Source of the DNA: Deltaproteobacteria bacterium
GTDB lineage: Bacteria > Desulfobacterota > Binatia > DP-6
Direction: 5' to 3'
Assembly: GCA_005879585.1 (NCBI GenBank)
Contig: VBKG01000336.1
Span: 1-38,139 of the forward strand
Length of the DNA: 38,139 nucleotides
Part shown: positions 1-38,139 of the stretch, in pieces
Numbering within the stretch: the stretch's first letter is position 1
Layout: each line of letters starts with the position of its first letter
The notes under the pieces: model-generated
Databases searched by the model: none
What the model saw: the letters and a program-made list of their open reading frames with translations, nothing else
What the model was told of the DNA's origin: nothing
Position numbers and translations under genes: made by a program

Positions 1-2
1 GA

Positions 3-452
3 CGGTGCTCGACGCGCAGCGCCGACCTCGACGCCGCGTCACGCGACGCGTCGTCGATCCCCGGCGTGCGCCCTGAAGCCGTCGTCTGGCCGCTGACGAC
101 CGACGAGGTCGCGACGGTCGTCGGCCTCGCCCACGAGCATTCCGTCCCGTTGACGGCCCGCGGCGCGGGCTCGAGTCTCGAAGGAAACCCGATCCCTGCC
201 CAGGGCGGCATCGTGCTCGATTGCTCGCGCATGACGGAGCTCGTCGCGGTCCGTCCCGCCGACGTGCAGGTCGACGTGCAGCCCGGCATCGTCTATGGCG
301 CGCTCAACCGGCGGCTCCGCGCGCACGGGCTCTTCTTCCCGCCGTCGCCGGGCGGCAGCGCCGAGCTCGCCACCATCGGCGGCATGGTCGCCAACACCGT
401 GAAGGACGTCTTCGACCCGCGCGGCATTCTCAACCCCGGCAAGATGTGGTGA
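3..452 (+). CDS. GlcD-type FAD-linked oxidase remnant: N-terminal FAD domain joined to extreme C-terminus, middle missing; 5' end outside window
   Basis: The frame is open from the window edge, so the true start may lie outside it; a GTG at 66 is only an internal possibility. The N-terminal part matches the FAD-binding half of GlcD/D-lactate dehydrogenase-type oxidases: DASSIPGVRPEAVVWP, then LTARGAGSSLEGN, then a PPSPGG...IGGMVAN stretch. Right after IGGMVANT the protein jumps to VKDVFDPRGILNPGKMW and stops, which is the last segment of the family. About 300 residues (the rest of the FAD domain and the oxidase C-terminal domain) are absent, yet the frame is preserved. A family member is usually about 450-480 residues. 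It ends 12 bp before the fused EtfBA gene; GlcD-Etf pairs are known as electron-transferring dehydrogenase complexes. The family is clear. Catalytic activity is unlikely in this form. An assembly collapse is possible. Confidence 0.75.
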   Translation, partial: RCSTRSADLDAASRDASSIPGVRPEAVVWPLTTDEVATVVGLAHEHSVPLTARGAGSSLEGNPIPAQGGIVLDCSRMTELVAVRPADVQVDVQPGIVYGALNRRLRAHGLFFPPSPGGSAELATIGGMVANTVKDVFDPRGILNPGKMW

Positions 453-464
453 AAGACGGCGGCC

Positions 465-2267
465 ATGCGGATTGTCGTCTGCGTGAAGTACGTCCCCGTC
501 CTGTCGGCGCTGCGCTTCGACGCCGCGACGCGCCGGCTCGTGCGCGAGGGAGTCCCGGGCGAGGCGAGCTCCTTCGACGTCCGGGCGCTCGGCGCGGCGA
601 CGGCGCTCCGCGCGGCGCACGGCGGCGAGGTGGTCGCGCTCACCATGGGGCCGCCGCCGGCGCGCGAGGCGCTCGTCCATTGCCTGGCGCTCGGCGCCGA
701 TCGGGCCGTCCATCTCCTGGACCCGCTCCTCGCCGGCTCCGACACGCTCGCCACGGCGCGCGCGCTCGCGGCCGCGATCCGCCGTGAGGCGCCCGATCTC
801 GTCCTCCTCGGACGCGCGAGCGTGGACGCCGAGACCGGCCAGGTGGGCCCCGAGGTGGCCGAGCTGCTCGACTTGCCGCAGGTGACGGCCGCCCGCCGCC
901 TCGACGTCGATCCGGGCGCACGCCGCTTCACCGCGGAGCGCGAGACCGACGACGGGTTCGAAACGCTCGAGGGTCCACTGCCCGCGGTCGTCACCGCCGC
1001 CGAGGACCTGGCCGAGGAGCGCTTCCCGAAGAAGGCCGAGCGCGAGGCCGCGGCCGCGAAGCCGATCGCCACGCTGGGTGTCGCCGACCTCGGTCTCGCG
1101 CCAGGCGACGTCGGGTTGGCGGGGTCGCCCACCGAGGTCGCGGCGATCGAGCCGGTCGATGTGACCCGCCTTGGCGAGGTGCTGGCCGGCGAGTCACCGG
1201 AGGCGCTCGCGCGGGCCCTCCGCGAGAAGCTCGTCGGGCTCGGCGCGCTCGACCGTGCGGGCGAAGCAGGCGAGCCGCTGCCCCCGCGGGCGCGGGTGTC
1301 GGGTTCGCCGATCTGGGTGGTGGCCGAGCTCGGTGTCGAGGGGCTGCGTCCCGTCACCCGGGAGTTGCTCGCCAAAGCGGCCGCACTCGCGGTCCGGCTC
1401 GGCGGGCCGGTCGAGGCGATCGTCATCGGTCCCGGCAGCGCCGAGGCGCCCGTGCTGGCCGCCGCCGGCGCCGATCGCGTGCTCGTCGCCGAGGGACCGG
1501 GTCTCGACCCCTACACGACGGAGGCGCACGCTGCGGTCCTGGCCGACGCCATCCGCGCCCGCGGGCCGCGGCTCGTGCTGCTGGGGTCGACGGCGCTCGG
1601 CCGCGATCTCGCGCCGCGCGTCGCGGCGCGGCTCGGCCTCGGCCTCACCGGCGACGCGATCGACCTCGACGTCGCCGCCGACGGCCGCGTGCGGCAGCAC
1701 AAGCCGGCCTTCGGCGGCAGCATCGTCGCGCCCATCCTGTCGCGCACGCGGCCCGAGATGGCGACGGTGCGGCCCGGAATGCTCCGGCCCGCCGCGCCGG
1801 ACCCGAGCCGCTCGCCCGTGGTGGAGCGATTGGCGGTGCCGCCGCTCGCGACCCGCGTGACGGTGCTCCGCCGGGACCCCCTCGCCGACGCGGCTGCGTC
1901 GCTCGACAGCGCTCGCCTCGTACTCGGCGTCGGGAAGGGCATCGGCGGCCCCGGCGGTCTGGCGGCCGTCCGGGACGCTGCGGCGCGCCTCGGCGCGGCG
2001 ATCGCCGCCACGCGCGACGTCACCGATGCCGGCTGGCTGCCGAAGCAGCACCAGGTCGGTCTCACCGGCCGCGCGATCGCGCCGCGCGTCTACGTCGCGC
2101 TCGGCGTGAGCGGCGCGATGGAGCACCTGGTCGGCATCCGTCGCGCGGGGGTGATCGTCGCCGTGAACACCAACCCGAAGGCGCCGATCTTCAAGGCGGC
2201 GGATCTCGGCGTGGTGGCGGACTGGGCGGCGATGCTGCCTCACCTGGAGGCGGCGCTGCGCGCATGA
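465..2267 (+). CDS. Electron transfer flavoprotein, EtfB-EtfA fusion
   Basis: A 600-residue protein. Residues 1 to about 250 are EtfB-like (MRIVVCVKYVP start, ALTMGPP, LLGRASVDAETGQVGPEVAELL). Residues about 275-600 are EtfA-like. The C-terminal FAD domain shows VLGVGKGIGG near 485, GWLPKQHQVGLTG near 523, GVSGAMEHLVGI near 547 and NTNPKAPIF close to the end. Normally these are two chains forming a heterodimer that carries FAD and passes electrons from dehydrogenases to a quinone reductase or another acceptor. Here both halves are one chain in the order beta-alpha. The gene starts 12 bp after the truncated FAD oxidase, suggesting that oxidase was its dedicated partner. Its last 77 bp overlap the convergent DedA gene. 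Assignment is firm; the electron donor is inferred. Confidence 0.93.
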   Translation: MRIVVCVKYVPVLSALRFDAATRRLVREGVPGEASSFDVRALGAATALRAAHGGEVVALTMGPPPAREALVHCLALGADRAVHLLDPLLAGSDTLATARALAAAIRREAPDLVLLGRASVDAETGQVGPEVAELLDLPQVTAARRLDVDPGARRFTAERETDDGFETLEGPLPAVVTAAEDLAEERFPKKAEREAAAAKPIATLGVADLGLAPGDVGLAGSPTEVAAIEPVDVTRLGEVLAGESPEALARALREKLVGLGALDRAGEAGEPLPPRARVSGSPIWVVAELGVEGLRPVTRELLAKAAALAVRLGGPVEAIVIGPGSAEAPVLAAAGADRVLVAEGPGLDPYTTEAHAAVLADAIRARGPRLVLLGSTALGRDLAPRVAARLGLGLTGDAIDLDVAADGRVRQHKPAFGGSIVAPILSRTRPEMATVRPGMLRPAAPDPSRSPVVERLAVPPLATRVTVLRRDPLADAAASLDSARLVLGVGKGIGGPGGLAAVRDAAARLGAAIAATRDVTDAGWLPKQHQVGLTGRAIAPRVYVALGVSGAMEHLVGIRRAGVIVAVNTNPKAPIFKAADLGVVADWAAMLPHLEAALRA

Positions 2268-2856
2268 CGGGCGTGTTCGCCGCGAGGCCGCTGCGCGCCG
2301 CGAGCGCCCGGAGCGCGAGGTAGAGCGCGAGGCCGACGAGGCCGGCCAGCAGGATCCAGTGCTCGACGACGCTGACGTTCCGTGCGACGCGCTCGGCGCG
2401 GTCGGAGAAGAGAAAGCCGAGCGTCGCCATCGCGGGCACGAAGATCGCCGCGCCGGCCGCCTCCGCGACGGCGAAGCGCGGCGCGGGGACGCCGAACGTC
2501 CCGGCGGCGAGGAACGTCGCGATCCGGAAGCCGAACATGAACCGTGCCAAGAACACGGCGCGCACGCCGTGCCGTTCGACGGCGTGACGGACGGCGTCCA
2601 TGCGCGCCGCGCCGAACAGGCGCGCGAGCCACGGGTGGGCGACGATCGTGGCGCCGTATCGCCGGCCGGCGATGTAGATGATCCAGTCGGCGCCCACGAC
2701 GCCGGCGAATCCGACGACGATCACATCGCGCAGTCGGAGCACGTGGCGATTCGCGAGGAGGCCCGCGCCGAGGAGGGTCAGGTCCTCCGGCACCGGCAAC
2801 CCGACGCCGCCGCCCACCAGCAGGAGGAACAAGCCGAGGAGTCGGGCAGCGTTCAA
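2191..2856 (-). CDS. DedA / SNARE-associated family membrane protein
   Basis: About 221 residues. The start LFLLLVGGGVGLPVPEDL matches the first hydrophobic segment and the G-hP-PE motif of DedA proteins. GRRYGATIVAHPWLARLFG and ARFMFGFRIATFLAAGTFG correspond to the conserved arginine-containing re-entrant region. Four or five hydrophobic segments follow one another. DedA proteins act in the inner membrane, and several are implicated in lipid-carrier recycling. I chose the TTG at 2856 because AGGAG lies about four bases upstream and because the first DedA hydrophobic segment begins there; no ATG or GTG fits well. The C-terminus is a proline-rich tail overlapping the 3' end of the EtfBA gene. 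The specific substrate is unknown. Confidence 0.82.
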   Translation of the reverse strand: MNAARLLGLFLLLVGGGVGLPVPEDLTLLGAGLLANRHVLRLRDVIVVGFAGVVGADWIIYIAGRRYGATIVAHPWLARLFGAARMDAVRHAVERHGVRAVFLARFMFGFRIATFLAAGTFGVPAPRFAVAEAAGAAIFVPAMATLGFLFSDRAERVARNVSVVEHWILLAGLVGLALYLALRALAARSGLAANTPVMRAAPPPGEAASPPSPPPRRDPPP

Positions 2857-2910
2857 GACGCTCCTGATAGCGGCGCTGCCGCGGACCGGCAAGGTCGGCG
2901 ACGCCGCACC

Positions 2911-2946
2911 TTGCCAGCGCCGTCCGGCGAAGCGTACCTTCACCGC
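2911..2946 (+). promoter_or_regulatory. Probable promoter of the enoyl-CoA hydratase gene, leaderless layout
   Basis: TTGCCA (2911-2916), an 18-bp spacer and TACCTT (2935-2940) lie with only six bases before the ATG at 2947. There is no Shine-Dalgarno sequence in that gap, so the transcript would begin at or next to the start codon. Confidence 0.45.
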
Positions 2947-3828
2947 ATGGCTGGCGACGACACATCCGAGACCTGGCGCGAGATTCTGCTCGACGTGGCC
3001 GACGGCGTCGCGGTGATCACCCTGAACCGCCCCGAGCGGCTGAACGCGTACACGCCGACCATGGGTCGGGAGCTGCACGAGGCCTTCGCGCGCTGCGACG
3101 CGGACGACGCCGTGCGGGCCATCGTGGTGACCGGCGCGGGCAGGGGGTTCTGCGCCGGCGCCGATCTCGAACGCGGCGGAGCGTCCTTCGACCGCGCCGC
3201 CGAGACCGAGTACGAGCGCGCCGCGCCGGCCGACGAGCCGTGGCGGAAGCCGCGCCGCGCGGTGGCGGCGTGGGACGTCCGGAAGCCGATCATCGCCGCC
3301 ATCAACGGCGCCGCGGTGGGCGTCGGCGCGACGCTGCCGATGCAATGGGACATCCGGATCGCGGCCGAGAGCGCCCGGATCGGTTTCGTCTTCGTCCGGC
3401 GCGGCGTGGTGCCGGAGGCGCTCAGCACGTGGACGCTGCCGCGTCTCGTCGGCATGTCGCGGGCCGCGGAGCTGCTGCTCACGGGCCGCATGCTGTCGGC
3501 GCGCGAGGCGCTCGAGTGGGGGCTCGTCAGCCGCGTCGTCCCGGATGCCGAGCTCGTGTCCGCGGCGCGCGCGCTCGGTGCAGAGATCGCGCGCGAGACA
3601 GCGCCCGTGTCGGTGGCCATCACCAAGTGGATGCTCTGGCACATGGCGGCGGAGGTCGATCTCGCGCGCGCCGACGACCTCGACGCCCGTGCCTTCTGGT
3701 GGACGGGCACGCAGCCGGACGCGGCGGAGGGCGTGCGGGCCTTCCTCGCCAAACGGCCGGCGCGCTGGTCGATGCGGCCGAGCACGGAGATGCCGGACTT
3801 CCTGTCGCCGCCCGGCCGGACGCGCTGA
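2947..3828 (+). CDS. Enoyl-CoA hydratase/isomerase (crotonase) family protein
   Basis: 293 residues from the ATG at 2947. Crotonase-fold landmarks are present: VITLNRPERLNAYTPTM near the N-terminus, the oxyanion-hole segment GAGRGFCAGAD (about 64-74), KPIIAAINGAAVGVGATLP with the second oxyanion glycine, and GVVPEALSTWTLPRLVG near 153-169, which carries a glutamate in the PEA subfamily style. MSRAAELLLTGRMLSAREALEWGLVSRVV follows as in active hydratases. Likely role: hydration or isomerisation of a CoA-bound enoyl intermediate in fatty- or aromatic-acid degradation. The longer reading frame upstream (from 2359) overlaps the DedA gene on the other strand and has no family similarity, so the start at 2947 is preferred. 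The exact substrate cannot be read from sequence. Confidence 0.92.
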   Translation: MAGDDTSETWREILLDVADGVAVITLNRPERLNAYTPTMGRELHEAFARCDADDAVRAIVVTGAGRGFCAGADLERGGASFDRAAETEYERAAPADEPWRKPRRAVAAWDVRKPIIAAINGAAVGVGATLPMQWDIRIAAESARIGFVFVRRGVVPEALSTWTLPRLVGMSRAAELLLTGRMLSAREALEWGLVSRVVPDAELVSAARALGAEIARETAPVSVAITKWMLWHMAAEVDLARADDLDARAFWWTGTQPDAAEGVRAFLAKRPARWSMRPSTEMPDFLSPPGRTR

Positions 3829-3839
3829 GCGAAAACCGG

Positions 3840-4028
3840 TCAGGCGTCGCGCGGGCCCGGGGGGGTGCCGTTCACGCGGCGGAGGGCCACCTCGTACACG
3901 ACGCGCCGGAGCCCGCGGTCGTTCTCGATCTCGACCAACGCGCCACGCCGTCCGACGACGGTGAAGATGCCCGGCATGTCGAGACCGATCACGCGGTCGC
4001 CGACCTCGATCCTCGCCTCTTCCGCCAT
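3840..4028 (-). CDS. Small SH3/KOW-like hypothetical protein
   Basis: 62 residues from the ATG at 4028. The chain EARIEVGDRVIGLDMPGIFTV, then GRRGALVEIEND and RRVVYEVALRRV, resembles a compact five-strand SH3-like barrel of the kind found in KOW or DUF-type small proteins. A longer frame reaches back to 4100, but its added N-terminus is composition noise lying over the start of the AarF gene. It converges with the enoyl-CoA hydratase (11-bp gap) and is divergent from the AarF gene. No function can be assigned. Confidence 0.6.
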   Translation of the reverse strand: MAEEARIEVGDRVIGLDMPGIFTVVGRRGALVEIENDRGLRRVVYEVALRRVNGTPPGPRDA

Positions 4029-4099
4029 TCCGGGCGTGGAGCTTGCCGGGCGATGCGTGGGATTGCAAGGCGTTGCCTCGGCGCGGAGCGCCCCGCACA

Positions 4100-5401
4100 A
4101 TGCGCGGGATGCTCATCACGCGCGCATACCGCTTGGCGGCGCAGGCGTCGCTTCTCGCCCGGGTCTACGGTGGCTACAAGCTCATCCAGGCGCTCGGCCG
4201 GGCGGGGCTCGTCGAGGCGGACGGCCACTACGCCCGTCACCACCGCCGCAGCGCCCAGGCGACGTACCGGCTCGCCACGCGTCTCGAAGGGCTGCCCATC
4301 AAGGTCTGCCAGTTCCTCGGCTCGCGCGCCGACATCCTGCCGGCCGAGTACGTGGACGTTCTCTCGGCGCTCCAGGACCGCGTGCCGCCGCGTCCGCTCG
4401 CGCAGCTGCGTCCCTACCTCGAGCGCGAGCTCGGCGCGCCGGTCGGCGACGTGTTCACGGACCTCGATCCCGTGCCGCTCGCGTCCGCGTCGCTGGCTCA
4501 GGTGCACCGCGCTCGACTGCGAGACGGGCGCGAGGTCGCGGTCAAGATCCAGTACCCGGAGATCGCCGACCTCGTGGCGATCGACCTCGAGAACTTCGCC
4601 CTTCTGTTCGGCGTCCTCGCCCGGCTCGAGCCGAACCTGGACTTACGCGTCGTCCTCGAGGAGGTGCAGAAGTACGTCCCCCTGGAGCTCGACTTCTGCC
4701 ACGAGGCGGCGAACGCCGAGCGCATGGCCGAGCACCTCGCGGCACGGGCCGACGTCCTCGTACCGGCGATCGTGCGCGAGTGGAGCACGCGTCGCGTGCT
4801 CGTGATGGACTACGCGCCCGGCGTGCGGGTGACCGACGTCGCAGGGCTCCGTGCGCTCGGCCTCGACCCGGCCGACGTCGCGCGCCGGCTGCTCGAGCTC
4901 TTCTGCGAGCAGCTGCTGGTGCACGGCTTCTTTCACGCCGACCCGCACCCCGGGAACATCCTCGTGCAGCCGGGCGGGCGGCTCGTTCTCCTCGACTTCG
5001 GCCTCGTGAAGGAGCTGCCCGCGGGCTTCCGCGACGGTATCGTGCGGCTCGTGTCGGCGATCGTCCGGGGGGATTCGGCGGCCGTCGCCAACGCCTTCCG
5101 CGCGCTCGGGTTTCGCACCCGTGACGACGGCGACGACAGCCTCGCCTGGCTCGGCGAGGCGTTCCTCGGCTGGGCGATCCGGAACGGGCGTGCCCATGCG
5201 GACCCCGAGATGCTGGCCCGCTTCGGCGCCGAGATGCCGCAGCGGCTCGGCACGAACCCGCTCGTCGAAATTCCCGGCGACGTGCTGCTCGTCGGCCGCG
5301 TGATGGGATTGCTCTCGGGCATTGGCAAGCAGCTCGGCTCGCAGGCGGACGTCGGTGCCGTGCTGCTGCCTTACCTCGTCGGCGCGGCGCCGGCCTCCTA
5401 A
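4100..5401 (+). CDS. ABC1/AarF (UbiB/COQ8-like) atypical kinase family protein
   Basis: 433 residues from the ATG at 4100 (a second in-frame ATG at 4109 is also possible). The ABC1 signature is clear: the KxGQ-type motif appears as KVCQFLGSRADILP (K68, with C70 in place of the usual glycine), PLASASLAQVHRARL, AVKIQYP with the ATP-site lysine near 148, LELDFCHEAANAE, the catalytic-loop HADPHPGN near 279 and LLDFG near 299. Members support ubiquinone biosynthesis or other prenyl-lipid handling in the membrane, through an unusual ATPase/kinase activity. The gene ends TCC TAA directly against repeat copy A. The G-to-C change in the KxGQ motif is uncommon and might alter regulation. The family is firm and the pathway inferred. 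Confidence 0.9.
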   Translation: MRGMLITRAYRLAAQASLLARVYGGYKLIQALGRAGLVEADGHYARHHRRSAQATYRLATRLEGLPIKVCQFLGSRADILPAEYVDVLSALQDRVPPRPLAQLRPYLERELGAPVGDVFTDLDPVPLASASLAQVHRARLRDGREVAVKIQYPEIADLVAIDLENFALLFGVLARLEPNLDLRVVLEEVQKYVPLELDFCHEAANAERMAEHLAARADVLVPAIVREWSTRRVLVMDYAPGVRVTDVAGLRALGLDPADVARRLLELFCEQLLVHGFFHADPHPGNILVQPGGRLVLLDFGLVKELPAGFRDGIVRLVSAIVRGDSAAVANAFRALGFRTRDDGDDSLAWLGEAFLGWAIRNGRAHADPEMLARFGAEMPQRLGTNPLVEIPGDVLLVGRVMGLLSGIGKQLGSQADVGAVLLPYLVGAAPAS

Positions 5402-5737
5402 GGAGCGCGACCCGAGACCCATGTCTCGGGTCGGAGCCAGACGCGAGCGTGAAGGGACAATACCACGCGCGACTGCCGTGCCGCGGCTGGCGAAGCCAGC
5501 GCGGCATGCGGGGTACGCGCCCGGCGCGCATCGCTCGATCGGCGGATGCCGCCGCAGCGGTGAAGCCGCCAGCCTTCGGTGTGCTGGACAGGCATCGCCA
5601 CAGAGGCGTCGGCGGGGCGGGCCGTACCTCGTCTGTCGCGCCGGCTTTCGCCGGCCGCGACATGCGGCGCGCGCGGGTCACCGAGCGTTCCACTCTCGCG
5701 TCCGGTCCCGACCCGAGATGTATCTCGGGTCGGCCTC
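5402..5737. repeat. Interspersed multi-hairpin element, copy A (full type, about 335 bp)
   Basis: Fills the whole gap between the convergent AarF (+) and ribE (-) genes. One end is a perfect 11-bp stem at 5408-5433 (CGACCCGAGAC, loop CCAT). The other is a 26-bp near-perfect palindrome at 5708-5733 (arms CCGACCCGAGAT, centre GT). Inside are a long stem at 5479-5506 (arms TGCCGC/GCGGCA, GCTGGC-gaa-GCCAGC, one bulge) and another at 5634-5662 (TGTCGCG...CGCGACA, loop TTTC). It is almost identical to copy C at 15636-15969, in the same orientation. Copies B and D are the reverse orientation. No protein family is encoded; there is no T-tract, so these are not classical terminators. Confidence 0.9.
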
Positions 5738-6343
5738 CTAGCCCACGACCGGACGCCGGGCGCGGAGCATCCCGCGGATCTGCTTCAGCAGCACGTCCGC
5801 TTCGAGGTTCACGCGGTCGCCCGGTTTCAGGTCGGCGAGCGTGGTCACCGCGAGGGTGTGCGGGATGAGCGCGACGGTGAACAAGGCCGCCCGGCACGCG
5901 AAGACGGTCAGGCTCACGCCGTCGACCGCGATCGCGCCCTTCTCGACGAGGTAGGGCCACACGGCGCGCGGCGCGCTGAAGCGGTAGGCGAGCCAGTCGC
6001 CGTTCGGCGTGATTGCGTCCAGGCGGCCGACGCCGTCGACGTGGCCCTGCACGATGTGGCCGCCCAGACGGTCGCCGAGCTTGAGCGCCCGCTCGACGTT
6101 CAAGCGACGGCCGAGCGGCAGCCGGCCGAGCGTCGTGCGCGCGAGCGTCTCCGGCGAGACGTCGGCCATGAACCGCGCCCCCGCGCGGCGCACGACGGTC
6201 AGGCAGGCGCCGTTGACCGCGACGCTCTCGCCGAGGGCAAGCCGCGCGAGCGGCCGCGGCGTGGCGATCGTGAGACGCGCCCCGGCACCGCTCGGCTCGC
6301 GCCGCTCGAGGCGGCCCGTCGCCTGGATGATGCCGGTGAACAC
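5738..6343 (-). CDS. ribE: Riboflavin synthase alpha chain
   Basis: 201 residues starting at GTG 6343 with the universal MFTGIIQ N-terminus. The two lumazine-binding repeats are visible: VNGACLTVV (about 43-51) in the first and VDGVSLTVF (about 139-147) in the second, with GHIVQGHVDGVG between. The enzyme dismutates two molecules of 6,7-dimethyl-8-ribityllumazine to riboflavin. It is the last gene of a leftward group with the zinc-ribbon and PGPGW genes; its start lies only three bases beyond the preceding stop. Its own TAG stop forms the boundary with repeat copy A. Length is normal for the family. Confidence 0.95.
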   Translation of the reverse strand: MFTGIIQATGRLERREPSGAGARLTIATPRPLARLALGESVAVNGACLTVVRRAGARFMADVSPETLARTTLGRLPLGRRLNVERALKLGDRLGGHIVQGHVDGVGRLDAITPNGDWLAYRFSAPRAVWPYLVEKGAIAVDGVSLTVFACRAALFTVALIPHTLAVTTLADLKPGDRVNLEADVLLKQIRGMLRARRPVVG

Positions 6344-6346
6344 GCC

Positions 6347-6658
6347 CTAGACGACCGGCTTCGGGCGGTGGAAGAAGCGCCCGAGCCACGACTCGCGCTC
6401 GCGCGGCGCCAGCGCTTCGAGCTCGCCGCGGTCGAGCCAGACGCCCCCGCACGCCGGACACTGGTCGACGGTCACGTCCTGATACGAGACGGCCGCGAGG
6501 GGCTTGGCGCAACGCGGACAGCTGAGGCCGTCCGCCGGCTCCTTGTGGCTGCGGAGACGCGCCAGGAGCTCGCGATCGCGCTCGGCGAAGAAGCGGTCCT
6601 CGTCCGCCTTCTCCTTCTGATGGAGCTTGTCGCCGAGCCGGTCCTTCTCATCCGCCAT
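6347..6658 (-). CDS. TFIIB-type zinc-ribbon protein
   Basis: 103 residues. A charged, probably helical N-terminal half (MADEKDRLGDKLHQKEKADEDRFF) precedes a zinc ribbon: CPRC, 17-18 residues, then CPACGGVWLDRGELEAL. This is the zf-TFIIB pattern with two CxxC pairs and the GVWLDxGEL signature. Such small proteins are widespread in bacteria; nucleic-acid or protein binding is assumed but not established. It overlaps the upstream PGPGW gene by 11 bp and lies next to ribE, so the three are probably co-transcribed, though no functional link to riboflavin synthesis is evident. Confidence 0.85.
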   Translation of the reverse strand: MADEKDRLGDKLHQKEKADEDRFFAERDRELLARLRSHKEPADGLSCPRCAKPLAAVSYQDVTVDQCPACGGVWLDRGELEALAPRERESWLGRFFHRPKPVV

Positions 6659-6866
6659 GGGAGCCTCCCTTCAACCGGCTGAACCCGCGGCGCATCTCGT
6701 CACGCAGGCGGCGCGCCCAGTGGAACTCGGTGCTGAGCACGCTGAGGCCGCCGAACACGATGGGAATCCCGGGTCCCGGGACGCCCGGTAGCGCGAGGAC
6801 GACGCCGATCGCGACCAGAGACACCCCCAGGGCCACGCGGCCGGCGCGAACGGTTTGGCGCAGCAT
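6648..6866 (-). CDS. PGPGW-family small membrane protein
   Basis: 72 residues from the ATG at 6866. A single long hydrophobic stretch, VALGVSLVAIGVVLALPGVP, is followed by GPGIPIVFGGLSVLSTEF and a basic tail WARRLRDEMRR. This is the layout of the putative transmembrane PGPGW family, here with PGPGIP instead of PGPGW. Its function is not known. It heads the leftward operon with the zinc-ribbon gene and ribE, behind a good promoter. Confidence 0.8.
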   Translation of the reverse strand: MLRQTVRAGRVALGVSLVAIGVVLALPGVPGPGIPIVFGGLSVLSTEFHWARRLRDEMRRGFSRLKGGSHGG

Positions 6867-6921
6867 GCGGCGTCAGGCGAGCGCGCGTGGAAGGAGGCCG
6901 CAGGAGATCGACACCGCGCGG

Positions 6922-6951
6922 ATTCTAGCGGCGCCTCCGCGTCGTGGTCAA
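6922..6951 (-). promoter_or_regulatory. Promoter of the PGPGW / zinc-ribbon / ribE operon
   Basis: Reading leftward: TTGACC (6951-6946), an 18-bp spacer and TAGAAT (6927-6922), matching the sigma-70 boxes at five of six positions each. Transcription would start near 6915 and give a leader of about 50 nt. The -35 box overlaps the GTG at 6944 that could open the divergent rhomboid frame, which favours the later rhomboid start at 6998. Confidence 0.6.
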
Positions 6952-6997
6952 TGCGCCCGCGGTTGTTGCGCCGGTGCCGGCGGTGTATGCGGCGCCG

Positions 6998-7630
6998 GTG
7001 ATCCCGCTGCGCGACACGATTCCGTCGTCTCGCGTACCCGTCGTCAACTACACGATCATCGCGGCCAACGTCGCGGTATTCCTGCACGAGGCGACGCTCG
7101 GCCCGCGCAGCGAGGCGTTTCTCTTCACGTACGGCCTCGTGCCGCGCGAGTTCATGGTGACGACGCTCTTCACGAGCATGTTCGTGCACGCGGGTTGGCT
7201 GCACGTGCTCGGCAACATGCTGTACCTCTACATCTTCGGCGACAACGTCGAGGATCGGCTCGGGCACATCCGCTACGTCGTCTTCTACCTCCTCTGTGGC
7301 GCGGCCGCCGGCGCGACGCACGCGCTCACCGCCGTGCATTCGGGGGTGCCGGTGGTCGGGGCGAGCGGCGCCATCGCTGGCGTCTCGGGGGCCTATTTCC
7401 TCTTCTTTCCCACCTCGCGCGTCGTGACCCTCGTGCCGATCTTCCTCTTCGTGCAGATCATCGAAATCCCGGCGGTGTTCTTCCTGTTCATGTGGTTCGT
7501 GTGGCAGGTGGTGTCCGGCGTGGCGACGCTCGGCGCCGCGTCGCGCGGCGGCGTCGCGGTGTGGGCACACGTCGGTGGCTTCGTCGCCGGCATGATCGTC
7601 GGACCGTTACTGCGGCGGCGCGAGGGTTGA
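6998..7630 (+). CDS. Rhomboid-family intramembrane serine protease
   Basis: 210 residues from GTG 6998 (VIPLRDTIPSSRVPVVNY). The frame extends to a GTG at 6944, but rhomboids of this type normally begin at IPLRD, and the earlier start sits in a promoter. Landmarks: HAGWLHVLGNMLYLYIFGDNVED in the early TM region, the catalytic serine in GASGAIAG (about S123) and the catalytic histidine in WAHVGGFVAG (about H191). Six hydrophobic helices are visible. It would cleave TM substrates within the inner membrane. The TGA stop is followed by the TetR gene 34 bp later. The substrate is unknown. Confidence 0.9.
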   Translation: MIPLRDTIPSSRVPVVNYTIIAANVAVFLHEATLGPRSEAFLFTYGLVPREFMVTTLFTSMFVHAGWLHVLGNMLYLYIFGDNVEDRLGHIRYVVFYLLCGAAAGATHALTAVHSGVPVVGASGAIAGVSGAYFLFFPTSRVVTLVPIFLFVQIIEIPAVFFLFMWFVWQVVSGVATLGAASRGGVAVWAHVGGFVAGMIVGPLLRRREG

Positions 7631-7664
7631 CAGGAGCGGGTGGATCCGGTCAGCGTACCGAGGC

Positions 7665-8243
7665 GTGGACACGCGCGAAAAGATCCTCGGCACGGCGACG
7701 CGGCTCTTCTCCACGCAGGGCTACGCCAATACCTCGCTATCCCAGGTGGCGAAGGAGGCACAGGTCTCGAAAGCGCTCATCTTCTGGCACTTCGAGAACA
7801 AGGAGAAGCTGTTCCGCACGGCGCTGCAGCGAACCCTCGAGCCGTACTTCATCAACGTCGTCGACGACCTCGAGGGGCTCTCCGAGGTCGATCAGATCAA
7901 GCGGCTGATCGACGAGTACTACGACTTCGTCTCGAAGAACATCTACTCGGTAAAGTTCTTCCTGAGCCTCATCCTGCGCGAGGAGAAGCATCCCGACGAT
8001 CTGGTCGGTCACATGAACGAGCTGCAGCAGGTCTACCGCAACCTGCTGGCCGACATCATCGACAGCGGCCGGCAGAAGGGCATCCTGCGCGCCAAGATCG
8101 ACCCGCGCATGGATGCGGCGCTCATCATGACGGCGCTGCACGGCATCCTCGTCCAGGGGTTCATGGGGCACGCCGCCCCGGAGACCTCCGAACCTCTCCT
8201 CCAGCATCTGAAGACCTCGCTGGTCGACGCCCTCGTGCGCTGA
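7665..8243 (+). CDS. TetR/AcrR-family transcriptional regulator
   Basis: 192 residues from GTG 7665. The N-terminal helix-turn-helix is typical: REKILGTATRLFSTQGYANTS, then SQVAKEAQVSKALIFWHFENKEKLF at about residues 24-49. The C-terminal region is a helical ligand-binding/dimerisation domain without a recognisable ligand signature. It precedes the DUF1302 outer-membrane gene by 47 bp on the same strand; TetR regulators often sit next to lipid- or efflux-related genes of that type, so control of that gene or of itself is a reasonable inference. No clear palindromic operator was found in the gap. Confidence 0.92.
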   Translation: MDTREKILGTATRLFSTQGYANTSLSQVAKEAQVSKALIFWHFENKEKLFRTALQRTLEPYFINVVDDLEGLSEVDQIKRLIDEYYDFVSKNIYSVKFFLSLILREEKHPDDLVGHMNELQQVYRNLLADIIDSGRQKGILRAKIDPRMDAALIMTALHGILVQGFMGHAAPETSEPLLQHLKTSLVDALVR

Positions 8244-8255
8244 GGCGCGGTTCGC

Positions 8256-8290
8256 TTGACAGCGGGGCCTCCGGGCTCGATACGGGCCCG
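8256..8290 (+). promoter_or_regulatory. Probable promoter of the DUF1302-like gene
   Basis: A perfect TTGACA (8256-8261) is followed after 17 bp by GATACG (8279-8284), and the GTG start comes six bases later at 8291. The -35 box is strong and the -10 weak. There is no ribosome-binding site in the remaining gap, which suggests a leaderless transcript. Confidence 0.45.
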
Positions 8291-10150
8291 GTGAGAGCGC
8301 TCGCCGCAGCCGCGCTCCTGCTTGCGCTCACGTCCCGGCGGACGGATGCGTTCTTTCTAGACGACGCGCACGACTTCGAGCTCCGCGCCCGCGCCTACAC
8401 CGAGGCCGCGCTCGCGACGGAGCACTCGGAGCCGCAGACCACGCCGGGTCGCGCGCCGCTCCAGCTGATCTCGCACCGCACGTTCGTGAGTCCAGAGCTC
8501 GAAGGCAAGCTCGCGCCGTACCTCCCGGGCGGCCTCGACGACGTCTCCTTCCGGCTCGCGCTCTGGGGCTTCTACGACGGGATCTACGACTACGGCACCG
8601 GCCAGTACGACCGGGCGCGCCAGGCGCTGAAGGCGCGCTTCACCGAGGGACGCACGGACACCGCGCCCGTCACGCGCACCGACGAGCTCCGCGACACGCG
8701 GAAGATCTACACCTACCAGCCCGATCCCGTGCTCGGCCACGACAACGACCCGGGCGAGGTGGCCGACCTGCCGTTTCGCATCAACGAAGCCTACGTGAAC
8801 GTCGCCCGCGGGCGGCTCTTCCTGCGCCTCGGCCGGCAAGCCATCTCGTGGGGGGAATCCGACACGATTGCGCTCCTCGACCAGTCGAACCCCTTCAACC
8901 TGACGCTCGGCCTGCCCGGCGTCTTCCAGGACATCGACGAGGCGCGCATCCCGCTCTGGACGGTCCGCGGGACCTGGAGCCTCTTTCACGACTGGGGGCG
9001 GCTCTCGAGCGGCTTCGTGGACGCGTACCTCGTCCCCGGCAGCATCGACGCGACGGTGAGCCAGACGCCGATCCCGACGGCGAGCCCGTATTCGCCGCCG
9101 GAGAGCGACCCCCAGCAGTTCGTCGATACGTTCACCGCCTTCATTCCGGCCGCGGTGCGGAACGGCCTCATCAAGGCCGCCCTCGGCGGGCTGCAGTTCG
9201 TCCAGTACGACCACCTACCGGCGCGGACGATGGGCAACAGCCGGTACGGGGCGCGCGTCGGCGCGATCGTCGATCGCGACTACACGACGAGCCTCTGGTT
9301 CTACCGCACCATCGCGCAGGCGCCCGTGCCGCGGTTCCTGCCGCTCGATCTTTCCCGGGCGCCACTGGTCGCCGGGGCGCGTGGCCACGGGCCGTCGCAG
9401 ATCATCACGGAGACCGTGCACGGGCTCACCACGGTCTTCGGCGGCTCCGTGAGCTTCTACAGCGCGCCCGTGAACGGCATCATTCGCGGCGAGGTCGAGT
9501 ACTTCCTCGACGAGCCGGCATTCATCCCGTCGGCCAACATCCCGTTCGAGCGGCTGCCGCGTAGCCCGGCGCTCCGCCGCTTTCTCGCGCTCGCCGGGGT
9601 GCGGCTCGCGCCCGGCCCGATCGCCGGCGAGGTGCCGCATGCGGACTTCTTCCGGTGGGAGCTCGGATACGACCGCTTCTTCTTCCTCCGCCGGCTGAAC
9701 CCCACCAATAGCTTCACCTTCGTGACCGCGCTCGTCGGGTCGTGGAACCTGAGCGAGACGTTCACACGCGACGACTTCCGGTCCTACGGGCAGCGCGAGC
9801 CCGCCGACGGCGGTCTCCGGCCGGGCGCGAACGTGAAGGACCTGAAGGGGATCCCGGACCTCCCGAAGCTCCATACGGTGCCGAGCGACTTCGTCGACCT
9901 GAAGCCGGTCGAGTCGTTCATCCAGTCGACGCTCCAGACCGATTACCTCCACGGCCGCCTGACGCCGCGGGTGACGGCGATCATCAACCTGCGCGGCACG
10001 TATGCCTTTCCGCTGGGCCTCACGTACCGCTACTCCGACGCGCTGCTCTTCGACCTCCGATACGTGCTTCTGGCCGGCGGCTTCTTCCAGACCGGGCTGT
10101 TCCGCGACCGCGACCAGGTCTCCGCCCGCGTCACCTGGCTTCTAAGCTAG
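8291..10150 (+). CDS. DUF1302-like outer-membrane beta-barrel protein
   Basis: 619 residues from GTG 8291. The N-terminus is a short signal peptide (ALAAAALLLALTSRRTDAFF). The body has alternating hydrophobic/aromatic strands typical of outer-membrane barrels. LFLRLGRQAISWGESD followed by NPFN matches the conserved GRQ-hhhWGES...NP core of DUF1302 proteins, which are often found with DUF1329 proteins and RND exporters. The chain ends with an amphipathic strand (QVSARVTWLLS). The role is probably transport or surface attachment of hydrophobic compounds, but this is not established for the family. It follows a TetR gene, a common arrangement. Family assignment is moderately confident, based on the core motif. 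Confidence 0.75.
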   Translation: MRALAAAALLLALTSRRTDAFFLDDAHDFELRARAYTEAALATEHSEPQTTPGRAPLQLISHRTFVSPELEGKLAPYLPGGLDDVSFRLALWGFYDGIYDYGTGQYDRARQALKARFTEGRTDTAPVTRTDELRDTRKIYTYQPDPVLGHDNDPGEVADLPFRINEAYVNVARGRLFLRLGRQAISWGESDTIALLDQSNPFNLTLGLPGVFQDIDEARIPLWTVRGTWSLFHDWGRLSSGFVDAYLVPGSIDATVSQTPIPTASPYSPPESDPQQFVDTFTAFIPAAVRNGLIKAALGGLQFVQYDHLPARTMGNSRYGARVGAIVDRDYTTSLWFYRTIAQAPVPRFLPLDLSRAPLVAGARGHGPSQIITETVHGLTTVFGGSVSFYSAPVNGIIRGEVEYFLDEPAFIPSANIPFERLPRSPALRRFLALAGVRLAPGPIAGEVPHADFFRWELGYDRFFFLRRLNPTNSFTFVTALVGSWNLSETFTRDDFRSYGQREPADGGLRPGANVKDLKGIPDLPKLHTVPSDFVDLKPVESFIQSTLQTDYLHGRLTPRVTAIINLRGTYAFPLGLTYRYSDALLFDLRYVLLAGGFFQTGLFRDRDQVSARVTWLLS

Positions 10151-10235
10151 CTTCCCCGCGACGCCCGTCCCGGGCTCCGGAATCCGCGAGCGCGGCACCC
10201 CGGCGGACGTGCCCAGGGCGGGTGGTCCCGTGGGT

Positions 10236-10271
10236 TTGACACCCCGCGACTCGCTCTCATAGTCTAGATAA
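10236..10271 (+). promoter_or_regulatory. Probable promoter of the 185-residue hypothetical gene
   Basis: TTGACA (10236-10241), a 16-bp spacer and CATAGT (10258-10263, four of six matches) end eight bases before the ATG at 10272. The rest of the 120-bp gap after the DUF1302 gene is GC-rich with no recognisable signal. The layout again suggests a leaderless mRNA. Confidence 0.5.
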
Positions 10272-10829
10272 ATGATGGAGGCGCCGCGGGACGGCACGCC
10301 CGGGCGTACCACCCTGGGCGAGTGGGCGAAGGACGTCGCCGACCGCGCGCTCGACAAGGCCGCCCGGCAGCCCGCGTGGGGCCGGCGGGGGAACCGCGAG
10401 AAGGAGCTGTTTGCCCTGCGGGCCCAGCACGTCCGGACACTTTTCCGCGTCCTCGAGTCGCTCGCCGGCGCCGTCAACCGCGAGGCCCACTCGACCCTGA
10501 TCGCGGTCGAGAAGGCGTTCAACCCGAAGAACCTGGGCGGCATCGAGGTCCCCGACGGCGCGCGGTTCGTCCTCAAGTTCCTGGAGCGACGCCTCGAGGT
10601 GGTCTTGAGCCCGCTCGTGAACATCGGCGGGCGTCCCGCGCCGGTCGGCGCGCTGGCGACGGCGTCGGTCATCCAGTACGACCCCGCCGATCCCTCCGGC
10701 GCCGACTGGTTCGACGTCACGCTGCGCGAGGACGGTAGCTGGGTGCGCAAGTCGTCGGACGGCGATGCGACGCTGCCCGAGTTCGGTGAGAAGGAGTCGC
10801 GCTGCCTGATCGAGTGGCTGGTCGGCTAG
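10272..10829 (+). CDS. Hypothetical protein, 185 residues
   Basis: I do not recognise a family. The protein begins MMEAPRDGTPGRTTLGEWAKDVADRALDKAA, has a helical middle (NREKELFALRAQHVRTLFRVLESLAGAVNREA), then a more mixed C-terminal half containing FVLKFLERRLEVVLSPL and DWFDVTLREDGSWVRK. It has no signal peptide or membrane segment, so it is probably cytoplasmic. Its coding character is supported by codon bias, a clear promoter and an in-frame TAG that abuts repeat copy B. A function cannot be assigned. Confidence 0.75.
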   Translation: MMEAPRDGTPGRTTLGEWAKDVADRALDKAARQPAWGRRGNREKELFALRAQHVRTLFRVLESLAGAVNREAHSTLIAVEKAFNPKNLGGIEVPDGARFVLKFLERRLEVVLSPLVNIGGRPAPVGALATASVIQYDPADPSGADWFDVTLREDGSWVRKSSDGDATLPEFGEKESRCLIEWLVG

Positions 10830-11106
10830 GAGGCCGACCCGAGATACATCTCGGGTCGGGGCCGGACAGGGAATTGTACCGTTCGATGGCCTGCGCGAGC
10901 GGCGTGTCGCGGCCGGCAAAGCCGGCGCGACAAACGAGATACGCACGACACCCCGAGGCGTCTGTGGCGATGGGAGGTCGGCGACCTCTCGCGCGTACCG
11001 CGCATGCCGCGCTGGCTTCGCCAGCCGCGGCACGGCGGTCGCGCGTGGTACTGCCCCTTCACGCTCGCGTCTGGCTCCGACCCGAGACATGAGTCTCGGG
11101 TCGCGC
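10830..11106. repeat. Interspersed multi-hairpin element, copy B (intermediate type, reverse orientation, about 277 bp)
   Basis: Begins directly after the TAG of the hypothetical gene (GGAGGCCGACCC...). The 26-bp terminal palindrome is at 10834-10859 (centre AC). The other terminal stem is at 11078-11103 (CGACCCGAGAC, loop ATGA). Inside are the TGTCGCG...CGCGACA stem with loop AAA and the GCTGGC-ttc-GCCAGC stem, both shared with copies A and C in reverse order. The far end lies inside the reading frame of the DUF4838 gene, so the element provides that protein's last residues and stop. Confidence 0.9.
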
Positions 11107-12891
11107 CGTGACCAGCCGCGACCGGAGGGTCGCAGCGTAGAACGCGTTCGCGATCTCCAGGTCGTACGCGCCCCACGTGCCCTTGAGCTCGATCGGCACG
11201 GTCCCCAGGAGCTCGACGGCCTCGGTGAGTGCCGTGACGGCATGCTCGGCATCTGCGCCGCCCGGCTGCGCGACGACCGCGTCCAGCCAGCCACGAAGGG
11301 CGGCCAGCGTCGCAACCGTGTACTCGAGGAGCGCGCGCTCGGCGGCCAGCTCGGCGTCGGGCGCGCCGGCGCTCACCGCATCCTGAAGCAGGCTTCGCAG
11401 CTCCGGGACCGCATCCAGTACGTGGCCGAGCGCGACGCGCACCGCCTCGCGCGCGGGCGGCACCTTGATGTCGCCGTACGTGACGACGCGAGCCATGGCG
11501 GCCTCGAGCGCCGCGACGTAGCGTCGCATCGCATCCGCACCCGGTCCGAACCGCCGCGCGCAGTGCGTCGCGCGCCCGGTGCGCGCGTCGGCGGGCCGGA
11601 TGGCGCCGCGCGCGAACGCCTCGACGTTCGTGCCGTACGCGAGGAGGCTGAATCGGCCGAAGGTCAGGCACGAAACGCCGCCGGCGCCCGCGCGCTGGTA
11701 GTACGCGAGGTCGGCCGCACACACGTCGACCAGCGGCACGGCGCAGCCGCCGAAGAGGATCGCGTCGCCGTAGTATTCGAAGATGTGGACGCTCGAAAAG
11801 CGTTCGAGGTGCTGCTCGAAGGCTGCGCGACACCGCCGGTTCGTATCGCACCCGGCGTCGTCGAGGGCGTGCGCATAGCAGCGTTCGCGCGGCGCGAACT
11901 CCGCCGTGACACCCGGGAGAGGCCGCACGGTCCTGGGTGCCTCGAGCGTGTCGTGGTAGGCGAGGTGGAAGACGCGCACGCCGTCGCCGAGCGCCTCGGC
12001 TACCGCGTTGCACACGAGGAGCGCCTGGTCGCTCGGCGTGAGGAGCCGGCAGCGGTCGCAGCCGCACCACCCGCCGCCCATCGCGTCGAGCCCCCAGACG
12101 TGTACGTCCGTGGTTCCGGCGAACGCCGCGCGCGCCGTCTCGGTGACCACCGCCAGCGCGCCGCTCGACGGGCAGAGGTTGCCGAGGTCGCTGCGGGCGC
12201 CCTCGATCATCGGGAAGTACTCGGGATGCTCGGCGAAGAGCGCGCGCGGCAGCAGCTCGGTCAGCACGTGGCCGCCGAGCTCGAGCGTCAGACCGCGCCG
12301 CTCGAGCTCCGGGACGAGCTCGGGCACGGACCACTGCGTATCGTTGGCCGCCCGGATGAAGAGGAGCCCCGTGGCTCCCCGCCTGGCCATCCAGTCGATG
12401 AAGGCGACGTCGGACGGTAGCCGCTCGGCGAGCCGCGCCGGCACGCCGTAGTGCCACGTGCCGAGATCGGACGCCCAGGCCCGTCGCGCGAAGGCAGGCC
12501 GGCCCTCGATGGCGCGGACCTCGCGTGACGGCGCGGGCGGCAACCGCTCGCGGCCGTCCGCCGACCATTCGCATCCCACCGCCTCGAGGAGCGCGTAGAC
12601 GCCCGCAACGAGGCCGCGCGGCGCCGCCGCCGTGATCGTCACGCCGCCGGCATCGGGGACGATGGCCCACTCCGCGCCCGCCTCCGGCAGGCCGGCGGCG
12701 CGAGACACGATGTCGTCGGTCAGCGTGAGACGCAGCCACGTGCCGCTCCCGCCAGCGACCGGTCGCTCCGTCGGGGCGGTGCCGAAAAGGAGTGCGAGGT
12801 AGCGGCGTAGCTCGGCCGCGGCGAATGCCGCCGGCGCCGTCTCGCGCTCGGCGCGATGGAGCACGCCGGCGGCGAGACGGCCGAGATCCAT
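11059..12891 (-). CDS. DUF4838 domain-containing protein with repeat-derived C-terminus
   Basis: 610 residues from the ATG at 12891. It shows an N-terminal domain like that preceding glycosidase barrels (AAAELRRYLALLFGT, then GVTITAAAPRGLVAGVYALLEAVGCEW), a TIM-barrel-like centre (RRAWASDLGTWHYGVP, FIDWMARRGATGLLFI, HPEYFPMI) and the segment VWGLDAMGGGWCGCDRC. This fits DUF4838 proteins, which resemble glycoside hydrolases. The last 15 residues (ARPETHVSGRSQTRA) are encoded by repeat copy B, so the native C-terminus seems to have been replaced. It follows pcs by 17 bp on the same strand. The substrate is unknown; there is no obvious signal peptide. Confidence 0.8.
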   Translation of the reverse strand: MDLGRLAAGVLHRAERETAPAAFAAAELRRYLALLFGTAPTERPVAGGSGTWLRLTLTDDIVSRAAGLPEAGAEWAIVPDAGGVTITAAAPRGLVAGVYALLEAVGCEWSADGRERLPPAPSREVRAIEGRPAFARRAWASDLGTWHYGVPARLAERLPSDVAFIDWMARRGATGLLFIRAANDTQWSVPELVPELERRGLTLELGGHVLTELLPRALFAEHPEYFPMIEGARSDLGNLCPSSGALAVVTETARAAFAGTTDVHVWGLDAMGGGWCGCDRCRLLTPSDQALLVCNAVAEALGDGVRVFHLAYHDTLEAPRTVRPLPGVTAEFAPRERCYAHALDDAGCDTNRRCRAAFEQHLERFSSVHIFEYYGDAILFGGCAVPLVDVCAADLAYYQRAGAGGVSCLTFGRFSLLAYGTNVEAFARGAIRPADARTGRATHCARRFGPGADAMRRYVAALEAAMARVVTYGDIKVPPAREAVRVALGHVLDAVPELRSLLQDAVSAGAPDAELAAERALLEYTVATLAALRGWLDAVVAQPGGADAEHAVTALTEAVELLGTVPIELKGTWGAYDLEIANAFYAATLRSRLVTARPETHVSGRSQTRA

Positions 12892-12908
12892 GCCGCCCGG
12901 ATAGCAGC

Positions 12909-13616
12909 CTAGCCGGGCTCGCGCGAGGCGTGCAGCGCGAAGGAGAGCAGCACGTAGTACACGGGGAAGCCGAGCGAGGCGAGGACGACGCCCGACGGCA
13001 GGCCGGGGCGCGCGAGCACGGCGAGGACCGCCGCACCCCAGACGATGCCGAGCGCGACGGTCAGCGGCCGCAGCGCCGTCGTGCGTGACGGGTAGACGTA
13101 GCGGATCGGCACGAACACGGCGATCGAGAACGCGACCACGACGGCCGCGTTCGCGACGCGCGACCAGCCGAGCGCCCAGAGGTAGAACGCCACGATGTTC
13201 CAGTACGACGGGAAGCCCGTGAAGAAGTGGTCGGGCGTCTTGGCGTCGGCCCGCGAGAACCCGATGGCGCTCGCCAGCACGGGGCAGAGCGCCACGGGCA
13301 CTGCGATGCCCGCGGGCAGCAGGTCCAGCTGGAGCAGGAAGAGCGCGGGCACGATGACGTAGGTGAAGTAGTCGACGATGTCGTCGAGCCGCGTGCCGTC
13401 CACCATGGGGAGGACGCGCTTCACCTCGACGGCGCGCGCGAGCGTGCCGTCGATCGAATCGACGGCGAGGCTGTACGCCATCCACGCGAGTGCCGTGCGC
13501 GCGGCGCCGCGCTCCGCGGCGAGCACCGCGAGGATCCCGGCCGCGGCGCTGCTCGCGGTGAACGCGTGGACACCCCACGCCGCGGCACGGCGCACGGGCC
13601 CCGCGGGCGCCGTCAC
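12909..13616 (-). CDS. pcs: Phosphatidylcholine synthase (CDP-alcohol phosphatidyltransferase family)
   Basis: 235 residues from GTG 13616. The CDP-alcohol phosphotransferase signature is visible as DSIDGTLAR, followed by DGTRLDDIVDYFTYVIVPA, where the aspartates bind the metal and CDP-lipid. The spacing and the segment ASAIGFSRADAKTPDHFFTGFPSYWNIVAFYLWAL match the Pcs branch, which condenses CDP-diacylglycerol with choline to phosphatidylcholine in the inner membrane. Five to six hydrophobic helices are present. The first glycine of the usual motif context is varied, so specificity for choline rather than another alcohol is likely but not proven. It lies between the matrixin-like protease and DUF4838 genes, all leftward. 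Confidence 0.85.
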   Translation of the reverse strand: MTAPAGPVRRAAAWGVHAFTASSAAAGILAVLAAERGAARTALAWMAYSLAVDSIDGTLARAVEVKRVLPMVDGTRLDDIVDYFTYVIVPALFLLQLDLLPAGIAVPVALCPVLASAIGFSRADAKTPDHFFTGFPSYWNIVAFYLWALGWSRVANAAVVVAFSIAVFVPIRYVYPSRTTALRPLTVALGIVWGAAVLAVLARPGLPSGVVLASLGFPVYYVLLSFALHASREPG

Positions 13617-13683
13617 GCGTCGGTCTCGCCGCGCATGCCCGGCGTTCTACTGCCGGGCCCGGAAAGCCGCAACGACGGCCGCG

Positions 13684-15450
13684 TCAGCCGCGACAGCGCA
13701 TGCGGCGGCCGCGGTGCATCTCGGTGCAGCTGAGCGACGACGTGAAGGCGGTCGCGCCGACTTCCAGGCTCGCGCTCATCACCGGCGCCCCCGCCATCGA
13801 GAGATGCGGGTGGCGGACGACCACGCGCGCCTGGTACGTGCCGCCGCGCGCGCGGTGCAACGTGATCAGCGCCTGATCGCTCCGGTAGCGCAGCCGGCTC
13901 GGCAGCCGCCCGGCGCTCAACGCCTTGCCCATGGCCGTGTCGACCACCACGCCGCCCGCGTTCACGAGGAGTGCGCGTGCAGCCGTCGTCGGCGTGCCGT
14001 CGGGAAGGGTGATCGACCCCCGCCAGACGAGGCGGCTGTGCGTGCCGAGCGTCGCGGTCAGCCGGCTCACCAGGATCGGGGCGCAAGCCGTCGCGCCGGC
14101 GAGGAGCGGGCAGGGATCGCAGAGGTCGCCCTCGCCGTCGCCGTCGCTGTCGATCTGCGTCGAGTTCGCCATGCCCGGGCAGTTGTCCTGGGCGTCCGGT
14201 ACCCCGTCGCCGTCCTGGTCGCTCGTCGCAGGATCGTCCGGGGCGCCCGGGTAGATGAACCGCACCGCAGCGATGTCGTCGGCGTGAACCGATGCACCCC
14301 GGCCGTCGAAGTGCGCACGGTAGTACATCGTCGCGTCCTTGAGCACGGGGTCCGGCTCCTTGTCGTTCTCCGAGGAGTGGCCGATGCCGATCGTGTGGCC
14401 GAGCTCGTGCGTCGTGACCTCGGCGACGTTCGACTGGTTCCAGAACGAGCAGGCGCCGAAGCCGTTGTTGAACGTGATGTTGCCCTCGGTGATGCGATAG
14501 AAGGTCGTGCCGTTCACCACGTCCGTCTCGGACGTCGTGCAGAACCCGCCGAGCGCGAGCACGCCGGTACAGCCGACGGGATCCGGGATCTCGTGGAAGG
14601 GGTCGTTGAAGACGAGCTGCGAGACGCCGTCGCACCGCAGCGGTGCCGGCGCGGCCGCGCTGCCACGCTGGAGCCGGATGCTCGCGCCCGAGACGTTCGT
14701 CCACGCGGCGAGCGCGCCGTCGACTGCGGCGAACGTGGTGTCGGGACCGAGCGCATTGTCGCCGGCCGGGTCCACCCGGTACATGACGGCCTGCCCGCTG
14801 TCCGCCTCGAACCAGCGCCCGCGCGCGCCCGACATCAGCGTGAACGCGTCGACCGACTCGCGCTCGAGCCCCGGATCGGTGCTCTCCGGCGGCACCGTGA
14901 CGAGAGGCGCCGCGGCGCTCGCGCTGGGGTCGGCGACGGCGCGCCGGATGGTCCTCAGCAGGCTCGCGAGTGGTATGCGGCGACGCGCGCTGTGCGCGCC
15001 GACGACGAGCCCGTCGAGCGTGCGCTCGGCGTGCGTGACGCCGGTCAGCGGATCGGTGGAGAGGTGGAACTGCCCCATGCCGAACGCGGTCGTGCGCGCG
15101 GTGCCGTCGCGATACGCGCTCAGGAAGAGCAGCTCGCGGTCGTTGACGGTGAAGTCCGGGGAGCCGGCGAGCCACAGCCGGCGCCCGCCGACGCTGCCGC
15201 CGGGCTGCTTCAGCACGACGACGCGGCCGACGTGTCCCTTGGCCTCCTGCTCCACCTCGACCGTGACCAGCGTGTTGATCGCGCCGTCGGGCGCCGCCAC
15301 GCTCTCGATGTAGCGGACGGTGCCGACGACGATGGCGTCGGCGGCGCGGGCGAGCGCCCGCTCGGTCATGGCGACGAACGTCGTCGCGCCGGCCTGGCTG
15401 GCAATCGTCGCCAGGGCGGCGGCGACGGTGAGCGTTGTGCTGGTCCGCAA
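13684..15450 (-). CDS. Secreted matrixin-like zinc metalloprotease with thrombospondin type-3 repeats
   Basis: 588 residues from TTG 15450, chosen because GGAGA lies six bases upstream and a signal peptide starts there (TTLTVAAALATIASQAGATT). The long upstream frame extension runs through repeat copy C and is not coding. The zinc site HELGHTIGIGH is near residue 348, a full HExxHxxGxxH metzincin motif, followed by a Met-turn candidate (DATMYY). Two calcium-binding TSP3-type repeats follow at about 408-447 (DQDGDGVPDAQDNCPG and DSDGDGEGDLCDPCP). The N-terminal part (TERALARAADAIVVGTV) is typical of secreted proteins that carry this domain. It is probably exported and acts extracellularly. A sigma-54-type promoter lies upstream. 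Confidence 0.88.
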   Translation of the reverse strand: MRTSTTLTVAAALATIASQAGATTFVAMTERALARAADAIVVGTVRYIESVAAPDGAINTLVTVEVEQEAKGHVGRVVVLKQPGGSVGGRRLWLAGSPDFTVNDRELLFLSAYRDGTARTTAFGMGQFHLSTDPLTGVTHAERTLDGLVVGAHSARRRIPLASLLRTIRRAVADPSASAAAPLVTVPPESTDPGLERESVDAFTLMSGARGRWFEADSGQAVMYRVDPAGDNALGPDTTFAAVDGALAAWTNVSGASIRLQRGSAAAPAPLRCDGVSQLVFNDPFHEIPDPVGCTGVLALGGFCTTSETDVVNGTTFYRITEGNITFNNGFGACSFWNQSNVAEVTTHELGHTIGIGHSSENDKEPDPVLKDATMYYRAHFDGRGASVHADDIAAVRFIYPGAPDDPATSDQDGDGVPDAQDNCPGMANSTQIDSDGDGEGDLCDPCPLLAGATACAPILVSRLTATLGTHSRLVWRGSITLPDGTPTTAARALLVNAGGVVVDTAMGKALSAGRLPSRLRYRSDQALITLHRARGGTYQARVVVRHPHLSMAGAPVMSASLEVGATAFTSSLSCTEMHRGRRMRCRG

Positions 15451-15635
15451 GTCGTCTCCTCGGTGGTGCGCACGGCGCGCGGGCGCTGTGCCGTGTGCAA
15501 CCGGGGTGCCACGGACCGAACGGCGGTGAAGCGAAAGAAATCCGCGCGCTTGAGGCGTGTGCGCGCCACTACGACGCCGGGCCGCGGGGGCCCCGCAATG
15601 ACGACCGGCAATTCGGTGACGGTCGCGGCTAGCTA
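15451..15635. other. Upstream region of the metalloprotease gene, otherwise no gene seen
   Basis: Holds the leader and the sigma-54-type promoter. From about 15512 to 15635 I see no coding potential and no clear enhancer palindrome for an RpoN activator; a GC palindrome-like run occurs near 15583-15596. Together with copy C it forms a 519-bp stretch without a gene. Confidence 0.5.
15496..15511 (-). promoter_or_regulatory. Sigma-54-type promoter of the metalloprotease / pcs / DUF4838 group
   Basis: Reading leftward: TGGCAC (15511-15506), five bases, TTGCA (15500-15496). The GG and GC doublets are exactly ten bases apart, as RpoN promoters require, and the sequence matches the TGGCAC-N5-TTGC consensus fully. 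Transcription would start near 15485, about 35 nt before the TTG start and its GGAGA ribosome-binding site. Confidence 0.6.
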
Positions 15636-15969
15636 GGAGCGCGACCCGAGACTCATGTCTCGGGTCGGAGCCAGACGCGAGGGTGAAGGGACAGTACCAC
15701 GCGCGACTGCCGTGCCGCGGCTGGCGAAGCCAGCGCGGCATGCGGGTACGCGCCCGGCGCGCATCGCTCGATCGGCGGATGCCGCCGCAGCGGTGAAGCC
15801 GCCAGCCTTCGGCGGGGTGGACAGGCATCGCCACAGATGCGACGGCGGGGCGGGCGTACCTCGTCTGTCGCGCCGGCTTTCGCCGGCCGCGACATGCGGC
15901 GCGCGCGGGTCACCGAGCGTTCCACTCTCGCGTCCGGTCCCGACCCGAGATGTATCTCGGGTCGGCCTC
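15636..15969. repeat. Interspersed multi-hairpin element, copy C (full type, about 335 bp)
   Basis: Nearly identical to copy A over its whole length and in the same orientation. Terminal stem at 15642-15667 (CGACCCGAGAC, loop TCAT) and terminal palindrome at 15940-15965 (centre GT). It begins after CTAGCTAGGAG and ends with CTCCTAG, whose CTA is the stop codon of the leftward MmgE/PrpD gene. The left end, unlike the others, faces an upstream region and not a gene end. Differences from copy A are scattered substitutions and small indels in the central part. Confidence 0.9.
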
Positions 15970-17352
15970 CTAGCGGGGCAGCGCGGCGGCGGCGAGCAAC
16001 GGGGCGACGCTCGACGCGTCGCTGAAACCGCCTATGGCACTCGCGAGGGCAGCCACCCGGTCGACGGGCAGCGCCCGCCGCGCGAGCGTCTCGAACTTGG
16101 CGTCGAGCTCGGCGCGCGCCGGAAAATTCTCCGGGTCGCCGCGCGGGTGGGCGACGGCGCTCTCGCGGACGGTCCCGTCCCGCAGGATGACGCGTACCCA
16201 CGACGGCCACTGCCGCGGAAAGACCGCGTCGAGCCGGGCGTCTCGGACGGCGGTCACGCGGTCCGCCAGCTCGAGCACGGCCGGCTCCGTGAGCCACCCC
16301 CCGGTGAACTCCGACGGTGACGCGGAGCCGCACACGAGCGCAACGGCGACGCCGAACGGCAGGCTGAACTGCGCGTCGACCACGGACCGCGGACGGCGCT
16401 TTGCCTCGACCGGCTCGCAGACGATCGGGTGGCCGGCGGCGAGCATGCCGATCTCGATGCGGGCGACGTTCGACGGATCGAGACGATGGGCGGCGCGCAA
16501 CGCGAGCGCAGCGTCGATCGGTCCCTGCATGTAGCGGCAGCAGGCGTGGGGCTTGATGCTCGTCCGCAAGAGCTCGTAGCCGCCGCTCGGGCGCAGCAGC
16601 GCCGCATCGGCGCCGTCGGTGTAGGCGTGCAGGAACCCGGACCGGCCCTCGATGATGGTCGCGGGCGCGCGGAATCCCGCGCGGGCGAGCGCGGCGGCGT
16701 GGAGACCCGCGAGCGCGGCCCATCCCGGATGCAGGCGCTTCGTCCACGCGCCGTTCGCCAGGAACTCCATCGAGCCGGCGGCCTGGCTGCCGGCGATCCC
16801 GAGTGCCGCCGCTATCCCGTCGCGGTCGAGGCCGAAGACGAGCGCGGTGGCTGCCGCGGCGCCGAACACACCGCACGTCCCGGTCGGGTGAAAGCCGCGG
16901 CCGTAGTGCGCGGCAGGGCGGAGCGCCATCGCGAGCCGCGCGGCCACCTCGTAGCCCCCGACCGCCGCGCGGAGGACCGTGTCGCCGCGGGCGTCGGCCA
17001 GCTCGGCGGCGGCGAGCGCCGCCGAGAAAACCGTCGCGCCGAGATGGATCGAGCCGCCCTGGTGCGTGTCGTCCATCTCGAGGGCGTGCGCCGCGGCGCC
17101 GTTGGCGAGCGCGGCGTGCGGCGCCGACAGCCGGTCGGCGGCGCCGAGCACGGTCGCGCGTCCGCCGGCGTGCAGCGTGGCGAGGCCGTTCCGCAGCGCG
17201 ACGGTCGATTCCTCTGCCGCGCCACCGAGCGCCACGCCGAGATAGTCGCGCAAGAGGTCGAGGGCGCGCTCGAGCACGGGCGCCGGGAGGTCGTCGCGAG
17301 CGATCGCCGCCACCTCTTCGGCGAGGCGTACGGCGACGGGCTGCTCGCTCAC
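15970..17352 (-). CDS. MmgE/PrpD family protein
   Basis: 460 residues from GTG 17352, whose GTGA overlaps the TGA stop of the upstream crotonase gene. Family landmarks: NGAAAHALEMDDTHQGGSIHLGA at about 87-110, GYEVAARLA, FHPTGTCGVFGAAAATA, AGSQAAGSMEFLANGAWTKRLHPGWAA, and IKPHACCRYMQGPIDAAL. PrpD is 2-methylcitrate dehydratase; many MmgE/PrpD relatives act on other hydroxy-acids and cannot be told apart by sequence alone. It is likely cytoplasmic and co-transcribed with glpK and the crotonase. The TAG stop lies at the boundary of repeat copy C. Confidence 0.9.
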   Translation of the reverse strand: MSEQPVAVRLAEEVAAIARDDLPAPVLERALDLLRDYLGVALGGAAEESTVALRNGLATLHAGGRATVLGAADRLSAPHAALANGAAAHALEMDDTHQGGSIHLGATVFSAALAAAELADARGDTVLRAAVGGYEVAARLAMALRPAAHYGRGFHPTGTCGVFGAAAATALVFGLDRDGIAAALGIAGSQAAGSMEFLANGAWTKRLHPGWAALAGLHAAALARAGFRAPATIIEGRSGFLHAYTDGADAALLRPSGGYELLRTSIKPHACCRYMQGPIDAALALRAAHRLDPSNVARIEIGMLAAGHPIVCEPVEAKRRPRSVVDAQFSLPFGVAVALVCGSASPSEFTGGWLTEPAVLELADRVTAVRDARLDAVFPRQWPSWVRVILRDGTVRESAVAHPRGDPENFPARAELDAKFETLARRALPVDRVAALASAIGGFSDASSVAPLLAAAALPR

Positions 17353-18122
17353 CGCCGGTTCCGCGCGCCGATCGTCCGCGCCGCGAACGCCTCGATCGCG
17401 GCGCGCGTCTCGGGCGTCCGCCACGTCGCCCAGACGGGATCCTCGCCGCCGGCGCGCGCGGCGGCCATGCGCGCGAGGCTCTCCGCGCGGAGCGCGCGCT
17501 TGCTCGTGGCGAAGGCAACGGGCGGATGCGCCGCGAGCTCTCGCGCCAGCGCGACCGCTTCCCGCATGAGATCGCCCGCGGGCACGACCGTGTCGACCAG
17601 CCGCCGCGCGCAGGCCTCCGCCGGGGAGTACACCCGGCCCTGGTAGAGGAGCTCGGGCAGAGCGGGACCCGCGCACGAGAAGCGGATCGGCTCGAGCGCC
17701 GAGGCCGGAAACGGCACGCCGACCTGGATCTCCGTGACGCCGATGCGGCCCTCGCCCTCGGCCGCGAGCCGGAAGTCCGCCGTCGCCGCCAGCACCGCAC
17801 CCCCCGCGATCGCGTGGCCGTTCACCGCCGCCACGACGGGCTTCTCGAGCGCGAAGAGACCGGTGAACCCGTCGTCGAAGCGGGCCATGAACTCGCTCGC
17901 CTCGGCGCCCCGGTAGGAGAGGATCTCCGGCAGATCGAGGCCGGCGGAGAAGAAGCGTCCGGTCCCGGTCACCACGACCGCGCGCACGTCCGCCGCGGCG
18001 AGCGACGGGAGGACGGCGCACAGCTCGACGAAGAAATCGCGGTTGAGCGCGTTGGCCGGCGGACGATCGAGCGTGAGGATGGCGAGCGGCGCCTGCCGCT
18101 CGAGCCGGAGCATTCCCGCCAT
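17349..18122 (-). CDS. Enoyl-CoA hydratase/isomerase family protein
   Basis: 257 residues from the ATG at 18122 (other starts: GTG 18131, ATG 18113). Crotonase landmarks: LAILTLDRPPANALNRDFF, the oxyanion segment GTGRFFSAGLDL, KPVVAAVNGHAIAGGAVLA, and IGVTEIQVGVPFPASALEPIRF, which resembles delta3,delta2-enoyl-CoA isomerase-like members more than classical hydratases. It is the middle gene of the leftward glpK-crotonase-MmgE group (42 bp after glpK, overlapping MmgE by a GTGA). The substrate cannot be inferred; adjacency to MmgE/PrpD suggests degradation of a branched or hydroxylated acyl-CoA. Confidence 0.9.
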   Translation of the reverse strand: MAGMLRLERQAPLAILTLDRPPANALNRDFFVELCAVLPSLAAADVRAVVVTGTGRFFSAGLDLPEILSYRGAEASEFMARFDDGFTGLFALEKPVVAAVNGHAIAGGAVLAATADFRLAAEGEGRIGVTEIQVGVPFPASALEPIRFSCAGPALPELLYQGRVYSPAEACARRLVDTVVPAGDLMREAVALARELAAHPPVAFATSKRALRAESLARMAAARAGGEDPVWATWRTPETRAAIEAFAARTIGARNRR

Positions 18123-18164
18123 GGGCGGCACCTTACTCGATCCTGCGCGGCGACGGAAAGACGG

Positions 18165-19628
18165 TCACGGCTCGCGCGCGGCGGCGACGTGACGCTGCCA
18201 CGCCGCGAAGCGCGTCTCCCGCTCGTCGGCTCCGACGGCCGGCTCGAAGAGACGCTCGCGCCGCCAGACGTCGCGCAGCTCGTCGGTGGTCGCCCACACG
18301 CCGGTCGCGAGACCCGCCAGGTAGCCCGCGCCGAGCGCCCCGGCCTGCAGGACGGCGGGCCGCTCGACAGGCAGGCCGAGCGCGTCGGCCTGGAGCTGGA
18401 GCAGCAGGTCGTTGCACGCCGCTCCCCCGTCGACCCGTAGCGCCACGGGCGGCGCGAACGGGCAATCCGCACGGAGCGCGTCGTACACCTCGCGGCAGCG
18501 CCATGCGATGCCTTCGAGCATCGCGCGGACGACGTGCGCGCGCGTGGTCGCGCGCGACAGGCCGCCGACGACGGCCCGCGCTGCGGCGTCCATGTACGGC
18601 GTACCGAGACCCTGGAAGGCGGGGATCGCCCACACCCCGCCCGCATCCGTCACCGACGCCGCCAGCGTCCCGCTCTCCGTCGGCGTGCGGATGACGCCGA
18701 GCCCGTCCCGGAGCCAGGTGATCGCGGCGCCCGCGGTGATCGCGGTGCCCTCGAGACAGAACGCCACGTGCCCGGCGCGCCGCCAGAGCACGAGCGGGTA
18801 GGCGCCTTGCATCGACCAGAGCGGCTCGGGTCCGGCGTTGAGGTCGAGCATCGCCGAGGTGCCGTAGGTGATCTTCACCTCGCCCGCCGCGAGTCGCAGC
18901 TGGCCCATCATCGCCGCCTGCTGATCGCCGATGACGGCGGCGATCGGGATCGCCGGGAGCCCGAGCGAAGCGTCGACGTGGCCGAGCACGCCCTCCGAAT
19001 CGACGATCTCGGGCAACGCCGCCGCGGGCACGCGGAGCGCGGCGAGGATCGCGTCGTTCCAGCCCCGGCCGACGAGGTCGAACAATCCGCTGCACGAGGC
19101 GTTGGAGGCGTCGGTCGCCGACACCCGACCGCCCGACAGCCGCCACGCGAGCCAGGCGTCGAGCGTGCCGCAGCGGAGGCGTCCGGCGCGGATCCGGTCG
19201 CGATCCGGATCGACGCGGTCGAGGATCCACTCGATCTTCGTGGCGGCCGCGAGCGGGCTCACGAACACGCCCTCGGCGAGCAGGTCCGCGCAGCGGCGAA
19301 TGGTGCGACCGTCCTGCCACGAGATGGCCGGATGGACCGCGCGCCCGGAATCCGCTTCCCATACGACGGCGGTTCCCCGTTGCGTGGCGATCCCGAGCCC
19401 GCGCACGCCGCCGGGTACCGCCGCGAGCGCCTCCGAGAGGACGTCGAGGGTCGCGCGGAAGAGGGTCTCGGGGTCGTGCTCCACCAGGCCCGGCGCCGGG
19501 CAGGCCGGCAGGACCTCGCGATACACCTCGGCCCGCGGCGCGCCCCCGCCGTCCACGAGGAGCGCGCGCACGCCGGTGGTCCCCGCGTCGAGCGCCACCA
19601 CGAAGGACGTCGCCGCCTCTTGACGCAT
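18165..19628 (-). CDS. glpK: Glycerol kinase (FGGY family)
   Basis: 487 residues from the ATG at 19628 with AAGGCGG upstream. FGGY landmarks: VVALDAGTTGVRALLVD (phosphate-binding), GLVEHDPETLF, AISWQDGRT, AAVIGDQQAAMMGQ, KITYGTSAML, PAFQGLGTPYMDAAARA and VDGGAACNDLLLQLQAD. These match glycerol kinase, which phosphorylates glycerol to sn-glycerol-3-phosphate in the cytoplasm. A leftward glpD gene lies 3 kb away. It heads the group with a crotonase and MmgE/PrpD, and is divergent from the DAHP synthase. Length and motif order are normal, though a related FGGY substrate cannot be fully excluded. Confidence 0.9.
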   Translation of the reverse strand: MRQEAATSFVVALDAGTTGVRALLVDGGGAPRAEVYREVLPACPAPGLVEHDPETLFRATLDVLSEALAAVPGGVRGLGIATQRGTAVVWEADSGRAVHPAISWQDGRTIRRCADLLAEGVFVSPLAAATKIEWILDRVDPDRDRIRAGRLRCGTLDAWLAWRLSGGRVSATDASNASCSGLFDLVGRGWNDAILAALRVPAAALPEIVDSEGVLGHVDASLGLPAIPIAAVIGDQQAAMMGQLRLAAGEVKITYGTSAMLDLNAGPEPLWSMQGAYPLVLWRRAGHVAFCLEGTAITAGAAITWLRDGLGVIRTPTESGTLAASVTDAGGVWAIPAFQGLGTPYMDAAARAVVGGLSRATTRAHVVRAMLEGIAWRCREVYDALRADCPFAPPVALRVDGGAACNDLLLQLQADALGLPVERPAVLQAGALGAGYLAGLATGVWATTDELRDVWRRERLFEPAVGADERETRFAAWQRHVAAAREP

Positions 19629-19633
19629 GGGCC

Positions 19634-19668
19634 CGCCTTCTATTGCAATGGGGCGCCGCCGACAAAGG
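19634..19668 (-). promoter_or_regulatory. Possible glpK promoter
   Basis: Reading leftward in the 57-bp divergent gap: TTGTCG, a 17-bp spacer and TAGAAG (four of six matches each), ending about eight bases before the glpK ATG. The opposite gene carries a good AAGGAGA ribosome-binding site before its ATG at 19686. Low confidence because both boxes are imperfect. Confidence 0.3.
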
Positions 19669-19685
19669 CCGCGAAGGAGAACGAC

Positions 19686-20819
19686 ATGCTCGTCAAGATG
19701 CGGCCCGACGCGACCAAGGACGAGGTCGCGGCAGTAGAGAAGAAGCTCCACGGTCTCGGCTACAAGACGGGCAAGCTCGTCGGCACCGAGATCACCCTGA
19801 TCGGCGTGTACGGCGACATCTCGCGCCTTCCCGTGGGCGAGATCGAGGAGCTCGCCGGCGTCGAGCAGCTGATCCCGATCTCCAAGGCGTACAAACGCGC
19901 GGCGCAGAAGGGGGCGCCGGACCGGCCGATCTACCAGGCGGTCCCCATCGGCGGCGTCGTGTGCGGCGGCGAGGACCTGGTGGTCATCGCCGGTCCGTGC
20001 TCGGTCGAGAGCGAGGCGCAGATCATGGAGGCGGCGCGCCTCGTGAAGGAGGCGGGCGCGCAGTGTCTCCGCGGCGGCGTCGTCAAGTATCGCTCGAGCC
20101 CCTACAGCGGGTGGGAAGGTCTCGGCTCGAGCGACACCGAGTCGCTGAAACGCGGCCTTGCGCTGATCGTGAAGGCGGGGCGCGCGTTCGGTCTCCCGAC
20201 CGTCGTCGAGATCCTCGATCCGGGCGACGTGCCCATCTACGAGGACGCCGGCATCGACTGCTTCCAGGTGGGCGAGCCGAACAGCAAGAACCAGGCGTTG
20301 CTGAACCGGCTCCGCACGACGGCGTTGCCCGTGATCCACAAACGCGGCAACTCGCTCGACACCGAGGCGTATCTCCTCTGGGTCGAACGGATCATGACCG
20401 GCGGCAAGGAGAACGTGATCCTCTGCGAGCGGGGCATCGCGAGCGCCACGCGCTACACGCGGAACACGCTCGACATCGGCTCTGTCGCGGCGTTTCACTA
20501 CCAGCTCTCGGGCCTGCCGGTCGCCGTCGACGCGTCGCACGGCACCGGCATCCGCGATCTCGTGCACCCGGCGACGCTCGCCGGCATCATGGCCGGCGCG
20601 TCGATCGTCCTCGTCGAAGCGCACCCGAACCCGCTGATCGCCAAGTCCGACGGCTTCCAGGGACTCTTCCCCGAGCAGCTCCGGACGCTCGTCCGTGCCG
20701 CCCGCGAGACCTGGACGCTACGCCGCCGGCTCGACCGCGAGTACCAGCCCTCGGCCGTGCTCGAGCGGGACTACATGGGCCGGATGCAGGCGGACCGGGA
20801 ACGGCTCTTCAAGTCGTAG
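19686..20819 (+). CDS. Divergent 3-deoxy-7-phosphoheptulonate (DAHP) synthase-like aldolase with N-terminal ferredoxin-like domain
   Basis: 377 residues from the ATG at 19686 with AAGGAGA nine bases upstream. Residues 1-70 form the ferredoxin-like regulatory domain of type I-beta DAHP synthases (MLVKMRPDATKDEVAAVEKKL). The barrel has the metal ligands in place: C105 in GPCSVES, H285 in DASHGTG, E311 in VEAHP and D322 in SDG. Several otherwise conserved motifs differ: KPRTSPY reads KYRSSPY (K134), the GARNMQN phosphate-binding loop reads GEPNSKN (196-202) and loses its arginine, and PSHATG reads ASHGTG. DAHP synthase condenses phosphoenolpyruvate with erythrose-4-phosphate at the head of the shikimate pathway. 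Here the substrate site may be altered. Family firm, substrate uncertain. Confidence 0.85.
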   Translation: MLVKMRPDATKDEVAAVEKKLHGLGYKTGKLVGTEITLIGVYGDISRLPVGEIEELAGVEQLIPISKAYKRAAQKGAPDRPIYQAVPIGGVVCGGEDLVVIAGPCSVESEAQIMEAARLVKEAGAQCLRGGVVKYRSSPYSGWEGLGSSDTESLKRGLALIVKAGRAFGLPTVVEILDPGDVPIYEDAGIDCFQVGEPNSKNQALLNRLRTTALPVIHKRGNSLDTEAYLLWVERIMTGGKENVILCERGIASATRYTRNTLDIGSVAAFHYQLSGLPVAVDASHGTGIRDLVHPATLAGIMAGASIVLVEAHPNPLIAKSDGFQGLFPEQLRTLVRAARETWTLRRRLDREYQPSAVLERDYMGRMQADRERLFKS

Positions 20820-20876
20820 CGCACCGTCGCGCTCATCGTTGCGCGCCATCCCTCCGCGCGCCATAAGCGTTCCGGC

Positions 20877-21332
20877 ATGTGGGACGGAGGCCGGAGCGTG
20901 CGCGTCGTCCTCGCGGTGCTCGCGGCTGCGTGCAGCCACACCGTCGCGGCCCATCACAGCGGGAGCGGCGCGAAGGACGTCGCCGTCGTCACGACCCGTA
21001 CCTGGCGACACGCCGTGAGTCCCGTCGTCTCGGCGCGCGGCTGGTTCACGGGCGTCGACGGACATCCATGCCACGCCGACACCGTCGAGGTGCTTCCGGG
21101 GATGCACACCTTCATCGTCGAGCGTGACCGCGAGCGCCCCCCCCGCAGCAGCGGCCCGGCGCCGTGTGCCGTCACCTTCGACGCGCGGCCGGGGCACCAC
21201 TATCGCATGCACTACGCCGTGATCGCGGGCACGCCGCGCGCGACGATCGACGACGGCCGCGCGGGCCCGCTGCCCTTCCCCTGCACGGTGCTGCGCCCGC
21301 CGCCCCGTCTCACCGGACCGGAGCTCAAATGA
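20877..21332 (+). CDS. Secreted hypothetical protein, 151 residues
   Basis: I do not recognise a family. The N-terminus (VRVVLAVLAAACSHTVAA) is a signal peptide, possibly with a weak lipobox at AAAC, so the mature protein may be periplasmic or lipid-anchored. The mature part is rich in histidine (AAHHSGSG, GHHYRMHY) and has four cysteines after the signal (ACS, PCHAD, PCAVTF, FPCTVL) that could form disulfides. The segment DTVEVLPGMHTFIVERDRE resembles PEGA-like or cell-envelope sandwich strands, a weak hint only. It lies 57 bp after the DAHP synthase and converges with the alkyl-DHAP-synthase-like gene. Confidence 0.65.
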   Translation: MWDGGRSVRVVLAVLAAACSHTVAAHHSGSGAKDVAVVTTRTWRHAVSPVVSARGWFTGVDGHPCHADTVEVLPGMHTFIVERDRERPPRSSGPAPCAVTFDARPGHHYRMHYAVIAGTPRATIDDGRAGPLPFPCTVLRPPPRLTGPELK

Positions 21333-21344
21333 GCCCAGGCCGCG

Positions 21345-22739
21345 TCAGGGGATCAGCGCGCCAGGGTTCATCAGGCCCGCCGGGTCGAGCGCGCGTTTGA
21401 GCGCGAGCAGTACCGGGTACGCGCTGCCGAGCTCCTCCGCGAGCCACGACGCCCGCAGCCGTCCGATCCCGTGGTGATGCGAGATCGTGCCGCCGTTCGC
21501 GAGCGTCGCGCGTAACGCGCGCGACCACGCCTCCACGTACAGCTTCTCGGCCGCGGCGAATTCCGCCGGTTTCAGCACGAAGCTGAAGTAGATGTTCGCG
21601 CCCTGCGGGTAGCAGTGGGAGCTGTGCCCGCTCGCGATGAGCATCCCGTCGACGCTGGACAGCGCCGTCGTCACCGCGGTGTAGAGCGCGCCGAGCCGGT
21701 CCCACGTGACCGCGACCTCGATCGTGTCGGCGACCATCTCGCGCTCGAGGAAGAAGTCCCACGACGGTACGACGTTGCGATGCTCGAGCCAGTGCGCCAC
21801 GGGTGCCGGCCCGGCCGGTAAGCCGCCGCCCGCCGTCGCCATCGCTTCGCACGCCGCGAGCTCGGCGCCGACGAGCGTGGCGGGGCCCTCCGAGACGACC
21901 AGCAGAAGGCATGCGTCGGCCGGGGCGTGCGCCGAGAAGTTCCGCGCCGCTTCGGCGGCGTCGTAGAGGCGGAGGACGGCGGGCCGCCAGCCGACGCGGA
22001 CGATACGGCGCATCGCCTCGAGGGCGTCGGCGAAGCTCGCGAAGGCGAAGCTCGCGAGCTCGCGGCGCTCGGGAAGCGGGTGCAGGCGGAGCGTCACCTC
22101 GGTGATCACGCCGAGCGTGCCCTCGCTGCCGAGAAAGACCTCACGGATGTTCGGGCCGGCGGACGCGCGCGGGACCGACGCCGTGCGCACGATCTCGCCG
22201 CTCGGCAGCACCGCCTCGAGCGCGAGGCAGAGATCCTCGATGTTGCCGTACCGGGTGGAGAACTGCCCGGCCGCGCGCGTCGCCACCCAACCGCCGACGG
22301 TCGAGCGGTCGATCGACTGCGGGTAGTGCCCGCTCGTGTAGCCGCGCGCCTGCACCGCCGCCTCGTACGCGCCGCCGAGGAGGCCGGCCTGCGCCCGAGC
22401 GTACAACGCGATGTCGTGCACCTCGAGGAGCGCGTTCATGGCCGACAGGTCGATGACGAGCGCCCGGTCGGGCGGCGTCGCGCCGCCGACAACGCCCGAT
22501 CCTGCGCCGTACGGCACGACGGCCACCCCGAGCCGCTGCGCGGTGCGCACCACCGTCGCCACCTCCGCGGCGCTCCGCGGCCGGACGACGCACGCAGGGC
22601 CGCCCGCGAGCCGGCCCTGTCGCGCGCGCAGATGGGCGAGGATCCAGTAGTCCGTGCGATGCGCCGCGAGCGTCGCGGCATCCTCGGCGACGCGGTCGGC
22701 GCCGAGCTCGCGGGCGAGCGCCTGGCCGATCTCGGTCAT
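21345..22739 (-). CDS. FAD-linked oxidase of the alkyldihydroxyacetonephosphate synthase (AGPS) type
   Basis: 464 residues from the ATG at 22739, whose ATGA overlaps the glpD stop. The FAD-binding half shows ACVVRPRSAAEVATVVRTA, VVPYGAGSGVVGG, SGHYPQSIDRSTVGGWVATRA and YGNIEDLCLALEAVLPSGEI. FLGSEGTLGVITE is intact. The C-terminal half contains the AGPS hallmark GGTISHHHGIGRL near 417-429, with the histidine triad, and ends LKRALDPAGLMNPG. AGPS exchanges the acyl group of acyl-DHAP for a fatty alcohol, making the ether bond of ether lipids. Bacterial homologues are known in a few lineages. It follows glpD, which yields DHAP. The reaction is inferred from motifs; related oxidases with other substrates exist. 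Confidence 0.85.
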   Translation of the reverse strand: MTEIGQALARELGADRVAEDAATLAAHRTDYWILAHLRARQGRLAGGPACVVRPRSAAEVATVVRTAQRLGVAVVPYGAGSGVVGGATPPDRALVIDLSAMNALLEVHDIALYARAQAGLLGGAYEAAVQARGYTSGHYPQSIDRSTVGGWVATRAAGQFSTRYGNIEDLCLALEAVLPSGEIVRTASVPRASAGPNIREVFLGSEGTLGVITEVTLRLHPLPERRELASFAFASFADALEAMRRIVRVGWRPAVLRLYDAAEAARNFSAHAPADACLLLVVSEGPATLVGAELAACEAMATAGGGLPAGPAPVAHWLEHRNVVPSWDFFLEREMVADTIEVAVTWDRLGALYTAVTTALSSVDGMLIASGHSSHCYPQGANIYFSFVLKPAEFAAAEKLYVEAWSRALRATLANGGTISHHHGIGRLRASWLAEELGSAYPVLLALKRALDPAGLMNPGALIP

Positions 22740-24343
22740 GGTTCTCCTCCAGCCCGCGCCAAGCGCAGGCTCGCCGCGAGCGCGCGATACGCCTCGACCT
22801 CGGCGGCCGTGCGCTCGCGCGTCCAGCCGAGCCGCGCCGCGGCCGTCTCCGCTACCGCCCCGAGGCCCTCGAGACCCTGACGGGGATCGAACAGCAGCAG
22901 GCGGGTGCGGCGCTCGAGGAGGTCTTCGAGCGTGAGCGCCATCTCCGTGTCGAGCACGTGCGCGATCTCGGCACGGAGCACACCCGGGAGCCCCGGGACG
23001 TTGTCGACGCCACGCGCGACGATCGCTTCGGCGTCCGCGCCGTGGAGGCGCACGAGCCGCTCGGCCGTCCCTGCGGGCAAGGCCGGAAGACGGCGCGCGA
23101 CGTCCTCCGGGGACCGCTCCCCGCCCGGAAGCGGCACCTCCTCGCTTCGGCAGGCCGCGCGGTGGCCGAGGCGTTTGCACACGAGGTCCACGACCCGCTC
23201 GGCCATCCGCCGGTAGGTCGTGAGCTTGCCGCCGGCGATCGAGATGAGGCCCGTGCCCGCGTCGACCATGATCTCGTCCTTGCGCGAGATCTCCGACGGC
23301 CGCTTGCCGTCCTCGTGCAACAACGGACGAAGGCCCGCCCACGTGCCGGTCACGTCGGACACGGTGACCGGTGAGCCGGCGAAGCAGCGGTTGGCGGCGT
23401 CGAGCAGGTACTCCGCGTCGTCCGCGGTCACGGCGGGATGATCGACGGGCGGTCCGTGGTCGGTGTCCGTCGTGCCGACGTAGCTCGCGCCGTCGCGCGG
23501 TACGGCGAAGGCCGAGCGGCGGTCGCGGGTCTGCATCACGACCGCGTGACGGATCGGTAGCCGGGCGTGCGGCACGACGAGGTGAATGCCCTTGGTGAGA
23601 TGGAGCCGCCGGCCACCCGCCGCACCCGCGAGCGCCCGGACCGCGTCCACCCACGGTCCGGCGGCGTTCACGACGACGCGCGCGGAGACGCGACAGCTGG
23701 CGCCGGCGAGCGCGTCGCGGAGGTGGACGACGGTCGTGGTGCCGCCCGGGTCGAGCCCCGTGACCGCGACGTGGTTCACGCAGTGCGCGCCCGCAGCGTG
23801 CGCGCCCTTCACCGTGGCGAGGACCAGCCGGGCGTCGTCGGTCAGGTACTCCGTGAACGTGGCGGCGCCGAAGAGGCGCTCGCCGTCGAGGGCCGGCTCG
23901 TTCCGGAGCGTCTCCTCGCGGGTCCACATCGCATGCCGCTCGTCCGCCGGCACGGTGGCGATCTTCTCGAAGGTCCAGAGACCGACCGCGAGCTTCGTGT
24001 GCATCGTGCGGCCGTAGGTCGGCATCACCATGAGCAAGGGCGCCGTCAGGTGCGGCGCGAGCCGTCGCAGGACCTGGCGTTCGTCTGCGGACTCGCGCAC
24101 CAGCGCCACGTCGCCCTGCTCGAGATAGCGGACGCCGCCGTGAATCAGCTTGGAGCTGCGGCTGCTCGTGCCGGCGGCGAAGTCGTTGCGCTCGACGAGC
24201 GCGACGGCGAGCCCGCGGAGAGCCGCATCGCGCGCGATACCGGCGCCGGTGATCCCGCCGCCGACGACGAGCAGGTCGAGCCGCTCGGCCGGCAGCCGCG
24301 CGAGCATGGCCTCGCGCGCCTCCGGTGAGAGCGGCGGGGCCAT
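22736..24343 (-). CDS. glpD: Glycerol-3-phosphate dehydrogenase, FAD-dependent
   Basis: 535 residues. The N-terminal FAD-binding fold is clear (LLVVGGGITGAGIARDAALRGL). It is followed by SSRSSKLIHGGVRYLEQGDVALVRE and the VVNAAGPWVDAV segment, then RDGASYVGTTDTDH and SDVTGTWAGLRPLL, all GlpD hallmarks, and the C-terminal helical domain. It oxidises sn-glycerol-3-phosphate to DHAP at the inner membrane and passes electrons to quinone. It lies 12 bp after a TPR gene and overlaps the AGPS-like gene, so the three probably share one transcript. glpK lies 3 kb away on the same strand. Confidence 0.95.
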   Translation of the reverse strand: MAPPLSPEAREAMLARLPAERLDLLVVGGGITGAGIARDAALRGLAVALVERNDFAAGTSSRSSKLIHGGVRYLEQGDVALVRESADERQVLRRLAPHLTAPLLMVMPTYGRTMHTKLAVGLWTFEKIATVPADERHAMWTREETLRNEPALDGERLFGAATFTEYLTDDARLVLATVKGAHAAGAHCVNHVAVTGLDPGGTTTVVHLRDALAGASCRVSARVVVNAAGPWVDAVRALAGAAGGRRLHLTKGIHLVVPHARLPIRHAVVMQTRDRRSAFAVPRDGASYVGTTDTDHGPPVDHPAVTADDAEYLLDAANRCFAGSPVTVSDVTGTWAGLRPLLHEDGKRPSEISRKDEIMVDAGTGLISIAGGKLTTYRRMAERVVDLVCKRLGHRAACRSEEVPLPGGERSPEDVARRLPALPAGTAERLVRLHGADAEAIVARGVDNVPGLPGVLRAEIAHVLDTEMALTLEDLLERRTRLLLFDPRQGLEGLGAVAETAAARLGWTRERTAAEVEAYRALAASLRLARAGGEP

Positions 24344-24355
24344 CGTGGCGCTCGA

Positions 24356-24994
24356 TCAGCGGGCGGGGTGGAGCTCGGCCAGGGTGGCCTGGGCTTCGGC
24401 CACCTTGTCGGCCCGGCCCTGCTCGCGCGCGATCTGCAGCGCGCGGCTGGCGAAGGCGACGGCCTCGTCCCGGTCGCCGCGCGAGTCGCACGTCTTGGCG
24501 AGCATCAACCGCGACTCGACCGCGTTCGGGTCCTTCTGCAGGACCCGCCGTAGCAACGTCTCACCCCTCTCCGCGTCGCCACCGAGCAGCCGCGGCAGGC
24601 GGATCAGCAGGATGCCCTTGGCCGCCATCGCCTCGGTGTATTCGGGGTTCAGCTCGAGCGTCCGGTCGATCTCGGCGTTCAGGCGGCGGAGCTGGAAGAC
24701 CGACGACAGCGTCTCCCCGTCGAGGCGCATGAGCTCGCCCATGTTGCAGAAGACGGCGAAGTGCGCCTCGGCGGACTGGCCGTCGAGCGTGACGGCCTCG
24801 TCGCCGAACGCCCGGCCACGCTCGAAGTGCGCCTGGCGCTCGTCCCGTAGGCTCGAGCGGCGTCCTGCCTCGCACTCCGTGAGCCCCCGCCGTGCGAGCT
24901 CGAGCGCCGTCGGTTCCGCCGCCCGCGCGCCGCGCGGAGCGAGTCCGAAGAGCAGCGCCGCGGCGCCGATCGCGATGGATCGAGGAGCAGGCAC
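24356..24994 (-). CDS. Exported TPR-repeat protein, 212 residues
   Basis: Starts at GTG 24994 with a signal peptide (RSIAIGAAALLFGLAPRGARA). About four helical TPR-like units follow: RRGLTECEAGRRSSL..., AEAHFAVFCNMGELMRLD, LELNPEYTEAMAAKGILLIRLP and KDPNAVESRLMLAKTCDSRG. It is probably periplasmic, acting as a protein-interaction scaffold. It is the first gene of the operon with glpD and the AGPS-like oxidase. No more specific function can be read. Confidence 0.8.
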   Translation of the reverse strand: MPAPRSIAIGAAALLFGLAPRGARAAEPTALELARRGLTECEAGRRSSLRDERQAHFERGRAFGDEAVTLDGQSAEAHFAVFCNMGELMRLDGETLSSVFQLRRLNAEIDRTLELNPEYTEAMAAKGILLIRLPRLLGGDAERGETLLRRVLQKDPNAVESRLMLAKTCDSRGDRDEAVAFASRALQIAREQGRADKVAEAQATLAELHPAR

Positions 24995-25034
24995 GCGAAA
25001 AAGGAATCATGCCGGACGATGTCCGGACTGTCAA
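24995..25034 (-). promoter_or_regulatory. Promoter of the TPR-glpD-AGPS operon with a palindrome in the spacer
   Basis: Reading leftward: TTGACA (25034-25029), a 17-bp spacer, CATGAT (25011-25006), then eleven bases to the GTG at 24994. The spacer is nearly all an inverted repeat, CCGGAC-ATC-GTCCGG, which would be an ideal operator position for a repressor. The gap after the -10 box leaves almost no leader. This is one of the best promoter matches in the window. Confidence 0.55.
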
Positions 25035-25037
25035 TTC

Positions 25038-25406
25038 TCAATAGCCTAGGCGTCGGATATGCGCATCGTCGAGGCCGAAAAAGTGGGCAATCTCGTGGAT
25101 GACCGTGGTCTGGACCTGGCGCCGGAGCTCGGCCGGCGTCCGGTACCGGCGGAGGAGAGGGCCGGCGAAGATCGTGATGTGGTCCGGCAGGTGTCCGGCG
25201 AAGTCGTGCGGCCGGCTGTGGAGGGGCACGCCCTGGTAGACGCCGTAGAGCGTGTGCCGCTGCGTGTCGAGCCCGAGGTCGCGCAGCAGGCCCGGCGCGG
25301 GCTCGTCCTCGATCACCACGGCGACGTTGTGCAGGTAGGGCGCGAACTCGGCGGGGATCCCGTCGAGGGCGTCGGCGACGAGACTCTCGAACTCCGCGCG
25401 CTCCAT
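25038..25406 (-). CDS. Metallopeptidase family protein (zincin-like, DUF1025 type)
   Basis: 122 residues from the ATG at 25406 (MERAEFESLVADALDGIP), the usual N-terminus of this family; longer starts at 25421 and 25445 exist. NVAVVIEDEP, LYGVYQGVPLHSR and PDHITIFAGPL precede the zinc motif VIHEIAHFFGLDDAHI near the C-terminus. The HExxH is complete. This is a minimal zincin of unknown substrate, predicted to be cytoplasmic. It lies 42 bp downstream of sthA on the same strand. Confidence 0.88.
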   Translation of the reverse strand: MERAEFESLVADALDGIPAEFAPYLHNVAVVIEDEPAPGLLRDLGLDTQRHTLYGVYQGVPLHSRPHDFAGHLPDHITIFAGPLLRRYRTPAELRRQVQTTVIHEIAHFFGLDDAHIRRLGY

Positions 25407-25448
25407 CGATCGCTCGACCATCCCGCCGCGGCGAAGCCCCGTCAAGCT

Positions 25449-26834
25449 TCAGAGGCGATTCAGGCCGTTCAGCGCGGCCACCTTGTAGGCCTCCGACAGC
25501 GTCGGGTAGTTGAAGACGTTGTCGACGAAGTAGTCGACGGGCCCGCCGAAGGCGAGGACCGCCTGGCCGATGTGCACGAGCTCCGCGGCCTTCTCGCCGA
25601 TGATGTGGACGCCACGGAGCCGGTGCGAGGCGCGCTCGAAGAGCAGCTTCAGCATGCCGGCGCGGTCGCCGACGATCTCGCCGCGCGCGATCTCGCGAAA
25701 GAACGCCTGTCCCACCTCGTACGGCACGCAGGCGCGCGTCAGCTGCTCTTCGGTCTCGCCCACCATCGAGATCTCGGGGATGGTGAAGATGCCGTAGGGG
25801 AGCCGCGTGCCCTCGCCGTTCACCGGCACGCCGAAGGCATGCGCCATGGCGAGGCGTCCCTGGTGCATCGACGTGGCGGCGAGGCTCGGGAAGCCGATCA
25901 CGTCGCCGACCGCATACACGTGCGGCACGGCGGTCTGGAAGTGGCCGTTCACCTCGAGCAGCCCCCGACGCCCCGCCCGGAGACCGGCGCTCTCGAGGGC
26001 GAGCCCGCCGGTGTTGCCCTCACGCCCCACGGCGTAGAGGAGCTTCTCGCCGACGACCGCTTTGCCGCTCCGGGTCTCTGCGACGATGCGGTCCGCCGTC
26101 TCGCACCGGACCTCCGCCACCGCCTCGCCGAGACGCAGCGTGATGCCCAGGTCGCGCATGCGCGCGACCAGCAGCTCGGCGATCTCCGCGTCGACGAAGT
26201 CGAGGACGCGGGGGCGCGCGTCGATCAACGTCACCTTGGTGCCGAGCATCGCGAACATGCACGCATACTCGCAGCCGATCACGCCCGCGCCGACGATGGT
26301 GAGCGTACGCGGGACGCGGTCGAGGCGCAGGATCGAGTCGCTGTCGTAGATGCGCTTGTCGTCGAACGGGATCGACGGGTCGCGCGCCGGCCGCGAGCCG
26401 GTGGCGATGACGATGAAGCGGGCGCCGAGCTCGCGCCGTCCACCCTCGCCGTCGAGCACCTCGATCCGGTTCGGGTCGAGAAAGCGCGCCGTGCCGAAGA
26501 CGGCCGTGACGGCGTTGCGATCGAGCTTGTGCTCGAGCACCTCGAGCTGTCCCGCGATGACGGCTTCCTTGCGCCGCATGAGGTCGTCGACGGTGACGTC
26601 CTTCCGGAATGTCGTCTGGATCCCGTACAGCGACCGCTGTTTGACGCCGGCGACGTAGAGGATCGTCTCGCGGAGCGTCTTGCTCGGGATGGTGGCCGTG
26701 TGGAGGCAGTTCCCGCCGAGCGCGCCCGGCCGGTCGACCACCGCGACGCGCTGGCGGACCTTCGCCGCTTGCATGGCGGCCTTCTCGCCGGCCGGCCCCG
26801 AACCGATCACCACGACGTCGAAATCGGAGGACAT
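25449..26834 (-). CDS. sthA: Soluble pyridine nucleotide transhydrogenase
   Basis: 461 residues from the ATG at 26834. It has the FAD-binding Rossmann motif GSGPAGEKAA near 11-20, then GGNCLHTATIPSKTLRE (about 40-56), where the paired redox cysteines of lipoamide dehydrogenases are replaced by a single cysteine. This is the SthA signature. The NAD(P)-binding motif TIVGAGVIGCEYACMFA and HVYAVGDVIGFPSLA follow, and FNYPTLSEAYKVAALNGLNRL closes the chain. It interconverts NADPH and NADH in the cytoplasm. The 183-bp gap upstream separates it divergently from the GAF protein. Length is normal. Confidence 0.93.
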   Translation of the reverse strand: MSSDFDVVVIGSGPAGEKAAMQAAKVRQRVAVVDRPGALGGNCLHTATIPSKTLRETILYVAGVKQRSLYGIQTTFRKDVTVDDLMRRKEAVIAGQLEVLEHKLDRNAVTAVFGTARFLDPNRIEVLDGEGGRRELGARFIVIATGSRPARDPSIPFDDKRIYDSDSILRLDRVPRTLTIVGAGVIGCEYACMFAMLGTKVTLIDARPRVLDFVDAEIAELLVARMRDLGITLRLGEAVAEVRCETADRIVAETRSGKAVVGEKLLYAVGREGNTGGLALESAGLRAGRRGLLEVNGHFQTAVPHVYAVGDVIGFPSLAATSMHQGRLAMAHAFGVPVNGEGTRLPYGIFTIPEISMVGETEEQLTRACVPYEVGQAFFREIARGEIVGDRAGMLKLLFERASHRLRGVHIIGEKAAELVHIGQAVLAFGGPVDYFVDNVFNYPTLSEAYKVAALNGLNRL

Positions 26835-26978
26835 GGATCCCGGGGAGTATCGGCCACGAGCGCGGCGCGCTTGAGGCGCGCGACGAGCCGGGGTGACACG
26901 CGGTTGCCGCCGGCGTCAATTTCTGGACGGTCGACCCGCGGCGCTGCCGCGACGGGCCACGGCACGCGGGCCGGCGGG

Positions 26979-26994
26979 CGGCACACCGGTTGCA
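26979..26994 (+). promoter_or_regulatory. Sigma-54-type promoter of the GAF/coiled-coil/receiver gene
   Basis: CGGCAC (26979-26984), five bases, TTGCA (26990-26994), with GG and GC exactly ten bases apart. Transcription would begin near 27005, giving a short leader that contains GAGGT seven bases before the ATG at 27018. It differs from the consensus only at the first base. The TTGCA half and the CCGG before it are the same as in the promoter at 15496-15511. Confidence 0.5.
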
Positions 26995-27017
26995 CCCCGG
27001 CTCCCGAGGTCCAGACC

Positions 27018-29687
27018 ATGCCGATGTTCCGCAAGCGTCGAGCGCGGCCGGGCGCTGTGACCGCCGAGACGCCGAGGGCCGTCCGCGCGCGGCCCCCGGG
27101 CCTCGCGGAGCGTCTGGCGCAGATCGCGGCCGAGGCGGCGCCGGAGGAGGCGCTCGAGCCGGCGCTGCGCGCGCTGCTCGAGGAGAGCGGTGCGCACGCC
27201 GGCGCGCTCTGTCTCTACGACCCCCGGCAGAACGTCCTCCGCCTGGCAGCGGAGATCGGCCTCTCGGACGAAGGATGTCGGCGGCTCCGAACGGTCCGCC
27301 GCGGCGACCCCGCGGCGTGGGACATGCCGCTCCACGGGCTCATGAACGGCCGCGCGTATCTGATCGAGAGCGCCGCGCGCAATCGATACGTGCCGCGGCT
27401 GGTGGAAGCGGCGGCGTCGGTGCGCACGATCGCCTGCGTGCCGCTGAACGCCGGGCCGGCACCGGTCGGCAGCCTGATCCTCGTTGCGACCGCGCCGCGC
27501 TCGTTTGGAGAGCGCGACGTCCGTGCGCTGGAGCCCGTGCTCGGCGATCTGGCCGCGATGATCGAGTCGACGCGCCGGCACCGGCGCCGCACCGAGATGG
27601 CGGAAGCCGCTGCCGTCGTCCCGACCGCCGGCATGGCCGCGGCTCGCGACCAGCTCCTGGCCGACCACGAGCGGCTCGCAGCCGAGATCGCGGCGCGGAC
27701 GGCCGAGGTCGAGCGCCTCGGAAGCGCCCTCGATGCGGCGGCCGCCGACCGCGCCCGGCTCGCGGCGGACCTCACCGGGGTGCGGCGCATGGCCGAGCAG
27801 GTGACGCCGCTCACGGCCGCGCTCGCCGAGGCAGAGCGTGCGCGGGCGCGGCTCGCCGAGGCGCTCGGCAGCGCGGCGACCGAGCGCAGCGAGCAGGCGC
27901 GCGGGCTCGCCGCGATCGAGGCCGGCGCGGCCGAGGCGCGCCAGCTCGCGGACGCGGCGCGCGCCGAGCTCGCGTCGGCCCGCCAGACGGGGGCGGAGGC
28001 GGCGGCGGCCGCCGCCGCGCGCCACACCGAGCAGCAACGGCAGGTCGAGGCGTTGGCGGCACGGCTGGCCGACGCGGAGGAGGCGGCGGCGCGACGGGTC
28101 GCGGCGGCGCGTGAGCGCGAGCGGACGCACGAGCAGGCCGCGGAGGAGCTCCGCACGACGCTCGCGCAGGAGCGCCGCCTGCGCGAGGAGCGGGAGGCGG
28201 CTGCACGCGGCGCGAGCGCCGGGCAGACGGTGGCCGCGGACGACGCCGCGCGTGCGCTTGCCGCGGCCACCAGCGACGCCGCGGCGGTGCGCGCCGAGCT
28301 CGCGGGAAGCGCGCACGTCATCGAAGCGCTCGAGGACGAAGCGGCGCGCGCGCAGGCGGAGATCCTGAAGCTCGAAGCCGCGCTCACGACTGCCACCGAC
28401 GAGCGCGCACGGTTCGAGGATGCGCTCGGGGAGACGGCCGCCCGGCTCGACGAGGCGCGGCAGCGCCACGACCGGCTCGACGGCGAGGTCGGCCGCCTGC
28501 GCCGCGAGCTCACCAACACGACCGCCGCCGGTCGCGAGCGGCACGCCGACGCGGCCCGCGTGGCCGCGCAGCTCGAGGGCCTCGCGGCCGAGCGCGACCG
28601 GTTTCGCGAGTCCGTCGCCGCGCTCGAGGCCGAGCGCGACCGTCTGGCGGCCGAGGCGACGGCGCGCGCCGGCCTCGACGAGGCGCTGGGGCGCGAGCGC
28701 GCCGAGCGGTCGCGTCTCGCCGCGGCGCTCGCCGAGGCCGAGGGCACGCGCGCTGCGCTCGAGGCAGCCCACGCGCGGCAGGCGGCCGACGCCGCAGCCC
28801 GCGTCGCGACGCTCGAGCGCGAGATCGAGCGCCTCGCGGAGGCGCGGACCACCGGGGACACGCCAGTCGCCGAGCCGGCGCATGATGCCAGCGCGCCCCC
28901 GATGCGGGTCGTCACGGTGGGCTCCAGCCGGGCGCGGGCCGGGACCGGCGAGCTGCGCATCGTCGTGCTCGATGCGGACGCCGCATGGGAGTCGGCCGGC
29001 AAAGGAGGCGAGGACATCGTCGTCCTCGCGCCCGGCGAGAACCTGGCGGCGCGCGTAACCGAGATCGCGCCGTCCCGCGTGGTGGCGAATCTCGCGGCTC
29101 CGGGCGCGCTGACCGCCCTCTACGGCTTGCGGGCCAGTGGCTGCACCGCGAGCTTCTGGGGTTGCGTCGTGAGGGGCGGCGAAGAGCGCGGTCTTGCGCT
29201 CGGCACGATCGAGGCGTCGCGGTGTCCGCTCGATCCCGACGCGATCATCGCGTCGCTGGGCACGCACGTCGGGCGCGGGACACGCGTTCTCACCGCCGGC
29301 ACCGACGTGGACGCGCTCATGAGCCTTCGCCAGGCGCTCGCACGACTGGGCGCCGCCGTGTCGATGGCGTGGGACGGCAAGCAGGCGGCGGACCTCCTCA
29401 CCGTCGTCCAGCCCGAGGTAGTGGTCGTCGACCTCGGGCTCACGCGTCGCGACGGCTACCTCATCACGACGAAGCTCGGCGAGCTCGAGACGATCCCCCA
29501 CGCGGTGCTCGTCGAATGTGCCGGTGACACGGCGGAATCGTTCGCGGCGATGCTCGCCAACCCGGGGACGGTGGCACGCACGAAGCCGCTCGACCGTTTG
29601 CTGACGGATATCCTGATGCGCGAAGAGCCCGAGCCGGCGCACCAGCGGCGCCCGAAGATGCGCGCCGTCGGCCTGACCCGGAAGTAG
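27018..29687 (+). CDS. GAF domain - long coiled coil - receiver-like signalling protein
   Basis: 889 residues from the ATG at 27018 with GAGGT upstream. Residues about 30-190 form a GAF domain (LRALLEESGAHAGALCLYDPRQN, ACVPLNAGPAPVGSLILVA). From about 205 to 625 there is a continuous, alanine- and glutamate-rich coiled coil. The C-terminal 130 residues contain a receiver fold: TRVLTAGTDVDALMSLRQALARLG and VVVVDLGLTRRDGYLI with a candidate phospho-acceptor D805. Between lies a domain (about 640-755) I do not recognise. No membrane segment is present. It converges on the hybrid kinase gene four bases away and may be its signalling partner. The coiled coil suggests a structural or polar-localised role, by analogy only. 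Confidence 0.8.
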   Translation: MPMFRKRRARPGAVTAETPRAVRARPPGLAERLAQIAAEAAPEEALEPALRALLEESGAHAGALCLYDPRQNVLRLAAEIGLSDEGCRRLRTVRRGDPAAWDMPLHGLMNGRAYLIESAARNRYVPRLVEAAASVRTIACVPLNAGPAPVGSLILVATAPRSFGERDVRALEPVLGDLAAMIESTRRHRRRTEMAEAAAVVPTAGMAAARDQLLADHERLAAEIAARTAEVERLGSALDAAAADRARLAADLTGVRRMAEQVTPLTAALAEAERARARLAEALGSAATERSEQARGLAAIEAGAAEARQLADAARAELASARQTGAEAAAAAAARHTEQQRQVEALAARLADAEEAAARRVAAARERERTHEQAAEELRTTLAQERRLREEREAAARGASAGQTVAADDAARALAAATSDAAAVRAELAGSAHVIEALEDEAARAQAEILKLEAALTTATDERARFEDALGETAARLDEARQRHDRLDGEVGRLRRELTNTTAAGRERHADAARVAAQLEGLAAERDRFRESVAALEAERDRLAAEATARAGLDEALGRERAERSRLAAALAEAEGTRAALEAAHARQAADAAARVATLEREIERLAEARTTGDTPVAEPAHDASAPPMRVVTVGSSRARAGTGELRIVVLDADAAWESAGKGGEDIVVLAPGENLAARVTEIAPSRVVANLAAPGALTALYGLRASGCTASFWGCVVRGGEERGLALGTIEASRCPLDPDAIIASLGTHVGRGTRVLTAGTDVDALMSLRQALARLGAAVSMAWDGKQAADLLTVVQPEVVVVDLGLTRRDGYLITTKLGELETIPHAVLVECAGDTAESFAAMLANPGTVARTKPLDRLLTDILMREEPEPAHQRRPKMRAVGLTRK

Positions 29688-29691
29688 CTCC

Positions 29692-31173
29692 TCAGCTCGC
29701 CGCCGCCGGCGCGTGAATCGCGGCGATCAGTGCCTCGGGGTCGATCGGCTTCTCGAACACCAGGTCGGCGCCGCGCGCCTGCGCCTCGCCCGCGCTCAGC
29801 TGCGCGCCCCAGCCCGAGACCAGGACGACGAGCGTGTCCGGCGATTGGTCCTTGACGGCGCGTGTGATGTCCCACCCGGGCCGATCGGGCAGCCCGACGT
29901 CGGTCACGACGAGTGCGAACCGCTCGGTCGCGAGCGCCGCGAGCGCCTCGCTCACCGTACTCGCACGCGCGACGTCGTAGCCCTCCTGCGCGAGCAGATC
30001 GGCCGTCGCCTCGCGCACCGTGAGGTGGTCGTCGACGACGAGCGCGCGACCGAGCGCACGCCCGGCGCGGTCGCCGCGGGCGCGCCACGCGAGCACGGGC
30101 GGCTCGGCCGTGGGAAGGGAGAGGCAGACGGCGGTGCCGCGGCCGGGCTCCGACTCGATGAAGACGGAGCCGCCGTGGGTGCGGACGATGCCGTACACGG
30201 TGCTGAGCCCGAGGCCGGAGCTCGCCGGGTGCGTGGTGAAGAACGGGTCGAACGCCCGGTGGCACTCCTCGGGGGTCATGCCGCGGCCGGTGTCGCGGAT
30301 CGCGACGCGCACCTCGCCGCCGCTCTCGACGGCCGACACCTCGATCGCGCCGCCCTCCGGCATGGCCTCGAGTGCGTTCAGGAGGACGTTCAGGAAGGCC
30401 TCGCTCAGCTTGCTGCGGTTGCCGGCGACCTCCGGCAACGGGTCGATCGACACCTGCAGCCGAACGGGGCGCCCTTCGTGCAGGATGCGCGACTCGAGCA
30501 GCTGGACGACGTCGCGCAGGACCGGGGCGATGTCGAGGCGCTCCATGCGCCCACCGTCGTCGCGCGCGAACGTGACGAGCCGGCGTGTGTAGCCGTGACC
30601 CGTGTCGACCGCCTGCTTGATGGCCCCGAGCGACCGACCGACGGCCTCGGGAAGGCCGGGTTGGCGGCGCAGCGCCGCGACGTGCAGGCCGATCGCTTGG
30701 AGGATGTTGCCGAACTCGTGTGCCACCTCGCCGGCAAGCTCACCGAGCGCCGTCAGGTGCTGCGTCTGGCTGAGGCCGGTGGACGCGTCGCCGACCGTCC
30801 GGTCCCGCTCGTCGGGCGGCCGCGCCTGCTCGGGCGACTCCCAGGTCTCGTGCGAGGCGACGACGAGGAGGCAGCCCGCGGCACCGCTGCCCAGCGCCAA
30901 CGCGCGGACGGCTGACGGCCGCGCCTCCCTGGCGCTCCGGAGCGTCGCGGCAACCGGTCCGGCCGCGCCATTCCCTGCCGCCGCTTCGAGCAGTGGACCG
31001 AGGACGTGACCGTCCGCGATCAGGTCCCTCAGCGGACGGCCCGTCATGTCGCGCCGCGCCATGCCGAGCGCGCCTTCTGCGGCATCGCTGCACGAGATGA
31101 CCCGCATCTCCGCGTCGACGACCCACGCGGGATCGCGGAACGGCAGGGAAGCGTCGGATGGCGAAAGCGTCAT
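29692..31173 (-). CDS. Hybrid sensor histidine kinase (PAS-HisKA-HATPase-REC)
   Basis: 493 residues from the ATG at 31173 (GTG 31176 is an alternative). Order: PAS-like domain (about 10-110), a HisKA dimerisation helix with GELAGEVAHEFGNIL (phospho-acceptor H152), then NRSKLSEAFLNVLLNALEAMP and DTGRGMTPEE...SSGLGLSTVYGIVRTHGG as N, G1 and G2 boxes of the ATPase, and a C-terminal receiver (ALVVDDHLTVRE, VVTDVGLPDRPGWD with D425). It has no membrane segment, so it is probably a soluble sensor. It is convergent with the GAF/receiver protein and divergent from the ferritin-like genes. The output is not encoded adjacent to it. Confidence 0.92.
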   Translation of the reverse strand: MTLSPSDASLPFRDPAWVVDAEMRVISCSDAAEGALGMARRDMTGRPLRDLIADGHVLGPLLEAAAGNGAAGPVAATLRSAREARPSAVRALALGSGAAGCLLVVASHETWESPEQARPPDERDRTVGDASTGLSQTQHLTALGELAGEVAHEFGNILQAIGLHVAALRRQPGLPEAVGRSLGAIKQAVDTGHGYTRRLVTFARDDGGRMERLDIAPVLRDVVQLLESRILHEGRPVRLQVSIDPLPEVAGNRSKLSEAFLNVLLNALEAMPEGGAIEVSAVESGGEVRVAIRDTGRGMTPEECHRAFDPFFTTHPASSGLGLSTVYGIVRTHGGSVFIESEPGRGTAVCLSLPTAEPPVLAWRARGDRAGRALGRALVVDDHLTVREATADLLAQEGYDVARASTVSEALAALATERFALVVTDVGLPDRPGWDITRAVKDQSPDTLVVLVSGWGAQLSAGEAQARGADLVFEKPIDPEALIAAIHAPAAAS

Positions 31174-31294
31174 CACGTCACCAAGTGGGCCTATATCACG
31201 TCTTTACGCCATGCCTTCTCAGTAGGTCAATCCCTTTGACAAGGGTAAAACAGCGATTTGACAGATTCGCGTACGACCCGTAGGGTGCGACCGG
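31174..31294. promoter_or_regulatory. AT-richer divergent promoter region with two TTTGACA boxes and a CCCTT-TGAC-AAGGG palindrome
   Basis: For the rightward gene, TTGACA (31258-31263), 17 bp, TAGGGT (31281-31286) end eight bases before the ATG at 31295. A second TTGACA (31236-31241) lies inside the inverted repeat CCCTT-TGAC-AAGGG (31232-31245), a likely operator. For the leftward kinase, TTGACC with a TAAAGA box 18 bp on is possible. The region is visibly lower in GC than its surroundings. Confidence 0.5.
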
Positions 31295-31682
31295 ATGCTG
31301 CGTCACGAGGCCGATGATCAGGCTGCCGAGATCATCGGTCTGCTCGACGAGTTCCAGGCGGCGGAACGGGCGGGGGCGGAGGCGGTGGATCACTGGGTGA
31401 CCGTCTGTCGCGACGCGCGGCTGCGCGGTGGACTCAAGGTGATCCGCACGCGCGACCGCGGCCACGCAGCTCGGGTCCGACGACGTGTCGGACCGCACCA
31501 AGCTCGTCGCCTTGCTCGACCGCTTCCCCGGTGAGCTCGAGGATCCGTTGGCCGAGGTGGTCCGACGCATCGACCACGACGACGAGACCCGGTCGCTGCT
31601 CGCGACGATCGCCGACGACGAGCGCGCGGGCGTCGCGTGGCTCCGCCGCATGCGCGAGACGCTGGAGCAAGAGCGCGAGTGA
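31295..31682 (+). pseudogene. Decayed first copy of a tandem ferritin-like gene pair (frameshift with internal deletion)
   Basis: From the ATG at 31295, frame 1 gives IGLLDEFQAAERAGAEAVDHWVTVC and LRGGLKVIRTRDRGHAA. It then runs into nonsense, while a second frame resumes with LGSDDVSDRTKLVALLDRF and ends ERAGVAWLRRMRETLEQ at 31682. Both parts match the intact downstream copy (31679-32140) in order, but about 29 residues present there, between GHAA and FGS, are missing and the frame changes at about 31466-31472. The deletion would be around 87 nt plus or minus one. It still has a good promoter. The break could also be an assembly or sequencing error, or the two parts might be translated separately. 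Confidence 0.7.
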
Positions 31683-32140
31683 TCGGCGCGCCCGGCTCGC
31701 GGCTCGTGTTGCGTTTCCTCGACTCGCTGCGCGCCGCCGAAGCCGCGGGCGCCGCGGTGGTCGATGCCTGGGTGGCCGTCTGTCCGTTGCCAAGCTTGCG
31801 CGGCGGCCTCCGCACCATCGCCGAGCGCGAGGCGGGCCACGCGGCACTGCTCGAGGAGCGCCTCCGCGAGCTCGGCGGCACCTGCGACGCGGTCGTGCCG
31901 GACGCGATGCGCGGCGCCGCCGTCGGGCGCTTCGGGTCGCCCGCGGTGGCGGACGAGGAGAAGCTCGCGCTCGTTCTCGCGCGCTATCCGGAGGAAACCA
32001 CCGTGCGACGGCCGATCGTCCACGTGCTCGACCAGCTGGACCCCGACCTCGAGACCCGCGAGCTGCTGCGCCTCGTGGCCGAGGGCGAGGGGGCAACGGT
32101 CGCGTGGCTGCGCGCCTACCACGCCTCCCTCGGCGGCTGA
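31679..32140 (+). CDS. Ferritin-like helical protein (intact second copy)
   Basis: 153 residues from GTG 31679, which overlaps the TGA of the broken copy as GTGA. It is mainly helical: RFLDSLRAAEAAGAAVVDAWVAV, RTIAEREAGHAALLEERLRELG (ExxH-type motif), EEKLALVLARYPEE and ELLRLVAEGEGATVAWLRAYHAS. The pattern resembles small ferritin-like or rubrerythrin-related proteins with metal-binding Glu and His, but I cannot name a family securely, and not all the usual ligands are evident. It was probably duplicated in tandem with the upstream remnant. It is convergent with the alpha/beta hydrolase gene, five bases away. Confidence 0.7.
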   Translation: MIGAPGSRLVLRFLDSLRAAEAAGAAVVDAWVAVCPLPSLRGGLRTIAEREAGHAALLEERLRELGGTCDAVVPDAMRGAAVGRFGSPAVADEEKLALVLARYPEETTVRRPIVHVLDQLDPDLETRELLRLVAEGEGATVAWLRAYHASLGG

Positions 32141-32145
32141 GGACC

Positions 32146-32835
32146 TCATCCGCCGAGCCCGGGTAGCCAGCGGACGACGGCGCCGACGACCTCGGACCAC
32201 ACCGCCTCCTCCGGCTTGCCCTCCCGGCGCGGCAAGCGGAAGGAGTGGTCGCCGCCCTCGACCACGTGGAGCGCCGCGCGCGGGAGGCGGCCGAGGACCG
32301 GGCGGAGGCGATCGAACTCGCAGAGCGCGTCCCGCGTGCCCTGTATGAACAGCATGGGGACGGCCACGGCGGGCAGGTGATCGACGCGGAGGACGTCCGG
32401 CTTGCCGGCAGGGTGCAGCGGGTAGCCGAGGAAGAATAGGCCACGCACCGGGGCGCCGGCGGCGCCGAGGTAGGACGCGATCCGCCCGCCGAGCGACTTG
32501 CCGCCGATGGCGATCCACGGTGGCAGCAGCGCGCGATCGGCCGCGACCGCATCGAGCACGGCGCGATAGCACCGCTCGAGCACGGGCCGCGGGTCGGGGG
32601 CCCGGCGGCGCACCTCGGTGTAGGGGAAATTGAACTTGACGGCGACGTAGCCCGCCCCGGCGAGCGCGGCATGGACGAAGGACACGAACGGGCTCGACAT
32701 GCCGGCGCCCGCGCCGTGCGCGATCAGGACTGCCGGGGTGCGGCCGACGCGGAATCGCTGCGGCAGCGCGACGACCGCCGACACGGCGCCGCCGCCGGGA
32801 AGCCTGATGCGCCGGCGGCGGGCGGCGAGCTTCAC
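32146..32835 (-). CDS. Alpha/beta hydrolase of the KANL3/Tex30 type
   Basis: 229 residues from GTG 32835, which overlaps the DUF421 stop as GTGA. Conserved signals: AVLIAHGAGAGMSSPFV with the oxyanion region, VKFNFPYTEVRRR, IGGKSLGGRIAS with the nucleophile serine in GKSLGG, FLGYPLHPAGKPD, PMLFIQGTRDALCE with the acidic residue, and HVVEGGDHSF with the catalytic histidine. This is the dienelactone-hydrolase-like Tex30 family, of unknown substrate. Cytoplasmic; no signal peptide. Probably co-transcribed with the DUF421 gene upstream. Confidence 0.88.
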   Translation of the reverse strand: MKLAARRRRIRLPGGGAVSAVVALPQRFRVGRTPAVLIAHGAGAGMSSPFVSFVHAALAGAGYVAVKFNFPYTEVRRRAPDPRPVLERCYRAVLDAVAADRALLPPWIAIGGKSLGGRIASYLGAAGAPVRGLFFLGYPLHPAGKPDVLRVDHLPAVAVPMLFIQGTRDALCEFDRLRPVLGRLPRAALHVVEGGDHSFRLPRREGKPEEAVWSEVVGAVVRWLPGLGG

Positions 32836-33299
32836 GGCCGCTTCGCTCCGGCGGTGATCTTCCCCGTCGCCTCGAGCGTGGCGAAGCGCGCCTGCGCGAC
32901 CTCGAACAGGCCCGCCTCGCGGAGTGCCGCGTGCAGCTCGGCGCGGGTGACGAGCTCGTGGCGCATCGCCGCCTCGTCCACGTGCCCGTCGTGCACGAGC
33001 TGCGTCGGCGTGCCGTCGATCAGGCGCTCGAGGCGGCGGCTGAAATACGTCAGCCGGGCGACCACGGCGTTGGCGGCGAAGATCGTGCCGGCACCGAGGA
33101 ACCCGCCCAGCACGGAGTTGTCGGGACCGATCATCGCATTTTGTAGCACGTTGCTGACGATCAGGAGGACGATCAGGTCGAACGGGGTGAGCGCTCCGAC
33201 CTGCCGTTTGCCGGTCAAGCGGAACACGCCGAGGAGGAAGACGTAGACGACGAACGAGCGGATCACCTTCTCCACCACCCCGACTTCCGGCAGCCACAT
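32832..33299 (-). CDS. DUF421 (YetF-like) membrane protein
   Basis: 155 residues from the ATG at 33299 with GGAGGG eight bases upstream. Two or three hydrophobic helices (VVYVFLLGVFRLTGKRQVG, TPFDLIVLLIVSNVLQNAM, VLGGFLGAGTIFAANAVV) precede a cytoplasmic DUF421 domain with LIDGTPTQLVHDGHVDEAAMRHELVTRAELHAALRE. This matches YetF, whose Bacillus relatives are spore or envelope proteins; the role elsewhere is unknown. It lies directly before the hydrolase gene and divergent from coaE. Confidence 0.9.
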   Translation of the reverse strand: MWLPEVGVVEKVIRSFVVYVFLLGVFRLTGKRQVGALTPFDLIVLLIVSNVLQNAMIGPDNSVLGGFLGAGTIFAANAVVARLTYFSRRLERLIDGTPTQLVHDGHVDEAAMRHELVTRAELHAALREAGLFEVAQARFATLEATGKITAGAKRP

Positions 33300-33395
33300 C
33301 GGCTCGCCCTCCCCACGCGTTTATAGCCGGCCGTCGCCGGACGGGCGAGCGTGCGCGGCTCGACTTGCCGAGTCCGTTGCGATAGCGGGCGCGAG

Positions 33396-33995
33396 ATGAC
33401 GTCGCCCGTGATCGGGCTCACCGGCGGGATCGGCTCGGGCAAGAGTACCGTCGCGCGCATTCTTGCGGACCTCGGGGCGCACGTGATCGACGCCGACCGT
33501 ATCGGCCACGAGGTCTACCGGCCGGGTACCGAGGGGCACGCGAGCGTCGTCGCCACGTTCGGCCCCGGCGTCGTCGCGGCCGACGGCTCGATCGACCGCC
33601 GCGCGCTCGGCGCGATCGTCTTCCGCGATCCCGCGGCGCTCGTGCGCCTGAACGCGCTCGTCCACCCGTTGATCGCGGCGGAGATCCAGCGCCGGGTCGC
33701 GGCCGCGCGCGCCGAGCCGGGTGCGCCCCCGATCGTCATCGAGGCGGCGATCCTCATCGAGGCCGGGTGGCGATTCTTCGACCGCATCTGGGCCGTGATG
33801 GCCCCACGGGACGTCGCCATCGCGCGCGTGATGGCCGAGCGAGGTCTCTCGCGCGAGGAGGTCGAGCGGCGGATGGCCGCGCAGGCGAGCGACGCCGAGC
33901 GGCGGCGCGTGGCCGACCTGGTGATCGAGAACGACGGCAGCCGCGCCGAGCTCGGTGCGCGCGTGGAGGCGGCATGGCGAACACTCGGCCGATGA
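33396..33995 (+). CDS. coaE: Dephospho-CoA kinase
   Basis: 199 residues from the ATG at 33396. The P-loop GGIGSGKST (10-18) opens the chain, followed by VIDADRIGHEVYRPGTEGH, the CoA-binding LVHPLIAAEI and ARVMAERGLSREEVERRMAAQ, and VIENDGS near the end. It phosphorylates the 3'-hydroxyl of dephospho-CoA, the last step of CoA synthesis, in the cytoplasm. A weak TCGACT-17-TAGCGG promoter ends seven bases before the ATG. The stop overlaps an ATGA start of the PDZ gene. Confidence 0.95.
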   Translation: MTSPVIGLTGGIGSGKSTVARILADLGAHVIDADRIGHEVYRPGTEGHASVVATFGPGVVAADGSIDRRALGAIVFRDPAALVRLNALVHPLIAAEIQRRVAAARAEPGAPPIVIEAAILIEAGWRFFDRIWAVMAPRDVAIARVMAERGLSREEVERRMAAQASDAERRRVADLVIENDGSRAELGARVEAAWRTLGR

Positions 33996-34900
33996 GGGTC
34001 GCGGTCGCGCTGGCGGCGGTGCTCGCCGCCGTGCCGGCGTGGGCCGCGAATCCCTGCGAGGAGGGTCGCGAGCAGACAGGGCTGGCGCTCGCCGCGCGCG
34101 AGGGCGGCCTCGAGATCGCGGCGGTCGATCCGGACTCGGCAGCCGCCGAGTCCGGCATCCGGACCGGCGACGCGCTCGTGCAGGTGAATGCCATGCTGCC
34201 GCGGAGCTGTGCCGACTACGCGCGCGCGGTGCGCGACGCCCGGGATGGGCGAAAGGCGCTGCTCGTCCTCGTGCGCCGCGGCGAAGGGACGGTGCCGCTC
34301 GCGCTCGCCGCGACGACGTGGCAGCGCGCGGTGGCCACGGCTCCACCGCCGCCGCCTCTGGAGGCACCGAGCGTGCGCGCGCTCACCGCGACGCCGGCTC
34401 CGGTCCCCGTCGAGGCGCGGGCGTCGCTCGACGACCTCGTCCGCGACCTCCGGGCGCTCATACCCGGCGACCGGCCGCCGGGCCAGCTCGCCGACTACAG
34501 CCACCGGCTGCTGCGTCTCCACCGTCAGCTCGAAGCGCTCGCCGCGCGTCACACGGCACCGCCTGCCGCCGTCGACGGTCTCCGCACCGTGCTCCGCTAC
34601 TTCGATGCCGCCGAGGTCGCGTGGGCTGCGGACGAATCCGTGCGCGAGCACGAACGCCGGCCGCGCCACCTGCCGTCGAGCGAGGGGCAGGCGGCGCCGT
34701 TCTTCGCCGACTCGGATGCCGCGGCGACGATCGAGGAGTTCCCCTTCCTGCGCGCGACGGTGTCGCGCGACCCGCGCCCGGGGCTCGTCGGGGAGTCGAG
34801 CGGCCTCTGGCGCCCCGTGCAGGCACGCGGACTCCTCTGGTCGCGCGGCGGGGAAGAGCTCGAGCGCCTGACCGAGTGGCTCGGCGGCGCGGGCCGCTAG
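33974..34900 (+). CDS. Exported PDZ-domain protein
   Basis: 308 residues from the ATG at 33974 (GAGG four bases upstream); the ATG at 33992, overlapping the coaE stop, is an alternative. Signal peptide MRVAVALAAVLAAVPAWA. A PDZ domain follows at about 40-120 (GLEIAAVDPDSAAAESGIRTGDALVQVNAMLPRSCADY), with the GI(R)TGD turn typical of PDZ2 signatures. The rest is helical (LDDLVRDLRALIPGD, HRLLRLHRQLEALAARH), without protease residues. It is probably periplasmic and binds peptide C-termini. The TAG stop lies at the start of repeat copy D. Confidence 0.82.
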   Translation: MANTRPMRVAVALAAVLAAVPAWAANPCEEGREQTGLALAAREGGLEIAAVDPDSAAAESGIRTGDALVQVNAMLPRSCADYARAVRDARDGRKALLVLVRRGEGTVPLALAATTWQRAVATAPPPPPLEAPSVRALTATPAPVPVEARASLDDLVRDLRALIPGDRPPGQLADYSHRLLRLHRQLEALAARHTAPPAAVDGLRTVLRYFDAAEVAWAADESVREHERRPRHLPSSEGQAAPFFADSDAAATIEEFPFLRATVSRDPRPGLVGESSGLWRPVQARGLLWSRGGEELERLTEWLGGAGR

Positions 34901-35101
34901 GACGCCGACCCGAGATACATCTCGGGTCGGGACCGGACAGGGAAATTGTACCGTTCGATGGCCTGCGCGAGCATCGACCTCTCGCGCGTACCGCGCATGC
35001 CGCGCTGGCTTCGCCAGCCGCGGCACGCCGGTCGCGCGTGGTACTACCCCCTCACGCTCGCGTCTGGCTCCGACCCGAGACATGAGTCTCGGGTCGTGTT
35101 C
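34901..35101. repeat. Interspersed multi-hairpin element, copy D (short type, reverse orientation, about 200 bp)
   Basis: Lies between the convergent PDZ gene (+) and the small Arg-rich gene (-), directly following one TAG and preceding the other. Terminal palindrome at 34905-34930 (centre AC) and terminal stem at 35071-35096 (loop ATGA) are as in copy B. It aligns with copy B at both ends but lacks about 75-100 bp of the centre, including the TGTCGCG...CGCGACA hairpin, while keeping the GCTGGC-ttc-GCCAGC hairpin. Confidence 0.9.
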
Positions 35102-35224
35102 CTAGCTAGCCGACTTCGCGCGCTGGCGGCGGCGTTCGCGCGCCTGCTCGCGCCGCCGCTGCTTCAGCCGCTCGCGGCGACGCTTGCGCCGCCGCCGGAG
35201 CTCGCGCTGCCGTTCGGACCCCAT
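35102..35224 (-). CDS. Very small arginine-rich basic protein, 40 residues
   Basis: From the ATG at 35224 (in-frame ATG 35233 adds three residues): MGSERQRELRRRRKRRR, then LKQRRREQARERRRQRAKSAS. A single highly basic helix, more than half arginine and lysine. Such short RRRRK-type proteins are found in several bacterial phyla, and some bind RNA or ribosomes, but I cannot name a family. It is more than a chance frame because it starts with Met and ends at the exact edge of repeat copy D, but at this GC content an accidental reading cannot be excluded. It is divergent from the MFS gene. Confidence 0.5.
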   Translation of the reverse strand: MGSERQRELRRRRKRRRERLKQRRREQARERRRQRAKSAS

Positions 35225-35238
35225 CGGCGGCATCCATG

Positions 35239-35244
35239 TATAAT
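35239..35244 (+). promoter_or_regulatory. Isolated TATAAT box before the MFS gene
   Basis: A perfect TATAAT stands 35 bp before the ATG at 35279 in very GC-rich DNA. No convincing -35 box lies 16-18 bp upstream, so confidence is low; it may serve either direction. Confidence 0.3.
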
Positions 35245-35278
35245 GTGGCGGCGGTCGCGGCAAGACGCGGCGTCGTCG

Positions 35279-36484
35279 ATGGAAGCCTCCCGTGCAGAGG
35301 CCGGCGCGCCGGCCGCCGATGACCGCCTGCTGACGCCGCGCTTCGTGCGCGTCACGGCGGCCAACTTCTTTTTCTTTCTGAACTTCGCCTCGTTCTTCCT
35401 GCTGCCGCTGCACATCCGAGCGCTCGGCGGCTCCGAGCGGACCATCGGGCTCGTGATGGGCACGAGCGGCGTCGCGGGGCTGGCGGCGGTCGTGGTCATC
35501 GCGGCAGTGCTCGACCGCGTCGGCTGCCGGCTCTTCCTGCTCGCCGGCATCGCGACCATGGGGGCCGCCTCGGCGGCCTTCCTGTTCGTGCACGCGATCG
35601 GTCCGGCGATGTACCTGCTGCGCATCGTGCAGGGCCTGGCCTTCGCGGCGGCGTTCAACGCCGCGTCGACGCTGGCCGTCGTCTTCGCGCCGGCGACGCG
35701 CCGGGCCGCGGCGCTCGGCCTCTTCGGCGTCTCGACGCTCACCACCCACGCGCTCGCCCCGGCGTTCGGCGAGATGCTGATCGCCGTCGCGGGGTTTCGC
35801 GCGCTGTTCGTGGTGGCGGCCGCCTTCTCGGCGGTGTCGCTGGCCATCGCGTGGACCGTGCCCGAGGCGCCGGCGCCGAAGCGCCGCCCGGGCGGTGGGG
35901 CGGGGCTCGCCGCCACCCGCGACATCGTCTCGGCGCTCGGCACGGTGTGCGGCTGCGGCGTGGCGTTCGGGACAGTGGTCACCTACATCCCGACCTTCAC
36001 GCGCGACGAACGGCTCGGGCCGGTGGCGGTCTTCTTCCTCGCCTACACGGCCGCCGCGGTCATGAGCCGCGTGCTGGGTGGCGGTCTCGGCGATGCGCGC
36101 GGGCATCGGCCGGTGACCATCGTGGCGCTCGGACTGTTCAGCGTCTCGGTCGCCGCGCTGGCTGCGGCGCGATCGACGCTCGGGCTCGCCGGCGCGGGAC
36201 TGCTGTTCGGGACGGCCCAGGGCATCGTCTACCCGACCCTCAACGCGTTCACGGTCGAGCGGGTCCCGGTCGAGGAGCTCGGCCGGGCGCAGACCTTCTA
36301 CAACGGCGCGTTCAACCTCGGCACGACGACGGGTTCGCTGGCGCTCGGCCACGTCGCCGAGCGCGCCGGGCACCGTATGATGTTCCTCATCGCCGCCGCC
36401 GTCGTCGCGACGGCATTCGTGGTTTTCAGCGTCGGCACGGGAGCCCGATTTCGCGAGCCGCGCCGCACGCATCCCGGCCGTTGA
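35279..36484 (+). CDS. Major facilitator superfamily (MFS) transporter
   Basis: 401 residues from the ATG at 35279; the frame continues upstream through copy D without plausible coding. About twelve hydrophobic helices, beginning FVRVTAANFFFFLNFASFFLLP. MFS features include GLVMGTSGVAGLAAVVVIAAVLDRVGCR (loop 2-3, degenerate) and VMSRVLGGGLGDARGHRPV, with the conserved G-x-x-x-D-R-x-G-type spacing shifted toward the second half. Substrate not deducible. Closest in layout to the 12-helix drug/metabolite exporters. Probably a single transcript with its own promoter. Confidence 0.88.
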   Translation: MEASRAEAGAPAADDRLLTPRFVRVTAANFFFFLNFASFFLLPLHIRALGGSERTIGLVMGTSGVAGLAAVVVIAAVLDRVGCRLFLLAGIATMGAASAAFLFVHAIGPAMYLLRIVQGLAFAAAFNAASTLAVVFAPATRRAAALGLFGVSTLTTHALAPAFGEMLIAVAGFRALFVVAAAFSAVSLAIAWTVPEAPAPKRRPGGGAGLAATRDIVSALGTVCGCGVAFGTVVTYIPTFTRDERLGPVAVFFLAYTAAAVMSRVLGGGLGDARGHRPVTIVALGLFSVSVAALAAARSTLGLAGAGLLFGTAQGIVYPTLNAFTVERVPVEELGRAQTFYNGAFNLGTTTGSLALGHVAERAGHRMMFLIAAAVVATAFVVFSVGTGARFREPRRTHPGR

Positions 36485-36515
36485 CCGGCCGATCACCCGC
36501 GGTGTAGCGGCAGCC

Positions 36516-36704
36516 ATGGCGAGGCCCTCGCCCGCCGCGCGCCAATGCGGTGGCACGCCCATTCCGCGCGCCGTCGAGACGCAGCGGTCGACGCCGGGAT
36601 TGCTCGCTACGATGTTACCGGCGGCAGGACTCCTCGCGGTCACCCTTGCCGTGTATGCGCCCGCAGCGCACTTCGATTTCATCAACTTGGACGATGGCCT
36701 CGCA
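36516..36704 (+). pseudogene. Displaced N-terminus of a membrane TPR protein (out of frame with the rest)
   Basis: From the ATG at 36516 (or 36612), the frame reads LLATMLPAAGLLAVTLAVYAPAAHFDFINLDDG, the typical first TM helix and FDF-N-DD motif of large TPR/glycosyltransferase-like membrane proteins. It then leaves the family frame at about 36698. The next matching segment, SHMADCQLFGLDAG, is in another frame. About 40 residues expected in between (the aromatic loop with an NWHPLTW-type motif) are missing, which indicates a small deletion with a frameshift, or a sequence error. Confidence 0.6.
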
Positions 36705-36705
36705 C

Positions 36706-38139
36706 ATGGCAGATTGTCAACTATTCGGTCTCGACGCGGGCAGCCACCACGCGGTCAGCGTCGCTTTCCATTCGGGCAACACGTTGCTCCTCCTCCTCGC
36801 GCTCCGCGCGCTGACCGGCGCGCTCTGGCGCAGCACGCTCGTCGCCGCCGTGTTCGCCCTGCACCCCCTGCACGTCGAATCGGTGGCGTGGGTGGCAGAG
36901 CGCAAGGACCTCCTCAGCACGAGCGCCTCGCTCGTGGCGCTCTGGGCTTATGCGTGCCACGCGCGGCGGCCGGGTTGGCGGAGGCTGGCCATCGTCGCCA
37001 TCGCTTTCGCGGCCGGGCTCCTGGCCAAGCCGATGGTCGTCACGCTGCCCTTCGTACTCCTTCTCCTCGACTGGTGGCCGCTCGATCGCGCGCGCACGAC
37101 GAAGCCCGCGGCGCTCGTCACCGAGAAGCTGCCGCTCTTCGTGCTCGCAGCGGCGGTGAGCACGCTGACGTTCGTCGTGGCGGCGAACACGGGCTCGGTA
37201 GCGTCGCTCGACGTCTTTCCATTTCCGGCGCGGCTGGCGAACGCGCTCGTGGCCTACTGCCGCTATGTCGGCAAGGCGCTGTGGCCGGTGCGCCTCGCGA
37301 TCTTCTATCCGGTTCCGCCGAGCTGGCCGCCGGTCGAGGTGCTCGCGGCGACGCTGGTTCTCGTGGGCATCACCGGGTCAACCCTGGTCGCACGGCGCCG
37401 CCATCCGTATCTCGTCGTCGGCTGGCTCTGGTTCGTCGGCACGCTGGTGCCGGTGATCGGCATCGTCCAGGCGGGCGACCAGGCGATGGCCGACCGCTTC
37501 ACGTACGTGCCGCTCGTCGGGCTCGCCATTGCGACGGTCTGGGGCCTCGCCGCGCTGGCCCGACGCCGGCCCACGGCGACACGGATCGCCCAGGCCGGCG
37601 CGCTCGCCGTCCTCGGCGCGCTGGCGATCGCGACTCACCGTCAGCTCGCCACCTGGCGGGACAGCACGACGGTCTTCACGCATGCCGTCGCGTTAACGGC
37701 CGACAGCTGGCTCGCTCACCACAACCTGGGTATGGCGCTCGCGAAGCGGGGCGATATCGACAGCGCGGCCGGCGAGTTTGCCGCCGCAATCCGGCTACGG
37801 CCCAGCTATGCCGACGCGCACTACGACCTCGGCGTGGCACTGCTCCGAGAGCGGAAGCCCGACGAGGCGGTCGCCGAGTTCACCCGTACGCTCGACCTCG
37901 ACCCCCACCATGCCGACGCGCACCAGGCGCTTGGGAACCTGCTCGTGCAGCGCGGTCTCACCGCCGATGGACTCGTGCATCTGAGCGACGCCGTCCGCTT
38001 CGATCCGGCCGACGCGTCCAAGCACTACAACCGAGGTGTGGCCCTGTTGCAGAACGGGGGAACCGCCGACGCGATGGCGGAGTTCACCGAGGCCGTGCGT
38101 CTCCAGCCCGACCTCGCCGAGGCGCACGGCAACCTGGCG
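36706..38139 (+). CDS. Membrane protein with C-terminal TPR repeats, 3' end outside the window
   Basis: Open from ATG 36706 to the window end (478 codons). It starts MADCQLFGLDAGSHH and contains ALHPLHVESVAWVAERKDLLST and LLAKPMVVTLPFVLLLLDWWPL, core motifs of the large O-linked-glycosyltransferase-like TPR membrane proteins. Roughly ten hydrophobic helices (36790-37640) are followed by TPR units: AHHNLGMALAKRGDIDSAAGEF, AHYDLGVALLRERKPDEAVAEF, ADAHQALGNLLVQRG and HYNRGVALLQNGGTADAMAEF. The first TM helix is in another frame upstream, so this start may be secondary. Membrane-bound; function of this family is uncertain. Confidence 0.75.
   Translation, partial: MADCQLFGLDAGSHHAVSVAFHSGNTLLLLLALRALTGALWRSTLVAAVFALHPLHVESVAWVAERKDLLSTSASLVALWAYACHARRPGWRRLAIVAIAFAAGLLAKPMVVTLPFVLLLLDWWPLDRARTTKPAALVTEKLPLFVLAAAVSTLTFVVAANTGSVASLDVFPFPARLANALVAYCRYVGKALWPVRLAIFYPVPPSWPPVEVLAATLVLVGITGSTLVARRRHPYLVVGWLWFVGTLVPVIGIVQAGDQAMADRFTYVPLVGLAIATVWGLAALARRRPTATRIAQAGALAVLGALAIATHRQLATWRDSTTVFTHAVALTADSWLAHHNLGMALAKRGDIDSAAGEFAAAIRLRPSYADAHYDLGVALLRERKPDEAVAEFTRTLDLDPHHADAHQALGNLLVQRGLTADGLVHLSDAVRFDPADASKHYNRGVALLQNGGTADAMAEFTEAVRLQPDLAEAHGNLA

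Follow-up and report, generated by a model that had tools for sequence, protein, structure and literature searches.

Can an enzyme built like a DAHP synthase, missing an arginine that binds the phosphate of phosphoenolpyruvate (PEP), still make DAHP, or has its active site been turned to another substrate? DAHP formation is the entry step of aromatic amino acid biosynthesis. The question is raised by a gene in a 38,139-nt contig of a Deltaproteobacteria bacterium (the window; C460 in our set), from a genome of 5.28 Mb that is 99% complete. A first-pass annotation had proposed a DAHP-synthase-like enzyme with an altered substrate pocket, perhaps a paralogue acting on a different sugar phosphate or in a secondary-metabolite branch.

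A type I-beta-like fold below annotation cut-offs

The gene and its two domains are placed as follows.

19686..20819, + strand: variant type I-beta-like DAHP synthase gene, 377 aa (ORF, Pfam, alignment)
19686..19886, + strand: N-terminal ferredoxin-like (FL) domain, residues 1-67 (PF18152, 52.4 bits, cut-off 27)
19956..20711, + strand: catalytic (beta/alpha)8 barrel, residues 91-342 (PF00793; AlphaFold2; Foldseek)

In the T. maritima enzyme, the FL domain is a regulatory domain. The window protein matches Pfam DAHP_synth_1 (PF00793) at 151 bits, above the gathering cut-off of 25.5, and DAHP_snth_FXD (PF18152) at 52 bits, and it falls short of each NCBIfam threshold for a DAHP or KDO8P synthase. 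Its best NCBIfam score is to PRK08673 (293.6 bits, cut-off 335); TIGR01361 gives 219.3 bits (cut-off 267.75), and the KDO8P synthase models TIGR01362 and PRK05198 give 60.9 (cut-off 314) and 61.6 bits (cut-off 242). The BagF/FevY family of DAHP synthases (NF041229) has the same fold and, by annotation, the same reaction class, but the window protein scores 209 bits there against a cut-off of 700.

Among solved structures, the T. maritima DAHP synthase 1RZM is closest in sequence (E 6e-54). An AlphaFold2 model (36-row alignment; mean pLDDT 89.5, pTM 0.79) is confident apart from residues 137-147, a loop beside erythrose 4-phosphate (E4P), and its best Foldseek matches are 4GRS, a chimeric DAH7PS, and 1RZM. 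With 1RZM the protein shares the fold, the FL domain, the metal ligands, the PEP residues R126/K131/K207/R237 and the E4P residue R133 (Tm numbers); it differs by P132Y, T134S, R186P, Q189K, L206H, N229K and P270A, by a longer loop after SPY and by about 35 extra C-terminal residues.

Active-site changes are fixed in the family

Residues were compared in an alignment that sets 28 rows of the family beside 31 canonical I-beta, 15 'GLCAVD', 42 AroG and 17 KdsA rows, together with motif counts over 32 distinct family proteins.

19998..20000, + strand: metal ligand C105, column kept across the family (alignment)
20085..20120, + strand: KYRSSPYSGWEG, residues 134-145; K134 and R136 kept; low-confidence loop 137-147 in the model (alignment, model, motif counts)
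20271..20291, + strand: GEPNSKN, residues 196-202; PEP-phosphate Arg lost (P198), K201 gained (alignment, motif counts; role of the Arg from PMC6362186 and PMC6435475)
20337..20348, + strand: HKRG, residues 218-221; H218 only in the family, K219 kept (alignment)
20424..20435, + strand: CERG, residues 247-250; R249 (Tm R237) kept (alignment)
20529..20549, + strand: DASHGTG, residues 282-288; metal ligand H285; A283 for Pro, as in KdsA (alignment, motif counts)
20616..20651, + strand: metal ligands E311 and D322 (alignment)

The metal site is intact, as first annotated: C105, H285, E311 and D322 align with Tm C102, H272, E298 and D309 of 1RZM, and R129, K134, R136, K219 and R249 are likewise conserved in the family. 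The surrounding loops have changed, with KYRSSPYSGW in the window for KPRTSPY-F, GEPNSKN for GARNMQN and DASH for DPSH. Relative to canonical enzymes, KYRSSPYSGWEG has Tyr for Pro at 135, Ser for Thr at 137, an inserted Gly and Trp-Glu for Phe-Gln, and the loop after KYRSSPY is lengthened by about seven residues in addition to this Gly, which stands at 142. The pattern KYRSSPYSGWEG[LIV]G was found in 32/32 distinct family proteins, all of which carry KYRS where type I-beta enzymes have KPR(T/S). The GARN arginine is absent from all 32 as well (Pro in 31, giving GEPN, and Val in 1, giving GEVN), and each has Lys or Arg at position 201; the full motif reads GEPNSKN in 18, GEPNAKN in 7, GEPNSRN in 6 and GEVNSKN in 1. 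All 31 canonical I-beta rows have Gln in the 201 column, and further changes against them, besides Q201K, are L218H and N241K; the first-pass annotation had not remarked on these three or on the lengthened loop. Two of the loop changes in the first-pass annotation, KPRTSPY to KYRSSPY and GARNMQN to GEPNSKN with loss of the phosphate-binding arginine, are thereby borne out. The third, PSHATG to ASHGTG, stands in part: in our alignment only the Pro-to-Ala change is diagnostic, and the change of T/A to G is ordinary, with Gly in 38% of canonical I-beta rows. Judged by these alignments, the protein is a real, conserved active-site variant.

Several of the changed positions match KDO8P synthase (KdsA) and so might point to a longer sugar. 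PEP aldol chemistry would be common to the two, and both lack Arg at 198 and have a basic residue at 201 and Ala at 283; the window protein differs in having KYRSSPY and EPNSKN in place of KANRSS and CRQTD, and in missing the longer KdsA loop after the histidine. In KdsA, every row that is not cut at these columns carries Phe at 198 and Arg at 201, and this Arg we take to be R106 by Aquifex numbering. Structures of R106G KDO8P synthase with PEP, and with PEP and A5P, are in the PDB by title; our search of the open literature found no paper on R106G with KDO8P.

PMC6362186 places the PEP site of a characterised I-beta enzyme at R60, K65, S119, R120, K141 and R171, and its E4P site at R67, T68 and D243. 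It calls R120, the GARN arginine, a completely conserved PEP site, which counts against a DAHP synthase here, where the aligned residue is Pro198. In a type II enzyme, according to PMC6435475, the ligands of the PEP phosphate are Arg218, another Arg, a Lys and a backbone N; by motif order, this Arg218 would correspond to the GARN position of I-beta enzymes. For KDO8P synthase, docking and simulation in PMC6650799 have the PEP phosphate held by Lys133/Arg163 and the metal-site His and, within the sugar pocket, Phe112 touching an inhibitor; there is thus a precedent for this PEP chemistry in an enzyme that has no GARN arginine. Among the DAHP synthase active-site papers listed from the open collection, none was visibly on the present variant, and the available part of the Binatota genome paper (PMC8262859) does not mention DAHP, shikimate or peptidoglycan.

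An old clade beside ordinary type I-beta enzymes

Phylogenetic placement, a check proposed in the first-pass annotation, used a 144-row tree (31 family, 54 I-beta and 15 GLCAVD rows among them, with 2 KdsA rows kept). The family forms a single 31-row clade (support 0.998), sister to the canonical I-beta plus GLCAVD rows (joint node 0.882), and groups with I-beta rather than with AroG or with KdsA, which lies outside the I-beta clade. The altered pocket is thus fixed in a clade. Its stem is long, at 0.56 substitutions per site, and the same class also contains canonical I-beta enzymes, so the lineage is old and did not arise by a recent mutation. The family gene is under purifying selection, with dN/dS of ~0.07 against the closest relative (94% identical) and 0.08-0.31 against more distant relatives, where dS is partly saturated or composition-biased. 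Relatives carry the record labels Candidatus Binatia/Binatota, Deltaproteobacteria and others. The plasmid collection held no close relative, all 59 matched records being under 60% identity. In one relative (L014:8001-9106), the family gene is broken by an apparent frameshift, seen as two overlapping tblastn pieces and possibly a sequencing error.

Two other groups came to light in this survey. The I-beta-like 'GLCAVD' group of other Binatia families (L147-L160, L166) shares the N-terminal domain and barrel but keeps KPRTSPY and GTRN. Its members (e.g. G493, G056, G467, G472, G497) have GLCAVD, GTRNAQN and DPSHSVG motifs and Asp for the third metal ligand Glu (15/15 rows), and, as with the family studied here, theirs is apparently the sole DAHP synthase in several genomes, among them several that are 97-100% complete. 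Three Acidimicrobiia proteins (L035, L036, L038) are I-beta-like barrels with a C-terminal extension and the motifs K[IV][RT]RSPY, GASNMQN or GAQSMQN, and GEQG; in these too the GARN arginine is missing, and the second PEP arginine is replaced by Gln.

DAHP synthases in genomes that carry the variant

Besides the variant, the window's genome encodes KdsA (L002) and an AroG-type (I-alpha) DAHP synthase that is complete (L001). The variant is thus a paralogue there, as had been suggested, and the search for a canonical aroF/G/H gene is answered by L001. No type II DAHP synthase was detected in this genome (0/1) or in relatives (0/18), ruling out a type II enzyme as a hidden second DAHP synthase in these genomes. 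Across the class (148 genomes), 27 match the variant at E <= 1e-140, with G514 contributing a fragment besides. Another DAHP synthase is present in 22 of the 27, a count made up of 21 genomes whose PF00793 match reaches E <= 1e-77 (sequence-typed in part) and G424, which has a partial AroG (L214); the variant is therefore often not needed for DAHP. The other five are G092 (100% complete), G360 (99%), G463 (82%) and, provisionally, G462 (80%) and G422 (88%). In G092 and G360, the only PF00793 proteins are KdsA and the variant, and the type II enzyme is absent. Elsewhere in the class, G448 and G451 (94-96% complete) have PF00793 scores only in the KdsA range and, at 1e-20, no match to the window protein; such genomes may have no DAHP synthase at all, or one from outside these families.

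The variant also occurs in a second phylum. Of the 84 genomes in the phylum of G406 (record labelled Poribacteria), 80 have a PF00793 protein. By sequence, the variant is the sole such protein in G406, G549, G550 and G552, and G548 pairs it with a KdsA-like protein, so all 5 variant-bearing genomes are without another DAHP synthase. The phylum's other 79 genomes include 75 in which a different PF00793 protein is present. The loci fetched from this group, 30 in number, all look like ordinary DAHP synthases (L177 and L185 typed by eye from motifs) except L186, a KdsA in a genome with further matches, and loci beyond the 30 were judged by score alone. All the genomes are draft or metagenome-derived, so an absent second enzyme may be an assembly gap, and our completeness values are those of the class genomes.

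AroB (TIGR01357) and chorismate synthase were present in 9/9 genomes tested, including G000, G092, G360, G405 and, as the one representative of the five variant-bearing genomes of its phylum, G406. A variant that is the sole homologue in a genome equipped with both of these enzymes is most simply read as the source of DAHP. The first-pass annotation had held that its reading would fail were this the only DAHP synthase in the genome: that is not so in the window's genome, but the variant is the sole detectable DAHP synthase in the relatives G092 and G360 and the five genomes of the other phylum. The suggestion of a different sugar phosphate is accordingly disfavoured.

Neighbouring genes and a peptidoglycan recycling cluster

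In the window, the gene is flanked by glycerol-kinase-like, GlpD-like, FAD oxidase, enoyl-CoA hydratase and MmgE/PrpD genes, the kinase among them being divergent.

18165..19617, - strand: FGGY kinase, glycerol-kinase-like; also adjoins the gene in 5/5 other same-family genomes

The kinase and MmgE/PrpD neighbours are both kept in those five (L014, L162, L165, L172, L173). Erythritol catabolism, as a local E4P source through the FGGY kinase and GlpD-like oxidoreductase, was considered and rejected because the kinase scores best as a glycerol kinase, under both cut-offs (448.6 against 498; 442.6 against 590). Further along the window, a 1542-residue ORF in which one GAF domain was recognised (25059-29687, +) lies beside a hybrid histidine kinase/response regulator ORF (29692-31176, -).

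In 15 of 28 genomes inspected, the gene heads a cluster of ldcA, a beta-lactamase-fold gene and mpl, with the order on one strand being enzyme gene, S66 LD-carboxypeptidase, beta-lactamase-fold protein and Mur ligase. These 15 comprise 13 of 15 long-match relatives (L004-L018 minus L014 and L015) plus L170 and L171. In 13 of the 15, ~3-25 nt separate the enzyme gene from the start of the LD-carboxypeptidase gene; in L170 and L171 the spacing is greater or uncertain. A convergent soluble lytic transglycosylase lies past the cluster in 11. In L010, the beta-lactamase-fold protein has PBP4B as its best NCBIfam match, under the cut-off, and the Mur ligase narrowly exceeds the Mpl cut-off (389.9 against 388.7). 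LdcA and Mpl are ~46-53% identical between families, and the cluster is nonetheless kept. The gene is not adjacent to it in the other 13 genomes (G000, G463, G464, G465, G461, G092, G476, G529, G406, G549, G550, G552, G548; L206 of G550 ends shortly past the gene and covers adjacency in part), and in G000 (L168) and G092 (L167) the ldcA-bla-mpl set stands elsewhere, without the enzyme gene. One reading of the link is that a housekeeping enzyme shares the operon; another is that it hints at a different substrate, possibly another sugar. We found no paper in the open collection joining DAHP synthase with peptidoglycan recycling, nor, among the matches listed, one pairing 3-deoxy-7-phosphoheptulonate synthase with LD-carboxypeptidase or Mpl.

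No secondary-metabolite cluster was seen around the gene in the window or the relatives inspected, and the linked genes in relatives belong to peptidoglycan recycling. The proposed secondary-metabolite branch is not supported; the enzyme is most likely a functional DAHP synthase.

Function of the variant

We consider it likely that the variant is a working DAHP synthase (PEP + erythrose 4-phosphate -> DAHP + phosphate) of a deep type I-beta sub-clade with a rebuilt phosphate pocket, its substrate being assigned from genome content and conserved residues. For this speak the retained metal and most substrate residues, purifying selection and the status of sole homologue in several genomes. In such an enzyme, R129, K134 and K219 would contact the carboxylate and phosphate of PEP and R249 its phosphate, with R136 and D322 contacting E4P. 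K219, R249 and the E197 backbone would grip the PEP phosphate in the manner of KDO8P synthase, and K/R201 may make up for the charge of the lost arginine. In the window's organism, it would be a second DAHP synthase beside AroG, probably under different regulation. What DAHP synthesis does not account for is the linkage to peptidoglycan recycling genes.

The same residues can be read as a PEP aldol synthase on a DAHP synthase scaffold for another aldose phosphate, for example a pentose phosphate, as in KDO8P synthase. Such an enzyme would fit the KdsA-like lack of Arg198, the basic 201, Ala283 before SH, a Ser after the E4P arginine, the longer loop after KYRSSPY and the second DAHP synthase in 22/27 class genomes. 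We regard it as unlikely: G092, G360 and G406 would then possess AroB and chorismate synthase but no source of DAHP, the KdsA signatures KANRSS and CRQTD and the longer post-histidine loop are missing, and KdsA is already encoded in the window's own genome, G092 and G360. It is rather improbable, too, that the clade acts on a sugar that is not E4P alone, with a KDO8P-synthase-like phosphate pocket on the DAHP scaffold and possibly a sugar phosphate from peptidoglycan recycling; if true, wall recycling would be coupled to aromatic synthesis or to the making of a new 3-deoxy-ulosonate.

A role within recycling itself, with PEP condensed with a recycled amino-sugar phosphate or the latter processed in some other way, draws on the 15/28 clusters, their short gaps in 13 and their retention despite LdcA/Mpl divergence. 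The enzyme is unlinked, however, in the window's family, G476, G529 and the other phylum, the ldcA-mpl cluster occurs without it in G000 and G092, and operons often combine genes of unrelated pathways; we hold this role to be very unlikely. A catalytically weak or regulatory pseudo-enzyme, for instance a partner of AroG, would explain both the lost PEP-binding arginine and the AroG found alongside in many genomes, but it is the most improbable of these readings given four conserved metal ligands, most substrate residues conserved, purifying selection, and several genomes with the variant as sole homologue.

If the variant is a working DAHP synthase, a GARN-less clade apparently alone in the pathway in some genomes would show how a PEP-phosphate site can be rebuilt, and would shed light on the DAHP/KDO8P branch switch in the superfamily. 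Annotation cut-offs and motif rules would then be seen to overlook real DAHP synthases, and the recurring ldcA/mpl cluster suggests a putative tie of wall recycling with aromatic synthesis.
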